A DNA stretch of 64,000 bases from an uncultured Bacteroidota bacterium (GTDB lineage: Bacteria > Bacteroidota > Bacteroidia > Flavobacteriales > Flavobacteriaceae): assembly GCA_902554655.1 (NCBI GenBank), contig CACDPE010000001.1, forward strand, positions 62,001 through 126,000, in the 5' to 3' direction. Each line of letters begins with the position of its first letter. The first letter of the stretch is position 1. Under the pieces are notes generated by a model. It was not told the DNA's origin. It saw only the letters and a list, made by a program, of their open reading frames with translations, and made no database searches. Shown here piece after piece: positions 1 to 64,000 of the stretch. A program made the translations under genes and the position numbers.

Positions 1-1134
1 ATTTTCAAAAACATTAAAATAAGCAATCTTTCAGATTCTGATGATTCGGTTGTTCTTAAAAATGCTCTTGAAAATCCTAATAAAAAAATTGATATACATC
101 ATGCTGGTACTGCAATGAGATTTTTAACTGCTTATCTCTCAACAATAGAGGAAGGTAAGTTTACGTTAACTGGATCTGAAAGAATGAAAGAAAGACCTAT
201 TGGTATTTTAGTTGATGCATTAAAAAATTTAGGATTTAATATTAATTATCTCAAAAAAAAGGGTTACCCACCTTTAGAAATTAATGGAACTAAAAATAAA
301 AAGTCAATCATAAAACTTAAATCTGATATTAGTAGTCAATTTATCAGTGCTTTAATCTTAATTGGGCCAACTTTTAAAAATGGTTTAACCATTGAACTTG
401 AAGGTGAAATTATATCTAAACCTTATATAAATTTGACATTGCATGTTTTGAAGAGATTAGGAATTGGTTACTCATACATAAAAAATATAATTAAAATTGA
501 TTATGCTAAAGAGATTAGCCCAAACGAATATTTAATCGAATCTGATTGGAGTTCTTCATCTTATTTTTATGCAGTTGTTGCTATTAACAAAAAAATAAAT
601 ATTAAGCTGAATAATTTTTTTAAAGAATCTTACCAAGGCGACAGTTATGTAGAAAAAATTTTTTTGAAACTAGGTGTTAAAACTAAATTTTTAAATCAAA
701 ATGAAATACTATTATCTCCGATTTATGGTTATAAAAGGCCTAGTAGTTTGTTGTTTAATTTAATAGACAACCCTGACTTAGCCCAAACTGTTGCAGTAAC
801 TTGTTTGGCTTTAAAAATCCAAGTTAAAATAACTGGTCTTCAAACACTAAAAATTAAAGAAACTGATAGAATTCTAGCATTACATAACGAGCTGTCAAAG
901 TTTGGTGCAAAAATTATTTTTGATGATGCTAGTATTGAAATTTTTCCGCCGGTTGAATTTAATAAAAATATTGAAATATTTACCTACGATGACCATAGAA
1001 TGGCTTTGTCATTTGCACCACTTGGTTTGATTACTCCAATAATAATTAATGACCCAGATGTTGTAACAAAATCATTTCCAAATTATTGGAATGATTTATT
1101 ACAATTAAATTTTAATCTAAAATTTAAAAATTAA
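1..1134 (+). CDS. aroA: 3-phosphoshikimate 1-carboxyvinyltransferase (EPSP synthase), 5' truncated
   Basis: Sixth step of the shikimate pathway: joins phosphoenolpyruvate to shikimate-3-phosphate in the cytoplasm. The frame is open from base 1, so the true start lies left of the window; about 377 residues are visible and I estimate some 30 N-terminal residues are missing. The HHAGTAMRFLTA stretch read from about base 97 is the family substrate-binding motif. DNPDLAQT, KETDR and DDHRMALSFAPLG mark the second domain with its catalytic Asp and Arg. An internal ATG at 115 would cut through the substrate motif and is not the start. A 62-base gap separates it from queA. Confidence 0.95.
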   Translation: MFKNIKISNLSDSDDSVVLKNALENPNKKIDIHHAGTAMRFLTAYLSTIEEGKFTLTGSERMKERPIGILVDALKNLGFNINYLKKKGYPPLEINGTKNKKSIIKLKSDISSQFISALILIGPTFKNGLTIELEGEIISKPYINLTLHVLKRLGIGYSYIKNIIKIDYAKEISPNEYLIESDWSSSSYFYAVVAINKKINIKLNNFFKESYQGDSYVEKIFLKLGVKTKFLNQNEILLSPIYGYKRPSSLLFNLIDNPDLAQTVAVTCLALKIQVKITGLQTLKIKETDRILALHNELSKFGAKIIFDDASIEIFPPVEFNKNIEIFTYDDHRMALSFAPLGLITPIIINDPDVVTKSFPNYWNDLLQLNFNLKFKN

Positions 1135-1146
1135 TTGTTGTTTTAC

Positions 1147-1178
1147 TTGACAACCCCAGTATTCTAAATGTATATTAG
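1147..1178 (+). promoter_or_regulatory. Candidate promoter for queA
   Basis: A TTG at 1147-1149 (possible -33 element) and TATATTAG at 1171-1178, one base off the Bacteroidota -7 consensus TAnnTTTG, lie in the 62-base gap before queA. Spacing and distance to the start at 1197 fit. The imperfect -7 box makes this tentative. Confidence 0.35.
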
Positions 1179-1196
1179 CCGCTTTAATTTATTTTT

Positions 1197-2246
1197 ATGA
1201 AGCTTTCAAATTTTAATTATGATTTGCCAAAAGATTTATTGGCCGAATATCCCTCTGATCAAAGAGATGAATCAAGGTTAATGGTATTAGACAGAAAATC
1301 GAATAAAATTGAGCACAAATTATTTAAAGATGTGATTGATTATTTTGAAGACGGTGATTCTTTTGTTTTAAATGACACTAAAGTTTTTCCTGCAAGATTA
1401 ATAGGTAACAAAGAGAAGACAGGTGCTAGAATTGAAGTTTTTTTACTAAGAGAATTAAGTAGAGATCAAAGATTGTGGGATGTTTTAGTTGATCCAGCTA
1501 GAAAGATTAGAATTGGTAATAAATTATACTTTGGAGATGATGATAGCTTGGTTGCTGAAGTTATTGACAACACAACTTCTAGGGGTAGAACATTAAGATT
1601 TCTTTACGATGGTTCATATGATGAATTTAGAGAAAAATTATTGGAATTAGGTCAGACACCACTTCCAAAATATATCAAGAGAGAAGAAGAAGACTTTGAT
1701 AAAGATAGATATCAAACTATTTATGCTAAAAATGAAGGTGCTGTAGCAGCTCCTACTGCTGGTTTACATTTTTCAAAACATTTACTAAAAAGATTACAAA
1801 TTAAAGGAATAAGTCTTGCTGAATTAACATTACATGTTGGCTTAGGAACTTTTAACCCTGTTGAGGTAGAAGATCTATCAAAACATAAAATGGATTCTGA
1901 GGAATTATTTATAGGTCAAAAAGCTGTTGATATTATTAATCAAACAAAAAGCAATAAGAAAAAAGTTTGTGCTGTTGGAACAACTGTTATGAGAGGGTTG
2001 GAATCGTCAGTTTCATCATTCGGAACATTAAATCCATATGTAGGTTGGACACATAAATTCATTTTTCCACCATATCATTTTTGTATTGCTAATTCATTAA
2101 TTACAAACTTTCACATGCCAAAATCTACTTTACTTATGATGGTTTCAGCATTCGCAGGTCATGATTTTATGATGGAAGCATATCAAAAAGCAATTAAGGA
2201 AAAATATAGATTTTATTCTTATGGGGATGCTATGTTAATTCTTTAG
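1197..2246 (+). CDS. queA: S-adenosylmethionine:tRNA ribosyltransferase-isomerase QueA
   Basis: Transfers and isomerises the ribosyl part of S-adenosylmethionine onto preQ1 in tRNA to give epoxyqueuosine at wobble position 34. The 349-residue length is normal. Family motifs are [10 protein letters not shown] (59-68), [12 protein letters not shown] (181-192) and [12 protein letters not shown] (about 212-223), followed by VGTTVMR and a C-terminal [10 protein letters not shown]. The ATG at 1197 gives the expected N-terminus ([11 protein letters not shown]). One base separates it from rlmN, so both translation-related RNA-modifying enzymes are probably co-transcribed. Confidence 0.96.
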
Positions 2247-2247
2247 C

Positions 2248-3288
2248 ATGTCTGTAAAATTTGATGATATTAGATCAATTAGCTTAGAAAAGCTAAATAA
2301 ATTTGTAGAGAAGAATAACTTTCCATTATATAGATCAAATCAAATTTTTAACTGGATTAATAAATCCTCAGTTAAAAGTTTTGATGATATGACTAATTTA
2401 CCAAAGAGTCTTATTGATTTATTGAAGGAAAATTTTAGATTAAATTTTAGTAGGATATCATCTAAGCAGATTAGTATTGATTCAACAATGAAGTTTGCAA
2501 TTAAATTGCATGATAAATTGGTAGTGGAATCTGTATTAATACCCTCAGGTGACAGAGTTACAGCATGTGTCTCTAGCCAAGTCGGGTGCAGTTTAGACTG
2601 TGAATTTTGTGCTACTTCAAAGCTTTCAAGAATGAGAAATCTTGAATCGTATGAAATTTTTGATCAAATAATACTTTTGAATGAACAATCAATTGAAAAT
2701 TATTCTCTTCCAATTTCAAACATTGTTTTTATGGGAATGGGAGAGCCCTTATTAAATTATAATAATGTCATTAATTCTATAAATTTAATTACTGGAAAGG
2801 AAGGAATTGAAATATCTAATAAAAAAATTACTTTATCAACCTCAGGGATTTCAAAAATGATACATAGGATGGCTGATGATAATGTCAAGTTTAATCTTGC
2901 CATTTCACTTCACTCAGCTATTGAATCAACAAGAAATGAAATTATGCCTTTTTCTAAATCTTTTCCTCTAAATCAATTAATTAAAAGTCTTGAATATTGG
3001 TATGAAAAAACTAAACGAAAAGTAACTTTTGAGTATTTAATTTGGAAGGGAATAAATGATGATTTTGAACATATAGATGCTCTAGTTAAAATCTGTAAAA
3101 GAGTTCCATCTAAAGTTAATTTGATTGAATATAATAGTATTGATGATCCTAGATTTTCAAAAGCTGATGAATTATGGGTTAATTATTACTTAAATATTCT
3201 CAAAGAAAATAAATTATCTGCTTCAATTAGAAGATCTAGAGGTAAAGATATACAAGCAGCCTGTGGTCAATTGGCAAATAAACATTAA
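2248..3288 (+). CDS. rlmN: Dual-specificity 23S rRNA/tRNA adenine-C2 methyltransferase RlmN
   Basis: Radical-SAM enzyme that methylates C2 of A2503 in 23S rRNA and A37 in some tRNAs. The 346-residue protein has the CX3CX2C cluster motif CSLDCEFC (C114, C118, C121). It also has both cysteines of the methyl-transfer mechanism: C107 in ACVSSQ, and C339 near the C-terminus (equivalent to E. coli C118 and C355). GMGEPL and the SLHS region complete the fold. It starts one base after queA. Confidence 0.96.
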   Translation: MSVKFDDIRSISLEKLNKFVEKNNFPLYRSNQIFNWINKSSVKSFDDMTNLPKSLIDLLKENFRLNFSRISSKQISIDSTMKFAIKLHDKLVVESVLIPSGDRVTACVSSQVGCSLDCEFCATSKLSRMRNLESYEIFDQIILLNEQSIENYSLPISNIVFMGMGEPLLNYNNVINSINLITGKEGIEISNKKITLSTSGISKMIHRMADDNVKFNLAISLHSAIESTRNEIMPFSKSFPLNQLIKSLEYWYEKTKRKVTFEYLIWKGINDDFEHIDALVKICKRVPSKVNLIEYNSIDDPRFSKADELWVNYYLNILKENKLSASIRRSRGKDIQAACGQLANKH

Positions 3289-3299
3289 ATTAACTTAAA

Positions 3300-4277
3300 G
3301 TGAAAAAGGTATTTAAAATAAGAGAGCCAATATCAAAAGAAATGGAAGCTTTTGAAGAAAAGTTTTCGAATTTAATGCTTACTAAAGTTCCACTTTTGAA
3401 CAGAATAACTCACTACATAATTAAAAGAAAAGGTAAGCAAATGCGACCAATGCTTATATTTTTATGTTCTAAGCTCTTATCAGGTGGAAAGGTAAATGAA
3501 AAGGTTTTTAGAGGAGCTTCTGTTATTGAATTAATTCACACCGCTACTTTAATTCATGATGATGTTGTTGATGATAGCAATAGAAGAAGAGGTTTTTTTT
3601 CAATTAATGCGATATGGAAAAATAAAATTGCTGTTCTGGTAGGTGATTTCCTGCTATCAAAGGGTATGCTTTTATGTATTGAAAATAAAGACTATGATTT
3701 GCTTGAAATTATTTCTGAGTCTGTCAGAAATATGAGTGAGGGAGAACTTTTACAAATTGAAAAGGCAAAAAATTTAGATATTCAAGAGGATGTTTACTTT
3801 GAAATAATTTCCAAGAAGACTGCTTCTTTAATAAGTTCATGTTGTAAAATTGCAGCTAGTGGTGTAGGAAGCTCAAAAAAAGAACAAAAGTTAATTGGAG
3901 ATTTAGGTAACTCAATTGGAATTGCATTTCAAATCAAAGACGATTTATTTGACTATGGAAGAAAGAAGATAGGTAAGCCTAGAGGAATAGATATTAAAGA
4001 AAAAAAATTAACACTTCCTTTAATTTATTCTATTAATAATTCTGATAGATCGAAAAAAAAATGGTTAATTACTTCTATTAAAAAACATAGTAAAGATAAA
4101 AAAGTAGTAAAAGAAATAATTAACTATGTGAAGGAAACAGGTGGTTTAGAATATGCTGTTGAAAAAATGAATCTTTATCATAGAAGTGCTATTAAAATTT
4201 TAGAAAAATTTCCAAAATCTAAATACAGTGTTGCTCTAAAAGAAATGATTGATTATGTTATTGAAAGAGATAATTAA
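3300..4277 (+). CDS. Trans-polyprenyl diphosphate synthase (octaprenyl/heptaprenyl type)
   Basis: Condenses isopentenyl diphosphate onto allylic diphosphates to make the long isoprenoid chain, most likely the menaquinone side chain. The 325 residues carry the first Asp-rich motif DDVVDD (87-92, in LIHDDVVDDSNRRRG) and the second (IKDDLFD, about 214-220). The GKQMRP near residue 45 is the substrate-binding segment. Chain length cannot be read from sequence alone; E. coli IspB is the closest named relative in role. The start is GTG at 3300, eleven bases after rlmN; no ATG gives an intact N-terminus. Confidence 0.9.
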   Translation: MKKVFKIREPISKEMEAFEEKFSNLMLTKVPLLNRITHYIIKRKGKQMRPMLIFLCSKLLSGGKVNEKVFRGASVIELIHTATLIHDDVVDDSNRRRGFFSINAIWKNKIAVLVGDFLLSKGMLLCIENKDYDLLEIISESVRNMSEGELLQIEKAKNLDIQEDVYFEIISKKTASLISSCCKIAASGVGSSKKEQKLIGDLGNSIGIAFQIKDDLFDYGRKKIGKPRGIDIKEKKLTLPLIYSINNSDRSKKKWLITSIKKHSKDKKVVKEIINYVKETGGLEYAVEKMNLYHRSAIKILEKFPKSKYSVALKEMIDYVIERDN

Positions 4278-4286
4278 ATTTATATA

Positions 4287-6215
4287 ATGATATCAAAAAT
4301 CACCATAGATAAAGTTTTTGAAACTGCAGTAGTAGAAGAAGTTATTGGTGATTTTATTCAACTCAAAAAATCAGGTTCGAATTACAAAGGGCTAAGTCCT
4401 TTTACTGACGAAAAGACACCAAGTTTTATGGTTTCTCCTGCTAAACAAATTTGGAAAGATTTTAGTAGTGGTAAGGGTGGAAATGTAATTGCTTTTCTCA
4501 TGGAGCATGAACAATTATCATATCCAGAAGCAATAAAATATTTAGCAAAAAAATACAATATTGAAATTGAAGAAACTGAGTTAAGCGATAAGCAAAAAGA
4601 AAAAATAAATGAAAAAGAAAAGTTGTTTATAATTAATGATATTGTAACAAATTATTTTATTGAAACGTTTCATAAATCAGAATTTGGAAAAAATATTGCC
4701 AAATCTTACATGCTTGAAAGAAATTTTGACAATGAAATAATAGAAAAATTTGAGGTAGGTTGTTTAACTGAGTCTAGTGACGGGTTAAAAAAATTTTTAT
4801 TAAATAAAAATTATAATGTTGATGATCTAATATCTTTAGGGTTAGTTTCTTCAAAAACTAATAATGATATTTATAGAGCTCGAATTATTTTTCCGATTAA
4901 AACTATTTCTGGGAGAACAGCTGGTTTTGGCGCTAGGACTTTAAACACTAATATTAAATCAGCTAAATATATTAATAGTCCTGAATCCATAATATACAAT
5001 AAAAGTAAAATTCTTTATGGTCTTTATAATTCTAAAAGTGAGATTGTAAAAAAAGATAATTGTTATGTGGTTGAAGGCTATACTGATGTAATGAGATTTC
5101 ATCAAAAGGGAATTAAAAATGTTGTTTCTTCATCTGGTACAGCTTTATCTATTGATCAAATTAATTTAATTAGGAGATTAACTAAAAACATAACAATGCT
5201 TTATGACTCAGATAAGGCTGGAGTTAGTGCTACTGTCCGCAGTATTGATATAATCTTAGAGCAAAACATGAATGTTAGTGTTGTCTTGTTTCCAAACAAT
5301 GAAGATCCTGACAGTTTTGCTATGAATAAAGATACTAATGAGATTGTAAATTTTCTAGATAATAATTCAATTGATTTTATTGAATTTAAAGCAAAACTCT
5401 TAAATGATTCTTTAAAAAAATCACCAACTGAAAAAGCCAAGATTATAAATGAAATAGTATTAAGTATTTCAAAAATACCAGATAGGATTAAACAAGAAAT
5501 TTATATCAAACATTGTTCAGAAATCATGAATATTTCTGAAAATACTTTATTTAATGTTTTAGCTCAAATAGTTGTTACAAAAAAACAATTTCCGAGGAGG
5601 ACTCAGATACAAGAGAAAACAGTTATTGAACATAGAAAAGTTGATCAAATTTTTGAATTAGAAAAAAAAATAATCGAAATATTGATTTTATACGGTGAAA
5701 AAAAAGTCATTTTTGATGAAATTAAGTTAATAAAAAACGAAAAAGGTGATTTTACATACAAGCCTGTTAAAGTTGAGTCTTTAGTTTTTGAAAAAATATT
5801 TTTAGATCTTCAATCTGATGAGGTTGAGTTTGCAAATGATAATTTTAAAACTTTATATAAAATGTTAATTAGTGAATACCAAAAAAGTGAAAATTTTGAT
5901 CCAAAAACTTTTTTAAATTCCTTAGATGATAAGCTTTCAAATCTAGTTACAACAATTCTTATTAATGAAGATATATATCAATTGCATAATTGGGAAACCA
6001 AAAATATATACGTAAAACAAAAATCAAAATCAATATCGCAGTTAGTTACTGAAACTATACTTACACTACGAACTTTATTGATAAATAAAAAGGTTAATGA
6101 ATTAAGCAAACAAAAAAGTGAGACAGATAATTTAGATCAGGATCTATTAGACGAAATTGTTAATTATTATCAATTAAAATCTTTGTTATCGAAAAAGCTC
6201 AATAGGGTTATTTAG
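4287..6215 (+). CDS. dnaG: DNA primase DnaG lacking the zinc-finger ligands
   Basis: Makes RNA primers at the replication fork. The 642 residues hold a CHC2-like N-terminal domain (about 1-100), a Toprim catalytic core (VEGYTDV and DSDKAG, about residues 260-310) and a C-terminal helicase-interaction region. The four zinc ligands of the CHC2 domain are all replaced: the C, H, C, C positions read S37, T40, D58 and S61, although the surrounding residues (KGLSPFTDEKTPSF, SSGKGGN) are conserved. From memory, other Flavobacteriia share this, so it is a lineage trait and not decay. The end overlaps nadE on the opposite strand by eight bases. Confidence 0.96.
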   Translation: MISKITIDKVFETAVVEEVIGDFIQLKKSGSNYKGLSPFTDEKTPSFMVSPAKQIWKDFSSGKGGNVIAFLMEHEQLSYPEAIKYLAKKYNIEIEETELSDKQKEKINEKEKLFIINDIVTNYFIETFHKSEFGKNIAKSYMLERNFDNEIIEKFEVGCLTESSDGLKKFLLNKNYNVDDLISLGLVSSKTNNDIYRARIIFPIKTISGRTAGFGARTLNTNIKSAKYINSPESIIYNKSKILYGLYNSKSEIVKKDNCYVVEGYTDVMRFHQKGIKNVVSSSGTALSIDQINLIRRLTKNITMLYDSDKAGVSATVRSIDIILEQNMNVSVVLFPNNEDPDSFAMNKDTNEIVNFLDNNSIDFIEFKAKLLNDSLKKSPTEKAKIINEIVLSISKIPDRIKQEIYIKHCSEIMNISENTLFNVLAQIVVTKKQFPRRTQIQEKTVIEHRKVDQIFELEKKIIEILILYGEKKVIFDEIKLIKNEKGDFTYKPVKVESLVFEKIFLDLQSDEVEFANDNFKTLYKMLISEYQKSENFDPKTFLNSLDDKLSNLVTTILINEDIYQLHNWETKNIYVKQKSKSISQLVTETILTLRTLLINKKVNELSKQKSETDNLDQDLLDEIVNYYQLKSLLSKKLNRVI

Positions 6216-6999
6216 TTTTGAAATGCTCCGGAATTGTACAAATTGGTATGGGTTCCATTTTATGCTTATTTGCAGAGTTAAATTGATCTAAAATTTTGTA
6301 GACTTCAATTTCTCTTGAACTTAATGTTTCAATTTGAACTTTATTCTCTACTTGTTTCATAGCTTTTTCAAGTTCCTCATATGAAGCACCAAGTTGATCT
6401 TCATCAGTACGTGAATCATCCCAGAGCCCATCAGTTGGTGGGGCTTTTATGATTCTATCAATAATGCCAAGTTCTTTAGCAATTAGTCTTACATCTGTTT
6501 TCATAAGATCAGCTATAGGTGAAAGATCAACTCCGCCATCACCGTATTTTGTGTAAAACCCAACTCCAAAATCTTCAACTTTATTACCAGTACCAACAAC
6601 TAAGTAATTATTAATTGCAGCATAATAATATAAAGTTGTCATTCTAAGTCTTGATCGAGAATTAGCTAATGCTAAAAGATTATTTTTTGATTCAATCTTT
6701 TGAACTTTTTGTGAAAATTTATCAAAAGATTCTGTTAAATCAATTACTTCAGAGCTTACATTAGAAAAATTATTTTTTAACCAATCAATATGGTTTCCTG
6801 ATCTTTCAAGTTCTTGATTGGATTGGTAAATTGGCATCTCCAAACAAAGAGTTGGATGACCCGTATGAGCAGCAAGGGTTGATGTTACGGCTGAATCAAT
6901 ACCACCCGAAATCCCAACTACATATCCTTTTGTGTGTGAATCATTGGTGTAGGAATTTAGCCAATTAACAATGTGTTTGATTACCTTTGAATAATTCAT
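6208..6999 (-). CDS. nadE: Ammonia-dependent NAD(+) synthetase
   Basis: Last step of NAD synthesis: amidates deamido-NAD using ATP and ammonia. SGGIDS at residues 31-36 is the ATP pyrophosphatase P-loop, and the VVGTGNKVED and KTDVRLIAKELG stretches are typical of NadE. At 263 residues it has no glutaminase domain, so it must use free ammonia or a partner. Its ATG overlaps the gldB start on the other strand in a shared CATG, and its 3' end overlaps dnaG by eight bases, so it has almost no private non-coding DNA. Confidence 0.95.
   Translation of the reverse strand: MNYSKVIKHIVNWLNSYTNDSHTKGYVVGISGGIDSAVTSTLAAHTGHPTLCLEMPIYQSNQELERSGNHIDWLKNNFSNVSSEVIDLTESFDKFSQKVQKIESKNNLLALANSRSRLRMTTLYYYAAINNYLVVGTGNKVEDFGVGFYTKYGDGGVDLSPIADLMKTDVRLIAKELGIIDRIIKAPPTDGLWDDSRTDEDQLGASYEELEKAMKQVENKVQIETLSSREIEVYKILDQFNSANKHKMEPIPICTIPEHFKTK
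6982..6989 (+). promoter_or_regulatory. Possible -7 promoter box for gldB inside nadE
   Basis: TACCTTTG matches TAnnTTTG and ends eight bases before the gldB ATG. It lies within the first codons of nadE, since no non-coding DNA separates the two genes. Transcription from it would give a very short or absent leader. A chance match is quite possible in DNA this AT-rich. Confidence 0.3.
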
Positions 7000-7984
7000 G
7001 AATTATAAAATATATATTTATCAAATTTTTTGCCAAATTAATTTATTTAAGCATTATTATAAAATCATTTTCTCCTTTATTTTAATGTTTATTTCAGGTT
7101 GTGATAATAAAATTAATAATGTTTATGATTTAGTTAGTATTGATAGATTTGAAAAAAAATTTTTTAATGCTGATTCAGATTCATTGATTAAATTAATTAA
7201 TGATTATCCTTTTCTATTTCCTTCAACTTTTAATAAAGAAGAATGGGTTAATGTAAAAAACGATTCTTTACGAAAATTTATTTTTAATGAATCAGTTAAA
7301 AAATATAATGACAAAAAATTAAATAGAGAAATTTCAGTACTATATTCAAATTTAAGTAATGAATTTTCAGATTTTAATTCACCTAAGATAATTACTCTAA
7401 ATAATGGAATTGATTATCAATTTAAAATTATTACTACAGATTCATTAGTTTTATTGTCCTTAGATTGTTACCTAGACAACCAAGACTTATACAAAAACAT
7501 TCCATCATATATTTCGCAAAGAATGAGTGAAGAATTTTTAGTAAGAGATTTAGCTGAAAAATTAATCTCGAGACATATTATATATCCAAGAAATCGTCAA
7601 TTTATTAGTAAAATTATTTATCATGGAAAAATTTATAATCTAATGGTCAACAATTTCGAATTTGATGAAAAAAAAGCTCTTAGTTATAATGAAAAAGAAA
7701 TTGTTTGGGCAAAAAATAATGAGAAAGAAGTTTGGAAATTTTTTATTGAAAATGAAATTTTGTTTAATACTTCAAATGACTTGGAAGAAAGATTTATAAA
7801 CTTTGGTCCATATTCAAAGTTTGGTATATCAATTGACTATGAATCAGCACCAATGATTGGTAGATGGATTGGTTATAAAATTGTAAAATCATATTTAAAA
7901 TCTAACAATAAAACTATTGAAGAAATTTTAAATATGAATGAGTATGAATTATATTTAAATTCTAATTATAAACCTGGATTATGA
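6998..7984 (+). CDS. gldB: Gliding motility lipoprotein GldB
   Basis: GldB is a cell-envelope lipoprotein required for gliding in Flavobacterium; its biochemical activity is not established. The 328 residues begin with a hydrophobic signal segment ending in the lipobox LMFISGC, giving lipidated C35. The C-terminal region (YESAPMIGRWIGYKIVKSY) is the conserved GldB signature. The ATG at 6998 is the only start giving a full signal peptide, although its 20-residue polar n-region is longish. Its stop overlaps the gldC start (ATGA), and the nadE-gldB-gldC-engB-hydrolase-mraZ order is, as I recall, widespread in Flavobacteriia. Confidence 0.9.
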   Translation: MNYKIYIYQIFCQINLFKHYYKIIFSFILMFISGCDNKINNVYDLVSIDRFEKKFFNADSDSLIKLINDYPFLFPSTFNKEEWVNVKNDSLRKFIFNESVKKYNDKKLNREISVLYSNLSNEFSDFNSPKIITLNNGIDYQFKIITTDSLVLLSLDCYLDNQDLYKNIPSYISQRMSEEFLVRDLAEKLISRHIIYPRNRQFISKIIYHGKIYNLMVNNFEFDEKKALSYNEKEIVWAKNNEKEVWKFFIENEILFNTSNDLEERFINFGPYSKFGISIDYESAPMIGRWIGYKIVKSYLKSNNKTIEEILNMNEYELYLNSNYKPGL

Positions 7985-8316
7985 TTTCTAAAAAAACTGA
8001 TATAGTAATAAATGTTGAATTAGATGAAAATAAAATACCTGAAAAGATGAGCTGGTCAGCTAAAGATGGAGGTGTATCTGACCAACAAACAAAAGCTATT
8101 TTATTTTCCTCATGGGATCACATAAATAAAGAAACAATGAAAATTGATTTATGGACAAAGGACATGCCTGTTGATGAAATGAACGTATTTATTCATCAAA
8201 CACTTGTTAGTTTATCTCAATCTTTTTTTAAAGCAACTAATAATGAAAAAATGACTGATGCTTTCAAACAGTTTTGTGATTATTTTTCAGAAAAGCTTAA
8301 TCTAAAAAAAAATTAA
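7981..8316 (+). CDS. gldC: Gliding motility protein GldC
   Basis: A small (111-residue) soluble protein that accompanies GldB and contributes to gliding in Flavobacterium; molecular role unknown. The sequence KMSWSAKDGGVSDQQTKA followed by LFSSWD and KIDLWTKDMPVDEMN is characteristic of the GldC family. It has no signal peptide or membrane segment. The ATG overlaps the gldB stop by four bases, so the pair is translationally coupled. Its TAA shares the palindrome TTAA (8313-8316) with the stop codon of engB on the other strand. Confidence 0.92.
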   Translation: MISKKTDIVINVELDENKIPEKMSWSAKDGGVSDQQTKAILFSSWDHINKETMKIDLWTKDMPVDEMNVFIHQTLVSLSQSFFKATNNEKMTDAFKQFCDYFSEKLNLKKN

Positions 8317-8930
8317 ACTAAACTTTTTTGTATATGTTTTCTGATTTCAGAAATTCCAATATTTCTTGTAGATGAACAAATAAAATATGTACTATTAATG
8401 TCTGGAATATTTAGTTGTTTGAAATAGTCATCACAATGTTTGTTTAGATTATTTTTTTTTAGTTTGTCAGCTTTAGTAAAAATTATATTAAATTTTTTCC
8501 CCTTAGAAATTAGAAACTCAATAAAATCGATATCTATTTCAAGAGGTTTATGTCTTATATCAATCAATACAAAGATTTGTAAAAGGTTTTCTCTATTTAA
8601 AATATAATCAAATGAAATATTTAGAATTTTTTCTGATTGTATTTTTGAAAGCTTGGAATATCCATATCCAGGAAGATCAACTATGTAAAAATTATTTTCT
8701 ACTAAATAGTGATTAATTAATTGTGTTTTTCCTGGTGTCTTTGATGTTTTAGCTATATTTTTTTTATTTAATATAGAATTTATAAGACTAGATTTTCCAA
8801 CATTTGACCTACCAATCATTGCAAACTCATGAAACCCGTCTTTTGGACATTCATTTTCAAGAGAGCTACTTTTTTTAAATGAAACTTTAGAAAAACTAGA
8901 CACAACTATAAATTTTTCTTTGAAAGCCAA
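8313..8930 (-). CDS. engB: Ribosome biogenesis GTP-binding protein EngB/YsxC/YihA
   Basis: GTPase needed for late assembly of the large ribosomal subunit. The 205 residues contain G1 GRSNVGKS (40-47), the switch segment TPGKTQ, G3 DLPGYG (85-90) and G4 TKAD (152-155). The start is taken as TTG at 8930, since no ATG precedes the G1 domain; a slightly later start cannot be excluded. It overlaps the upstream hydrolase by 25 bases and shares its stop tetranucleotide with gldC. Confidence 0.94.
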   Translation of the reverse strand: MAFKEKFIVVSSFSKVSFKKSSSLENECPKDGFHEFAMIGRSNVGKSSLINSILNKKNIAKTSKTPGKTQLINHYLVENNFYIVDLPGYGYSKLSKIQSEKILNISFDYILNRENLLQIFVLIDIRHKPLEIDIDFIEFLISKGKKFNIIFTKADKLKKNNLNKHCDDYFKQLNIPDINSTYFICSSTRNIGISEIRKHIQKSLV

Positions 8931-9667
8931 CCGTCTAAAATATCATTGAAAATGTTTGGATGTTCCATCATAGGAGCATGACCACACTTGTCTATCCAAA
9001 ACAGATCAGAGTTAGGTAGAAGTTTATCAAAATCTTTTGCAACATCTGGTGGTGTTACAGTGTCTTGTTTTCCCCAAATTATTGCAGTTTCTACATTTAT
9101 TTTTGGTAAATCTTTTGCCATATTGTGTCTTATAGCACTTTTTGCCATTGCTAAAATTTTAATTAATTTTTTTCTATCATTGACTGTTTCAAAAATTTCA
9201 TCTACGATTTCTTTTGTTGCAACTTTCGGGTTATAAAAAACACCTTCAGTTTTTTTTCTTATAAATTTATAGTCTTCTCTTTTTGGGTAACTATCACCCA
9301 TGGAATTTTCATAGAGTCCAGAACTTCCGGTTAAAACTAACCCTTTTAATAAGATAGGAAAAAGTTTAGCATAAATTAATCCAACATGTCCACCTAAAGA
9401 ATTTCCGACAATTACAAAATCTTTAAGTTTTTTAAATTTTACAAATTCGTTTACAAACTTTGCAAAAAACTTAACATTTGTATCTAATAGTTTAGAAGTA
9501 TATACTGGTAACTCTGGAGCAATAACATTATAGTTTTTTTGTGGAAAGAAATTAAAGACATCTTCAAAGTTACTTAAGCCTCCCATAAGACCATGTAAAA
9601 TTAATATTGGCCTCCCTTTACCAACAGACCTATAGTTAAAGCCGTTTTCTGTAATAAAACTTTCCAA
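8906..9667 (-). CDS. Alpha/beta-fold hydrolase
   Basis: Serine hydrolase of the alpha/beta superfamily, 253 residues, without a signal peptide and so probably cytoplasmic. HGLMGG (about 25-30) is the oxyanion segment, GNSLGGH places the nucleophile at S90, WGKQDTVTP (about residue 200) carries the acid, and CGHAPMMEHP the catalytic His. The substrate is unknown. It overlaps engB by 25 bases and sits between engB and the mraZ cluster, an arrangement I recall from many Flavobacteriia, which suggests a housekeeping role. The start is TTG at 9667; no ATG is available. Confidence 0.88.
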   Translation of the reverse strand: MESFITENGFNYRSVGKGRPILILHGLMGGLSNFEDVFNFFPQKNYNVIAPELPVYTSKLLDTNVKFFAKFVNEFVKFKKLKDFVIVGNSLGGHVGLIYAKLFPILLKGLVLTGSSGLYENSMGDSYPKREDYKFIRKKTEGVFYNPKVATKEIVDEIFETVNDRKKLIKILAMAKSAIRHNMAKDLPKINVETAIIWGKQDTVTPPDVAKDFDKLLPNSDLFWIDKCGHAPMMEHPNIFNDILDGWLSKKNL

Positions 9668-9694
9668 AATCTATTATGTTTTATTAGTTGCAGA

Positions 9695-9722
9695 CAAAGA
9701 TATGTATTTCATTTTGAAACAA
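9695..9722 (-). promoter_or_regulatory. Promoter for the hydrolase-engB operon
   Basis: On the minus strand, a TTG (9720-9722) is followed after 17 bases by TATCTTTG (9695-9702), a full match to the -7 box TAnnTTTG. The spacing is canonical for Bacteroidota, and the start at 9667 lies about 20 bases downstream of the expected transcription start. It is back to back with the mraZ promoter in the longest non-coding gap of the window. Confidence 0.6.
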
Positions 9723-9816
9723 TAACATAAAATGAAGATAGAAAACTAAATTATAAATCTTTTTAAATCAATGATAATCAGCATTTTATGCCCATATCTT
9801 AAAAATTATTAACAAT

Positions 9817-9846
9817 GTGGTAAAAAGTGGTAAAAAGTGGTAAAAT
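9817..9846 (+). promoter_or_regulatory. MraZ operator: three tandem 10-bp repeats
   Basis: GTGGTAAAAA occurs three times at exact 10-base spacing (9817, 9827, 9837; the last copy ends in T). MraZ is known to bind tandem GTGG-type or TGGG-type repeats with 10-base periodicity upstream of its own gene in E. coli and Mycoplasma. The array lies just upstream of the -7 box at 9852-9859, which fits autoregulation of the division cluster. Binding is inferred from the pattern. Confidence 0.82.
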
Positions 9847-9851
9847 TTAAA

Positions 9852-9859
9852 TATATTTG
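9852..9859 (+). promoter_or_regulatory. -7 promoter box of the mraZ division cluster
   Basis: TATATTTG matches TAnnTTTG exactly. It begins six bases after the MraZ repeats and ends 19 bases before the mraZ ATG at 9879. The MraZ repeats occupy the place of the -33 element, so bound MraZ would be expected to compete with RNA polymerase. Confidence 0.65.
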
Positions 9860-9878
9860 ATATTAACGCTAATCTGAT

Positions 9879-10343
9879 ATGTATAATCTTATAGGCACAT
9901 ATGAATGCAAGATTGATAATAAGGGGAGAATTATGTTTCCTTCATCCTTTAAAAAACAGTTAGAAAAAGAACTTTCTAAAGGTTTTATTCTTAAAAGATC
10001 TGTATTCCAAAAATGTTTAGAACTCTTTCCTATTAATGAATGGGATGAAACAATGCTGGGAGTAAATAAGCTAAATCGATTCACAAAGAAAAATAATGAT
10101 TTTATTAGAAGATATACTGCTGGACTAAAGCATATTGAATTAGATAATGCTGGAAGAATATTAATTCCAAAAGATTTAATCAATTTCTCGCACCTTAAAA
10201 AAAATATTGTAATGTCAACAGCTCTAAATATCATTGAAATATGGGATAAGGAAATGTATGAAAATGCGATTAATGATTCAAATGTTGACTTTGCAAAATT
10301 AACGGAGGAAGTAATGGGTAATGATGACAATAATGTTTCATAA
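9879..10343 (+). CDS. mraZ: Transcriptional regulator MraZ
   Basis: DNA-binding regulator of the division and cell-wall cluster. The 154 residues form two SpoVT/AbrB-like halves, with signature segments IDNKGRIMFPS (about 12-22) and LDNAGRILIPK (about 87-97). The length is typical. It is the first gene of the cluster, directly downstream of a three-repeat operator and a clear -7 box, which implies it controls its own operon. Its 3' end overlaps the rsmH start region by up to 23 bases. Confidence 0.96.
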   Translation: MYNLIGTYECKIDNKGRIMFPSSFKKQLEKELSKGFILKRSVFQKCLELFPINEWDETMLGVNKLNRFTKKNNDFIRRYTAGLKHIELDNAGRILIPKDLINFSHLKKNIVMSTALNIIEIWDKEMYENAINDSNVDFAKLTEEVMGNDDNNVS

Positions 10344-11226
10344 ACCTGTTATGTTGTCCGAGGCGATTGATAGTCTTGAAATAAAAGAGAATGGAATTTA
10401 TGTTGATTTGACTTTTGGAGGAGGAGGTCATTCCAAAGAAATTTTAAAAAGAATAAATGATGATGGAAGATTAATAGCATTTGATCAGGATAAAAGTGCT
10501 ATAAAAAATAAAATTGATGACAATAGAGTTATGTTATTAAAGCAGAATTTCATTTATCTAGAACAAAATTTGAAATATTTAAAAATATCAAAAGTTGATG
10601 GTATTCTTGCAGATCTAGGTGTAAGTTCTTTTCAGTTCGATTCAATCGACAGAGGATTTAGCTATGAAAATGATTCAATCCTTGACATGAGAATGAATCA
10701 AGAATCAAGCATTGATGCAATGGAGATTTTAAATAACTATTGTGAAGCCAATCTTGCAAATATATTTTTTAATTATTCTGATTTAACAAATTCTAGACAA
10801 ATCGCAAAAAGTATAGTTGAAAAAAGAAAGACTAAAAAAATAAAATCTTCTAATAATTTAAACGAAATACTTTCCGAATTTATTAATCCTGGATATGAAA
10901 ATAAATTTTTAGCTAGAGTATACCAGGCTATAAGAATTGAGGTTAATCAAGAGATAAAAAACCTAAAAAAACTACTAAATCAACTTCCAAATTTATTAAA
11001 CCCAAATGGATTGGTTTCAATAATCACATACCATTCAGTTGAAGATAGGCTAGTTAAAAGATTTTTTAAAAATAATTGTTTTGAGAATGAACCAGTTAAG
11101 GATGATTTTGGAAATAAAATTTTATCAATTAAACCAAAACACAATTTTATTAAACCATCTGAATTAGAAATAAAAAATAATCCAAGAGCAAGAAGTGCTA
11201 AGCTAAGAACAGCCGTTAAACTATGA
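10321..11226 (+). CDS. rsmH: 16S rRNA (cytosine-1402-N4)-methyltransferase RsmH
   Basis: Methylates N4 of C1402 in 16S rRNA using S-adenosylmethionine. The SAM-binding motif TFGGGGHS sits at 31-38, GILADLGVSSFQFD follows around residue 100, and the C-terminal TYHSVEDRLVKRFFK is diagnostic. Three in-frame ATGs (10321, 10324, 10333) precede the conserved FHKPVML; family alignments as I recall them favour 10333, so the exact start is open. The gene overlaps mraZ, and its stop overlaps ftsL (ATGA). Confidence 0.95.
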   Translation: MMTIMFHKPVMLSEAIDSLEIKENGIYVDLTFGGGGHSKEILKRINDDGRLIAFDQDKSAIKNKIDDNRVMLLKQNFIYLEQNLKYLKISKVDGILADLGVSSFQFDSIDRGFSYENDSILDMRMNQESSIDAMEILNNYCEANLANIFFNYSDLTNSRQIAKSIVEKRKTKKIKSSNNLNEILSEFINPGYENKFLARVYQAIRIEVNQEIKNLKKLLNQLPNLLNPNGLVSIITYHSVEDRLVKRFFKNNCFENEPVKDDFGNKILSIKPKHNFIKPSELEIKNNPRARSAKLRTAVKL

Positions 11227-11540
11227 CAAATAAAATTGTTGACATACTGCTAGGAAAATTCTTAATTGAAAAAATTAATATTTACAATATCCGTTTTATA
11301 TTTTTTATTTTTTCTCTCGCTTTTCTACTGATATACTCTTCCCACAGTGTTGATAGTAAAGTGTACAAAATTAGTCAGTTAAACACTGAAGTTTCTGTTG
11401 CTGAATCAAACTTTATTGAGTTGAGAAAAAAACTTATGAATTTAAGAGTTGAGTCAACAGTAAGAAAAAAACTAATTGATAGAGAGATAAAACCTTCATT
11501 GAGTCCGCCAAGTAAAATAATAATATCCAGTATTAAATGA
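11223..11540 (+). CDS. ftsL: FtsL-like divisome protein
   Basis: Small bitopic membrane protein, 105 residues: a short cytoplasmic N-terminus, one membrane segment at about 22-43 (IRFIFFIFSLAFLLIYS) and a periplasmic part with heptad-like spacing (VYKISQLNTEVSVAESNFIELR) suited to a coiled coil. Similarity to FtsL is weak in sequence but position between rsmH and ftsI, topology and length all fit. In the divisome FtsL would pair with FtsB and FtsQ. It overlaps both neighbours by four bases (ATGA). Confidence 0.82.
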   Translation: MTNKIVDILLGKFLIEKINIYNIRFIFFIFSLAFLLIYSSHSVDSKVYKISQLNTEVSVAESNFIELRKKLMNLRVESTVRKKLIDREIKPSLSPPSKIIISSIK

Positions 11541-13381
11541 ACAACAATAAATTTGTATTAAAACTTTATGGATTTGCAACAGCTTTTTTATTGTTTGGTT
11601 TATTTATTGGTTATAAGTTATTCCACATACAGTTTGTTGACGGTGATAAATATCGACAATTAGGAGAAGATAAAACATTAAAATATTCAACGGTAAATCC
11701 CCAAAGAGGAAATATATATTCATTCGACGGGAGTTTACTTGCTACATCGACAATAATGTATGATGTTTATTTTGATTCAAAAACTGTAAAGAAAAAACTT
11801 TTTGATAGTGAAGTTTATAATCTTTCTAAAAAAATAGCAGAATTAAAATCAGTAGATAAAAATATAGTTCACAATTCATTAATCAGTGCAAGAAATAGCG
11901 GAAATAGATATTATTCAATAATTAAAAATATAGGTAAAGAAGATGTTGATAGAGTTAAGAGTTTCCCAATTTTTAAACATGGATCCATAAAGGGCGGAAT
12001 AATAGTAGAAAAGAAAATTAATAGAGAATTTCCATTAGGAAAAGTAGCTGAAAGAACTATTGGATATGAAAGAATTGACGAAAATGGTAATTATAGAGGA
12101 GTTGGTTTAGAACATGCTTTTGGAAAATATCTCAGAGGTCAGGATGGCTATATGTTAAAAAGAAAAATTTCAAATGGTCAATGGAAAACTTTGGATAATG
12201 AATTAAAAAAGGAACCAATCAATGGATTAGATATCATAACTACTATAGATAGTGAAATTCAAGATATTGTTCATGACTATTTACTTGAGCAAACAGAAAA
12301 ATATGATGCTCATCATTCATCAGCTATAGTAATGGAAGTTCAAACTGGTGATATTAAAGCAATATCAAATTTTGGATTAACTGAAAATGGTAAGTATTAT
12401 GAAAAATTAAATTATGCAATTGGTGAGGGAATTGAACCAGGTTCTACCTTTAAATTAATAGCTATTGCTGCAGCTTTAGAGGATCAAGTGATTGACACTT
12501 TAAGGAAAGTTGATACATCTGGCGGAATACTTGATTTTTATGGTTTTAAAGTTAGAGATAGTAGAAAAGGTGGATATGGAAAGATTAATGTTATGGATGC
12601 TATCAGGTTATCATCAAATACGGGAGTTGTTAAAATTATCGACTCTGTATATAATAAAAATTCAAAAAAATTTGTAGATCGTCTTTACAATTTTGGTATT
12701 GCTAATCCAGTAATAAGCTCAATTAAAGGTGAACCTAAACCAAAGATTCCTCATCCTAATGATGATAACTGGAATGGTTTATCATTACCATGGATGACTT
12801 ATGGTTATGGTGTAAATATGACTCCACTACAGATTTTAACATTTTATAATGCCATCGCTAATGAAGGAGAAGTTGTTAAGCCAAAATTTATTCACAGTAC
12901 AAGAAAGTTTGGAACTAATTATAATAAAATATATCCAAAACAAATTTTGAATAAGTCTATTTTTTCAATTAATACAAACAAATTATTAAAGAAGATGCTT
13001 TATGATGTAGTACATCATGAAAATGGAACAGCAAAGAACATAAAATCTAAGCACTTAAAGTTGTCTGGTAAAACAGGAACTGCACAGGTTGATTATGCAA
13101 AAGATAGTATAAATTATATTTCAAGTTTTGTTGGATATTTTCCATCAGATAAACCGAAATATTCTTGCATTATAGTTATAAATAAGCCTAATAAAACTAA
13201 AGGGTATTATGGTAACACAGTGGCAGCACCTGTATTTAAAAGAATAGCTGAAAAAATATTTTCAAAATATCCAAAAGTTGAAAAATATAATTTACATGAG
13301 CTAAATAAAAATATAAAGCTTTCAAAAATTCAAATTAAAAATAGTTCTAACCTTGATAAAATTGTAAGTAATGGAACTTAA
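11537..13381 (+). CDS. ftsI: Septal peptidoglycan transpeptidase FtsI (PBP3-like), without PASTA domain
   Basis: Class B penicillin-binding protein that cross-links septal peptidoglycan. After a membrane anchor (about 8-30) and a dimerisation domain with RGNIYS, the transpeptidase motifs are SxxK at 303-306 (PGSTFK), SxN at 359-361 (SSN) and KTG at 512-514 (SGKTGTAQ). The 614-residue chain stops about 35 residues after the transpeptidase fold (APVFKRIAEKI). Flavobacterial relatives I recall run to about 660 residues with a C-terminal PASTA domain, which is missing here. It overlaps ftsL by four bases and murE by eleven. Confidence 0.94.
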   Translation: MNNNKFVLKLYGFATAFLLFGLFIGYKLFHIQFVDGDKYRQLGEDKTLKYSTVNPQRGNIYSFDGSLLATSTIMYDVYFDSKTVKKKLFDSEVYNLSKKIAELKSVDKNIVHNSLISARNSGNRYYSIIKNIGKEDVDRVKSFPIFKHGSIKGGIIVEKKINREFPLGKVAERTIGYERIDENGNYRGVGLEHAFGKYLRGQDGYMLKRKISNGQWKTLDNELKKEPINGLDIITTIDSEIQDIVHDYLLEQTEKYDAHHSSAIVMEVQTGDIKAISNFGLTENGKYYEKLNYAIGEGIEPGSTFKLIAIAAALEDQVIDTLRKVDTSGGILDFYGFKVRDSRKGGYGKINVMDAIRLSSNTGVVKIIDSVYNKNSKKFVDRLYNFGIANPVISSIKGEPKPKIPHPNDDNWNGLSLPWMTYGYGVNMTPLQILTFYNAIANEGEVVKPKFIHSTRKFGTNYNKIYPKQILNKSIFSINTNKLLKKMLYDVVHHENGTAKNIKSKHLKLSGKTGTAQVDYAKDSINYISSFVGYFPSDKPKYSCIIVINKPNKTKGYYGNTVAAPVFKRIAEKIFSKYPKVEKYNLHELNKNIKLSKIQIKNSSNLDKIVSNGT

Positions 13382-14825
13382 AGAGCTCTTAAGAAATATT
13401 GAGTTTGTAAAATTTTTTGGTGTAAAAGATCGAATTATAAATGATGTTAAGAATAATTCAAGAGAAATAAAATTAAATGATTTATTCATAGCAATCGATG
13501 GAAATACAATTGATGGTCATATTTTTATAAATGATGCTATTGAAAATGGTTCAAAAACAATTATTTGTGAAACAATTCCTGATAAAATTCGCAATGATAT
13601 AACATATGTTCTTGTTAATAATACAAGAAAGGTTTATTCCAAAATTTGCTCAAATTATTTTAAAAATCCGAGCAAAAAAATGTACTTAATTGGAATTACA
13701 GGAACAAACGGAAAAACAACTACAGCTACTCTTCTATTTAAAATTTTCAATTTGTATGGATATAAGGTTGGATTATTGTCAACTAATAAAATTTTAATTG
13801 ATGGTAAAGAGTTTAAAACCGATTTAACAACACCTGACTCATATAAATTAAATTTTTATTTGAGTGAAATGGTTAATTCTAATGTCGAGTATTGTTTCAT
13901 GGAGGTTTCCTCACATTCTATTGATCAAGAAAGAATTTCAAATTTAGATTATGACATAGGAGTTTACACTAATATTTCTCATGATCATCTTAATTATCAT
14001 AAAACTTTTAAAAATTATATATATACAAAGAAGAAATTTTTTGATTCACTTTCTAAAGATTCATATTCATTAGTCAATATTGATGATAAAAATAGTAGTG
14101 TAATGGTTCAAAATACTAAATCAAAAATTAAAACATATTCTCTAAAAAAACTTTCAGATTACAACATAAAAATTATTGAAAATAACATTGAGGGATTAAT
14201 TATTCAATTGAATAATAAATTAATTCATACTCAAATTACAGGAAAATTTAATGCATATAATCTAGTCGCAGTATATGCAGTCTGTGACATATTAGGATTA
14301 GATCAAAATAAATCAATTGAATTATTAAGTAAGATAAAACCTGTTGAAGGTAGATTTCAAGTTATTGCAAAGAATGGAATTACTGGAATAGTGGATTTTG
14401 CTCATACACCTGATGCAATAGAGAAAGTTTTAGTTTCAGTTAAAGATTATGTAAAAAGTGATGGAATAATAATAACTGTAGTTGGATGTGGAGGAGGAAG
14501 AGACAAAGAAAAAAGAAATAAGATGGGCTATGTTTCATCTGAGTTAAGTGATTTAACAATTTTTACATCTGATAACCCTAGAAATGAAGATCCAAATCAA
14601 ATTATAGAAGATATGAAGATGGGTGTCGGTAATAAAAAAATAAAAAAAGTGAAAACTATAATTGATAGGAAAGATGCTATAAAATATGCTGTATCTAAAT
14701 CTAAGGTTAATGATATTCTATTAGTTCTGGGAAAAGGTCATGAAAAATATCAAATTGTTGGTGATAAGAAAATTGAATTCAGCGACAGTGAGGTACTTAA
14801 TAATTATTTAAAAATAGCTATATAA
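13371..14825 (+). CDS. murE: UDP-MurNAc-L-alanyl-D-glutamate--meso-diaminopimelate ligase MurE
   Basis: Adds the third stem-peptide residue to the cytoplasmic peptidoglycan precursor. The ATP-binding motif GTNGKTT is at 111-117, and the segments EVSSHSIDQ and NISHDHLNYH follow. DNPR at 401-404 is the motif associated with meso-diaminopimelate specificity, so the wall is predicted to be of the usual Gram-negative type. The 484-residue length is normal. It overlaps ftsI by eleven bases and shares one base with the mraY start. Confidence 0.96.
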   Translation: MELKELLRNIEFVKFFGVKDRIINDVKNNSREIKLNDLFIAIDGNTIDGHIFINDAIENGSKTIICETIPDKIRNDITYVLVNNTRKVYSKICSNYFKNPSKKMYLIGITGTNGKTTTATLLFKIFNLYGYKVGLLSTNKILIDGKEFKTDLTTPDSYKLNFYLSEMVNSNVEYCFMEVSSHSIDQERISNLDYDIGVYTNISHDHLNYHKTFKNYIYTKKKFFDSLSKDSYSLVNIDDKNSSVMVQNTKSKIKTYSLKKLSDYNIKIIENNIEGLIIQLNNKLIHTQITGKFNAYNLVAVYAVCDILGLDQNKSIELLSKIKPVEGRFQVIAKNGITGIVDFAHTPDAIEKVLVSVKDYVKSDGIIITVVGCGGGRDKEKRNKMGYVSSELSDLTIFTSDNPRNEDPNQIIEDMKMGVGNKKIKKVKTIIDRKDAIKYAVSKSKVNDILLVLGKGHEKYQIVGDKKIEFSDSEVLNNYLKIAI

Positions 14826-16033
14826 TGTTTTATTATTTGTTCGATTTTCTTGAAAAAAATTATCAGTTTGCTGGAGCTAGTCTTTTTCAATATCTGTCAT
14901 TCAGAGCAGGAATTACTTTTATACTAGCTTTATTTATTTCAACGGTTTTCGGAAAAAGAATAATTAATTATTTATCATTTAAGCAAATTGGTGAAAATAT
15001 AAGAGAGTTAGATTTACCAGGTGAGAACTTAAAGAAAGGAACCCCAACTATGGGTGGAATAATTATAATTATTTCAACAATAATTCCAATTATATTATTC
15101 GCTGATTTTAAAAACATTTATATAATAATCTTATTAATCTCAACTTTTTGGCTAGGTATTATTGGTTTTATTGATGACTATATCAAAGTTTTTAGAAAAA
15201 ATAAAAAAGGTTTAAAAGGCTCATTTAAAATTATTGGCCAGGTAATTCTTGGTCTTTATATTGGTTTCACAGTTTACTTTAATCCTGAAATAAAAACACA
15301 AAATATTTATGAAAAAAATCAAATAAATTTAGTTGATGAGCATAGTCTTAGTTCTAAGACTGGATCATTAAAAACTACAATTCCTTTTTTAAAAGATAAC
15401 GAATTAGATTATGAAGAGATATTTGGAATTAAATCAACAAATTTTAATTGGATATTTTATATAGTTATAATTACTCTTGTAATAGTGTCAGTTTCAAATG
15501 GAGCAAATTTGACTGACGGTTTAGATGGATTAGCAGCTGGTTCCTCCTCAATAATAATTTTTACACTTGGAATTTTTGCGTGGATTTCAGGAAATATAAT
15601 TTTCTCTGATTACTTAAACATAATGTATTTACCAGGAATAGGAGAAATAGTAGTTTTTGTTGCTGCAATGCTTGGAGGTTTGATAGGGTTTCTATGGTAC
15701 AATACATATCCTGCCCAAGTTTTTATGGGTGATACAGGAAGTCTGACTGTAGGTGGTTTGATTGCCATAATAGCAATTTTAGTTAGAAAGGAATTACTAC
15801 TTCCGATTTTATGTGGAGTTTTCTTAGTTGAAACTTTATCTGTAATTGTTCAGGTAAGTTATTTTAAATATTCTAAAAAGAAATTTGGTGTAGGAAAGAG
15901 GATCTTTCTCATGACACCAATTCATCATCATTTTCAGAAGAGAGGATACAGTGAAAGTAAAATAGTAGCAAGATTCTGGATTGTCTGTATAATGCTGGCA
16001 ATTTTATCATTAATAACATTAAAAGTAAGATGA
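14825..16033 (+). CDS. mraY: Phospho-MurNAc-pentapeptide transferase MraY
   Basis: Integral membrane enzyme that loads phospho-MurNAc-pentapeptide onto undecaprenyl phosphate to form lipid I. Conserved elements include KKGTPTMGG (about 75-83), FIDDYIKV, NLTDGLDGLAAG and FMGDTGSLTVGG, which carry the catalytic aspartates, and TPIHHHFQKRG near the C-terminus. At 402 residues it is longer than the 360-residue E. coli protein because of a loop at about 155-200, as is usual in Bacteroidota. It overlaps murD by four bases. Confidence 0.96.
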   Translation: MFYYLFDFLEKNYQFAGASLFQYLSFRAGITFILALFISTVFGKRIINYLSFKQIGENIRELDLPGENLKKGTPTMGGIIIIISTIIPIILFADFKNIYIIILLISTFWLGIIGFIDDYIKVFRKNKKGLKGSFKIIGQVILGLYIGFTVYFNPEIKTQNIYEKNQINLVDEHSLSSKTGSLKTTIPFLKDNELDYEEIFGIKSTNFNWIFYIVIITLVIVSVSNGANLTDGLDGLAAGSSSIIIFTLGIFAWISGNIIFSDYLNIMYLPGIGEIVVFVAAMLGGLIGFLWYNTYPAQVFMGDTGSLTVGGLIAIIAILVRKELLLPILCGVFLVETLSVIVQVSYFKYSKKKFGVGKRIFLMTPIHHHFQKRGYSESKIVARFWIVCIMLAILSLITLKVR

Positions 16034-17382
16034 TAAAAAAACAAATGACAACAATATTAGGCTCTGGATTGAGTGGAATGGGTGCTGTTAAACTTGCTAT
16101 TAAAAAAAATATCTCTGTTTATCTATCTGATCATTCTGTGATTTCTGATGATGTAAAAGAATTTTTGTTAAAAAATAATATAAAATTTGAAGAAAATGGT
16201 CATAATTGGGATAAAATTTCTAGTTCAAAAGAAATTGTAATTAGTCCTGGTATATCTTCTAATAAGATTATTGAAAATATACCTTTATTTGATAAAAAAA
16301 ATATAATTTCTGAAATTGAATTTGCAAGTAGATATACAAATTCATTTTTAATTGCAGTTACAGGATCTAACGGTAAGACAACAACAAGTTATTTAATATA
16401 TCATATTTTAAAGAGCTCTGGATTTAATGTTGGAATTGCAGGAAATATGGGCAAAAGCTTTTCAGAATCTATTTCTGATAGTCAATTTGAATATTATGTT
16501 CTTGAAGTTAGTAGTTTTCAATTAGATGATATTGTAAAATTTAAACCAGATATATCAATAATAACTAATATTTCTGAAGATCATTTAGATCGATATAACT
16601 ATTCATTTTTTAATTACATCAGTTCAAAGTTTAGAATTACAAAAAATCAAACTTTAGATAACACTTTAATTTTAAATGGAAAGTGTGAGAACTCAATAAA
16701 TTTTTTAAAGGATATAAAAATAAAATCGCAATTAATAATAACTAATAAGAATAAAATTAGTAACGAAAAATCTGAAACGATTTTTCTTAAAGAAAATAAA
16801 ATTAAATCAACAATCAATAATAATTATCTTATGATGGATATAAATAATTTATCAATCCAAGGGAATCATAATATTCAGAACTCTATGGCAGCTATTTGTG
16901 TTGCGCAACTTTTGAATATTTCAAATGAATCGATTAAAGAAAGTCTTAGATCATTTAAAAATATTCCACATCGTTTAGAACATTTTTTAACCATCCAAAA
17001 GGTTAAATATATTAATGACTCTAAAGCCACTAATGTTAATGCTGTTTACTATGCATTGCAATCAGTAAAAACTCAAATTGTATGGATAATTGGGGGAGTT
17101 GATAAAGGAAATGATTATTCTGATTTGATTCCTTTTGTTAAAAATAAAGTTAAGGCGATTATTTGTTTGGGTAAGGATAACTCAAAACCTATAGAATTTT
17201 TCTCAAGTCATTGTGATTTAATTGTAAGTACAAACAATATGAAAGATGCTGTAAAAAGTGCATATGAGTTTGCAAAACAAAATGATACTGTTTTATTATC
17301 TCCTGCATGTGCAAGTTTTGATTTGTTTAAAAATTTTGAGGATAGAGGAGATCAATTTAAAGAAGAAGTAAGAAAATTATGA
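16030..17382 (+). CDS. murD: UDP-MurNAc-L-alanine--D-glutamate ligase MurD
   Basis: Adds D-glutamate to UDP-MurNAc-L-Ala. The N-terminal GSGLSGMGAVKLA binds the UDP moiety, GSNGKTTTSY near residue 115 is the ATP loop, and NISEDHLDRYN and HRLEH are the ligase signatures; the C-terminal domain ends with SPACASFDLFKNFEDRGDQF, typical of MurD. The 450-residue length is normal. Start and stop both overlap their neighbours by four bases (ATGA), indicating coupled translation with mraY and ftsW. Confidence 0.95.
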   Translation: MIKKQMTTILGSGLSGMGAVKLAIKKNISVYLSDHSVISDDVKEFLLKNNIKFEENGHNWDKISSSKEIVISPGISSNKIIENIPLFDKKNIISEIEFASRYTNSFLIAVTGSNGKTTTSYLIYHILKSSGFNVGIAGNMGKSFSESISDSQFEYYVLEVSSFQLDDIVKFKPDISIITNISEDHLDRYNYSFFNYISSKFRITKNQTLDNTLILNGKCENSINFLKDIKIKSQLIITNKNKISNEKSETIFLKENKIKSTINNNYLMMDINNLSIQGNHNIQNSMAAICVAQLLNISNESIKESLRSFKNIPHRLEHFLTIQKVKYINDSKATNVNAVYYALQSVKTQIVWIIGGVDKGNDYSDLIPFVKNKVKAIICLGKDNSKPIEFFSSHCDLIVSTNNMKDAVKSAYEFAKQNDTVLLSPACASFDLFKNFEDRGDQFKEEVRKL

Positions 17383-18542
17383 GTTTAATATCAAAGTTAA
17401 AGGGAGATAAAGTTGTTTGGTATGTTGTCCTAGCTTTATCATTCTTTTCTTTTTTACCAATTTTTAGTGCAAGCTCAAATTTTGGTACAAACTTTATTTT
17501 CTCAAATTTATTCAAACATGTAGCTATTATAATAGTTGGAATATTGATAATGTATACTACTCATTTAATCGATTACAAATACTTTAAAGGCTTATCTAAA
17601 ATAATTTTACCCTTAATTATTATATTATTAATATTTACAGCAGTTCAAGGAAATGAAATTGAAGGAGCAAATGCAAGTCGATGGATTAATATACCTTTAA
17701 TCGGAATTTCATTTCAACCATCTTCATTAGCCTCAATTTTTTTATTGATTTATATATCTAATTTTTTGTCAAAAAACATCGACAAAAAGTTAGACTTTAG
17801 ATCCTCATTTTTTCCACTATGGATTCCTATCCTAATGGTGATATTATTAATCTTACCTTCAAATTTTTCTACTTCACTAATGATATTTATGATGGTATTA
17901 ACTATACTATTCTTGGGACAATATCCATTTAAATATATTTCTTCAATAATATTAATAGGAATTATTTTAGCATCAACTTTTGTTTTATTTGCAAAAAATT
18001 ATCCAGATTTAATACCTAACAGAATTGATACTTGGACTAGCAGGATTGAAAATTATATTAATCCTGTTTCTGAAGAATCAAATTATCAAATAAATAGAGC
18101 AAAAGCAGCAATTGCAAATGGATCATTATTCGGAGTTGGGGCAGGAAAAAGCTCTATGAAATATATTCTTCCACAAAGTACTTCAGACTTTATTTATTCA
18201 ATAATTACTGAAGAATATGGTTTAGTAATAGCAATATTAATCCTTTTTCTGTACTTAATATTATTGTTTAGAATAATTATTATTTCATATAAAGCAACCT
18301 CAATATTTGGAAAATTAATTGCATTATCTGTCGGATTACCAGTTGTATTTCAGGCGTTTATTAACATGGGAGTTGCTGTTCAATTAATCCCTGTTACTGG
18401 GCAACCTTTACCATTAATTAGTATGGGAGGTACATCAATATGGACAACATTTTTAGCATTTGGAATATTATTAAGTGTAAGTGCAAAAAAAATAAATAGT
18501 GATTTGGAATTAAATACAATCGATGAAAAAAAACATGGATAA
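17379..18542 (+). CDS. ftsW: Septal peptidoglycan glycosyltransferase FtsW
   Basis: SEDS-family polymerase that builds septal glycan strands together with FtsI. The 387 residues form about ten membrane segments. GANASRWINIP (about 98-108), QPSSLA and the C-terminal PLPLISMGGTS are SEDS signatures; NRAKAAIANGSLFGVGAGKS is the conserved extracellular segment. It lacks a long cytoplasmic tail. It overlaps murD by four bases and murG by up to twenty. Confidence 0.95.
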   Translation: MSLISKLKGDKVVWYVVLALSFFSFLPIFSASSNFGTNFIFSNLFKHVAIIIVGILIMYTTHLIDYKYFKGLSKIILPLIIILLIFTAVQGNEIEGANASRWINIPLIGISFQPSSLASIFLLIYISNFLSKNIDKKLDFRSSFFPLWIPILMVILLILPSNFSTSLMIFMMVLTILFLGQYPFKYISSIILIGIILASTFVLFAKNYPDLIPNRIDTWTSRIENYINPVSEESNYQINRAKAAIANGSLFGVGAGKSSMKYILPQSTSDFIYSIITEEYGLVIAILILFLYLILLFRIIIISYKATSIFGKLIALSVGLPVVFQAFINMGVAVQLIPVTGQPLPLISMGGTSIWTTFLAFGILLSVSAKKINSDLELNTIDEKKHG

Positions 18543-19623
18543 AAAGTTTTTAATATCTGGCGGTGGTACTGGAGGACATATATACCCTGCTATAGCAATA
18601 GCTGATGAAATTAAAGAAAGATTTTCAAGTTCCAAGATACTATTTACAGGTTCAAGTTCTAGAATGGAAATGAAAAAGATTCCAGAAAACGGATATAAAA
18701 TAAGTGGATTATGGATATCTGGTTTTAATAGAAAAAACTTTTTTTCAAATTTATTATTTCCATTAAAAGTTATCGTTAGTCTAGTACAATCAATTAAAAT
18801 CTTACATGCATTTAAACCAAATGTAGTTATTGGAACAGGTGGATTTGCAAGCGGACCAACTTTATTTATTGCTAATCTTTTAAGAATTCCAATTTTTATT
18901 CAAGAGCAAAATTCTTATCCAGGCATCACTAATAAAATATTATCGAAATATGCTGACAAAATTTTTGTATCCTATGATAGAATGGAAAAATTCTTTCCAA
19001 AAGAAAAAATTTTGAATTATGGGAATCCTGTTAGAAATAGATTTGGTAAAGCTGATAATATTAAAATAGAAAAATTTATAAAAGCATATGATATTAATAA
19101 AAACAATAAAACAATTTTATTTCTCGGTGGAAGTTTGGGGTCTCAAGTTATGAATGAGTTTGTCATGAATAACATTGATTATTTTGAAAAAAGTAATTAT
19201 AATGTAATTCTTCAATGTGGAGAAAGGTATAAAAATAAAATAAAAGATAATAAATCTAAGAATGTAATTATTTTACCTTTTATTGATCAAATGCCAACGG
19301 TAATATCTTGCTCTGATTTAATTGTTTCAAGAGCAGGTGCCATTATCATTTCTGAATTATCCTTTGTAGGCAAACCTGTTATTTTTATTCCATCACCAAA
19401 TGTTGCTGAAGATCACCAAACAAAAAATGCAAAATATTTATATGATTTGGAAGCTGCAGAATTAATTCATGAGGATGAAATTCATTATAAACTAAAGAAT
19501 ATAATTAATAAAATTTTTATTAGTGATAAATATAGAAATCAATTAGCTAATAATCTAAAATCACTTTCAACTTTAAAGTCCACAAAGTTAATAGTTGATG
19601 AAATTGAAAAGTATATTAAATGA
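18523..19623 (+). CDS. murG: UDP-N-acetylglucosamine--lipid I GlcNAc transferase MurG
   Basis: Peripheral inner-membrane glycosyltransferase converting lipid I to lipid II. The N-terminal SGGGTGGHIYPA loop is at about 12-23, GTGGFASGP and the NSYPGITNK segment follow, and SRAGAIIISEL with EDHQTKNA binds the UDP-GlcNAc donor. The 366-residue length is normal. Two in-frame ATGs, 18523 and 18535, are both possible; the second would give an eight-base overlap with ftsW. murC follows with an ATGA overlap. Confidence 0.95.
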   Translation: MKKNMDKKFLISGGGTGGHIYPAIAIADEIKERFSSSKILFTGSSSRMEMKKIPENGYKISGLWISGFNRKNFFSNLLFPLKVIVSLVQSIKILHAFKPNVVIGTGGFASGPTLFIANLLRIPIFIQEQNSYPGITNKILSKYADKIFVSYDRMEKFFPKEKILNYGNPVRNRFGKADNIKIEKFIKAYDINKNNKTILFLGGSLGSQVMNEFVMNNIDYFEKSNYNVILQCGERYKNKIKDNKSKNVIILPFIDQMPTVISCSDLIVSRAGAIIISELSFVGKPVIFIPSPNVAEDHQTKNAKYLYDLEAAELIHEDEIHYKLKNIINKIFISDKYRNQLANNLKSLSTLKSTKLIVDEIEKYIK

Positions 19624-20969
19624 AATACCAAGATTACAAATATTATTTTTTCATAGGCGTAGGAGGAATTGGAATGTCATCCTTAGCTAAGTATTTATCT
19701 ATCAAGAATAAAAATATTGCTGGATATGATAGAGAAAAAACAGAATTGACTTGTAATTTAGAAAAAATAGGTATTGATATTTTATATGATTTTGATATAA
19801 ATAATATTGATAAAAGTTTTAAAGACCCAACGAAAACATTAGTAATTTATACCCCTGCAATTTCAAATAATAATCAACTCTTTAAATTTTTTAAAGATTT
19901 ACATTTTACTATTATTAAAAGATCCGACTTACTAGCATCAATAGTAAATAATAATTTTTCTATAGCGATTGCTGGTACACATGGTAAAACAACTATAACT
20001 GCAATTTTGTCTCACATATTAAGCGTTTCCAATCTAAATTACACTGCTTTCATTGGTGGAATTTCAAATGAAAATAACTCAAATCTCAAATCTATTGGAG
20101 ATGAAATTTTTATTGTTGAAGCTGATGAATATGATAGAACATTTTTAAAATTAAAACCTAATATTATTTGTATTAATAATATTGATGGTGATCATTTTGA
20201 TATTTATAATGGTTATAATGATTTAAAAAAATCATTTGTACAATTTTCTAAAAACCTACGTGATGACGGCGTATTGATTGCTAATGATGAATTAAACTTT
20301 GAATCAATTAATTATGGATTTAGGAATGATTCAAATTTTGTTATAAAAAACTTAAGGACAGTGGCTGGTCAGTCAATCTTTGATATAGAAACAAAAGATA
20401 TTAAGTATAAAAATATTCATTTTAATATGTTAGGAAAATATAATTGTATTAATGCTCTTGCTGCAATAATTATTTCTTTTAAATTGAATATTTCATTTGA
20501 TTTAATTAAAAAAAGTCTAAAGACCTTTAAAGGAGTAAAAAGAAGACTCTCTTTTGAGCTTACTAAGCCAAAAATATTAATTGACGATTATGCTCATCAC
20601 CCAAAAGAGATTCAATCTGTTTTTAACTGCTTAGATGATGTTTATCCTTGTCTTAAGAAATTTGTGATATTCCAACCTCATTTATTTACTAGAACAAGAG
20701 ATTTTATTGATGAGTTTGCTCAAAGTTTAGAAAAGTTTGATAGAGTGGTTTTGTTAGATATATATCCAGCTAGGGAAAAACCTATTAAAGGTATAACATC
20801 AAGACTAATACTTGAAAAAATAAAAAATGAAAATAAATCATTAGCAAATGAAAACGAATTATTAGATATAATCAATAAGGATAATTCTGAAATTATAATA
20901 ACAATGGGAGCTGGAAGTATTGGAAAAATATGTCAGTCTTTAAAAAAAAAATTAATACTTGAAAATTAA
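19620..20969 (+). CDS. murC: UDP-N-acetylmuramate--L-alanine ligase MurC
   Basis: First amino-acid ligase of the stem peptide. The N-terminal FIGVGGIGMSSLAKYL is the UDP-binding loop, AGTHGKTT (about 117-124) the ATP loop, and EADEYDRTFL, NIDGDHFD and DDYAHHPKEI are MurC signatures. The 449 residues match the family. It overlaps murG by four bases and the TTG-initiated ftsQ by eleven. Confidence 0.96.
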   Translation: MKYQDYKYYFFIGVGGIGMSSLAKYLSIKNKNIAGYDREKTELTCNLEKIGIDILYDFDINNIDKSFKDPTKTLVIYTPAISNNNQLFKFFKDLHFTIIKRSDLLASIVNNNFSIAIAGTHGKTTITAILSHILSVSNLNYTAFIGGISNENNSNLKSIGDEIFIVEADEYDRTFLKLKPNIICINNIDGDHFDIYNGYNDLKKSFVQFSKNLRDDGVLIANDELNFESINYGFRNDSNFVIKNLRTVAGQSIFDIETKDIKYKNIHFNMLGKYNCINALAAIIISFKLNISFDLIKKSLKTFKGVKRRLSFELTKPKILIDDYAHHPKEIQSVFNCLDDVYPCLKKFVIFQPHLFTRTRDFIDEFAQSLEKFDRVVLLDIYPAREKPIKGITSRLILEKIKNENKSLANENELLDIINKDNSEIIITMGAGSIGKICQSLKKKLILEN

Positions 20970-21672
20970 GTTTATACATATAATATTTACAATTTTTATT
21001 TCATTAAAAATTTTAGCTGTAGTTTATACAAACTATGTTAATGGATTTAATATTTCCACAATAACTTCCTCAAATATCTTTTCTGATTCTTATAATTTTA
21101 TATCCAATGATTCTATATTCAATATTCTTAAATCATCAAAACTAATATCTGATTCAATTTCAGTAAAGTCTATTAATTTAGAAAAAATTGAGTCAAAACT
21201 ATTAGACATACCATTTATAGATCAAGTTTCATCATCTATTGATATTCAATCAAATTTTTCATTAGAAATTGTAGAAAAGAAACCTATAATTGACCTAAAA
21301 GATTATGATTTTTATTTATCTGAAAAGGGAGAAAGAATTCCAAGAATTGAGAACAAAAAACTTAATATTAAGAGTTTTTTCGGAAAAATTGATTCAATAG
21401 TATTTTGTGATTTAGCTTCTGTAGCTAAGTACATTAATAATGATAATTTCTTTATTGAACATATAAAATATATTTATGCAGATAGCACTAGTTTTTACTT
21501 TTCTGTTAATGATTATAAATATCAAGTAAAACTTGGTAATCTTAATCATTTTGAAAACAAACTAAAAAAATATAAAGGTTTTTATGCAGCAAAAGTCAAT
21601 ACAGATTTACTTAAAAATTTTAATAAACTCGATTTAAACTTCAATAATCAAGTAATAGCACAAAAAAAATAA
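20959..21672 (+). CDS. ftsQ: Cell division protein FtsQ
   Basis: Bitopic divisome protein that links FtsB/FtsL to the cytoplasmic ring. The 237 residues start with a membrane segment (about 4-20), followed by a periplasmic domain that includes a POTRA-like part and a FtsQ-type C-terminus. Overall conservation is low, as is usual for this gene, and the call rests on topology, length and position between murC and ftsA. The only start compatible with the membrane segment is TTG at 20959. One base separates it from ftsA. Confidence 0.85.
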   Translation: MKIKFIHIIFTIFISLKILAVVYTNYVNGFNISTITSSNIFSDSYNFISNDSIFNILKSSKLISDSISVKSINLEKIESKLLDIPFIDQVSSSIDIQSNFSLEIVEKKPIIDLKDYDFYLSEKGERIPRIENKKLNIKSFFGKIDSIVFCDLASVAKYINNDNFFIEHIKYIYADSTSFYFSVNDYKYQVKLGNLNHFENKLKKYKGFYAAKVNTDLLKNFNKLDLNFNNQVIAQKK

Positions 21673-21673
21673 T

Positions 21674-22981
21674 ATGGAAAATAATGAATTATACATCGGA
21701 TTAGATATTGGAACTACAAAAATTGTAGCAATGATAGGTGATGTTAATGAGTATGATAAATTAAAAATTGTTGGAATTGGTAAATCAAAAAGTTTAGGTG
21801 TTCATCGTGGAGTCGTGAATAACATAACTCAAACAATTCAATCAATTCAGTCAGCAGTGGAAGAGGCTGAATTAAATTCAAGTTATAAAATAGATAAAGT
21901 AGTCGTTGGTATTGCCGGTCAACATATTAGGAGCTTACAACATAGTGATTATATAACACGTGAAAACTCTGATCAAGTCATTGATAAAGAAGATATTGAT
22001 AGGTTGATAAACCAGGTTTATAAGTTAGTTATGCTGCCTGGTGAGGAAATTATTCATGTTTTACCTCAGGATTATAAAGTTGATGGTCAAGGTGAAATAA
22101 AAGAGCCAATTGGAATGTTTGGATCGAGGGTAGAAGCTAATTTTCATGTAGTTGTTGGGCAGGTAAGTTCAATTAAAAATATTGCAAGATGTGTAAAAAG
22201 TGCAGGAATTGATTTTGATGGAATAACTTTAGAACCATTGGCATCTGCTGATGCAGTTTTAAGTCAAGAAGAAAAAGAAGCTGGAGTTGCTTTAATTGAC
22301 ATAGGTGGTGGAACTACTGACTTAGCAATCTTCAAAGATGGTATAATAAGACATACGGCGGTTATTCCTTTTGGTGGAAATATTATAACTGATGATATTA
22401 AAGAAGGGTGTTCTATAATTGAGAAACAGGCGGAGCTATTAAAAATAAAATTTGGATCTGCTTGGCCTGGTGAGAATAAAGAAAATGAAATTGTTTCAAT
22501 TCCAGGATTAAGAGGACGTGATCCCAAAGAAATTACACTAAAAAATCTTTCCAAAATTATTAACGCAAGAATTGTAGAAATAATAGAACAAGTATTTATT
22601 GAAATCAAGAATTATGGACATGATGAACAAAAGAAAAAATTGATTGCTGGAATTGTTTTAACAGGCGGAGGTAGTCAATTAAATCATCTCAAGCAAACTG
22701 TTGAATATGTGACTGGAATGGATACACGACTTGGTCAACCAAATGAACATTTGGCTGGTAATAATTCTATTGAAATTTCAAATCCAACTTTTGCAACTGC
22801 AGTAGGTCTTGTCATGAATTCAATGAATAGAAAAAAAATTGATAAAAAAGATTATGATGAAAATCAGGATGAAAATTCAGATGAGGAATCAGTTACAAAT
22901 AATAAAAATACAGATTTTTCAAAAACAGTTTTTGAAAAATTTACAGATAAAATAAAAAATTTTTTAGAGAACGCAGAATAA
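21674..22981 (+). CDS. ftsA: Cell division protein FtsA
   Basis: Actin-like ATPase that tethers FtsZ to the inner membrane. IGLDIGTTKIVAMIG (about 7-21) is phosphate-binding loop 1, IDIGGGTTDLAIF (about 203-215) loop 2, and GIVLTGGGSQLNHL the adenosine motif. The C-terminal end (VFEKFTDKIKNFLENAE) has the amphipathic look of a membrane-targeting helix, after an acidic linker rich in Asp and Glu. The 435 residues are normal for Bacteroidota. Ten bases separate it from ftsZ. Confidence 0.96.
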   Translation: MENNELYIGLDIGTTKIVAMIGDVNEYDKLKIVGIGKSKSLGVHRGVVNNITQTIQSIQSAVEEAELNSSYKIDKVVVGIAGQHIRSLQHSDYITRENSDQVIDKEDIDRLINQVYKLVMLPGEEIIHVLPQDYKVDGQGEIKEPIGMFGSRVEANFHVVVGQVSSIKNIARCVKSAGIDFDGITLEPLASADAVLSQEEKEAGVALIDIGGGTTDLAIFKDGIIRHTAVIPFGGNIITDDIKEGCSIIEKQAELLKIKFGSAWPGENKENEIVSIPGLRGRDPKEITLKNLSKIINARIVEIIEQVFIEIKNYGHDEQKKKLIAGIVLTGGGSQLNHLKQTVEYVTGMDTRLGQPNEHLAGNNSIEISNPTFATAVGLVMNSMNRKKIDKKDYDENQDENSDEESVTNNKNTDFSKTVFEKFTDKIKNFLENAE

Positions 22982-22991
22982 TATAACAACT

Positions 22992-24749
22992 ATGAACACA
23001 AATCAAGATTATAACAATTTAACCTTTGATTTACCAAAAAATCAAAGTAATGTCATTAAAGTAATTGGAGTTGGAGGTGGAGGAAGTAATGCAATTAACC
23101 ATATGTTTTTGAAAGGTATTAAGGGTGTGGATTATGTAGTTTGTAATACAGACTCGCAAGCTTTAAAAAACAGTCCTGTTCCAAACAAAATCCAGTTGGG
23201 AGTTAACTTAACAGAAGGAATGGGTGCAGGTGCTGATCCAACTGTTGGTGAACAAGCAGCAATTGAAAATCTTAGTGAACTGAGAGATATGTTAGAAAAA
23301 AATACAAAAATGGTGTTTATTACTGCAGGAATGGGCGGTGGTACTGGGACTGGTGCTGCACCAATAATTTCAAAATTAGCAATGGAGATGGATATTTTGA
23401 CTGTTGGAATTGTAACAATGCCGTTTGTTTTTGAAGGAAAAATAAGACAAAATCAAGCAAATAAAGGTTTAGAGAAACTTAAAAATAACTGCGATTCAAT
23501 TATAGTTGTTAATAATAACAAATTAAGAGATATATATGGTAATTTAGGTGTAAAGGAAGGTTTTTCTAAGGCAGATGAAGTGCTTGCAACTGCGGCCAAA
23601 GGAATTGCAGAAGTTATTACTCATCATTACACTCAAAATATTGATTTAAAAGACGCTAAAGCAGTTTTATCTAAAAGTGGAAGTGCTATAATGGGCTCTG
23701 CTGGTTCATCAGGTGATAAAAGAGCTATTAAAGCTGTAACTAACGCTTTAGATTCTCCTTTACTTAATGATAATAGAATTCAAGGAGCACAAAACGTATT
23801 GCTATTAATTCTTTCTGGTTCAAGTGAAGTAACTATTGATGAAATAGGTATTATAAACGATTATATTCAAGAGAGAGCTGGCAATAATGTAAATATTATT
23901 ATGGGGATTGGTGAGGATTCGAATCTTATTGATGAAATATCTGTAACTGTGATTGCAACTGGTTTTGATATTAGTTTACAAGATGAAATTATACATGTTG
24001 ATCCTAAAAAGAAAATTCATTATTTAGGTGAAGAAAGTGAAGTAGTTGAAAAATTTGAAGAGAAAAAGTCAGATCCTCCTCTCCAATACGATTATGCATC
24101 CGATTCAATTGATTTTAAAAACATTGATTTTGATTCCGACAGTTTAGAGGATCTTAATAGTAGAACAGAAATTGTTGAAATTGAAGATGTTAGAGATATT
24201 GATGTTGAATTTGAAACTGTAGCTTTTAACAAATCAGAAATTATTGATAAAAGAATCGAATTAGATTTTAGAGATATTTATGTTAATGATGCTGAAATAG
24301 TAAAATCTGAAGATAAAAATTTAAGTTCTGATAAAGTAATTCATATTTTGGAAGAAGATATTAACGATATCGAAGTAATTGACCCAGTTCAGATTATTCC
24401 ATACACAATGGTTGGTGATTCAGAGTCACTAAAAGTTACAGATGAAATAAATACAAACCCTGAAAATAAAAAATCTGTTGAAGATTTTAATCCATTTGAT
24501 AACCCGATTGCAAAAGCACTAGCTAAACGAACCGAAGAAAGAAAAATAAAACTAAAAGAATTTAATTATAAATTTGCAAAGGCAATTAGAGTAGAGGATA
24601 TGGAAAAAGAGCCTGCATATAAGAGAGCTGGTATTGATTTAGAAAACGATTTAAGTACTGAAATTTCCTTAACAAAAGTTGAAGAAGATGATAATGGAAA
24701 TATAGAACTAAAATCAAACAACTCTTTTTTACATGATAATGTTGACTAA
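22992..24749 (+). CDS. ftsZ: Cell division protein FtsZ with long acidic C-terminal region
   Basis: Tubulin-like GTPase that forms the division ring. The tubulin signature GGGTGTG is at 115-121, and the GTPase core extends to about residue 330. The remaining 250 or so residues are an Asp/Glu-rich, low-complexity linker followed by a conserved tail ending in NNSFLHDNVD. I recall this tail from flavobacterial FtsZ; E. coli FtsZ is only 383 residues. The YKFAKAIRVEDMEKEPAYKR stretch before it is another lineage-typical segment. Confidence 0.97.
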   Translation: MNTNQDYNNLTFDLPKNQSNVIKVIGVGGGGSNAINHMFLKGIKGVDYVVCNTDSQALKNSPVPNKIQLGVNLTEGMGAGADPTVGEQAAIENLSELRDMLEKNTKMVFITAGMGGGTGTGAAPIISKLAMEMDILTVGIVTMPFVFEGKIRQNQANKGLEKLKNNCDSIIVVNNNKLRDIYGNLGVKEGFSKADEVLATAAKGIAEVITHHYTQNIDLKDAKAVLSKSGSAIMGSAGSSGDKRAIKAVTNALDSPLLNDNRIQGAQNVLLLILSGSSEVTIDEIGIINDYIQERAGNNVNIIMGIGEDSNLIDEISVTVIATGFDISLQDEIIHVDPKKKIHYLGEESEVVEKFEEKKSDPPLQYDYASDSIDFKNIDFDSDSLEDLNSRTEIVEIEDVRDIDVEFETVAFNKSEIIDKRIELDFRDIYVNDAEIVKSEDKNLSSDKVIHILEEDINDIEVIDPVQIIPYTMVGDSESLKVTDEINTNPENKKSVEDFNPFDNPIAKALAKRTEERKIKLKEFNYKFAKAIRVEDMEKEPAYKRAGIDLENDLSTEISLTKVEEDDNGNIELKSNNSFLHDNVD

Positions 24750-24752
24750 ATT

Positions 24753-25202
24753 ATGAGCTTACAAGAAAATATAGATAATAAAATTAAATCTGCAATGAAA
24801 TCAAAAGATTCTTTAACATTGGATTCTTTGAGAGCAGTTAAATCAGCTATTTTATTGTTTAAAACTCAGTCTGGATCCTCAAATGATATATCTTCATATG
24901 ATGAGATTAAAATTTTACAAAAATTGGTTAAACAAAGAAAGGAAAGCGCTGATATTTACAAAAATCAAAACAGGCTAGAATTGAGTGAAGTTGAGCTAAA
25001 TCAAGCCTCTATAATTGAATCCTTTTTGCCAAAACAAATGAGTCATGATGAGGTAAGTGAAGTAATTAGTCAAATCATTACTAAATTAGGTGCGACAAGT
25101 ATGAAGGAAATGGGTAAAGTTATGGGATTAGCCTCCAAAGAGCTTTCAGGAAAATCAGATGGAAAAACAATTTCAGAAATCATAAGAAAAAAATTGTCTT
25201 GA
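24753..25202 (+). CDS. GatB/YqeY domain protein
   Basis: A 149-residue YqeY-like protein, related to the tRNA-binding C-terminal domain of the GatB amidotransferase subunit. Features are the N-terminal LRAVKSAILLFKT, the middle ILQKLVKQRKESADIYK and the C-terminal MGKVMGLASKELSGKSDGKTISEIIRKKL. It probably touches tRNA or translation, but no activity is established for stand-alone members. It starts three bases after ftsZ and ends three bases before tRNA-Arg, so it is the last protein gene of the division cluster. Confidence 0.88.
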   Translation: MSLQENIDNKIKSAMKSKDSLTLDSLRAVKSAILLFKTQSGSSNDISSYDEIKILQKLVKQRKESADIYKNQNRLELSEVELNQASIIESFLPKQMSHDEVSEVISQIITKLGATSMKEMGKVMGLASKELSGKSDGKTISEIIRKKLS

Positions 25203-25205
25203 ATT

Positions 25206-25279
25206 GGCCAAGTAGTTCAACTGGATAGAACATCAGATTTCGGCTCTGACGGTTGAGGGTTCGAATCCTTCCTTGGTCA
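25206..25279 (+). tRNA. tRNA-Arg (anticodon TCG)
   Basis: A full cloverleaf folds from these 74 bases. The acceptor stem pairs GGCCAAG with CTTGGTC (one G-T pair), the D stem GTTC with GAAC, the anticodon stem TCAGA with TCTGA around the loop TTTCGGC, and the T stem GAGGG with CCTTC around TTCGAAT. The anticodon at 25240-25242 is TCG. The discriminator base is A, and no CCA is encoded. It lies three bases after the yqeY-like gene and abuts the MATE stop codon on the other strand. Confidence 0.95.
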
Positions 25280-26644
25280 CTATTTTAGTTTGATTAATTG
25301 GTCACTTTTCATAAAAAACCTAACACTCAAAAAAAATGATGATGCTGTAAGGCCAAACAAAAAGCCAATCCATACACCTATTGCTTTAAGTTCAGTATAC
25401 AAACCTAAATATACCATAACTGGTAATCCAAAAATTATGTATGAAAAAAAACATATTAATGATGGGATTTTTACATCTTGAATACCTCTCAAACAACCTT
25501 GAGCAATAACTTGTATTCCATCAAAAACTTGAAACACTGCAACAACAATTAATAGTTTTGAAGCAATTTTAACTGTTTCTATAATAGCCGGTGAGTCATC
25601 ATTACTCAAATATAACCATGGGAAAAATTCAGATCCTAAAATGAAAATAATAGCAAATGCTATTTCAATTATCAATACTAATAAGAAGAATGAAATTGCT
25701 ACTCTTTTAAGATTTAAATAGTCCTCATAACCCTTTTGATTCCCAACTCTTATGGTTGCGGCAACACTAAGTCCTAAAGCAACCATAAATGTCATTGTTG
25801 ATAAATTTAGAGCTATTTGATTCGCTGCTTGGTAATTAGTGCCAATCAATCCACACACCCATACACCAGCAATAAAAAAGCCAACTTCAAACATCATTTG
25901 AAGTGCTGATGGATATCCTAAATTTAAAATATTTTTTGATATTGATTTTGAAAAATTTAAGCTGCAAATAGACCTGAAAAAATTCTTTGTTTTTTTATTA
26001 TTTTTTATAATTATTATTATAATAATTACCATACTTATTCTAGACACTAGAGTTCCAATCCCTGCACCTACCAATTCAAGTTTTGGAAATCCAAGTTTTC
26101 CATAAATTAAAATATAATTAATAATAACATTTATAATATTTGCAATTATTGTTGAAATCATAGAAATTTTAGTGAGAGATAATCCGTCTGAGAATTGCTT
26201 AAATGACTGAAAAATCACAAGAGGAACCAATGAAATTGCAACCCATGTGATATATGGAAAAGCAAGATTTACAACATCTTCAGGTTGACCCATATGAAAT
26301 ATTAGAGGTTTAAAAATGAGGACAGCAAGTGATAAAATTATTCCTAAAATTGTACAAATTAATATGCCATTCAATAAAACATCTTTTGTTTTTTGATAAT
26401 CCTTCTTAGCATCGCTTTCAGAAATCAGCGGTGTAATTGCTGTTGAAAAACCAATACCAAATGACATTGCTAAAAAAATGAAACTATTTCCTAACGAAAT
26501 TGCTGCAAGCTCAGCTGTTCCTAATCTGCCAACCATTGCGTTGTCTACAAACTGGACCAATGTATGTCCAATTAGCCCAACCATTACGGGATATGAAAGT
26601 TTTAAATTATATGAAAACTCTTTTAAATATGAATTAAAAATCAA
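25280..26644 (-). CDS. MATE family efflux transporter
   Basis: Multidrug and toxin extrusion transporter of the inner membrane, NorM/DinF-like, 454 residues in about twelve membrane segments. The N-terminal VQFVDNAMVGRLGTAELAAISLGNS and the repeat-internal ALQMMFEVGFFIAGVWVCGLIG are MATE signatures. Substrates cannot be predicted; export of cationic compounds in exchange for Na+ or H+ is the family role. The start is TTG at 26644, one base after the upstream PHP-type gene. Its TAG stop begins at the base next to the tRNA-Arg end. Confidence 0.93.
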   Translation of the reverse strand: MIFNSYLKEFSYNLKLSYPVMVGLIGHTLVQFVDNAMVGRLGTAELAAISLGNSFIFLAMSFGIGFSTAITPLISESDAKKDYQKTKDVLLNGILICTILGIILSLAVLIFKPLIFHMGQPEDVVNLAFPYITWVAISLVPLVIFQSFKQFSDGLSLTKISMISTIIANIINVIINYILIYGKLGFPKLELVGAGIGTLVSRISMVIIIIIIIKNNKKTKNFFRSICSLNFSKSISKNILNLGYPSALQMMFEVGFFIAGVWVCGLIGTNYQAANQIALNLSTMTFMVALGLSVAATIRVGNQKGYEDYLNLKRVAISFFLLVLIIEIAFAIIFILGSEFFPWLYLSNDDSPAIIETVKIASKLLIVVAVFQVFDGIQVIAQGCLRGIQDVKIPSLICFFSYIIFGLPVMVYLGLYTELKAIGVWIGFLFGLTASSFFLSVRFFMKSDQLIKLK

Positions 26645-26645
26645 A

Positions 26646-27779
26646 TTAATTTAAAGTATTTATATTTTTAGAAAAGATTAGATTTGTTTTTGGACCTACT
26701 ACATAATTTAAAATTTCAAATTTTAAATTAATTGTAGTTTTAACTTCTTTAGTTTTTATATAAATAGTTTTAGATGACTTTGGAGATAGTTCAATGTATT
26801 TATAATCGTTGTGGAATGTGTATTCTCCAGTATAATTTAGGTTAATAGGTGCTACAGACTTATTTTTTAATTCAACCTCTAAAATTTTAACTTTTCTATC
26901 TCTATAATTGTATCCCTTAGAAATTATCTCAAAATTATTTTTAATGACTTGGTTTAGATTTTCTGATTTTCCAATTACAAGGTCTCTGTACCATACAAAT
27001 GTATTACCATCAAAGAGAGCTTTTTTTACAGAGTCTATTGATTTATTTTTTGACATGATGAATGTCAATGGTCGATGATAACTTTCTTTTTTGTTAATAA
27101 AGTCCCATTGAATTAAAATGTGTACATCACTGGTACCCATGATTGTTAATTCATTTTCAAGAGCAATTTGTAGAGCTTCCTCAGAAAAAGTATCGAAATT
27201 AACAACCTCTATTCCATGAAGCAACCCTTTTCTTATGATCTCTTTATGTATTGGATCTAATTTTGCTATCCCATCACTTCTATTCGCTTCCCAATGAGGA
27301 TGATTCCAGAAAACAAATGCCCCTTGTTTATTAGCTTCTTTAATTGCTTTTGAAAATTCTAATGGTTTTTTATCAATATCAAAAAATCTATTTGCGTCAT
27401 CAATAAAAATAGCATTGAAATGACCAGGAGGCATAGGTTTAGTAATTTCTGTTCCATGAACTACAGCTAGTGGTTGATTTTTAACATAGCCACCAGCTAT
27501 TTGAAATGATCTATTTCTGTTTTTATGTGGAATGTCTGATATATGTGATTGATATTCAATATGTTCAGTTAATGAAATTAAATCAATACTATCCCTCAAA
27601 GCTTCATCAACTCTAAGCGTTGGCCATACAACACCATCTGAAAAAACAGTATGTATATGTAAGTCCGATGATATATAATAATAATCATTTGGGCTTTCGA
27701 AAAAAGTTTTTATTCCCTGAGAATGATTGGTGAAACTAAATACTAGGAGCAATAAAAAAATTTTAGTTCTATTAATCAT
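26646..27779 (-). CDS. Secreted PHP-domain phosphodiesterase (Sb-PDE-like)
   Basis: The 377 residues begin with a signal peptide (MINRTKIFLLLLVFSFTNHSQ), so the protein is exported. A PHP metal-binding domain follows: DLHIHTVFSDGVVWP (39-53), LTEHIEY, HGTEITK and the downstream FWNHPHWE and MGTSDVH segments supply the His/Asp/Glu ligands. Such proteins are labelled Sb-PDE family phosphodiesterases after an organophosphate diesterase; the natural substrate in Flavobacteriia is unknown, with phosphate scavenging one possibility. The C-terminal 100 residues look beta-rich and may form an accessory domain. It is one base from the MATE gene and probably co-transcribed. Confidence 0.8.
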   Translation of the reverse strand: MINRTKIFLLLLVFSFTNHSQGIKTFFESPNDYYYISSDLHIHTVFSDGVVWPTLRVDEALRDSIDLISLTEHIEYQSHISDIPHKNRNRSFQIAGGYVKNQPLAVVHGTEITKPMPPGHFNAIFIDDANRFFDIDKKPLEFSKAIKEANKQGAFVFWNHPHWEANRSDGIAKLDPIHKEIIRKGLLHGIEVVNFDTFSEEALQIALENELTIMGTSDVHILIQWDFINKKESYHRPLTFIMSKNKSIDSVKKALFDGNTFVWYRDLVIGKSENLNQVIKNNFEIISKGYNYRDRKVKILEVELKNKSVAPINLNYTGEYTFHNDYKYIELSPKSSKTIYIKTKEVKTTINLKFEILNYVVGPKTNLIFSKNINTLN

Positions 27780-27896
27780 TTTAATTAATAAATTAATGTT
27801 TATTTAGTAATATACTCAATATTTAAACTATATTATAATTATATAGTATTCATTCAAATTACTATCCTAAATTTTGAATACAGTAAAGTTTAAATA

Positions 27897-28946
27897 TTAA
27901 AAATAAATATCACCTGAAGAATGATCTTTTTTGGCTCCTGTTACTGATTTTAAACAGTTAGTTTTGTTTTGTATTCTAAGAACACCTAAAAGAGCAAAAA
28001 TTAAAGCTTCCTTAAAATCAATTATCTGTTTGTTGGGTATATAGATATTAATGTTGTATTCATTTCGAAGAATATCAACTAAATTATTGTTATAAGTTCC
28101 TCCTCCGCTAAGTAGAACCTTTTCTGAATCATTGATGTTTTTACTTATTTGAAAAGCTGCGTGATTTACAAAAGTCGCCATGGCTTCTTCCTCAGAAATT
28201 TTATAACTATCTATCATTGGAAAAATTTTATCAATTACGAATTCAATTCCTAAAGACTTAGGATTTTTTTTAGAATAAAATGATATAGAATTTAATTGGT
28301 GAAATAAATTTCTATTAATTTTTCCCCTTGATGATAAGATGCCATTCTCATCATATTCAAATCCTATTTTTTTTGAATAAAAATTTAATACAGTATTTAA
28401 TGGACAAATATCATATGCAGTAATTTGATTATCATATTTAATTGACAGGTTTATAAAACCACCTAGATTAAGACAATACTTAAATTTTGAAAATAAAATT
28501 TTATCTCCAATAGGAACTAGAGGAGCACCTTGCCCATTTAAACTTAAATCTTGAGCTCTAAAATTATTAACTGTCTTAATTCCTGTAATTTTATTAATGA
28601 TTTCACCATTTCCAATTTGTAATGTGATTCCAATATCAGGTTGATGAAAAACAGTATGACCATGAGATGAAATCAAATTAATATTTTTTAGATTAAAATC
28701 CGAAATAAATTTATTTATAGATTCGCCAATAAAAGTCCCAAATTCAATATCAATTTTTTTTATTTCTTTAGGTTTTTTTTCAACAATATTGTGAAGTTTT
28801 TTCAAAATATTTTTATTATAGCTAATGGATATAGAATTAGCTATTATAAAATTTGAAAGATTTTCTAAATCAAAAATTACATGACATAGATCTAGCCCAT
28901 CTAAGGAAGTTCCACTCATTACTCCGATAACTTCAATTTTATTCAT
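27897..28946 (-). CDS. anmK: Anhydro-N-acetylmuramic acid kinase
   Basis: Recycling enzyme that hydrolyses and phosphorylates 1,6-anhydroMurNAc to MurNAc-6-phosphate. The N-terminal GVMSGTSLDGLDL (8-20) is the diagnostic ATP-binding loop; SHGHTVFHQP (about 114-123), NLGGFINLS and LLSGGGTYNNNL follow. The 349-residue length matches Bacteroidota members. The gene is transcribed with rpe and rpoD upstream of it. After its stop there is a 117-base gap without recognisable features. Confidence 0.93.
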   Translation of the reverse strand: MNKIEVIGVMSGTSLDGLDLCHVIFDLENLSNFIIANSISISYNKNILKKLHNIVEKKPKEIKKIDIEFGTFIGESINKFISDFNLKNINLISSHGHTVFHQPDIGITLQIGNGEIINKITGIKTVNNFRAQDLSLNGQGAPLVPIGDKILFSKFKYCLNLGGFINLSIKYDNQITAYDICPLNTVLNFYSKKIGFEYDENGILSSRGKINRNLFHQLNSISFYSKKNPKSLGIEFVIDKIFPMIDSYKISEEEAMATFVNHAAFQISKNINDSEKVLLSGGGTYNNNLVDILRNEYNINIYIPNKQIIDFKEALIFALLGVLRIQNKTNCLKSVTGAKKDHSSGDIYF

Positions 28947-28976
28947 TATCGATGGAAAGTATTAAAAAAAATTTAA

Positions 28977-29636
28977 TTATAGGGAATTTAAATAAGAAAT
29001 GGTTGAAATAGGATCTTTAGATTTAAAAACAGAACTACCTGCTACTAGAACGTTAGCACCAGAATCAAAAAGTTGTTTAGCATTTTCTTTATTCACTCCA
29101 CCATCAACCTCAATTAAAGCTCTTGAGTTGGTTTTTTCTATAAGATTTTTTAATTCTTCAACTTTTTTATAGGTGTTTTCTATAAATGATTGTCCTCCAA
29201 ATCCTGGATTAACACTCATTAGGCATACTAAATCAATGTCTCCTATTATTGTATTCAATGAAGAAACTGGGGAGTGAGGATTAATTGCAACACCACTTTT
29301 CATCCCATTATTTTTAATATTTTCAACTGTTCTATGTAAATGGGTGGAGGCTTCTAGGTGAACAGTAAGAATTTCACTACCAAGCTCAGCAAACTTTTGT
29401 ACGTATCGTTCAGGATTGACAATCATAAGGTGTACATCCAAAGTTTTTTTTGCATGTTTTTTGAAAACTTCCATTATGGGAGTACCAAAAGAAATATTTG
29501 GAACAAAAACACCATCCATCACATCGATGTGAAACCAATCTGCTTCACTTTTGTTAATCAAATCAATTTCATCTTCTAACTTTCCAAAATTACAGGCTAG
29601 CATTGAAGGTGCTATAATTTTAATATTACTATCCAA
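28977..29636 (-). CDS. rpe: Ribulose-phosphate 3-epimerase
   Basis: Interconverts ribulose-5-phosphate and xylulose-5-phosphate in the pentose phosphate pathway. The TIM-barrel motifs are [25 protein letters not shown] (about 37-52), [14 protein letters not shown] and EVDGGVN with the phosphate-binding [11 protein letters not shown]. The 219-residue length is normal. The start is TTG at 29636, overlapping the end of rpoD by eight bases; the only nearby ATG would remove the first strand. Confidence 0.95.
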
Positions 29637-30492
29637 GATATGTTTTTAATATTTTACTTCTTGAAGTATGTTTTAATCTTCGTATAGCCTTTTCTTTAAT
29701 CTGTCTGACACGTTCTCTAGTTAAATCAAATGTTTCACCAATTTCTTCAAGGGTCATAGCATGTTGTTCTCCTAAACCAAAGTATAGCCTAACAACATCT
29801 GCTTCTCTTGGTGTGAGTGTTTCCAAAGCTCTCTCAATTTCGGTTTGTAGTGATTCATGTAATAAACCTTTATCAGGGTTAGGAGATTCACCACTTTTAA
29901 GAACATCATACAAATTCGAGTCTTCACCTTCAACTAGAGGCGCGTCCATTGAAACATGTCGACCTGAGTTTTTCATGGATTCCTTTACGTCAGAAACGGT
30001 CATATCGAGTTCCTTAGCAATTTCTTCTGCAGACGGCACTCTTTCATTAGCTTGCTCTAAAAAAGCATACATCTTATTAATTTTATTTATTGAACCGATT
30101 TTATTCAGTGGAAGTCTAACTATTCTAGATTGTTCAGCAAGTGCCTGAAGAATTGATTGTCTAATCCACCAAACAGCATATGAGATAAACTTAAACCCTC
30201 GGGTTTCGTCAAATCGTTTTGCAGCTTTTATTAAACCTAAGTTTCCTTCATTTATTAAGTCTGGTAAGGTTAAACCCTGGTTTTGGTATTGCTTAGCAAC
30301 AGAAACAACAAATCTTAAATTTGCTTTTGTTAATTTTTCCAGTGCTATTTCATCACCTTCCTTTATTCTTTGGGCTAATTCAACTTCTTCTTCAGCGGTT
30401 ATAAGATCAACTTTACCAATTTCTTGTAAATATTTATCTAAAGAAGCTGTTTCTCTGTTTGTAACCTGTTTTGTTATTTTGAGTTGTCTCAT
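29629..30492 (-). CDS. rpoD: Primary sigma factor RpoD/SigA (short Bacteroidota type)
   Basis: Main sigma factor directing RNA polymerase to TAnnTTTG-type promoters. At 287 residues it lacks region 1.1 and the non-conserved insert of E. coli sigma-70. Region 1.2 starts at about residue 17 ([11 protein letters not shown]), region 2 includes [18 protein letters not shown] and [13 protein letters not shown], region 3 about 130-200, and region 4 ends with the helix-turn-helix [20 protein letters not shown]. This is the standard form in the phylum. It lies between pnp and rpe. Confidence 0.96.
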
Positions 30493-30539
30493 TAAAGTAC
30501 TTTATTACTTATACGAAATAATAATAAAAAGGTTTCATT

Positions 30540-32657
30540 TTATTCCTTTTTTTTTGGTCTTTCAAGTAAAATTTTTCTAGAAACTTTTTGTTTTTTAGTT
30601 CTAGAATCAATGCCTAAATACTTAACCCTTGTAACATCACCGATATTTAAGTATTTTTCAACTTTTTCAACTCTCTCCCAAGCAATTTCAGAAACATGTA
30701 ATAAAACTTCTTTACCAGGTCGAAATTCGACAACTGCACCAAATTCTAAAATCTTAACTACTTTTACATCATATTCTTTTCCATATTCAGGTTTGAATGT
30801 AATATCATCGATTTTTTTAATAACTGTATCAATCATTTCTTGGTTGGTTCCGAGTATTTCAATAATACCCTTTTCATCTTCTTCTTCAATTACTATTGTT
30901 GTGCCGGTTTCTTTTTGCATTTCTTGAATTACTTTTCCTCCAGGTCCAATGACTGCACCAATGTAGTCTCCATCAATAACCACTTTAACCATTTTAGGAG
31001 CATGGGGTTTAACTGAACGAGCAGGTTGTTCAATTGTTTTGGTTAGTTCATTTAAAATTTCTAATCTACCAACTCTTGCTTGTTCTAAAGCTTTAACTAT
31101 GATTTCATAAGAAAGACCTTTTATTTTTATATCCATTTGACATGCAGTAATACCATCACTTGTTCCTGTAACTTTAAAATCCATATCACCTAAATGGTCT
31201 TCATCACCTAAAATATCTGATAAAACTGAGAACCTTTCACCATCAGAGATTAATCCCATTGCAATTCCTGAAACTGGTTTACTAATTTTGACACCAGCAT
31301 CCATCAGTGCCATAGTTCCTGAACAAACTGTAGCCATAGATGATGAGCCATTAGATTCAAGCACTTCGGAAACTACTCTAACAGTGTATGGACAATCTTT
31401 TGGAAATACTTTACTTAAGGCCCTTTGAGCTAAGTTACCATGCCCGATTTCTCTTCTAGATGTTCCTCTCAATGGTCTAGCCTCACCTGTTGAAAATGGC
31501 GGGAAATTATAATGTAAATAAAAGTTTTCTTCACCTTGATGTGTTGGAGAATCAATAATATTAGCATCTCTTGAAGTTCCTAAAGTAACTGTTGCTAAAG
31601 CTTGAGTTTCGCCTCTGGTGAAAATTGATGACCCATGAGTTGAGGGTAAATAATCCACTTCACACCAAATTGGCCTAATATCCGTGGTCTTTCTTCCGTC
31701 CAATCTAATCCCCTCGCTTAAAACTAACTCTCTAATAGCTTCTTTCTCAACTTTATAAAAATAGCTTAAAACAAGACTTTCATTCTCTTCAAGTTCCTCC
31801 TCACTGAAAGACTCTAGAAGATTTTCTTTAACGTTTGCAAATTCCTCTGATCTTTGTTTTTTCCCTAATCCTTTTTTAGCAATTTCATAACATTTACCGT
31901 AAGAATGATTGTGAACCTTATCTAATAATTCTTTGTCTTCAATACTTTGATCATACTTTCTAATATCTTTTTTTCCAATTTCATTTACTAAATCCTTTTG
32001 CGCGTCAATTTGTACTTTAATTGCTTCATGACCAAATTTGATAGCGTCAGTCATTTCTTGCTCTGATATTTCATCAAATTCACCTTCAACCATTGAAACC
32101 GAATCATAGCTTGCTCCAACCATTATATCAATATCAGATTCCTCTAATTGTGATCTACTTGGATTGATAATAAAATCTTCATTAATTCTACCTACTCGCA
32201 CCTCAGAAATTGGATACTCAAATGGAATATCAGACAATTGAATTACTGTTGAAGCAGCTAAACCAGCTAAAGAATCTGGCATTACATTTTCATCATGAGA
32301 CATCAATTGAATCATAACCTGAGTTTCATGATGATAATCTTTTGGAAAAAGAGGTCTTAGAACTCTATCAACAAGCCTCATTGTTAGAATTTCTTCGTTC
32401 GATGGCCTTGCTTCTCTTTTAAAAAAACCACCTGGAAATTTTCCTGCAGCAGCGAATTTTTCCCTGTAATCAACAGTTAATGGTAAAAAATCAACTGGAC
32501 TTGCATTTCTAGCAGAAACTACAGTTGCAAGAAGCATGGCATTTCCCATCTGAATTACCGCAGAGCCATCAGCTTGTTTTGCTAGTTTTCCTGTTTCTAT
32601 TGAAATAACTCTACCATCAGGTAGAGAGATTTCTTTTTTATAAACTTTTGTATTCAT
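30540..32657 (-). CDS. pnp: Polyribonucleotide nucleotidyltransferase (PNPase)
   Basis: Phosphorolytic 3'-5' exoribonuclease in mRNA turnover. The 705 residues comprise two RNase PH domains (the second contains [15 protein letters not shown] and the catalytic [16 protein letters not shown]), a KH domain ([18 protein letters not shown], about residue 575) and a C-terminal S1 domain ([20 protein letters not shown]). The length is normal. It follows rpsO by about 50 bases, the widespread rpsO-pnp pairing. Confidence 0.97.
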
Positions 32658-32708
32658 ATGTTTTCATTAATTAAGTGTTGTGTGAGTAGCAACCAATGAA
32701 AACTAATA

Positions 32709-32978
32709 TTATTTTCTTAGAGATAGTTTTTTAATTATTGATCTATATCTGTTAATATCTTTATTTTTTAAATAATTAAGAAGACTTTTTCTTTTTCCAA
32801 CCATTTTTAAAAGAGATCTTTCGGTGTTGTAATCTTTTTTATTCTCTTTAAGATGATTAGTTAAATGATTAATTCTAGTAGTAAATAATGCTATTTGACC
32901 TTCAGTAGATCCTGAATCTTTTTCTGAAGCCCCATTATCTTTAAAAATATCTTCCCTAATTTTCTTTGTTATATACAT
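32709..32978 (-). CDS. rpsO: 30S ribosomal protein S15
   Basis: Binds the central domain of 16S rRNA early in small-subunit assembly. The 89 residues contain GSTEGQIALFTTRINHLTNHL (about 22-42) and KKDYNTERSLLKMVGKRKSLLNYLK, the family core. A clear TAnnTTTG box lies on this strand 20 bases upstream of the ATG, so it probably heads its own transcript with pnp behind it. Confidence 0.97.
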   Translation of the reverse strand: MYITKKIREDIFKDNGASEKDSGSTEGQIALFTTRINHLTNHLKENKKDYNTERSLLKMVGKRKSLLNYLKNKDINRYRSIIKKLSLRK

Positions 32979-32998
32979 TAAACTCTTTTTTTGTGGCG

Positions 32999-33006
32999 CA
33001 AATATA
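32999..33006 (-). promoter_or_regulatory. -7 promoter box for rpsO-pnp
   Basis: On the minus strand the site reads TATATTTG followed by CGCC, an exact TAnnTTTG match in the 38-base gap between accD and rpsO. The expected transcription start is about 15 bases before the rpsO ATG. Confidence 0.6.
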
Positions 33007-33016
33007 GTATAATTTT

Positions 33017-33889
33017 TTAATGTTCTTGAGAATTTTTTCTCAATGGCTTATTTAAAATTAAGTCTAAGTAAAGGTTGATTTTATCTTTTAAATCATTTCT
33101 GTGAGAAATAAAATCAATAAATCCATGCTCGAGTAAAAATTCAGACTTTTGAAAACCATCTGGCAAATCTTGTCCAGTTGTATCTTTAACCACCCTAGGT
33201 CCAGCAAAACCAATTAATGCTCCTGGCTCTGAGATAATTATATCACCGAGCATAGCAAAAGATGCAGTTGTACCACCTGTTGTTGGATCAGTACAAAGAG
33301 ATATGTATGGGATTTTTTTATTTGATAGTTCAGATAACTTTGCGGAAGTTTTAGCCATTTGCATTAAAGATATAGCCCCTTCCATCATTCTAGCTCCACC
33401 TGATTTTGATATTATGAGTAGTGGAGATTTTGTTTTTATTGAATGGTCTACTGCTCTTGAAATTTTTTCACCCACAACAGAGCCCATTGACCCACCTATG
33501 TAAGTAAAATCCATAGCTGCAATAGTTAAATTTTTACCTTTCGATTTACCATAGGCAACTGCTATAGCATCTTTAAGACCTGTTTTTTTTTGTGCTTCTT
33601 TAATTCTTTGTGGATATGTTTTTGTATCAGTAAACTTCAAGGGATCAGAAGCTGTAAGATTATCAAAAAGATTTTCATATTTATCATCATCAAAAAATAT
33701 TTTAAAATATTCTGATGAGCCGATTCTCATGTGAAAATTATCTTCAGGAGAAACAAAATTATTTTTTACTAATTCATCATTATCAACAATTTTTCCTGAG
33801 GGAGTCTTATGCCACAGACCATCCGGGGTATTTTTTTTGTCCTTAGTGTTTGTTTGAATCCCTTTTCTTGTTCTTTTAAACCAAGCCAT
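33017..33889 (-). CDS. accD: Acetyl-CoA carboxylase carboxyltransferase subunit beta, lacking zinc-ribbon cysteines
   Basis: Beta subunit of the carboxyltransferase that forms malonyl-CoA for fatty-acid synthesis. The crotonase-like core is intact: [49 protein letters not shown] and GFAGPRV. The N-terminal zinc ribbon of E. coli AccD (four Cys) is present only as a shell: the ligand positions read T29, G32, S47 and D50 in HKTPSGKIV and [14 protein letters not shown] recall the same in other Flavobacteriia. The accA partner is not in the window. The 290-residue length is normal. Confidence 0.95.
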
Positions 33890-33910
33890 AAAAAAAACTG
33901 TAAAAATAAA

Positions 33911-34960
33911 CTACAATGTATTAATATTATTTAAATCTTTAAATGCTTGCTCAAGCCTATCAACAAATGCTTCTTCACCTTTTCTCAACCAAACTCTTGG
34001 ATCATAAAATTTTTTATTAGGAATATCATCTCCATCAGGGTTTCCAATTTGGTTTATTAAATATTCTGAATTTTCATTAAAGTAATTTTTTACTCCACTC
34101 ATAAAAGCAAATTGCATATCAGTATCAATATTCATTTTTACAGCACCATATGAAATTGCCTCTCTGATCTCTTCAACAGATGAACCAGAACCGCCATGAA
34201 AAACAAAATTTACAGAGTTATCAGGTAAATTGAATTTTTTTGAAATATATTCTTGTGAATTCTTTAAAATTTTTGGAGTTAATTTAACATTACCAGGTTT
34301 GTAAACACCATGAACATTACCAAATGCGGCAGCTATTGTAAATCTATTACTGACTTCGGATAACTGTTCATATGCATATGCAACTTCTTCAGGTTGAGTG
34401 TATAGTTTAGAGTCATCAATATCAGTATTATCAACCCCATCTTCTTCGCCTCCTGTAACACCAAGTTCAATTTCTAGGGTCATATCAATTTTTGACATTC
34501 TCTTAAGGTATTCTTTACAAGTTGAAATATTGTCAACAATATCTTCCTCAGAAAGATCAATCATGTGAGAGCTAAATAAAGGTTTTCCGTGCTTAGAATA
34601 ATGTATTTCACTTTCATCCAATAAACCATCAACCCAGGGTAATAACTTTCTCGCAGCGTGGTCTGTGTGTAATATTACAGTACTATTGTACGACTTCGCA
34701 AGCTCATGAACGTGTTTAGCACCTGCTATGGAACCCTTAATTGAAGCTATTTGATCTGTATTTCCTAATCCTTTACCTGCATTGAAGCTACCTCCTCCAT
34801 TAGAAAATTGAATTATAACGGGTGCATTTAATTTTGCTGCTGTTTCTAATGTTGCGTTAATTGAATTTGATCCGATTACGTTAACTGCAGGAATAGCAAA
34901 TTTCTTTTGTTTTGCTAAATCAAAAATTTTTTGAACATCATTTCCAGTAAGTATACTCAT
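33911..34960 (-). CDS. fbaA: Class II fructose-bisphosphate aldolase
   Basis: Zinc-dependent aldolase of glycolysis and gluconeogenesis that cleaves fructose-1,6-bisphosphate. The 349 residues are of the E. coli FbaA (class IIA) type: AIPAVNVIGSNSINATLE at the N-terminus, HTDHAARKLLPW with two metal-binding/catalytic residues (about 100-111), ELGVTGGEEDGVDN, and the phosphate-binding VFHGGSGSS. It lies 21 bases upstream of accD with its own -7 box in front. Confidence 0.96.
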   Translation of the reverse strand: MSILTGNDVQKIFDLAKQKKFAIPAVNVIGSNSINATLETAAKLNAPVIIQFSNGGGSFNAGKGLGNTDQIASIKGSIAGAKHVHELAKSYNSTVILHTDHAARKLLPWVDGLLDESEIHYSKHGKPLFSSHMIDLSEEDIVDNISTCKEYLKRMSKIDMTLEIELGVTGGEEDGVDNTDIDDSKLYTQPEEVAYAYEQLSEVSNRFTIAAAFGNVHGVYKPGNVKLTPKILKNSQEYISKKFNLPDNSVNFVFHGGSGSSVEEIREAISYGAVKMNIDTDMQFAFMSGVKNYFNENSEYLINQIGNPDGDDIPNKKFYDPRVWLRKGEEAFVDRLEQAFKDLNNINTL

Positions 34961-34976
34961 ATTTTATTTTGAAAAG

Positions 34977-34984
34977 CAAAACTA
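34977..34984 (-). promoter_or_regulatory. -7 promoter box for fbaA
   Basis: TAGTTTTG on the minus strand matches TAnnTTTG and lies 16 bases upstream of the fbaA ATG in the 40-base gap after tamL. accD may be read from the same transcript. Confidence 0.5.
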
Positions 34985-35000
34985 ATAAGAAAAAAGGAAG

Positions 35001-37385
35001 TTAAAAAGGATAATTTAAACCAATATTAAAGACAGCTTTTTTTAATGAAAAATCTTTTAACCATCTTCTGCTTTTTGCTGATGAGGGATTGTATGTTTTT
35101 AAACCCATATCAAGTCTAAAAATAAACAATCCAGAATCATATCTTAATCCAAATCCACTTCCAATTGCTAATTCATCAAGATCTTTGAGGCCATCAAAAC
35201 TTCTTGAAGATTCATTAGTATCATCAAAAATATTCCAAATATTTCCAATATCTGAAAATAAAGCACCATTAAAATTTCCAAACATTTTAAATCTGTATTC
35301 GAGATTTAAAGCTAGTTTGAAATTAGCTTCATTAAACTCGTTTTTAGCACCACTTGAGCCTGGTCCTAGTTTATAAACTTCCCATGCTCTATTGTCATTT
35401 GATCCTCCACCAAAAAATGATTCTGAAAATGGAATATTATTAGAATTACCAAATGGAACAGCAATTCCTCCAAAATATCTTAAAGCAAAGGTAGAGTTGT
35501 CACTTATATCCCAATGTCTAATAAAACTATATTCCATCTTTATAAATTGGGAAAATTCTAAATCTGAGATAAGCTTTTTCCCTTGATTATTTTTTTTAGA
35601 TATTAAACTTGCTAGATTTCCAGATGATTTTAATTTAAGTTTCCATTGTTTAAAATTTCTTTTATCATATCTGTTATCATAATTATTTGAAATTTGAAAG
35701 CTTGAACTAATAATTAAATTATTAGCAATAAGTCTTTCTCTTCTTCCTTCAATATAGCTAACTAGGGAATAATCATCATTAGTTGTAGCTAAATTCTCAT
35801 TTAATATGTCATTTATAAATAAATTAATTCCATTAGGAATGGATAATTCATTATTGGTGAAATATTTTGGGTCAGAGGTATATTTTTTTGAAATTAGATT
35901 TATTTGTTCATAAGAGTTTGAGTAAATATTAAAGTAGTTTTCAATATTTTTATTATTAATTAATTCAATCTCTAAAGGTGAAAAATTAAAAAATTTTTTA
36001 GAATTAGACCATGCATAATTATAATTAAACTTAAAACTATTTCTATCTAATCCAATATTATTTTGATTTGATGACCCTAAACTTAAAAATGTTCTTTTAT
36101 TTTCCAGAGATTTTGATGAATTCTCAAAGATTAAAAACCTTGGAAAATCAATAGTTAAATCATAATTAACTTGAGAAATTGTTTTATCCCCAGATTTCCC
36201 AACTGATCCGCTGGCAGAAATATTAAAATTTTCTCCTTTTTTGAAAAAATTTCTGGATTTAAATCTATTTTCAAAAGCTATACCAATATCCTCAATATCA
36301 GATTGCTTTATATCAAAACCAAATCCAAGTCCAAATCTTTTCTTGTTATTTAAAATGATATTGGCATTTAGTTTATTTCCATTTGTTTCATCATATTGAA
36401 CTGATGGAAAATTAAATAAATCAAGACTGTTAAGTTCCTTAAGTGTTGCTTTTCTCAACGAATCGTTAAAAATAGAACCTTCCTCAAATTTAATTTTTGA
36501 TAATATAAAATCATCTTTAAATCTAAAGTTTGCTTCATTATCAACTTGTTTTAAAATAATATTATTTATTTTAAAAATTTCATGGTTATTTCCATCAATT
36601 ATAATTTCTACAGGAAGAGAATAATTGTTACCTGCTGGATCAACTTTAACAGAAAAAGAAATAGAATTTATTTGAAATCCATAAATACCATTATTTCTAA
36701 ATAAGGTGTAAAGTCTATTTCTTTCTAAATCAAAATTTTTTGTTTCAAAAAAATTATTTTCTATTATAAATGATTTTGATTTGTTAGCCTCATATATTGA
36801 ATCAATAATCTTAGATTCTATTTTTGAATTTATTTCTCCTAAATAATATCTTGAGCCTGTTTCAATATTGAAATCAACAAAAGCTTTTTTATTCGTTTTT
36901 TTGATTACTTCAAAGGATAGAGAATTATCTAGATATCCCATGTTTTGGAAGTAAAGATTTAAATTATCTAATGATTTATTAATTTCAGAGCTATCTATTA
37001 AACTAATTTTTTCACCATTATTAATCTTCCAATCATTAAAATTTTTGAAGTATTTTTTTAATTGTAATACTTGTTTTTGAGAAAAAATGTTGTTTAGTTT
37101 TTTTTGTTTTTTTTGTTCATTAACCCATTTATCAAAAATACTATCAGGATTTTTCTTGGCTGAAGATGAAATAATAGCATTGAACGGAATTCCAAGTAAT
37201 TTCGAATTCTCTTTAAAAGTTATTAAATCTGATAGAGAGTCTTTTTTAATCAGATTTCCATTTATTTTGATATTAGTCTTTTCTAGTATTAAATCTTCAT
37301 CTACTAAGGATTTTTGTAATGAACAACTAACAGTAAAAAAGGATAGTACAAATATTAGTTTTATTTTTACAAGGTTTTTAAACAT
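35001..37385 (-). CDS. tamL: TamL: BamA/TamA-family outer-membrane assembly lipoprotein
   Basis: Omp85-family outer-membrane barrel, 794 residues. Unlike classical TamA it has a lipoprotein signal (LSFFTVSCSL, lipidated C21), the hallmark of the Bacteroidota TamL variant. The periplasmic part (about 25-400) contains POTRA-like repeats; from about residue 400 the bacterial surface antigen barrel follows, with FFGGGSNDNRAWEVYKLGPG as the conserved loop region and a terminal Phe (NIGLNYPF). The known role in the phylum is outer-membrane protein assembly or phospholipid traffic together with TamB, which is not in the window. It is divergent from the trmH-like gene with a 30-base gap. Confidence 0.88.
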   Translation of the reverse strand: MFKNLVKIKLIFVLSFFTVSCSLQKSLVDEDLILEKTNIKINGNLIKKDSLSDLITFKENSKLLGIPFNAIISSSAKKNPDSIFDKWVNEQKKQKKLNNIFSQKQVLQLKKYFKNFNDWKINNGEKISLIDSSEINKSLDNLNLYFQNMGYLDNSLSFEVIKKTNKKAFVDFNIETGSRYYLGEINSKIESKIIDSIYEANKSKSFIIENNFFETKNFDLERNRLYTLFRNNGIYGFQINSISFSVKVDPAGNNYSLPVEIIIDGNNHEIFKINNIILKQVDNEANFRFKDDFILSKIKFEEGSIFNDSLRKATLKELNSLDLFNFPSVQYDETNGNKLNANIILNNKKRFGLGFGFDIKQSDIEDIGIAFENRFKSRNFFKKGENFNISASGSVGKSGDKTISQVNYDLTIDFPRFLIFENSSKSLENKRTFLSLGSSNQNNIGLDRNSFKFNYNYAWSNSKKFFNFSPLEIELINNKNIENYFNIYSNSYEQINLISKKYTSDPKYFTNNELSIPNGINLFINDILNENLATTNDDYSLVSYIEGRRERLIANNLIISSSFQISNNYDNRYDKRNFKQWKLKLKSSGNLASLISKKNNQGKKLISDLEFSQFIKMEYSFIRHWDISDNSTFALRYFGGIAVPFGNSNNIPFSESFFGGGSNDNRAWEVYKLGPGSSGAKNEFNEANFKLALNLEYRFKMFGNFNGALFSDIGNIWNIFDDTNESSRSFDGLKDLDELAIGSGFGLRYDSGLFIFRLDMGLKTYNPSSAKSRRWLKDFSLKKAVFNIGLNYPF

Positions 37386-37415
37386 ATTATATAAAGTAAA
37401 AATACACCTAATTAA

Positions 37416-38135
37416 ATGGTTACCAAAAATGAAATAAAATTCATTAAATCTCTAAGAGATAAAAGCATCAGAAACAAATTTAACTTATTTGTTGTCGAAG
37501 GAAAAAAATCAATTAATGAATTTTTAAATTCAGATTATAAAGTTTATAAAATATACTCAACTCATCCAGCTAATATTTCTTATACAGATGTAATCCAAAT
37601 ATCTGAAAAACAACTAATTCAAATAAGTGCTTTAAAAACACCAAATAAACATATTGCAATTTTTAATAAAATTAAATTTCCTTTAAAAAATCAAAAAAAT
37701 TATTTTGTGCTTGACTCTGTAAGTGACCCAGGAAATTTAGGAACAATGATTAGAACCTTGGATTGGTTTGGTTATGATCAATTGATTTGTTCAAAGAACT
37801 CAGTTGATTGTTATAACACAAAGGTAATTCAATCTACCATGGGTTCCTTATCAAGAGTAAATGTTCATTACGTTGATCTATATGATTTAATAAGTTCATC
37901 AAATTTACCTGTTTATGGCGCTTCTGTCTCTGGAAAATCAATTTTAGAATTTACGGAAAAAAAAGATTCAGGAATTTGGATTTTTGGTTCTGAATCAAAT
38001 GGAATCTCAGAAGATATAAGTAAACTCATTGATCAAAATTACTGCATTCCAAAAGGTAATAATTGTGTTAAGACCGAAAGTTTAAATCTTTCAACCTCTT
38101 TTTCAATTATCTTAAGTTTTTTAAAACTATATTAA
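37416..38135 (+). CDS. TrmH/SpoU-family RNA 2'-O-methyltransferase
   Basis: SPOUT-fold methyltransferase acting on rRNA or tRNA ribose 2'-OH; the target cannot be predicted. The 239 residues have an L30e-like substrate-binding N-terminus (VVEGKKSINEFL, about 25-36), then the three SpoU motifs: LDSVSDPGNLGTMIRT (about 104-119), IWIFGSESNGIS (about 188-199) and the C-terminal CVKTESLNLSTSFSI knot segment. It is divergent from tamL. Its TAA shares the palindrome TTAA (38132-38135) with the stop of porT. Confidence 0.92.
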   Translation: MVTKNEIKFIKSLRDKSIRNKFNLFVVEGKKSINEFLNSDYKVYKIYSTHPANISYTDVIQISEKQLIQISALKTPNKHIAIFNKIKFPLKNQKNYFVLDSVSDPGNLGTMIRTLDWFGYDQLICSKNSVDCYNTKVIQSTMGSLSRVNVHYVDLYDLISSSNLPVYGASVSGKSILEFTEKKDSGIWIFGSESNGISEDISKLIDQNYCIPKGNNCVKTESLNLSTSFSIILSFLKLY

Positions 38136-38815
38136 TAAAAACTTAGATTAATAAATACCGCTCTCGTATACATTTTTTTTAAATTTCCAGTCCATGGATT
38201 ATCAGGAATTCCATCTGGTAATTCATTTTTAAAGGAAAAGACACCTCTAATTGAAGGTGAAAATTTAAAATATCTCAAATAAAAGTCTATTCCGAAAGAT
38301 AACTCGTAGAACATGTTAAACTTTGCAAATTCGAAATTATCTATTGAGTAATTTTCAAGTGTACTTTCTATTTCAGAAAGATTAATTGATGCAGCAATTC
38401 CACCTTTCAAATAAGGTCTCAGATTATTTAATCTTTTCGAACTGTATTTTATTAAGAGTGGAAAATGAATATTGTTTGATTTTATTGTCCACAATGTATC
38501 ATTGTAATTGGTAAAGTTCTGTCTTTCATTAAATATTAGTTTCCTATTATTTGAATGTAGGCCAGGCTCAAAACTCAGTCTCAAATTTTTATTCAATTTT
38601 AATTCGCCAATTAAACCTACGTTAAGCCCATTTGATCTTTCAACTGAGATAGGATATTCTTGATTTTCTTTGTAAATTATTTTATAATCGTATTGATTTG
38701 TTCCAATAAAGTATCCAAATCTAAAGTCTTTTTCATCAAAATTTGGAAGATTGGTAAATTGAGAAAAACAAAAAAAAGTATTCACAAAAAATAAAAAAAA
38801 TAGTTTTACTTTCAC
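38132..38815 (-). CDS. porT: Type IX secretion/gliding protein PorT (SprT)
   Basis: Outer-membrane-associated beta-barrel-like protein required for type IX secretion in Porphyromonas and for gliding in Flavobacterium. The 227 residues start with a signal peptide (MKVKLFFLFFVNTFFCFSQ). FGYFIGTNQYDYKI, GLNVGLIGELKLNKNLRLSFEPGL, IHFPLLIKYSSKRLNNLRPYL and the C-terminal YFKFSPSIRGVFSF with NPWTGNLKKMYTRAVF match PorT as I remember it. In relatives I recall ubiE next to it; here trkA lies divergently upstream instead. Confidence 0.87.
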   Translation of the reverse strand: MKVKLFFLFFVNTFFCFSQFTNLPNFDEKDFRFGYFIGTNQYDYKIIYKENQEYPISVERSNGLNVGLIGELKLNKNLRLSFEPGLHSNNRKLIFNERQNFTNYNDTLWTIKSNNIHFPLLIKYSSKRLNNLRPYLKGGIAASINLSEIESTLENYSIDNFEFAKFNMFYELSFGIDFYLRYFKFSPSIRGVFSFKNELPDGIPDNPWTGNLKKMYTRAVFINLSFY

Positions 38816-38888
38816 ATTTCAAATCTAACAAACTATCTCATAAGGTCATAGTCAACTCAACTTTTATTTAATTATATTCAAAATCAAG

Positions 38889-38896
38889 TATATTTG
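38889..38896 (+). promoter_or_regulatory. -7 promoter box for trkA-trkH
   Basis: TATATTTG, an exact TAnnTTTG match, ends 24 bases before the trkA ATG in the 105-base gap between divergent porT and trkA. Confidence 0.55.
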
Positions 38897-38920
38897 TTCT
38901 GTTATTCAAACAACTGATTA

Positions 38921-40267
38921 ATGAAAATAATTATTGCTGGTGCTGGTGAGGTTGGATTACATTTGTCTAAATTATTGTCTTTTGAATCTCATGATATTAC
39001 ATTAATTGATAATAATGATGTTAACCTAAAAGATGGAGAAAATTATCTTGATATAAAGGTTATAAATGGTGATTCATCGTCTATTTCAACACTAGGTCAA
39101 GCAAATGTTAAAGACTCTGATTTAGTAATAGGTGTAACTGCGAGTGAATCAATTAATTTTTTAACCTGTAGTCTTTCTAAGCAACTTGGAGCAAATAGAA
39201 CAATAGCAAGAATAACTAATCCTGAATTCATAAATGATAATACTATTGATTTTAAAAAACTAGGAATTGATGAAATTATTTCCCCAGAAAATCTAGCTGT
39301 TAATGAAATTAAATTATTAGTAAATGATTCTGCTTTTACAAATAGCCACGACTTTGAAGATGGTGAACTTAAGATGATGGCAGCTAGAATTCAAATTGAT
39401 GCTCCTTTTATTGGAAAAGAAGTTCAGGAAGCTGCGTCAGTATATCCAGGAATTAAATTTATGCCCATAGCAATTGAAAGAAGCGGAAGTCAATCTGCAA
39501 TTATCCCAAGAGGAAATACTTTATTTAAAGAAGATGATCATGTATACTTCATAACTTGTGATGATGGTGTTGATGAATTATATAAACTAATGGGAACAAA
39601 AAAAGATAAACTTCAAAACATTATGATTCTTGGCGGAGGTAGAGTTGGTTTCAAGGTAGCTCAAGAACTTAGTGAACAAGGATATTCAGTCAAATTGGTT
39701 GAGATTAATAATGATAAAGCTGAAAAAATTGCAGATCAATTAAATAATGTTTTGGTTTTAAATTTAGATGGAACTCGTGTTGATCTATTGAGCGAAGAGA
39801 ATTTAGATCAAATGGATGCCTTTATTTCTACTACTGGAGATTCACAAAAAAACATTATGTCATGCCTTATGGCAAAGTCAAAAAAAATAAAAAAAACAAT
39901 TGCGTTGGTTGATGATTCTGATTATTTTGAATTATCTGAATCTATTGGTGTTGATACATTAATTAACAAAAAATTTTTAGCGGCAAATGAAATATTTAGA
40001 TTTATTCGAAAGGGGAATATACTTGAACTAAATAAATTAAATAATATGAACGCTGAAGTTTTAGAATTTCTAGTTAGTTCTAACTCTAAGGTTATTGGTA
40101 AAAAAATAAAAGATATTAATTTTCCAAGATCAGCAATTATAGGAGGAGTTATAAGGGATGATAAAGGTTTGATTGCCTTAGGTGATTTTCAAATTCAGGA
40201 AGGTGATAAAGTCCTTATCTGTTCCTTGTATGAGGGTATTAGTAAAGTTGAAAAACTTTTTTTCTAG
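38921..40267 (+). CDS. trkA: Trk potassium uptake regulatory protein TrkA
   Basis: Cytoplasmic NAD(H)-binding subunit that gates the TrkH potassium channel. The 448 residues are an internal duplication: two RCK_N Rossmann halves starting with GAGEVGLHL (7-15) and GGGRVGFKV (about 236-244), each followed by an RCK_C (TrkA_C) domain. The length matches two-domain TrkA of E. coli. Three bases separate it from trkH, so both make one transport unit. Confidence 0.96.
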   Translation: MKIIIAGAGEVGLHLSKLLSFESHDITLIDNNDVNLKDGENYLDIKVINGDSSSISTLGQANVKDSDLVIGVTASESINFLTCSLSKQLGANRTIARITNPEFINDNTIDFKKLGIDEIISPENLAVNEIKLLVNDSAFTNSHDFEDGELKMMAARIQIDAPFIGKEVQEAASVYPGIKFMPIAIERSGSQSAIIPRGNTLFKEDDHVYFITCDDGVDELYKLMGTKKDKLQNIMILGGGRVGFKVAQELSEQGYSVKLVEINNDKAEKIADQLNNVLVLNLDGTRVDLLSEENLDQMDAFISTTGDSQKNIMSCLMAKSKKIKKTIALVDDSDYFELSESIGVDTLINKKFLAANEIFRFIRKGNILELNKLNNMNAEVLEFLVSSNSKVIGKKIKDINFPRSAIIGGVIRDDKGLIALGDFQIQEGDKVLICSLYEGISKVEKLFF

Positions 40268-40270
40268 TTT

Positions 40271-41773
40271 ATGTCAAAGCTAAATTATAAGTTAATTCTA
40301 TATATAATTGGACTTCTACTTTTATTTAATGGTGGAGCTATGCTAATTACTGCTGGTGTTAGTTTATTAACTAACGATGGAGTTGTTCATGAAATTACTA
40401 GTTCAGCAATTATAATAATTTCAATTGGCCTTATTTTAATGTTGTTTAATAAAAATAATATTAGACAAATAAATAAAAAAGATGGTTATTTAATTGTAAC
40501 TGTAGGTTGGTTAACAATGATCTTATCCGGATTGGTGCCTTATTATACAACAGGTTCAATATTCTCTTTTTCAAATTTAATTTTTGAAAGTATGTCAGGG
40601 TACACTGCAACTGGATCAACAATTATTAATGATGTTGAATCTCTACCTAAAAGTATAATTTTTTGGAGAAGTATGACGCATTGGCTTGGTGGGATGGGAA
40701 TAATTGTATTAGCTATAGCAATTCTTCCTTTACTTGGTATAGGAGGAATGCAATTGTTTTCAGCTGAGGCACCAGGTAGTGGAATAAGTGGGGATAAAAT
40801 TCATCCCAGAATAAGCGCTACAGCAAAAAGATTATGGTATATATATGTAGGATTGACCTTTGTTGAGACAATAGCATTAAATTTAGCTGGAATGAGCATA
40901 TTTGATGCTGTAAATCATTCAATGAGTAATATTGCTACTGGTGGATTTTCTACCAAAAACAATAGTTTAGCTTACTGGAATTCGATACCTCAAATCCAAT
41001 ATATAATTATATTTTTTATGATTCTTGCTGGAACAAATTATTTATTGATTTATTCTGTATTTATTGGGAAATTCAGGAAATTGTTTAATAATACTGAGTT
41101 CATTTGGTATTTAAGTTTTATTGCTGTATTTGTTTTAGTAACAACTTTAGTTTTATTTTTTAATGTAGATTTAAGTAATACTGAATTTGATCATCCTGAG
41201 ATATACGGAAAATTTGAATCAAGTTTTAGACATGCGTTTTTTCAGATCGTTGCTGTAATTACCACGACTGGATTTGTAACAGGTGATTTTGCAGGATGGA
41301 CACCTTTTCTTACTATGCTTTTTTTTGGATTAATGTTTATAGGTGCTTCATCTGGATCTACGTCTGGTGGAATAAAAATTTCTAGACACCTAATTTTAAT
41401 TAAAAATGGATTTTTAGAATTTAAGAAAGCACTTCATCCAAATGCAGTTTTACCTTTGAGATATAATCACTCAGTTGTTAAAAAAGCTGTAATTGTAAAT
41501 ATTTTAGCATTTTTTATGCTTTATTTAATTTTATTCATAATTGGAGCAGGTGTTTTGAGTACACAAGGCCTTGATTTTTCTTCAGCAGTAGGTGCTTCAG
41601 CTGCATCTTTAGGAAATGTTGGACCAGCTATTGGTTCATTAGGTCCTTCATTGACTTATGAGGGGTTATCAGGTTTTGCCAAGATATGGTGCTCATTTTT
41701 AATGTTAGTAGGAAGGCTTGAATTATTTACTTTTTTAATAATATTTACGCCATATTTTTGGAGAAAAATTTAG
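40271..41773 (+). CDS. trkH: Trk potassium uptake membrane subunit TrkH
   Basis: Ion-conducting K+ (or Na+/K+) permease of the inner membrane, 500 residues, with about ten membrane segments in four M1-P-M2 repeats. Pore-loop segments are visible as SGYTATGSTI, NIATGGFSTKN, TTTGFVTGDF and SLGNVGPAIG. It works with TrkA directly upstream. The TAG stop shares TTAG (41770-41773) with the stop of the convergent aminotransferase. Confidence 0.95.
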   Translation: MSKLNYKLILYIIGLLLLFNGGAMLITAGVSLLTNDGVVHEITSSAIIIISIGLILMLFNKNNIRQINKKDGYLIVTVGWLTMILSGLVPYYTTGSIFSFSNLIFESMSGYTATGSTIINDVESLPKSIIFWRSMTHWLGGMGIIVLAIAILPLLGIGGMQLFSAEAPGSGISGDKIHPRISATAKRLWYIYVGLTFVETIALNLAGMSIFDAVNHSMSNIATGGFSTKNNSLAYWNSIPQIQYIIIFFMILAGTNYLLIYSVFIGKFRKLFNNTEFIWYLSFIAVFVLVTTLVLFFNVDLSNTEFDHPEIYGKFESSFRHAFFQIVAVITTTGFVTGDFAGWTPFLTMLFFGLMFIGASSGSTSGGIKISRHLILIKNGFLEFKKALHPNAVLPLRYNHSVVKKAVIVNILAFFMLYLILFIIGAGVLSTQGLDFSSAVGASAASLGNVGPAIGSLGPSLTYEGLSGFAKIWCSFLMLVGRLELFTFLIIFTPYFWRKI

Positions 41774-42957
41774 GCTAAAACCGCTTTAATTCTCTTTATT
41801 GCTTCTCTAATATTTTCTTTTGACGCAGCATAACTTATTCTGATATTATTTGGACAACCAAATGCGCTTCCTGTAACTGTAGCAACATGAGCTTTTTCCA
41901 ATAGAAACATTGAGAAGTCTGAAGAATTGTTAATTTTAAAACCATCAATTTCTTTTCCAAAATAATATGAAATATCAGGAAAAACATAAAATGCACCGTC
42001 TGGATTATTAAGTTTAATTCCTTTAATCCCTGAAAGAAGTTCAATTATTAGTTTTTTTCTAGATTCAAATTCATCAACCATATAGCTAATTTGTTTTACA
42101 TCAGCTTTAATTGCAGCAATAGTAGCTTTTTGAGCTATACAATTTGCACCACTGGTCACTTGACCTTGAAGTTTAGTACAAGCTTTGGCAATCCATTCAG
42201 GTGCTCCAATGTAGCCTATTCTCCATCCTGTCATAGCAAATGCTTTTGCTACACCATTTACAGTTATAGTTCTTTCATACATTTCATCAATAGCACCAAA
42301 ACTAAAATGATCACTACCGTATTGGATATGTTCATATATTTCATCTGATAAAACAAAAATATTTGGATAGTTTTTTAATACATCTCCAATCGCTCTTAGC
42401 TCATCCTCACTATACATTGATCCACTTGGGTTATTAGGTGAATTAAGAATAATCATTTTAGTTTTATCTGTTATGTAATCTTTAATCTTCGAGGCCTTAA
42501 CTTTAAAATCATCTTCAATTCCACTTTCTATAATAATTGGTATACCCTCTGCCATTTCAACAATGGCCGAGTAACTGACCCAAAAAGGTGCTAATAATAT
42601 AACCTCCTCACCTGGTTTAACAATAGCTTGAACTACATTAGCAATAGATTGTTTAGCTCCTGTTGATACAACAATTTGATTTGTATTGTAATTAAGATTA
42701 TTATCTCTTTTAAACTTTTCGCAGATAGCTTTCTTTAAATCAGCATATCCATCAACCGGTGTGTATGAATTATAGTTCTGGTTAATTGCACTAATAGCGG
42801 CATCTTTGATGAAATCTGGAACATTAAAGTCAGGTTCACCTAAACTTAAACCAATTATATCAATTCCACTATTTTTAAGTTCTCTAGCCTTGGCAGCCAT
42901 TGCTAGGGTAGCTGAAGCAGGAAGATTATTTATTTTGTTGGTAAGAAACTCTTTCAT
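41770..42957 (-). CDS. Class I/II pyridoxal-phosphate aminotransferase (aspartate aminotransferase type)
   Basis: Fold-type I aminotransferase, 395 residues, most like bacterial AspB-type aspartate aminotransferases. GLSLGEPDFNVPDFI (about 37-51) is the N-terminal substrate segment, NSPNNPSG binds the cofactor, and the Schiff-base Lys lies in NGVAKAFAMTGWRIGY (about 235-250). IRISYAAS near the end carries the carboxylate-binding Arg. Aspartate or another amino acid may be the main substrate. The start at 42957 is ATG, preceded by a -7 box on this strand. Confidence 0.92.
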   Translation of the reverse strand: MKEFLTNKINNLPASATLAMAAKARELKNSGIDIIGLSLGEPDFNVPDFIKDAAISAINQNYNSYTPVDGYADLKKAICEKFKRDNNLNYNTNQIVVSTGAKQSIANVVQAIVKPGEEVILLAPFWVSYSAIVEMAEGIPIIIESGIEDDFKVKASKIKDYITDKTKMIILNSPNNPSGSMYSEDELRAIGDVLKNYPNIFVLSDEIYEHIQYGSDHFSFGAIDEMYERTITVNGVAKAFAMTGWRIGYIGAPEWIAKACTKLQGQVTSGANCIAQKATIAAIKADVKQISYMVDEFESRKKLIIELLSGIKGIKLNNPDGAFYVFPDISYYFGKEIDGFKINNSSDFSMFLLEKAHVATVTGSAFGCPNNIRISYAASKENIREAIKRIKAVLA

Positions 42958-42980
42958 TAAAAAATGAATTTAATTTTTGC

Positions 42981-42988
42981 CAAAGATA
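42981..42988 (-). promoter_or_regulatory. -7 promoter box for the aminotransferase
   Basis: TATCTTTG on the minus strand matches TAnnTTTG and ends 23 bases upstream of the ATG at 42957, inside the 70-base gap shared with divergent rsmG. Confidence 0.5.
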
Positions 42989-43027
42989 TTTAAATTGGAC
43001 TACTTTAGTAAGATATATTATAAATAA

Positions 43028-43666
43028 ATGACAAATAAAATAGATTCTTATTTTCAACTTGATTCTAAAAAAAAGAAGCAATTAGAAAAGTTTAAAAATC
43101 TAATAACTATTTGGAATAAAAAGATAAATTTAGTTTCAAGAAAAGACATAGAAAATTTTGAAGTAAATCATATATTACATTCTTTATCTATTTCAAAATA
43201 TTTTAATTTTAAAGATAATAGCGATATTATGGATTTGGGTACTGGAGGAGGTTTACCCGGTATTCCTCTTTCAATAATTTTTCCAAATGTCAATTTTCAC
43301 TTAATTGATAGTGTTAAAAAAAAAATTGATGTTGTAAATTCTGTCATTGATGAGTTGAATTTAAAAAATGTGAAAACTAGTTGGTCAAATGCAAAAGACA
43401 TAAATTTTAAGTACGATTTTATTATATCCAGGGCAGTTGCTTTATATCCAAAAATTAAAAAAAATTGTTTTAATAATTTTAAACAAGAAAACAATCACAA
43501 ATTAAAAAATGGTTTTATTTTTTTAAAAGGTGGAGATATTGAACATGAATTTTCTGAAACAAAAAACTATATGTCTTACGATATAATTGAAAAAATTAAT
43601 TTAGACTACTTTCAGACTAAAAAAATTATATATGTTCCTAATCCATATAATCATAAGGATAGTTAG
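43028..43666 (+). CDS. rsmG: 16S rRNA (guanine-527-N7)-methyltransferase RsmG
   Basis: Methylates N7 of G527 in 16S rRNA; its loss gives low-level streptomycin resistance in other bacteria. The 212 residues contain WNKKINLVSRKD (about 29-40), the SAM-binding MDLGTGGGLPGIPLSI (about 76-91) and the FIISRAVA segment. The length matches the family. Its 3' end overlaps pruA on the opposite strand by 29 bases, the largest convergent overlap in the window. Confidence 0.94.
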   Translation: MTNKIDSYFQLDSKKKKQLEKFKNLITIWNKKINLVSRKDIENFEVNHILHSLSISKYFNFKDNSDIMDLGTGGGLPGIPLSIIFPNVNFHLIDSVKKKIDVVNSVIDELNLKNVKTSWSNAKDINFKYDFIISRAVALYPKIKKNCFNNFKQENNHKLKNGFIFLKGGDIEHEFSETKNYMSYDIIEKINLDYFQTKKIIYVPNPYNHKDS

Positions 43667-45257
43667 TGGGTGGTTTGTGCGTTCTACTTACTAACCTTGG
43701 GCTAACCCATCGTAATAAATTCAATTTAGAACCAGCCTTATCGTCAGTTCCCGAAGCTCTACATCCTCCAAAAGGTTGTTGACCAACAACTGCACCTGAA
43801 GGCTTATCATTAATATAAAAGTTTCCAGCACTGTATTTTAATTTATTTAATGCTGTCTTAATACTTTCTTCATCTTCAGAGATAAATGCTCCAGTCAGAG
43901 CGTAATCAGATGTTTGATCAACAATATCCAGCATATTGTTCCATTTTTCATCATCGTACACGTAAATTGTGACAACTGGACCAAAAATTTCTTCTTGCAT
44001 AGTTTTAAACTGATGATTTTTTGTTAGAATTATTGTTGGTTCAATAAAATATCCAACACTGTCATCATATCCACCCCCAATTAATATTTCACAATCATCG
44101 CTGGATTTAGCGTAATCAATATATTCAGAAATTCTATTAAAAGCATTTTTATGAATTACAGCTGTCATGAAATTATTGAAATCAATAGGAGACCCCATTT
44201 TGATTGTTTTTGTTTGATCTACAACACTTGAAATAAGTTCATCAGAAATTGATTTGGGTATGTAAATTCTTGAAGCTGCAGAACATTTCTGACCTTGAAA
44301 CTCAAAACCTCCTCTTATTATTGCAGTTGCAGAGACCTCAACATTCGCAGATGGGTGACAAAATATAAAATCTTTTCCTCCAGTTTCACCTACAATTCTT
44401 GGATAATCTCTGTAAATATTAATATTGTTTCCAATTTTCTTCCAAAGATCTCTAAAAACGGATGTGGATCCTGTAAAGTGTAGTCCTGAAAATTCTGGAT
44501 GAGCTAATGCAGTGTCTGATATCATTTCTGGATCACCTGTTACTAAATTAATAACTCCATCTGGCAGGCCAGCCTCTTTAAAAATATCCATGGTAATTTT
44601 TGCAGTGTAGATTTGATTATCACTTGGTTTCCACAAAACAACATTACCCATAAGTGCTGCACTAGCACATAAGTTTCCGCCAATGGCTGTAAAATTAAAT
44701 GGTGTTACTGCATATACAAACCCTTCTAATGCCCTATATTCCAATTTATTAGATTTACCAGAACCATTGATTGGTTGTTCATTGTAAATTTCTGTAAGAT
44801 AAGATACATTGAATCTTAAAAAATCTATAAACTCACAAGCTGCATCAATTTCAGCTTGAAAAATATTTTTTGATTGTCCAATCATAGTACCAGCTGTTAT
44901 CTCAGCTCTGTACTTATCAGATAAAAGTTCAGCAGCTTTTAAAAAAATTTCACATCTTTTTTCCCATTTTGTTTCAGACCACATTTTTTTATTTTTAATT
45001 AAATTTTCGATTGCCTCTTTTACATGTTTTTTGTCAGCTTGAGAAAAAGTTCCAACTATATTTTTGTGATCATGTGGTGGTAAAATATCTTTTTTATTTT
45101 CAGTAAAAACAGTTTTTTCACCAATGTACAATGGGATATCAATTTTAGAACTGAACATATCATTATAAGTTTTTTCAACTTTTTTTCTTTCGGGAGAATT
45201 TTTGTGGTAACCAAGTACAGGTTCGTTTTCTGCTTTATATAATTTTATTTTATTCAC
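43638..45257 (-). CDS. pruA: L-glutamate gamma-semialdehyde dehydrogenase PruA
   Basis: Oxidises glutamate-gamma-semialdehyde to glutamate in proline (and arginine) catabolism, using NAD. The 539 residues are the stand-alone monofunctional type without a proline dehydrogenase domain. VTPFNFTAIGGNL is the NAD-binding entry, GETGGKDF carries the catalytic Glu region, FQGQKCSAASR the nucleophilic Cys, and EEIFGPVVTIYVY the downstream signature. The start is GTG at 45257, abutting the apaG stop. No putA-type partner is in the window. Confidence 0.95.
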   Translation of the reverse strand: MNKIKLYKAENEPVLGYHKNSPERKKVEKTYNDMFSSKIDIPLYIGEKTVFTENKKDILPPHDHKNIVGTFSQADKKHVKEAIENLIKNKKMWSETKWEKRCEIFLKAAELLSDKYRAEITAGTMIGQSKNIFQAEIDAACEFIDFLRFNVSYLTEIYNEQPINGSGKSNKLEYRALEGFVYAVTPFNFTAIGGNLCASAALMGNVVLWKPSDNQIYTAKITMDIFKEAGLPDGVINLVTGDPEMISDTALAHPEFSGLHFTGSTSVFRDLWKKIGNNINIYRDYPRIVGETGGKDFIFCHPSANVEVSATAIIRGGFEFQGQKCSAASRIYIPKSISDELISSVVDQTKTIKMGSPIDFNNFMTAVIHKNAFNRISEYIDYAKSSDDCEILIGGGYDDSVGYFIEPTIILTKNHQFKTMQEEIFGPVVTIYVYDDEKWNNMLDIVDQTSDYALTGAFISEDEESIKTALNKLKYSAGNFYINDKPSGAVVGQQPFGGCRASGTDDKAGSKLNLLRWVSPRLVSRTHKPPTNYPYDYMD

Positions 45258-45649
45258 TAATTTAAAGTTTCAGGTGGTGATAATTTGATAGTTGGAATAT
45301 GTGCCTTGCATTTAGTGGATGTATTTAAACATATAATTGAAAAATAACCAATAATAGATGTGATTTTTGATCTCATTGAATAATTTAATTCTAATTCCAG
45401 TTTAGCTCCAGGTTTTAAGATGGGTTTATTTTTAATTAAACCACTAATATATTTTACACCCTTTAAATCAAATAATTTTTTGTGTTTAGAAATAATTTGT
45501 ACTGTATTCATTCCAATATTATAAATAGTAATTACATTTTTGAATTTGTATTTAATTTTTTTTTCAAAGATTATTTTATTGAGGTATAATGACTTAACTG
45601 AAATTCTGATTCCCTTTAAGTTATCTAAGTCAGTAATTTTATTTGTCAT
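45257..45649 (-). CDS. apaG: ApaG domain protein
   Basis: A single ApaG domain of 130 residues with a fibronectin-like beta-sandwich fold. ISVKSLYLN, the NVITIYNIGMNTVQIISKHKKL strand pair and the NKPILKPGAKLELELNYSM segment match ApaG, although the usual GEGVVGEQP part is degenerate (ISGLIKNKP). In E. coli loss of ApaG alters Co2+/Mg2+ sensitivity, but its molecular role is not settled. The order Plug-apaG-pruA recurs, as I recall, in Flavobacteriia. Confidence 0.82.
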   Translation of the reverse strand: MTNKITDLDNLKGIRISVKSLYLNKIIFEKKIKYKFKNVITIYNIGMNTVQIISKHKKLFDLKGVKYISGLIKNKPILKPGAKLELELNYSMRSKITSIIGYFSIICLNTSTKCKAHIPTIKLSPPETLN

Positions 45650-45668
45650 GTTTAAAAAAAATGCATCA

Positions 45669-46859
45669 CTAATTTACAATATTTGATGAATTGTTAGTGG
45701 CAATAGTTTTTATTTTAAAATAATTTTCATCAGGTCTTTTTTCATAAAGAATAGCAGTATATGCGTTTTCAGTTTCCCAAAAATCAGCCATTTCATAATT
45801 TCTATTTTCATCCTTAATCAAATATTTATAATTATAGAAACCTTGTTTTAACAATAATGTAACTTGGAAAAGCCCATTTTTGAAATTTAGTTGGCTGGAT
45901 TTATTTGTTTTGTAGTCATTAAAGTTTCCAACCAAATAAATATTATTATTTAAAAGGTTTTTTGTTTTTAGAGAAAAAACAACATTTGAATACTCTGATT
46001 CAGTTTGTGGATTCTTATTATTGTTTTTAATTATGAATTTTCCATTGATGTCAGGCTCGTAAGTGTAAATGGTTGGTATAATGTCAGTTCTGAGCTCTGT
46101 TATGTAGTTTTTATTTAACTCAACATTTTTAATTTCAATATTGGTATTTAAAATATTTGAATTATCAAAATTAAAAAACTCTGTACCTCCTCTAAAAACT
46201 ATATTGTCATAAATAACTTTTTGAGAAAGCTTATATGTTGGTGAACTAATGACTTTGTAGTTATGCAAATCATAGTTTTTAAAAACGATTAATTTGTATA
46301 TGTGGGAATTACTATAAAAATTACAATCTTTACAATTAATTATTACTTTTAGTTTCTGATTTGAGTCTTGAAAATTGATTTTTCTTGATTTTGATATTTC
46401 AATTGAGCCTAATGATACATCCCTTAAAAAAATAAATTTCCTTTTAAAAATATACTTTCCTTCATCATTTTTTACCTTGATCATATAGTTCCCAGATTTT
46501 TTAATTTTAAAATTCCGATTAGGTATTTGGAATTGATAATTTATATAGGGTTGAATAGTATTGTATGATTTAAAATAATTAGTTATTCTAATGTCATCAA
46601 ATCCTTCTAAGAACTCAGATTTTCTTAGTTCAGATAAATTCCAATCAAAATCATAATGATCAACCTCAAAGTAGTAATTTTTTGTTCTATTTGTCAGTTC
46701 ATCAAAAACAACCATGATTTTTTCTGATTCATTAAAAATAATCTTTTCATTTTCAAAATTAGAGTCTACTAATTGTATAGATTTAATTAAATTTTCTTGA
46801 CTATTTGAGCTGTAAAATATTACAATTATTAAAAAAAAATGTGACTTTATTATTCTCAT
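45669..46859 (-). CDS. Type IX secretion system Plug protein (DUF5103)
   Basis: The 396 residues start with a signal peptide (MRIIKSHFFLIIVIFYSSNSQ), so it is a periplasmic or outer-membrane protein. Length, the early YYFEVDHYDFDWNLSE, RITNYFKSYNT and QIPNRNFKIKKSGNYMIKV segments, and the late VYLVGNFNDYKTN and YNYKYLI parts match DUF5103, named Plug because it closes one side of the SprA translocon pore in the Flavobacterium type IX structure. It is divergent from nqrA and leads the Plug-apaG-pruA operon. Confidence 0.83.
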   Translation of the reverse strand: MRIIKSHFFLIIVIFYSSNSQENLIKSIQLVDSNFENEKIIFNESEKIMVVFDELTNRTKNYYFEVDHYDFDWNLSELRKSEFLEGFDDIRITNYFKSYNTIQPYINYQFQIPNRNFKIKKSGNYMIKVKNDEGKYIFKRKFIFLRDVSLGSIEISKSRKINFQDSNQKLKVIINCKDCNFYSNSHIYKLIVFKNYDLHNYKVISSPTYKLSQKVIYDNIVFRGGTEFFNFDNSNILNTNIEIKNVELNKNYITELRTDIIPTIYTYEPDINGKFIIKNNNKNPQTESEYSNVVFSLKTKNLLNNNIYLVGNFNDYKTNKSSQLNFKNGLFQVTLLLKQGFYNYKYLIKDENRNYEMADFWETENAYTAILYEKRPDENYFKIKTIATNNSSNIVN

Positions 46860-46924
46860 AAAAAATTGTTGAAAAATCTATGTAATATTAACAAAAAATA
46901 TTTCACTTAATGGCTTTTAATTAA

Positions 46925-46932
46925 TACATTTG
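46925..46932 (+). promoter_or_regulatory. -7 promoter box for the nqr operon
   Basis: TACATTTG, an exact TAnnTTTG match followed by CGGC, ends 18 bases before the nqrA ATG at 46951. It supports that ATG over the in-frame TTG at 46930, which would overlap the box itself. Confidence 0.65.
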
Positions 46933-46950
46933 CGGCGTGTTGAATTATTT

Positions 46951-48306
46951 ATGACAAAAGACATTAGGATAAGGAAAGGATTATCCATTAATATTAAAGG
47001 TTCTGCAAACAAAAAAATAGAAAAAATTCCTCTAGCAAAATCTTACGCTCTAAATTTACAAGACTTTCATTTGGTGATGCCTAAGCTTACCAAAAAAGTA
47101 AATGATTTTGTAAAAAGAGGTGAATCACTTTTTTACTCAAAAACAAATGAAGAATTGGTTTTTGTTTCCCCGATTTCTGGTAAAATTAGAGATATAATTC
47201 GTGGGGATAGAAGAAAAATATTGAATATTATAATTGAAAGTGATGGCAAGGATAGATTTGTAAAAAACAAGCCAATTAATTTAGAAAAATCATCAGCTGA
47301 AGATTTAAAAAGTAAATTTTTAAGTTGTGGTTTGTGGCCCTTCATCAAACAAAGACCCTTTGATATTATTGCTGATCCAAATTTAAATCCCAAATCGATT
47401 CATGTTTCCTGCTTTGATTCCACTCCACTTGGTGTTGATTTTGAATTTATATTAAAGGATAACATTGATGTTTTTAAGATCGGCCTTGATGCTCTTGAAA
47501 TATTATGTCCAAATAATGTTAATTTAGGCATTAAAAAATGTCAATCATTTTTTAGTGAGGAATTGTCTAACTATAATACTACTGTTTTTGATGGTCCTCA
47601 TCCATCCGGTAATGTAGGTGTGCAAATTCATCACATTAACCCAATAAATTCAGGTGAGGTTGTTTGGGTTGTTAAACCTGAGGATGTTGTTACTATTGGA
47701 AATTTTGTAAAAAATGGTGAGTATATTCCAGAAAGAACAGTAGCTATTTCAGGACCACCTGTTGAAAATCCAATGTATTTCAAAACTCGATTAGGTGTTG
47801 AACTAAAATCAATTATAAAAAAGGTTAAACTTTCAAAAGATTATACTTTGAGATTTATCAATGGTGATGTTTTATCTGGTCATAAAGTTAGTCCTGATGG
47901 TTTTCTGGGTTATTACAATAATAATGTTTCAGTTTTAAAAGAAGGTAATGAGTATAAACTTTTTGGATGGATTCCATTTATAAATAATAAAGTACCTAGT
48001 ATATATAAAACATCATTCTCGTGGTTAACTAATAGTAAACCTAAAGAATACGATACAAATTTAAATGGAGAGGAAAGAGCATTTGTAGCCACTGGAGAAA
48101 TGGAAAGTGTTTTTCCAATTGACGTATATCCGATGCAATTAATTAAAGAGTGCCTAATAGGTGATATTGAAAAGATGGAAAAACTGGGAATTTATGAAGT
48201 TTCACCTGAGGATTTTGGATTAATTGATTATTCATCATCATCCAAGATAGAAGCACAAACCATTATAAGAGATGGATTAGATTATTTATATAAAGAAACA
48301 CAGTAA
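46951..48306 (+). CDS. nqrA: Na(+)-translocating NADH-quinone reductase subunit A
   Basis: Cytoplasmic-side subunit of the Na+-pumping NADH dehydrogenase, linked to quinone binding. The 451 residues begin MTKDIRIRKGLSINIKG, the family N-terminus; the FDGPHPSGNVGVQIHHINPI segment and the C-terminal VFPIDVYPMQLIKECLIGDIEKMEKLGIYE are NqrA-specific. I place the start at ATG 46951, because the in-frame TTG upstream would lie within the promoter. One base separates it from nqrB. Confidence 0.95.
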   Translation: MTKDIRIRKGLSINIKGSANKKIEKIPLAKSYALNLQDFHLVMPKLTKKVNDFVKRGESLFYSKTNEELVFVSPISGKIRDIIRGDRRKILNIIIESDGKDRFVKNKPINLEKSSAEDLKSKFLSCGLWPFIKQRPFDIIADPNLNPKSIHVSCFDSTPLGVDFEFILKDNIDVFKIGLDALEILCPNNVNLGIKKCQSFFSEELSNYNTTVFDGPHPSGNVGVQIHHINPINSGEVVWVVKPEDVVTIGNFVKNGEYIPERTVAISGPPVENPMYFKTRLGVELKSIIKKVKLSKDYTLRFINGDVLSGHKVSPDGFLGYYNNNVSVLKEGNEYKLFGWIPFINNKVPSIYKTSFSWLTNSKPKEYDTNLNGEERAFVATGEMESVFPIDVYPMQLIKECLIGDIEKMEKLGIYEVSPEDFGLIDYSSSSKIEAQTIIRDGLDYLYKETQ

Positions 48307-48307
48307 A

Positions 48308-49462
48308 ATGAAGATTAGAAAAACCCTTGATAATTTAAAAAAGCCTTTTGAAAAGGGACAAAAATTAGAAAAACTTTATCCTGCATTTGATGCTTTTGAA
48401 ACTTTTTTGTTTGTACCAAATCACACAGCAAAAACAGGAGCTCACATAAGAGATGCAATTGATTTAAAAAGAGTAATGATTACAGTTATTATTGCCCTTT
48501 TACCAGCATTATTTTATGGAATTTACAATACTGGTTATCAATATTTGATACAAACCTCTGAAGCTTTCACTACACTTGATGCAATTATACATGGATCTTA
48601 CAAAATTATTCCAATGATTGCTGTTTCATATATTGTTGGTTTATCTCTAGAGTTTTTATTTGCTATTTTAAGAGGACATCAAGTTAATGAAGGATATCTT
48701 GTTACTGGTCTTTTAATTCCAATGATAATGCCTGTAGACATTCCTTTATGGATGGTAGGTGCTTCAGTAGCTTTTGCTGTAGTTATTGGTAAAGAAGCAT
48801 TTGGAGGAACCGGCATGAATATACTCAATCCTGCACTCACCGCCCGAGCATTTGCATTTTTTGCGTATCCTACTTACATGTCAGGAAATCAGGTTTGGGT
48901 ATCAGAGGCTTCATATGTTGATGGTGTTTCTGGTGAAACTATTCTTGGAATGCTTGCAGCTGGAAATACACCTGAACAATTTGGTATAATGGAAATGTTT
49001 GTTGGTTCAATACCAGGATCAATTGCCGAAACATCAACCCTCATGGTTTTAATTGGAGCTTTCATTTTAATATATACAGGAGTTGGGAGTTGGAGAATTA
49101 TGCTTGGTGGAGTAATTGGAGCTGCAATTACCGGATATTTATTCAACCTTTGGGGAGCTAATGCCCTTATGAGTTTTAATTGGATGAGTCACTTAATTGT
49201 TGGTGGATTTGCTTTTGGTATTGTATTTATGGCAACCGATCCTGTATCTGCTGCACAAACAATTAAAGGAAAATGGATTTATGGAATACTAGTTGGTATT
49301 TTATGTATTCTTATTAGAGTTTTTAATCCTGCATATCCTGAAGGTGTTATGTTAGCAATTTTATTAATGAATGTTTTTGCACCTACAATTGATCACTATG
49401 TTTTAGAATCAAACATTAAAAAAAGAGAACAAAGAGTTAAAAATCAATTAAAAACAGCTTAA
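48308..49462 (+). CDS. nqrB: Na(+)-translocating NADH-quinone reductase subunit B
   Basis: Membrane subunit, related to RnfD, with about ten membrane segments (384 residues) and a covalently bound FMN. NPALTARAFAFFAYP (about 178-192) and the GSIAETSTLM segment (about 238-247) are visible; the Thr of the ETS motif is the expected FMN attachment site. TDPVSAAQ occurs near the C-terminus. NqrB is thought to form the Na+ path. Overlaps nqrC by one base. Confidence 0.95.
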   Translation: MKIRKTLDNLKKPFEKGQKLEKLYPAFDAFETFLFVPNHTAKTGAHIRDAIDLKRVMITVIIALLPALFYGIYNTGYQYLIQTSEAFTTLDAIIHGSYKIIPMIAVSYIVGLSLEFLFAILRGHQVNEGYLVTGLLIPMIMPVDIPLWMVGASVAFAVVIGKEAFGGTGMNILNPALTARAFAFFAYPTYMSGNQVWVSEASYVDGVSGETILGMLAAGNTPEQFGIMEMFVGSIPGSIAETSTLMVLIGAFILIYTGVGSWRIMLGGVIGAAITGYLFNLWGANALMSFNWMSHLIVGGFAFGIVFMATDPVSAAQTIKGKWIYGILVGILCILIRVFNPAYPEGVMLAILLMNVFAPTIDHYVLESNIKKREQRVKNQLKTA

Positions 49463-50187
49463 TGAATAGAGATTCTAATATTTATACTTTTTTATTTGTA
49501 GGTATTATGATTATTGGTATTGCATCAATACTTGCATATACTTCCCAAACTTTAAAGCCTTTGCAAAATGAGAATGTTAAGAATGAGAAAATGCAGAACA
49601 TATTGTCCACGGTGGGTATAAATGTTTCAAGAGAAGAAGCTGAGGAGTCTTACAGTAGATATATTACTCAAGAATTAGCATTGAAAATAGATGGATCAAT
49701 TAATGAATCTTTAAATCCATTTTCAGATTTAAACCTCGCCAAGGAATTAAAAAAGGATTATAAAGATCAACATTTTCCTCTCTACATTGCTGATATTGAT
49801 TCTCAACGTTATTATATTATCGAATTGAGAGGTGTTGGACTTTGGGATGCAATTTGGGGATATATTTCTCTCAAAGCAGATTTTAATACTATAAATGGTG
49901 TTTCTTTTGATCATAAAGGAGAAACTGCTGGTTTAGGTGCTGAGATTACTAAAGATTGGTTTAAAGAAAGTTTTATCGACGAAAAAGTTTTTAATAAGGA
50001 TGGTCAATTAGTTGGAATAACTGTTTTAAAAGGTAATAACGATCCAGGTAATTCTGATAAAGATGATCATGAAGTAGATGCTATTTCTGGTTCAACAATT
50101 ACTGGTGATGGTGTTACCAATATGATTAAAGAAAGATTGAATAATTATTTACCATATCTTGAAAAGTTAGAGATAGCACAACTTTAA
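49462..50187 (+). CDS. nqrC: Na(+)-translocating NADH-quinone reductase subunit C
   Basis: Membrane-anchored periplasmic flavin subunit, 241 residues: one N-terminal membrane segment (about 8-28) and an FMN-binding domain. GLWDAIWGYISLK and GETAGLGAEI are domain signatures; DAISGSTITGDGV near residue 211 is the FMN attachment site, with the expected phosphodiester-bonded Thr. This form of the motif has Ser where many others have Ala. ApbE, encoded at the end of the operon, is the enzyme that attaches this FMN. Confidence 0.95.
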   Translation: MNRDSNIYTFLFVGIMIIGIASILAYTSQTLKPLQNENVKNEKMQNILSTVGINVSREEAEESYSRYITQELALKIDGSINESLNPFSDLNLAKELKKDYKDQHFPLYIADIDSQRYYIIELRGVGLWDAIWGYISLKADFNTINGVSFDHKGETAGLGAEITKDWFKESFIDEKVFNKDGQLVGITVLKGNNDPGNSDKDDHEVDAISGSTITGDGVTNMIKERLNNYLPYLEKLEIAQL

Positions 50188-50193
50188 AGAAAA

Positions 50194-50880
50194 ATGAAAA
50201 AAAATAAAAACAAAAAACCATTAATTCTATTCATAGGTAAAAATAGTGAACCTATATTTTCAAAAAAGAACAAGAAGTTACTTTCAGATCCACTTGACGA
50301 TAATAATCCAATTACGGTTCAAGTTTTAGGAATATGCTCAGCTTTAGCTATAACAGTTCAGTTAAAACCAGCCATTGTTATGACCTTATCAGTAATTTTT
50401 GTAATGGCTTGTAGTAATGTAATTATTTCTGTCTTAAGAAATCTTATCCCAAATAGAATTAGAATTATTGTCTTTTTAGTGGTTATATCATCTTTAGTTG
50501 CTTTGGTCGATCAATTTTTAAAAGCATATGCCTATGATGTTAGTAAAGAACTTTCAATTTTTATCGGTTTGATTGTTACAAATTGTATTGTAATGGGTAG
50601 GCTAGAAGCTTTTGCTCTTGGAAATGGAGTTTATAAATCTCTACTAGACGGAATTGGAAACGCAATAGGATATGGAGTAATTTTGATTCTGGTAGCTTTT
50701 TTTAGAGAGCTATTAGGTTCTGGTAATTTAATGGGCTATCAAGTTATTCCAGATTTTGTATATGAAATGGGATATGAGAATAATGGATTAATGTTATTAT
50801 CTCCAATGGCCTTAATTACTGTTGGAATTATTATATGGATTCAGAGATCTAGAAATGAAAAATTAATTGAACAAGGTTAA
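50194..50880 (+). CDS. nqrD: Na(+)-translocating NADH-quinone reductase subunit D
   Basis: Integral membrane subunit, 228 residues, with about six membrane segments. [21 protein letters not shown] (about 32-52) and [20 protein letters not shown], with the Cys that helps ligate the membrane 2Fe-2S centre shared with NqrE, are the key segments. [10 protein letters not shown] follows. The first 30 residues are lysine-rich and longer than in Vibrio NqrD. Six bases from nqrC and five from nqrE. Confidence 0.94.
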
Positions 50881-50885
50881 AAGTT

Positions 50886-51506
50886 ATGTTTGAAGAGTAC
50901 GCTAATTTATTTATCAAAAGTATTTTCATAGAAAACATGGTTTTCGCTTATTTTCTTGGAATGTGCTCATATTTAGCCATTTCAAAAACACTAAAGAACG
51001 GAGTTGGTATGGGACTTGCTGTTATTTTTGTTCTTACTATCACTGTGCCTTTGAATTATTTAATTTATGAGTATCTATTAGTTGACGGTGCTCTTAAATG
51101 GATTGGTCCAGAATATGCAGAGTTAGATCTGAGTTTTTTAAGCCTTATAATGTTTATTGCTGTAATTGCCTCAATGGTTCAATTAGTTGAAATGATAGTA
51201 GAAAAATTTTCACCAGCACTCTATGGCTCATTAGGAATTTTTCTTCCTCTTATTGCAGTAAACTGTGCTATTTTAGGAGGGTCCCTTTTTATGCAAATTA
51301 AAGATTTTTCGGGTGTTTCTGAAGCTGCAGTATATGGTTTAGGATCAGGAATCGGATGGTTTTTAGCTATTGTAGCAATTGCCGCAATCAGAGAAAAAAT
51401 TGCTTATTCTAACGTTCCTGCTCCATTAAAAGGCTTAGGTATCACTTTTATAATAACCGGATTAATGGCCTTAGGCTTTATGAGCTTTATGGGTATAAAA
51501 TTATAA
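50886..51506 (+). CDS. nqrE: Na(+)-translocating NADH-quinone reductase subunit E
   Basis: Partner of NqrD, 206 residues, six membrane segments in inverted topology. [18 protein letters not shown] (about 17-34) and [16 protein letters not shown] (about 120-135) carry the Cys residues facing those of NqrD, and [25 protein letters not shown] closes the protein. The normal length is about 200 residues. It lies four bases upstream of nqrF. Confidence 0.95.
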
Positions 51507-51509
51507 TTT

Positions 51510-52808
51510 ATGAGTGTTTTTACATATATACTAATTAGTACGATAATTTTCATTTTAGTTATATATATTTTAGTTGCTATGCTCTTGGGTGTAAAATCTA
51601 AATTACTTCCATCAGGCCCTGTAAAAATATTAATTAATGATGAAAAAGAAATTGAGGTCAGCTCTGGAAGTACATTGTTAACAACATTAGGTGACAATAA
51701 AGTCTTTTTACCATCAGCTTGCGGTGGAGGAGGTACTTGTATTCAATGTAAGTGTATAGTAAATGATGGGGGAGGTGAAATACTTCCAACAGAAAAACCA
51801 CATTTTTCTAGAAAAGAAATCAAAGAAGGATGGAGATTAGGATGTCAAGTAAAAGTAAAAGAAAACATGAATATTCATGTCCCAGAAGAGGTTTTTGGAA
51901 TTAAAAAATACGAAGCTAAAGTTGTTAGAAATTATAACGTAGCTTCTTTTATTAAAGAATTTGTCGTTGAAATTCCTGAAGAGATGAATTATAAGGCTGG
52001 AGGGTACATACAAATCGAAATTCCTAAATGCGAAGTTAATTACAGTGATATTGATATAACTTCTCATCCAAAAGAACATCCAGATGATCCAGAAAAATTT
52101 AAATTAGAGTGGGATAACTTTGGATTATGGAATTTAAAAATGAAAAATGATGATGATGTTGAAAGAGCTTATTCAATGGCATCTTATCCTGCAGAAGGTA
52201 AAGAAATAATGCTTAATGTAAGAATTGCTACACCACCATGGGATAGAAAGAAAAATGGATGGATGGATGTTAATCCTGGAATTGCCTCATCATACATTTT
52301 TTCAAAAAAACCTGGTGATACTGTAACAATTTCTGGACCTTATGGTGAATTTTTTATAAATGATTCAGATGCTGAAATGCTTTATGTTGGTGGTGGAGCT
52401 GGTATGGCCCCTATGAGATCTCATCTATATCAGTTATTTAGAACCATAAAGAGTGGAAGAAAAGTTAATTTTTGGTATGGTGGAAGATCAAAAAGAGAGT
52501 TGTTTTATGTTGACCATTTTAAAGCTCTTGAAAAAGATTTTCCAAATTTTAAATTTTACATAGCATTATCAGAACCTTTAGAAGAGGATAATTGGAAGGT
52601 TAAAGACGGATTAGATGGAGATGGCGACGGGTTTGTAGGTTTTATTCATCAAGCTGTTATTGATAATTATCTAAATTTTCACGAATCACCTGAAGATATT
52701 GAAGTATACTATTGTGGACCTCCTCTTATGAATCTTGCCGTTGAAAAAATGGCTCTTGATTTCGGCGTGCCGCCAGAGAATATTAGATTTGACGATTTTG
52801 GAGGCTAA
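51510..52808 (+). CDS. nqrF: Na(+)-translocating NADH-quinone reductase subunit F
   Basis: Entry point for electrons from NADH. The 432 residues have an N-terminal membrane anchor (about 5-25), a 2Fe-2S ferredoxin domain with [12 protein letters not shown] (about 71-82) and the later GCQVKV Cys, an FAD domain ([18 protein letters not shown]) and an NAD domain with [15 protein letters not shown] and YYCGPPLMN. The C-terminus ends FDDFGG. It overlaps the apbE start region by eleven bases. Confidence 0.95.
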
Positions 52809-53811
52809 GATTTCAAAACACCTTTTATTTCTCTTTGTAATTTTTTTATATTCTTGTAGCTCTAGTACAAATTTCACTAATTTGACTGGATATACATTTG
52901 GAACATATTATGATATTAAAATGTTTTGTGAGGAAGATCAGCTAATTTCAAGACAAAATCTTGATTCTATTTTTGAAGGTTTTAACAACTCATTATCAAC
53001 ATATATTAATTCATCTGTAATATCTAAAATTAATAACGGAGATGATATTGATGTTGATGATTTATTTTTTGATGTTTATAACAAGTCTAAATTATTACAT
53101 AAAAAAACTAATGGTCTTTTTGATCCATCAATAGGTTTATTACTTGAATATTATGGATTTGGTCCTAACAAAATTCAAAATAATATCAATGAAGACTCAA
53201 TTTTTAATATAATGATGTCTGTTGGTTTTGATAAAATTTCAATTAATAATCGTAAACTAAACAAAGAAAATATCAAGACAAAACTTGATTTTAATGCTAT
53301 TGCTAAAGGATATGCAGTTGATGTTATTTCAAATTATATTGAGTCCAAAGGAGTTTCTAATTATTTGATTGATATTGGTGGTGAAATAAAGTCTAGTGGA
53401 ATAAATATTCTAAAAAACTCGAAATGGAAAATTGCTATAAATAATCCTGATTTAAAAAGTGAAAGCAACTATTACAAACTATTAGAACTTGAAAATATTT
53501 CAATAGCCACATCAGGTAACTATCGTAATTATAAAATTGATCCTAAATCAGGAAAAAAGTATGTTCATACAATAAATCCAATCAATGGTAAATCTCAAGA
53601 AACAAATGTTTTAAGTGCCTCAGTCATTAGCGAAAGTTGTTTTACAGCAGATGCATTTGCTACAGCTATGATGGTAGGTGATATTGATAATGCGATTGAA
53701 TTAACTGAAGGTAATGATGAAATAGATTCTTTTATTATTTATGTAGATTCATTAAATAATGTTACAGAATATTCTTCGCTTGGTTTTAAAAAATTATTTA
53801 TTAATCCTTAA
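52798..53811 (+). CDS. apbE: FAD:protein FMN transferase ApbE (lipoprotein)
   Basis: Attaches FMN to Thr residues of NqrB and NqrC on the periplasmic side, using FAD as donor. I choose TTG at 52798 as start: it gives a short signal peptide and lipobox (FLYSCSS, C20), whereas an upstream in-frame ATG at 52735 lies deep inside nqrF and adds a polar extension. [40 protein letters not shown] and the metal-binding [16 protein letters not shown] are ApbE signatures. Being the last gene of the nqr operon fits its job. It overlaps the methyltransferase on the other strand by eleven bases. Confidence 0.93.
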
Positions 53812-54565
53812 TACAAACTGGTATAGTTCCAGCATTTGTTAATGAGAACTTTTCTACTTCATTTTTGCTAAGTTTTGATAGATAATCTATATTCTTTACA
53901 TTAAAACCAACTTTTTTTAATTTTTTAAAATAATCTAAACCATACATTCTTAAGTGGTCATATTGTCCAAAAAGTTTGTTCCTAACTTCTTTATCATCTA
54001 TATCTCTTCCTTCATGAGATAAATTACTTTTTATATCTATGGGTACTTGTAAAATTGCAATTCCATTTTTATTTAAAACTCTAAAGATTTCTTTCATTGC
54101 CTTTTCGTCATCATATATGTGTTCTAACACATGATTACACAAAATATAATCAAATGAGTTGTTATTAAATGGTAGATTACATATATCAGCTTTAATATCA
54201 ACAATTGGTGAATTTAAGTCAGTCGAGGTATAATTTTTAAAAAATGATTTAAAAAATTTATGAAAACATTGTTCAGGAGCGAAATGAAGTATTTTATTAT
54301 TTGAATTAAAGAAGTCAGTTTCTTTTTTTAAATAAAGCCACAATAAACGATGTCTCTCAAGAGAAAATGTTCCTGGACATAAAGCATTTTTTCTTAGCTT
54401 ATTATATCCGTAGGGAAAAAAGTAAGAATAAGATTTATTATTAATTGGATCAGTAAATTTTGTTCCCTTAAAAAAAATATCAAAAAAAGGTTTAAATAAA
54501 AGACTTATTCTAATGAGAAATATTCTTGGAAACAAATTAAGAAATAATCTTACTATGAACTTCAT
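53801..54565 (-). CDS. Class I SAM-dependent methyltransferase
   Basis: Methyltransferase_11-type protein, 254 residues. ILHFAPEQCFHKFFK (about 90-104) replaces the usual glycine-rich motif I; DICNLPFNNNSFDYILCNHVLEHIYDDEKAMKE supplies motifs II and III, and VLNKNGIAILQVPI follows. A hydrophobic N-terminus (about 1-25) may associate with a membrane. The substrate is unknown. It follows map by two bases, so it is in the gpmI-map transcript. Confidence 0.85.
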   Translation of the reverse strand: MKFIVRLFLNLFPRIFLIRISLLFKPFFDIFFKGTKFTDPINNKSYSYFFPYGYNKLRKNALCPGTFSLERHRLLWLYLKKETDFFNSNNKILHFAPEQCFHKFFKSFFKNYTSTDLNSPIVDIKADICNLPFNNNSFDYILCNHVLEHIYDDEKAMKEIFRVLNKNGIAILQVPIDIKSNLSHEGRDIDDKEVRNKLFGQYDHLRMYGLDYFKKLKKVGFNVKNIDYLSKLSKNEVEKFSLTNAGTIPVCIKD

Positions 54566-54567
54566 AT

Positions 54568-55380
54568 TTATTTAAATTCATTTTCTTCATTAGATTCAAT
54601 TCCTAATGCTTCATATATATATTCAAAAGTGGATAAAAGTTTTGTTTGACCATTTATTAATGCCACATTATGCTCAAAATGAGCACTCGGTTTTTTATCT
54701 TCTGTTTCAATAGTCCACCCATCATTTAAATGTAGAACTTTATCAGTTCCTAAATTAATCATAGGCTCAATTGCCAAAACCATTCCATTAACAAGGGATT
54801 TTCCATTACCTCTTCTTCCAAAGTTTGGAACTTCAGGTTTCTCATGTAAATTTTTACCTAAGCCGTGACCAACTAAATCTTTTACGACACCATAACCGTT
54901 TTTTTCATTGTAGTTTTGTATTGCATGGCTAATATCGCCGACTCTATTTCCAATTTTAAATTCTCTTATACCTTCATAAAGAGATTTTTTAGTAACATTT
55001 AGTAGTTTTTTTATTTCATCATTTACTTCACCAACTTGAAATGTGTAAGCGTGATCTCCATAGAATTCATTTTTAAGAACGCCACAATCAATTGATATAA
55101 TATCCCCATTTTCAAATGGTATTTCATTTGGTATTCCATGTACTACTTCTTGATTTGGACTCACACACAGAGTGTTTGGAAATCCATACATTCCTAAAAA
55201 ACCAGGTTCTCCACCATTATCTCTAATAAATTCTTCTGCAATCTTATCAAGCTTTAAGGAATTTGACCCAGGTTTAATTTCCTTGGCTATAAGTCCTAAG
55301 GTTTTTGAAACTAATAAAGCACTTTCTCTAATTAATTCAATTTCTTCCTCAGTCTTAATTACTATTTTTTTAGAATCCAT
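54568..55380 (-). CDS. map: Type I methionyl aminopeptidase
   Basis: Removes the initiator methionine from nascent proteins. From ATG 55380 the protein has 270 residues and begins MDSKKIVIKTEEEIELIRE. The metal site is set by VHGIPNE, SIDCGVLKNEFYGDHAYTF (two Asp ligands), GHGLGKNLHEKPEVPNFG (His) and AIEPM (Glu), plus a final Glu. The frame is open further upstream to 55443, but that extension overlaps the preceding gene and resembles nothing, so I reject it. It overlaps the thioredoxin-like gene by eleven bases. Confidence 0.95.
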   Translation of the reverse strand: MDSKKIVIKTEEEIELIRESALLVSKTLGLIAKEIKPGSNSLKLDKIAEEFIRDNGGEPGFLGMYGFPNTLCVSPNQEVVHGIPNEIPFENGDIISIDCGVLKNEFYGDHAYTFQVGEVNDEIKKLLNVTKKSLYEGIREFKIGNRVGDISHAIQNYNEKNGYGVVKDLVGHGLGKNLHEKPEVPNFGRRGNGKSLVNGMVLAIEPMINLGTDKVLHLNDGWTIETEDKKPSAHFEHNVALINGQTKLLSTFEYIYEALGIESNEENEFK

Positions 55381-55918
55381 AGTAAGCATTTTCATAGCCA
55401 CTATCACTAAGAATACTAAAAATATCTTTTTCCAAGGTTTCAATAGTTATTTCTACTATTCTATTTATTTCTTTTTCTTGCCTGTAGAATATAAATGTAG
55501 GAACATTTAATATTTCATAAATTTCGTGATAGTTATCTGGAGATTTTTTTTCATTATCCAACCCAATTAGCTCAATTTTTCTTTTATTAAATCTTAATTT
55601 ATCCATTACTTTAAAAAATTGAGGAACTAGTAATCTACTGTCTTCACACCATGTACCCATAATTACTTTGATACTAATATCTCTTTTTAGTAATGGTTTA
55701 ATTTTTTTCAATACTTCCTGATCTACTTTATAATCAGTATAATTCAGATTAAAAGAATCTTTAATAAATGGATGTGTCTCAAGTTCTACTCTTTTAAATT
55801 TACCAATTAAATCTACGTACTCAATATCTTCATTATCAACATTAGCTTCTTTTTTTATTTTACCATTACAACCAATAAATAAAATAAATAGTATAGAAAG
55901 TTTTATTATATTTTTCAT
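55370..55918 (-). CDS. Thioredoxin-like lipoprotein with CxxS active site
   Basis: Exported thioredoxin-fold protein, 182 residues. The N-terminus MKNIIKLSILFILFIGCNGK is a lipoprotein signal with lipidated C17, so it would be membrane-anchored facing the periplasm. The active-site loop reads GTWCEDSRLLVPQF: only C91 is present and the second Cys is Ser, so it cannot make an internal disulfide. LNVPTFIFYR supplies the cis-Pro loop. Function unknown; a monothiol or redox-sensing role is an inference. It overlaps gpmI by four bases and map by eleven. Confidence 0.82.
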   Translation of the reverse strand: MKNIIKLSILFILFIGCNGKIKKEANVDNEDIEYVDLIGKFKRVELETHPFIKDSFNLNYTDYKVDQEVLKKIKPLLKRDISIKVIMGTWCEDSRLLVPQFFKVMDKLRFNKRKIELIGLDNEKKSPDNYHEIYEILNVPTFIFYRQEKEINRIVEITIETLEKDIFSILSDSGYENAYYGF

Positions 55919-57438
55919 ATTAAAATTTTTCCTGACATTTTCTTTGGAATGTCAATATCCATAATGTTTAGAATAGTTGGGGCAATATCAGCTAAGATAC
56001 CATCATTAACTTTATCAGTTTTTGAATCTATAACAATAATAGGAACTGGATTTGTAGTATGCGCTGTATTAGGTGAACCATCATTATTTTTCATAATATC
56101 ACTATTACCATGATCAGCAATAATTATAATTGAGTAATTATTATTAATTGAAGATTCAACGATTTCCTTTAAGCAAATATCAACTGTTTCACATGCTTTA
56201 ATAGCAGCATCAAAATTTCCGGTGTGTCCTACCATATCAGGGTTTGCAAAATTTAAGCAAATAAAGTCAGCGGAATTTAAATTTATTTCTGGTATTATGG
56301 AATCCTTAATTTCATACGCACTCATCTCAGGTTTTAAATCATAAGTTGCAACTTTAGGAGATGGACACATGATTCTTGTTTCATTCTCAAAAGGTGATTC
56401 TTTTCCTCCATTGAAGAAAAATGTGACATGGGGATACTTTTCTGTTTCTGCAATTCTAATTTGAGTTCTATTGTTTCGTTCTAAAACTTCACCCAATGTT
56501 TGACTTAAATTTTCATTTTCGTAAATACAATCAATATTTTTATATTCATCATTGTAATTGGTCATTGTTAAGAATTTTAAGTTCAATTTCTTCATCGAAA
56601 AATCATTAAAATCATTTTGACTTAATGCTTCAGTTAGTTGTCTTCCTCTGTCAGTTCTGAAATTAAAAAATATAATAACATCATTATCTTCAATTTTTGC
56701 TAACGGAAGATTTTTATTGTCAACAATTACTATGGGCTCAATAAATTCATCAGTTATTTTATTGTTGTAAGAATCAATAATCGATTTTTCAATTTCATTT
56801 GATTTTTTTCCAATTCCATTAACAATCAAATCATATGCTTTTTTAGTTCTTTCCCATCTTTTATCTCTATCCATTGCATAATATCTGCCGCAAACACTAG
56901 CAAGTTTTGCATTTGTTCCTTGCATGGATTCTACAAGTTCATTAATCATATTAATTCCAGATTTTGGATCAACATCTCTACCATCTGTGAAGGCGTGAAC
57001 AAATACATCTTTTAATTCATGAGTTTTAGACAGATTAATTAGGTGTTTAACATGATCTATGTGGGAATGAACTCCGCCATCAGACACAAGGCCAATAAAA
57101 TGAAGCTTTTTTTTATTTGATTTGCAATAATTAAAAGCTTCGATCAGTTTTTTATTTTCATCAATTGTCTTATTAATGATATCATGATTAATTTTTGCTA
57201 ATTCCTGATAAACAATTCTTCCAGCCCCAATATTTATGTGGCCTACTTCACTGTTACCCATTTGCCCATTTGGAAGCCCAACATTTTCACCATGAGTTAA
57301 TAGTTTTGCGTTTGGATATTTCTTAATAAGACTATCGAAAAAAGGCGTCTTAGCCTGATCAATAGCTGAGAACTCTGAATTATTTGATATTCCCCAGCCA
57401 TCAAGAATAATTAAAATACTTTGTTTTTTTTCTTTCAA
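55915..57438 (-). CDS. gpmI: 2,3-bisphosphoglycerate-independent phosphoglycerate mutase
   Basis: Mn2+-dependent glycolytic mutase of the alkaline-phosphatase superfamily. The 507 residues include LDGWG (12-16), the phosphorylated Ser S63 in GQMGNSEVGHINIGAGR, the phosphotransferase insert with HAFTDGRDVDPKSG, NFRTDRGRQL and the C-terminal metal motifs NFANPDMVGHTG and IIADHGNSD. The start is TTG at 57438, since no ATG lies before LDGWG; a -7 box is found upstream. Confidence 0.96.
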   Translation of the reverse strand: MKEKKQSILIILDGWGISNNSEFSAIDQAKTPFFDSLIKKYPNAKLLTHGENVGLPNGQMGNSEVGHINIGAGRIVYQELAKINHDIINKTIDENKKLIEAFNYCKSNKKKLHFIGLVSDGGVHSHIDHVKHLINLSKTHELKDVFVHAFTDGRDVDPKSGINMINELVESMQGTNAKLASVCGRYYAMDRDKRWERTKKAYDLIVNGIGKKSNEIEKSIIDSYNNKITDEFIEPIVIVDNKNLPLAKIEDNDVIIFFNFRTDRGRQLTEALSQNDFNDFSMKKLNLKFLTMTNYNDEYKNIDCIYENENLSQTLGEVLERNNRTQIRIAETEKYPHVTFFFNGGKESPFENETRIMCPSPKVATYDLKPEMSAYEIKDSIIPEINLNSADFICLNFANPDMVGHTGNFDAAIKACETVDICLKEIVESSINNNYSIIIIADHGNSDIMKNNDGSPNTAHTTNPVPIIVIDSKTDKVNDGILADIAPTILNIMDIDIPKKMSGKILI

Positions 57439-57454
57439 ATTAATTTTATACCAA

Positions 57455-57462
57455 CAAATTTA
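57455..57462 (-). promoter_or_regulatory. -7 promoter box for the gpmI-thioredoxin-map-methyltransferase operon
   Basis: TAAATTTG on the minus strand matches TAnnTTTG and ends 16 bases upstream of the TTG start of gpmI, within the 40-base gap after the M15 peptidase gene. Confidence 0.5.
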
Positions 57463-57478
57463 AAGATATAATATCAAT

Positions 57479-58195
57479 TTATAGCTCAAGTTCCTTATTA
57501 ACACCTAGAATATTTTCATTAATATATTTTTCAATAAATTCTTTCGTTAAATATTCTTTACCCATAATTTCAAGATCAGATATTAGTTTTGAAATATTAT
57601 TTTTTTTAAGGTCTTCTAAAAGATTCTTTGAAATAGGCTTGTAGCTGTAATGCCATGGTTCATATTCAAACCCTTTTCTTTCTTCATCATTTGTGTAGGT
57701 TAGATAAAAACCAAATTTTTTGGAATTCAAATCCATCCATTTTTTCAATTTATAAAAAATACCCCCCGACTCATATTTTTCAGAAATTAATGGATTATTT
57801 TCATTTTTAAAATCTTCATCAATTATATCTATCTCTGTTCCCCAATGATGTCTAGATGTTCCAGGAATGGTAGAGAATCTTATAATTTCATTTATAGCCT
57901 CATCAGGTTTCAATTTAAATTCTTTTGTGAACTTTATAAATTTAGAATTCCAAATCAAAGTTTGTCTTTCAAAATCTCTATGGCCAGAGATGATTTTAAT
58001 TTTAATTCCATCCCTCATCGCTGCCTTTCTCATTTTTTCAAATGCTTTAAATGTCTCTTTTTCAAGTAAAACGGTATCACCAATAAGATGTCTAGTTGTT
58101 TTACCTTGAAGAATATCTAAGTCTATTTTCTGTGACATTAATTCTGATATAGGAATTAAAATTATAATTAAAATAAAGAATTTACTTTTATTCAT
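57479..58195 (-). CDS. M15 family D-alanyl-D-alanine carboxypeptidase/dipeptidase
   Basis: Zinc peptidase of the VanY/LdcB-like group that trims peptidoglycan stem peptides. The 238 residues start with a signal peptide (MNKSKFFILIIILIPISELMSQ). ISGHRDFERQTLIWN, TSRHHWGTEIDI (the H-x6-D zinc motif) and EPWHYSY (third zinc ligand) are the catalytic segments. It would act in the periplasm. Overlaps the GNAT gene by four bases. Confidence 0.9.
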   Translation of the reverse strand: MNKSKFFILIIILIPISELMSQKIDLDILQGKTTRHLIGDTVLLEKETFKAFEKMRKAAMRDGIKIKIISGHRDFERQTLIWNSKFIKFTKEFKLKPDEAINEIIRFSTIPGTSRHHWGTEIDIIDEDFKNENNPLISEKYESGGIFYKLKKWMDLNSKKFGFYLTYTNDEERKGFEYEPWHYSYKPISKNLLEDLKKNNISKLISDLEIMGKEYLTKEFIEKYINENILGVNKELEL

Positions 58196-58632
58196 AGTTT
58201 TTTATAAAGCATATAGTGTAAACCTATTTCGTTCATATTGTATGTTATTTCAGAATTAGTGTAATTTAATTTTAAATAAAAATCAAGTGCTTTAACTCTT
58301 GCATTCATCCATAAATAACTAACTTTTTTATTTTTAAGTAAAGACTCAACTTTCTTAATTATCATTTTTCCGATACCTTTTTTTTGATGATTAAAATCAA
58401 CAAATAGACCTCTAAGCTGATAACAATCAGGAAAATCTTTATATAAACATTTGTTTTTTATAATTGAAACTCCTCCTACTAAAATTCCATCAATGTAGGC
58501 TCCAATATGAAATGATGTTTTATCATCATCTCCTCTATAAATACATTTAGATGGATTCATGTTGTTTCTTAAGATTTTACTTCTGAGGTTAAGCAACTTG
58601 TTAGATTTGACTATTTTTATGTTAAGATTCAA
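58192..58632 (-). CDS. GNAT family N-acetyltransferase
   Basis: Acetyl-CoA-dependent acyltransferase, 146 residues from TTG 58632. LLNLRSKILR (about 13-22), GAYIDGILVGGVSII and the acetyl-CoA loop LRGLFVDFNHQKKGIGKMIIKK are GNAT features. The frame stays open across the tRNA-Gly gene to 58746, but that part is antisense to the tRNA and not protein-like. A -7 box ends six bases upstream of the TTG, which supports this start, possibly as a nearly leaderless message. The acceptor substrate is unknown. Confidence 0.82.
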   Translation of the reverse strand: MNLNIKIVKSNKLLNLRSKILRNNMNPSKCIYRGDDDKTSFHIGAYIDGILVGGVSIIKNKCLYKDFPDCYQLRGLFVDFNHQKKGIGKMIIKKVESLLKNKKVSYLWMNARVKALDFYLKLNYTNSEITYNMNEIGLHYMLYKKL

Positions 58633-58638
58633 TTCTAA

Positions 58639-58646
58639 CAAATTTA
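58639..58646 (-). promoter_or_regulatory. -7 promoter box for the GNAT-M15 operon
   Basis: TAAATTTG on the minus strand matches TAnnTTTG in the 38-base gap between the GNAT TTG start and tRNA-Gly. Transcription would begin at about 58633, almost at the proposed start codon. Confidence 0.4.
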
Positions 58647-58670
58647 ATCTTAAATTGTTAAAACTAAAAT

Positions 58671-58743
58671 GCGGGAGTAGCTCAGTTGGTAGAGCGTCAG
58701 CCTTCCAAGCTGAATGTCGCCGGTTCGAACCCGGTCTCCCGCT
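58671..58743 (+). tRNA. tRNA-Gly (anticodon TCC)
   Basis: A 73-base cloverleaf: acceptor GCGGGAG with CTCCCGC, D stem GCTC with GAGC, anticodon stem TCAGC with GCTGA around CTTCCAA (anticodon TCC), variable loop ATGTC and T stem GCCGG with CCGGT (one G-T pair) around TTCGAAC. The discriminator is T and no CCA is encoded. The next gene begins only 13 bases downstream. Confidence 0.97.
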
Positions 58744-58756
58744 CAATAATTAATTG

Positions 58757-59500
58757 ATGAATATTAAAAAATATTTTTTTGTTTTAGTTACTCTTTTTTC
58801 ATCTCTTTCGTTTGGACAAAATGATTATCGTACATGGATAAAGGGAAAGGTTCTATATAAAAATGTTAATGTTGAAGGCGCCAATGTTATTAATAATACT
58901 TCCCAAATAGCAACAACAACTAATAATGAAGGAGAATTTGAAATTGAAGTTAAATTAAATGATAAAATACTTTTTTCATCAGTTCAATATCAGATTAGGG
59001 AAATTATTATTACTAAAGAAATTTTGCAAAGAAATAGAATAGTTGTAGATGTTAATGAAAAAGTAACAGCTCTAGATGAGGTTGTTGTCACTCCAGAGAA
59101 CAGAGAAAAATTCTTAGATTTAAAAGAAGAAGAGTTCAAAAGGTTTGATTATAGCAGTGATAAATCTACGAGAGTTGTAAATGTCGTTAATGAGCAGGGG
59201 AAACTTAGAGATGGTTTAAATTTTGTTAATCTATATAAGTTAATTGCTAATACAATTAATAAAAAGTCAAATGAAGAAAGTTCTTCATTTAATTATAATC
59301 CAAGTGATTTGATTAGAGAAGTTTATGATGATGTCTTTTTTATAAAAAGTCTTGGTATACGAAAAGATAAAATCAATGAGTTCTTAATTTATTGTGATGA
59401 AAATTTTCCATCAAAAATTCTCTTAAAAAAAGATAAGGAGTTCGAATTGATAGATTTTTTAGTAAAACAGAGTAAAAAATTCAATAAAATTGTCAACTAG
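58757..59500 (+). CDS. Carboxypeptidase-regulatory-like domain protein, exported
   Basis: The 247-residue protein starts with a signal peptide (MNIKKYFFVLVTLFSSLSFGQ). A CarboxypepD_reg-like beta-sandwich follows at about 25-120: WIKGKVLYKNVNVEGANVINN, TTTNNEGEFEIEVKLNDKILFSSVQY and LDEVVVTPEN. In SusC-type receptors this domain precedes a TonB barrel, but here there is none; the rest is Lys-, Glu- and Asn-rich and of unknown fold. The next gene encodes a second protein of the same design. The start is ATG 58757, with an in-frame TTG just before it at 58754. Confidence 0.75.
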   Translation: MNIKKYFFVLVTLFSSLSFGQNDYRTWIKGKVLYKNVNVEGANVINNTSQIATTTNNEGEFEIEVKLNDKILFSSVQYQIREIIITKEILQRNRIVVDVNEKVTALDEVVVTPENREKFLDLKEEEFKRFDYSSDKSTRVVNVVNEQGKLRDGLNFVNLYKLIANTINKKSNEESSSFNYNPSDLIREVYDDVFFIKSLGIRKDKINEFLIYCDENFPSKILLKKDKEFELIDFLVKQSKKFNKIVN

Positions 59501-60275
59501 AGTTTGGTTTTCATTATTGTTTGTATTAGTAATCTCATTAGCCCACACTCAGGTTAATGAAATTAAAACTTTAACAGGTGAAATTATAAATAACGATATC
59601 GATAAAAGTGGAATTGTTATCTTAAACAAGTCTACTGGTGGGACCACAATTTCTGATATTAATGGGTTTTTTAAAATTGGTGTTCGTTTGAATGATTCAA
59701 TTTATTTAAGATCATTGCAAATAAAAGCTCATTTAATATTTATTAATGAAAATATTTTTAAATCAGATTCTTTAAGAGTTTACCTGGAACAGAAAGTAAA
59801 TCAACTAAGCAATGTTACTGTAACACCTCACAATCTTTCGGGAAATATTTTAGCAGATGCAAACAGAGTAAACAAAACAGAAGTTTTAAACTTTGATGAT
59901 TTTGGAATTCCTGGTTTTAAGGGCATTAGAAAAGAAAAAATTGCATATAAAAATAATGCACAAATTTTGCTTAATGTTTTATTACTTCCGGTAATGCCAT
60001 TAAATATTGAAGGTATTTATAAACAACTCTCTGGCTATTATAAAAACTTAAAAATGGCAAGAGGACTCGAACTTAGATATAATACAATAGAGTCGGTTAT
60101 TCAATTTTACGGAGTAAAATATTTTCAAGAAAGATATAAGTTGGAAATTGATGAAATTTACGAGTTTATATTAGGTGCAACTGAAAATTTTGATTTAGAA
60201 AATGATTTTAAAAACTCTAACCATGGATTAATTTTATCAAATCTTGATATATTTTATGAATCAATTAATAATTAA
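59490..60275 (+). CDS. Second carboxypeptidase-regulatory-like domain protein, exported
   Basis: The 261-residue protein has a signal peptide (MSTRVWFSLLFVLVISLAHTQ) from TTG 59490 and the same regulatory-like domain as its upstream neighbour: LTGEIINNDIDKSGIVILNKS, GTTISDINGFFKIGVRLNDSIYLRSLQ and LSNVTVTPHNLSGN. It is therefore a likely tandem paralogue, with a different C-terminal half (FGIPGFKGIRKEK onwards). Function unknown. It overlaps the genes on both sides, by 11 and by 20-32 bases. Confidence 0.72.
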   Translation: MSTRVWFSLLFVLVISLAHTQVNEIKTLTGEIINNDIDKSGIVILNKSTGGTTISDINGFFKIGVRLNDSIYLRSLQIKAHLIFINENIFKSDSLRVYLEQKVNQLSNVTVTPHNLSGNILADANRVNKTEVLNFDDFGIPGFKGIRKEKIAYKNNAQILLNVLLLPVMPLNIEGIYKQLSGYYKNLKMARGLELRYNTIESVIQFYGVKYFQERYKLEIDEIYEFILGATENFDLENDFKNSNHGLILSNLDIFYESINN

Positions 60276-60744
60276 ATTTTTCTATATACTATTATTTGTT
60301 GTAATACACAAGTACTATGTGAGTACGACATTGATTGATTTTGATTTAAAATCGCAAACATTTGAAATAACTTTAAAAGTATTTTATGATGACTTGGAAA
60401 AAGATCTTGAATTAGATTCAGTAGTTGTTGATTACGACAAGGATTATAATTATTTGAATAAAATATTTAAAAGATATTTGAGTGAAAACTTTATAATAGA
60501 AATTGAAAATCAACGAATAATTCTTGAGTATTTAGGATATGAAAAAAAAAGAGATCAGATAAATTTTTATATGAACTTGGATAATGATTTAAAAAATAAA
60601 TCAATTAAAATTCAAAATTCTGTTTTATTTAATTCTTTTCCTGATCAAAAAAATATTATTCTTTTTAGAAGTGGCAGATTTAGAAAAAGCTTAATTCAGG
60701 ATATGTATAATCCAAAAGATAGTTTTAATTTTAATAATGAGTAA
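60256..60744 (+). CDS. DUF6702-like envelope protein
   Basis: From ATG 60256 the protein has 162 residues: a membrane or signal segment (IIKFFYILLFVVI) followed directly by HKYYVSTTLIDFDLKSQTFEITLKVFYDDLEKDLE. This HKYYVS opening and the VFYDDLE segment resemble family DUF6702, which I recall next to M1 peptidases in Flavobacteriia. An in-frame TTG at 60244 is an alternative start. No function is known. Eleven bases separate it from the M1 peptidase gene. Confidence 0.72.
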   Translation: MNQLIIKFFYILLFVVIHKYYVSTTLIDFDLKSQTFEITLKVFYDDLEKDLELDSVVVDYDKDYNYLNKIFKRYLSENFIIEIENQRIILEYLGYEKKRDQINFYMNLDNDLKNKSIKIQNSVLFNSFPDQKNIILFRSGRFRKSLIQDMYNPKDSFNFNNE

Positions 60745-60755
60745 TTTTATATATT

Positions 60756-63044
60756 ATGAATTTTATGAATAATAATTTATCGATATTCATATTTGCATTT
60801 TTTTTGTTTTGTTTAAATGCTTTTTCACAAGAAAAAATAAATACAAATAAATTTCGTCAATTAAATCAAGAATTTTCTTCTCCAAACATGTTCAGAACTG
60901 CATCAGGAGCTCCAGGTCCTGAGTATTACCAGCAACAGGCAGATTACAAAATCAATATTGAGTTAGATGATATTAATAAAAAAATATATGGAGATGAAAT
61001 CATAACATACACTAACAATTCACCAGATAAATTAGATTATTTGTGGGTACAATTAGATCAGAATCTTAGGTCAAAAGATTCTCAGAGCTTGATACATGAT
61101 AGTGATAATAGTATTCAACCAGCGTATATTCCTGATACATTTGATGACGAGTTTTTAGGTGAAAGCTTCGATGGTGGATTTAATATTGAATATGTTAAGG
61201 CATTAGATAATAAAAATCTTGATTTTTTCATCAATCAAACCATGATGAGAATTGATTTACCTAATCCAATTACAACTGGTCAAAGTTTTTCATTTAAAAT
61301 TAAATGGTGGTACAATATTAATAATCGTTTGTTGGACAGGGGAAGATCTGGATATGAGACTTTTCCAAATGACGACAACCGTGCCTATACGATAGCACAG
61401 TTTTTCCCGAGGATGTGCGTTTATGATGAAGTTGAAGGATGGCAAAACTATCAGTTTTGGGGTGATGGAGAATTTGCTTTACCATTTGGAAATTATGAAG
61501 TTAACATAACAGTTCCAGCCGATCATATATTGGAAGCTACCGGGGAGTTAATCAATCGAAAAGAAGTTTATTCTAAGGAAATGCTAAAAAGATATAATAG
61601 AGCAAAAAAATCATATGATAAACCCGTTATTATAGTTTCGCAGGAAGAAGCTGAGATTGCTGAAAAATCTTTTTCCAATAGCAAAAAAACTTGGAAATTT
61701 ATTGCAAAAAATGTCAGGGATTTTGCCTTTGCAACTTCTCGAAAGTATATTTTAGATATGATGGCAGTAAAAATAGGAAATGATGATGTGATGGCTGTTT
61801 CTTTGTATCCAAAAGAGGGTAATCCAATGTGGGAGGATTTTTCTACTATAACTGTTGTTGAAACACTAAAATTTTATTCTGATTATACATTTAATTATCC
61901 TTATCACAAGGCTGTTTCTGTACATGCTCACAGAGTAGGTATGGAGTATCCAATGATATGTTTTAATTTTGGAAGACCCAATATAGATGGTTCTTATTCA
62001 GATGACGAGAAATTTGGAATGATTGGAGTAATAATTCATGAGATTGGACATTTTTTCTTTCCAATGATTGTTAATAGCGATGAAAGACAATGGGCTTGGA
62101 TGGATGAAGGAATTAATACATTTGTTCAGTATTTAGCTGAACAAGAATTTGGAAAAAAATATCCAGATATAATATATCCATATAAAAATTTCCCCTCTGA
62201 CAGAGGACCAGCAGAGCTGATAGTAGATTACATGAGTGTCGATCAAAATTTTTTGGCTCCAATTATGTCAAACCCTGAAAATGTTTACAGTTTGGGGCCT
62301 AACGCATATGGAAAACCTGCCACTGCACTGAATATATTGAGAGAAACAGTGATGGGTAAAGATTTATTTGATTATGCATTTAAAAAGTATTCTAATAGAT
62401 GGAAATTTAAGCACCCAACACCTGAAGATTTTTTTAGGACGATGGAAGATGCATCAGCTGTTGATTTGGATTGGTTTTGGCGGGGTTGGTTCTATACTAC
62501 TGATTATGTAGATATTGCAATAAAGGAGGTTAAAGAATATTTTGTTTCTCCAAACCCAAGTGAAGAATTCAAAAAACTTATGATTGAAGAAATGGGTATA
62601 CCTCGGAATCGATGGAGGTCCCTAATTTTTTTAGATAAATTAGAGAATGATTTAGAAAATAATAAGGAAAATCAATCCACGGAAAATTCAAAGTTGTTAA
62701 ATAATTATTTAAAAGAAAATTATTCAAAAGAACAAATTGAAAATTTGAATGTTCCAAATTTTTATTATGAAATCATTTTTGAAAAGCCAGGGGGACTGGT
62801 AATGCCAATCATAATTGATATTGAATATGATGATGGAACAATTGAAAGAAAAAAATATCCAGCACAAGTTTGGAGAAAAAATGATTCAGAAGTTAGAAAA
62901 GTTTTGACATCTAATAAAAAAATTTTAAGTGTTAGTCTTGATCCTGACAAGGAGACTGCGGATATTGATACATCAAATAATTCTTGGCCAGAAAAAGAAA
63001 TTGAGTCAGAATTTGATAAATTTAAATCAAAAATTAAAGGATAA
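60756..63044 (+). CDS. M1 family zinc metallopeptidase, exported
   Basis: The 762 residues begin with a signal peptide (LSIFIFAFFLFCLNAFSQ), so it is a periplasmic or surface aminopeptidase. The zinc site is HEIGHFFFP at about residue 430, with the third ligand in WMDEGINTF about 18 residues on. GMEYPMICFNF is the M1 substrate-side segment (variant of GAMEN). The long C-terminal part (from about 600) is charged and beta-rich. Two ATGs (60756 and 60765) could start it. tatA begins with no gap after its stop. Confidence 0.92.
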   Translation: MNFMNNNLSIFIFAFFLFCLNAFSQEKINTNKFRQLNQEFSSPNMFRTASGAPGPEYYQQQADYKINIELDDINKKIYGDEIITYTNNSPDKLDYLWVQLDQNLRSKDSQSLIHDSDNSIQPAYIPDTFDDEFLGESFDGGFNIEYVKALDNKNLDFFINQTMMRIDLPNPITTGQSFSFKIKWWYNINNRLLDRGRSGYETFPNDDNRAYTIAQFFPRMCVYDEVEGWQNYQFWGDGEFALPFGNYEVNITVPADHILEATGELINRKEVYSKEMLKRYNRAKKSYDKPVIIVSQEEAEIAEKSFSNSKKTWKFIAKNVRDFAFATSRKYILDMMAVKIGNDDVMAVSLYPKEGNPMWEDFSTITVVETLKFYSDYTFNYPYHKAVSVHAHRVGMEYPMICFNFGRPNIDGSYSDDEKFGMIGVIIHEIGHFFFPMIVNSDERQWAWMDEGINTFVQYLAEQEFGKKYPDIIYPYKNFPSDRGPAELIVDYMSVDQNFLAPIMSNPENVYSLGPNAYGKPATALNILRETVMGKDLFDYAFKKYSNRWKFKHPTPEDFFRTMEDASAVDLDWFWRGWFYTTDYVDIAIKEVKEYFVSPNPSEEFKKLMIEEMGIPRNRWRSLIFLDKLENDLENNKENQSTENSKLLNNYLKENYSKEQIENLNVPNFYYEIIFEKPGGLVMPIIIDIEYDDGTIERKKYPAQVWRKNDSEVRKVLTSNKKILSVSLDPDKETADIDTSNNSWPEKEIESEFDKFKSKIKG

Positions 63045-63311
63045 ATGTTTGTATTTTTCATTAGTGGAGCTGAAATTTTAGTAATTTTTTTAATTATTCT
63101 TTTATTATTTGGAGCTGATAGAATTCCAGAAATTGCTAAAGGATTAGGAAAAGGTATTAGACACGTTAAAGATGCCACACAAGAAATAAAAACTGAAATA
63201 CAAAAAAGCGCAAAAAATAAGGGGATTGACACTAAAGAGATATCGGAACAGATAGATAGTGTTAAAGACGAAATTGATGATTTAACTGGGTCAATTAAAA
63301 GAGATCTTTAA
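63045..63311 (+). CDS. tatA: Twin-arginine translocase subunit TatA/TatE
   Basis: Pore-forming subunit of the Tat system, which exports folded proteins. The 88 residues have a membrane helix (about 8-24, EILVIFLIILLLFG), the conserved FGADRIPEIAKGLGKGIRHVKDA amphipathic helix (about 23-45) and a charged tail. No tatC is in the window. Its ATG follows the M1 stop directly, and its TAA shares TTAA (63308-63311) with the O-methyltransferase stop. Confidence 0.93.
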   Translation: MFVFFISGAEILVIFLIILLLFGADRIPEIAKGLGKGIRHVKDATQEIKTEIQKSAKNKGIDTKEISEQIDSVKDEIDDLTGSIKRDL

Positions 63312-63952
63312 ATTTTTCTTATCAAACTTAAACCATCTCTTATTGGTAAGATAATTTTTTCAACTCTTTCATCATTCTTGATTTTATTGTTAAAGTTTAT
63401 TATTGATTGCGTAGCATAATCATCTTTTTCAACTTTTTCAAAAATTTTTCCACTCCAAAGGATATTATCCGCAATGATGATTCCTCCTGACTTTAGTTTA
63501 TCAAAAACTAGATCATAATATAGAGGATAATTTTCTTTATCAGCATCAATAAAAATAAGATCAAATTTAACTTTTAAGTTTTTTATAATTTCTTTAGCAT
63601 CACCTGTATATTGTTTAATTCTTTTTGATACTTTAGCTCTTTTAAAAAATTTATTTTGGATATTCAATAGTTCTTCATTATGATCAATTGTATGTATAAA
63701 ACCTTTTTTTTCAAGACCCTCCAATAAACATAAAGTTGAATAGCCAGTGTATGTTCCAATCTCAAGTATTGATTTAGGTTTAATTAATTTTGAAATTAGT
63801 GATAATAATCTGCCTTGATAATGTCCGCTTAACATTCTTGGATTGAGAACTTTTAAGTGGGTTTCTCTAGACAGATCATTTAAAATTTTTGATTCATCTG
63901 ATGTTTTATTCTGGACATATTCTAGAATTTTTTTATCGACAAAATCTTTCAT
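63308..63952 (-). CDS. Class I SAM-dependent O-methyltransferase (caffeoyl-CoA OMT-like)
   Basis: The 214 residues match the bacterial Methyltransf_3 family. ILEIGTYTGYSTLCLLEGL (about 81-99) is the SAM-binding motif, HTIDHNEE follows, and FDLIFIDADKENYPLYYD (about 129-146) and GIIIADNILWSGKIF carry the metal- and SAM-associated Asp residues. The natural acceptor, a catechol or other hydroxyl compound, is unknown. An ATGA junction couples it to a partial reading frame upstream. Confidence 0.92.
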   Translation of the reverse strand: MKDFVDKKILEYVQNKTSDESKILNDLSRETHLKVLNPRMLSGHYQGRLLSLISKLIKPKSILEIGTYTGYSTLCLLEGLEKKGFIHTIDHNEELLNIQNKFFKRAKVSKRIKQYTGDAKEIIKNLKVKFDLIFIDADKENYPLYYDLVFDKLKSGGIIIADNILWSGKIFEKVEKDDYATQSIINFNNKIKNDERVEKIILPIRDGLSLIRKI

Positions 63953-64000
63953 TTTTTTGGTCTAGCATATTTAAATCTATTAATTAGATCAGTTTTAGCA
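63949..64000 (-). CDS. 3' end of a possible further gene
   Basis: On the minus strand a frame is open from the right edge for 16 codons (AKTDLINRFKYARPKK) and stops at TGA overlapping the O-methyltransferase ATG (ATGA). Such four-base overlaps are the rule for adjacent same-strand genes here, so it is probably the tail of a real gene. Too little is visible to identify it. Confidence 0.35.
   Translation of the reverse strand, partial: AKTDLINRFKYARPKK

Follow-up and report, generated by a model that had tools for sequence, protein, structure and literature searches.

MraZ operators and DnaA boxes are both already known kinds of site. Among the described mraZ promoters, that of Escherichia coli carries boxes of the GTGGG type with a 10-bp period just 5' of mraZ and rsmH; in strain K-12 they read AGTGGG-AAAT-TGTGGG-GCAA-AGTGGG. 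The E. coli promoter is of another type than the one described here, and the word TTATYAACA is absent from the 160 bases of it that were read. In Mollicutes, the MraZ motif consists of direct repeats AAAGTG[T/G] located in the mraZ promoter (Fisunov 2016, quoted in an excerpt of PMC8475190). For DnaA, the accessible part of PMC7561715 gives TTWTNCACA as the consensus of the box and R399, P423, D433, H434, T435, and H439 as the contact residues of the E. coli protein, T435 contacting a base. A precedent for the meeting of the two kinds of site is the E. coli mioC promoter, where, according to an excerpt of PMC4446571, an MraZ site overlaps a DnaA box. We found no report of an MraZ operator joined to a DnaA box at the promoter of a division and cell-wall (dcw) cluster, and none of a Bacteroidota DnaA box with A at position 6 (A6); most subscription journals lay outside the search, so these negatives are weak evidence of absence.

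The window studied here is a stretch of 64,000 nucleotides from an uncultured bacterium of the Flavobacteriaceae, whose own assembly comprises 1.10 Mb and is 68% complete. Judged by its domain content, the forward-strand gene at 9879..10343 (154 aa) is mraZ (PF02381, E 3.4e-23; TIGR00242, 98.5 bits with a cut-off of 98.35; alignment) and heads a division and cell-wall cluster that extends to ftsA and ftsZ. It is followed on the same strand by rsmH (mraW) at 10321..11226 (PF01795, TIGR00006), an ftsL-like gene at 11223..11540 (PF19579 FtsL_2), and the gene of a division penicillin-binding protein (ftsI-like) at 11537..13381 (PF00905, PF03717). The remaining dcw genes, read from open reading frames and Pfam, occupy 13371..24749 (forward strand) and include murE-like, mraY, further genes, murG, ftsA, and ftsZ; the five named genes have a Pfam basis, and murD, ftsW, murC, and ftsQ were recognized by eye only.

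Upstream of mraZ, three MraZ boxes read directly from the forward strand follow one another: GTGGTAAAAA at 9817..9826, GTGGTAAAAA again at 9827..9836, and GTGGTAAAAT, with one change, at 9837..9846. Their GTGG starts lie 62, 52, and 42 bp 5' of the mraZ ATG, a period of exactly 10 bp. Eleven bases separate the last GTGG from TATATTTG (9852..9859, forward strand), an element of the form TAnnTTTG that we take to be the Bacteroidota-type -7 element. The initial annotation had placed three repeat copies at exact 10-base spacing directly before TATATTTG and the mraZ start. The position (element at 9852-9859, ATG at 9879, mraZ by PF02381 and TIGR00242) and the spacing are borne out, the latter also in its agreement with known MraZ operators, as the E. 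coli boxes have the same period; of the copies, two are exact and the third carries the change just mentioned. The contrast that had been drawn between a Mycoplasma GTGG form and an E. coli TGGG form had to be abandoned. Since GTGGG is also what the E. coli boxes show, with an identical period, it is a matter of register, not of kind; members of the window's own genus likewise have GTGGG boxes (L007, L013, L019), and a division of the boxes into "Mycoplasma" and "E. coli" classes was rejected as a register artefact. As far as the excerpt cited above describes the Mollicutes site, the window resembles it in having AAAGTGG within its array and differs from it in belonging to a walled bacterium with a full dcw cluster, a TAnnTTTG promoter, and an adjoining 9-mer. 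The boxes cover the stretch expected to hold a -33 element, as had been stated, the expected -33 position presumably falling within box 2. The three repeats are strongly conserved and are probably an operator of MraZ on the dcw promoter, a prediction made from sequence; with the array over the -33 position, occlusion may fairly be inferred, and a repressing role is predicted.

In the own assembly, the search with GTGGTAAAAAGTGGTAAAA, a 19-base piece of the array, at up to three mismatches gave four matches: two exact and overlapping ones at mraZ, one with two mismatches inside a frame read by eye as rpoB (L003), and one with three mismatches (L004). The reversed pattern gave five matches at the same tolerance, so only the exact ones count, and no second array was seen with this search elsewhere in the 68%-complete assembly. 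A sigma-70 scan of 9600-10000, with six sites where shuffles gave 3.0 (sd 1.8), was not used as evidence.

We studied the distribution of the array in two sets of loci. Of the window's own genome and those of 59 relatives, 60 in all, 53 have MraZ, and the relative set contained 53 mraZ loci from 52 relatives, G018 having supplied two; its copies (L039, L057) lie on two contigs of one draft genome, perhaps of mixed strains. Three exact GTGG boxes were found in 43 of the 53 loci and weaker arrays in nine, and the remaining one (L047), missed by the script, reads GTGG, GTGG, ATGG by eye and lacks the 9-mer described below. The named set consisted of the best 80 of 560 confirmed mraZ loci from at least 593 candidates, a choice that favours close relatives. 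All of these best 80 loci have a three-box array, one altered box being allowed, and 75 of them have three exact GTGG; TAnnTTTG starts 10-12 bp past the last GTGG in all 80, and the 120-base upstream stretches are all different. The two counts overlap slightly, as L099, L100, and L101 of the named set are DNA also present in the relative set. The conservation in relatives that the initial annotation had called for was thus found; its remark that MraZ has been little studied in this phylum agrees with a search on the Flavobacterium MraZ motif that gave nothing related, at incomplete coverage. Another 30 loci were taken from one f5 genome and from families elsewhere in the phylum; 27 of them score like at least two boxes, a count made without a shuffle control and including a match (L226) inside coding sequence. 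In the congeners G003 and G015 (loci L008 and L010), the third box touches TATATTTG and is fused to it as GTGGTATATTTG, which puts the whole array 11 bp nearer to this -7 element. Several Flavobacterium-type loci (L123, L162, L163, L176, and others) have an extra GTGG 21 bp before the first box, beyond TTATYAACA.

The initial annotation had missed a conserved TTATYAACA abutting the array. In the window it was read directly as TTATTAACA at 9806..9814 on the forward strand, ends 2 bp before the first MraZ box, and is a possible DnaA-type box. In the relative set (53 loci, L047 entered by eye), the distance between the exact 9-mer and the first exact GTGG is at most 16 bp in 42 loci and at most 80 bp in six others, and five have no exact 9-mer in this range. 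In the named set (best 80 of 560) the exact word was found at 75 loci and a variant at the other five (TAATGAACA, TTATAAACA, TTATGAACA, TTTTCAACA, and TTTTCAACT); with the variants included, the gap between the 9-mer and the array is 2 bp in 59 loci and 3 bp in 21. The composite pattern TTATYAACA-NN-GTGG-N6-GTGG was revealed in 34 of 395 genomes of the phylum (reversed-pattern control, 0), and all of them belong to the window's family, where they make up 34 of the 41 members sampled. Across families the letters of the 9-mer are largely kept, with an array gap of 1-4 or 12-13 bp. In the f6 loci L046 and L052, TTATYAACA does not adjoin the array but stands some 60 bp 5' of it. Single copies of the word are common (10 in the window, 5.7 expected), and the argument for the 9-mer rests on its position and conservation.

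The word also occurs in pairs at other genes. Of 149 genomes belonging to the family, 134 contain TTATYAACA-N10-13-TTATYAACA (reversed control, 5), as do 69 of 197 belonging to the class (reversed control, 9). The proteins encoded downstream, one of each kind verified by Pfam, were HU (25), DnaB (3), and others (2) at 30 family loci, and HU (16), PurH (4), ParA (2), UvrA (1), and others (7) at 30 class loci. Such an occurrence is what a DnaA-box reading leads one to look for: pairs with a spacing of about 20 bp stand before hup (the HU gene) and dnaB, with parA and purH added in some families, and pairs occur before other genes as well. At the 25 family HU loci the pair starts exactly 77 bp before TAnnTTTG, and at 14 of the 16 class HU loci, those with TAnnTTTG seen, it starts 77-80 bp before it. 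HU promoters with the pair 20 bp apart are among L074, L075, L091, L095, and L239-L268. Nine dnaB upstream regions carry the pair (L076, L249, L259, L264, L321, and L323-L326); in L323-L326 it is followed by TTGTTGAT or TTGTTAAT, an inverted partial copy, and the other five look similar by eye. In some class genomes the pair was seen before parA (L340, L341), purH (L332-L334, L346), and uvrA (L335). No pair was found in the window's own assembly (68% complete).

Comparison of TTATYAACA with the DnaA consensus TTWTNCACA showed agreement at eight of nine positions, the sole mismatch being A for C at position 6, owing to which TTATTAACA is not a full-consensus DnaA box. Like a DnaA box, the word is a non-palindromic 9-mer found near replication and chromosome genes; it differs in the A at position 6, and its binding by DnaA is a prediction. 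We compared the words with the residue of DnaA at the position of T435. The dnaA gene of the window itself was not found in its incomplete assembly. All 17 genomes with the pair and a readable DnaA helix have Ala435, against five of the 19 tested genomes without the pair, the other 14 having Ser or Thr (f89 was unreadable; G337 of f5, G041, G044, and G057 were left out).

A second comparison concerned the words at mraZ in 71 of 74 genomes. Words within 60 bp upstream of the array were accepted on both strands, as TTWTNAACA (A6) or as TTWTNCACA or TTGTCCACA (C6). Among the 43 Ala435 genomes, 40 have the A6 word, two the C6 word, and one neither; among the 28 Ser/Thr435 genomes the C6 word was found in 15, the A6 word in six, and neither in seven. 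Under this loose rule, shuffled stretches gave 2.0% (A6) and 0.9% (C6), and stretches 120-180 bp upstream gave six and three of 71. Under a strict rule (30 bp), 37 of the 43 Ala and four of the 28 Ser/Thr genomes have TTWTYAACA on the coding strand; exact TTATCCACA, with both strands allowed, was found in none of the 43 Ala and in four of the 28 Ser/Thr genomes. Of the three genomes dropped, G613 and G059 had a DnaA uncaught by the script (both Ala when read, with the A6 word present), and G677 had no array and an unread DnaA; G661 was kept as Ser without a box, its array score being only 2. Eight more were not entered: G595 and G626 (helix unread), G582, G591, G607, and G711 (no MraZ), and G587 and G600 (no DnaA). 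It should be added that TTTTCCACA, when inverted, reads TGTGGAAAA and can be mistaken for an MraZ box. Part of the C6 matches may therefore belong to MraZ, and the Ser/Thr count is the weaker for it.

In a DnaA tree built without the DNA-binding domain (G631 excluded as too short), both Ala versus Ser/Thr and A6 versus C6 follow mainly one deep split (48 versus 22 rows), with additional residue changes at f25, f5, and f9. A phylogeny-aware sign test had only two independent pairs on supported branches (p = 1) and therefore no power; for this reason a Fisher p of 4e-10 at the level of families overstates the case and does not count here as proving that residue and box changed together. Taken alone, the association between residue and box, which stems mostly from a single deep split and has exceptions, is no proof. 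Two exceptions, f21 and f121, have Ala435 with the C6 word. A further one, f5, has Ser435, yet an A6-type word at mraZ in five of five genomes, and in two of its genomes Tyr stands at the place of His439.

We consider it on balance probable that 9806-9859 is a composite MraZ and DnaA operator of the dcw promoter, both bindings and the signs of their effects being predicted from sequence. MraZ, the product of the first downstream gene, would bind the three in-phase GTGG boxes; once bound, it would cover the -33 region and shut the promoter, so that MraZ would repress its own gene and those that follow. TTATYAACA would be a lineage-specific DnaA box, with A6 for C6, read by a DnaA in whose recognition helix Ala replaces Thr435. 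In most families the 9-mer and the array are 1-4 or 12-13 bp apart, a distance that would put both on about the same face of the helix, where DnaA could touch MraZ or compete with it. Transcription of the dcw cluster would thereby be able to follow the replication initiator, as it may at hup and dnaB with their paired boxes. The mioC promoter is similar in having MraZ and (here putative) DnaA sites at one promoter; as far as the excerpt of its source goes, the sites overlap there, whereas in the window they abut, at the dcw promoter, and are conserved over many families.

It has long been asked how bacteria match the expression of their division genes to the replication of the chromosome, and this conserved 54-bp site, where the operator of the division-cluster regulator adjoins a possible DnaA box, is a testable case of such matching. 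The adjoining predicted sites may tie division genes to DNA replication in a large bacterial group. For a wider proposal we see even prospects of being right or wrong: that in a large clade of Bacteroidia the replacement of Thr/Ser435 by Ala in the recognition helix of DnaA went along with a change of the DnaA word, from TTWTNCACA to TTATYAACA, that its regulon includes hup, dnaB, parA, and mraZ with the dcw cluster, and that a box welded to the MraZ operator lets initiation and division transcription be read at one site. If the A6 word is that of DnaA, origin and DnaA-regulon predictions based on TTWTNCACA miss real boxes in many Bacteroidia.

The MraZ operator would also stand if TTATYAACA were the site of another cell-cycle regulator of the class, a reading that we regard as rather unlikely. 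It gains from the departure of the 9-mer from the DnaA box at a conserved position, from the lack of power of the phylogeny-aware test, and from f5, which keeps the word at mraZ with Ser435 and one genome of which (G053) has five TTATCCACA elsewhere, clustered in about 170 bp between two frames (L096, G053:C1:1939000-1943500, at 2002-2169). This cluster is perhaps the replication origin of that genome. The f5 family presumably resembles Elizabethkingia. The predicted origin of Elizabethkingia carries TTATCCACA boxes, according to the accessible part of PMC8994065. The same reading gains from the origin search in G036, one complete genome of the family, where GC skew, computed from 40 samples of 20 kb, has its minimum at about 889 kb. 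In the 240 kb around this minimum no cluster of at least four boxes of either type in 300 bp was found, and in this search the A6 word therefore did not turn up at an origin. Inspection of 11 dnaA neighbourhoods gave no clear cluster, the exception being that of G024 (L062), where two TTATTAACA lie near dnaA at a spacing of 13 bp. Against another regulator speak the match to the DnaA box at eight of nine positions, the many targets among replication or chromosome genes, and the DnaA base-contact residue, which differs along the same deep split. The 9-mer is thus more likely to be bound by DnaA than by another cell-cycle regulator.

It is improbable that TTATYAACA is merely a worn fourth half-site or a flank of the MraZ operator. 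The 9-mer does start 11-12 bp before the first GTGG, near the register of the array, and the further GTGG 21 bp before the first box in several Flavobacterium-type records fits such an origin; its letters, however, are largely kept across families while the gap is 1-4 or 12-13 bp, and none of the 72 pair loci has GTGG-N6-GTGG within about 100 bp of the pair, so the word is not merely a part of the MraZ site.

As to the sign of the regulation, MraZ at the array would hardly be an activator: overexpression of MraZ in M. gallisepticum went with more FtsZ, but in M. genitalium mraW, MG_223, and ftsZ went up by log2 2-3 when mraZ was lost (both from the excerpt of PMC8475190), and the boxes lie over the -33 position, the third one touching TATATTTG in G003 and G015. 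That the array is a chance repeat in AT-rich DNA can be dismissed as refuted: single units are at chance level (11 matches in the window with at most one mismatch, 10.0 expected), but the window holds a single GTGGN6GTGGN6GTGG where none of 100 dinucleotide shuffles has any, and the array is kept in all of the best 80 of the 560 confirmed loci.

Word counts in 0.98 Mb of G036 gave a few further observations. Intergenic TTATYAACA was found 17 times, the reversed word eight times, and four altered words 14, 13, 6, and 19 times; on these control-word counts a general intergenic enrichment of TTATYAACA was rejected, a point against the DnaA reading. A tandem triple of TTATYAACA at 3873311 of G036 was rejected as an origin, since it lies inside a coding frame. 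The canonical-type word TTATYCACA occurs 15 times in coding sequence and not at all in the 115 kb of intergenic sequence, and its reversed form 38 times in coding and four times in intergenic sequence. In addition, TTATCAACA, given in an excerpt of the literature as a DnaA-type box of the Cyanothece linear chromosome, was noticed by eye in G036 near 16372 (L301), 66 bp before a gyrB/parE-like frame.
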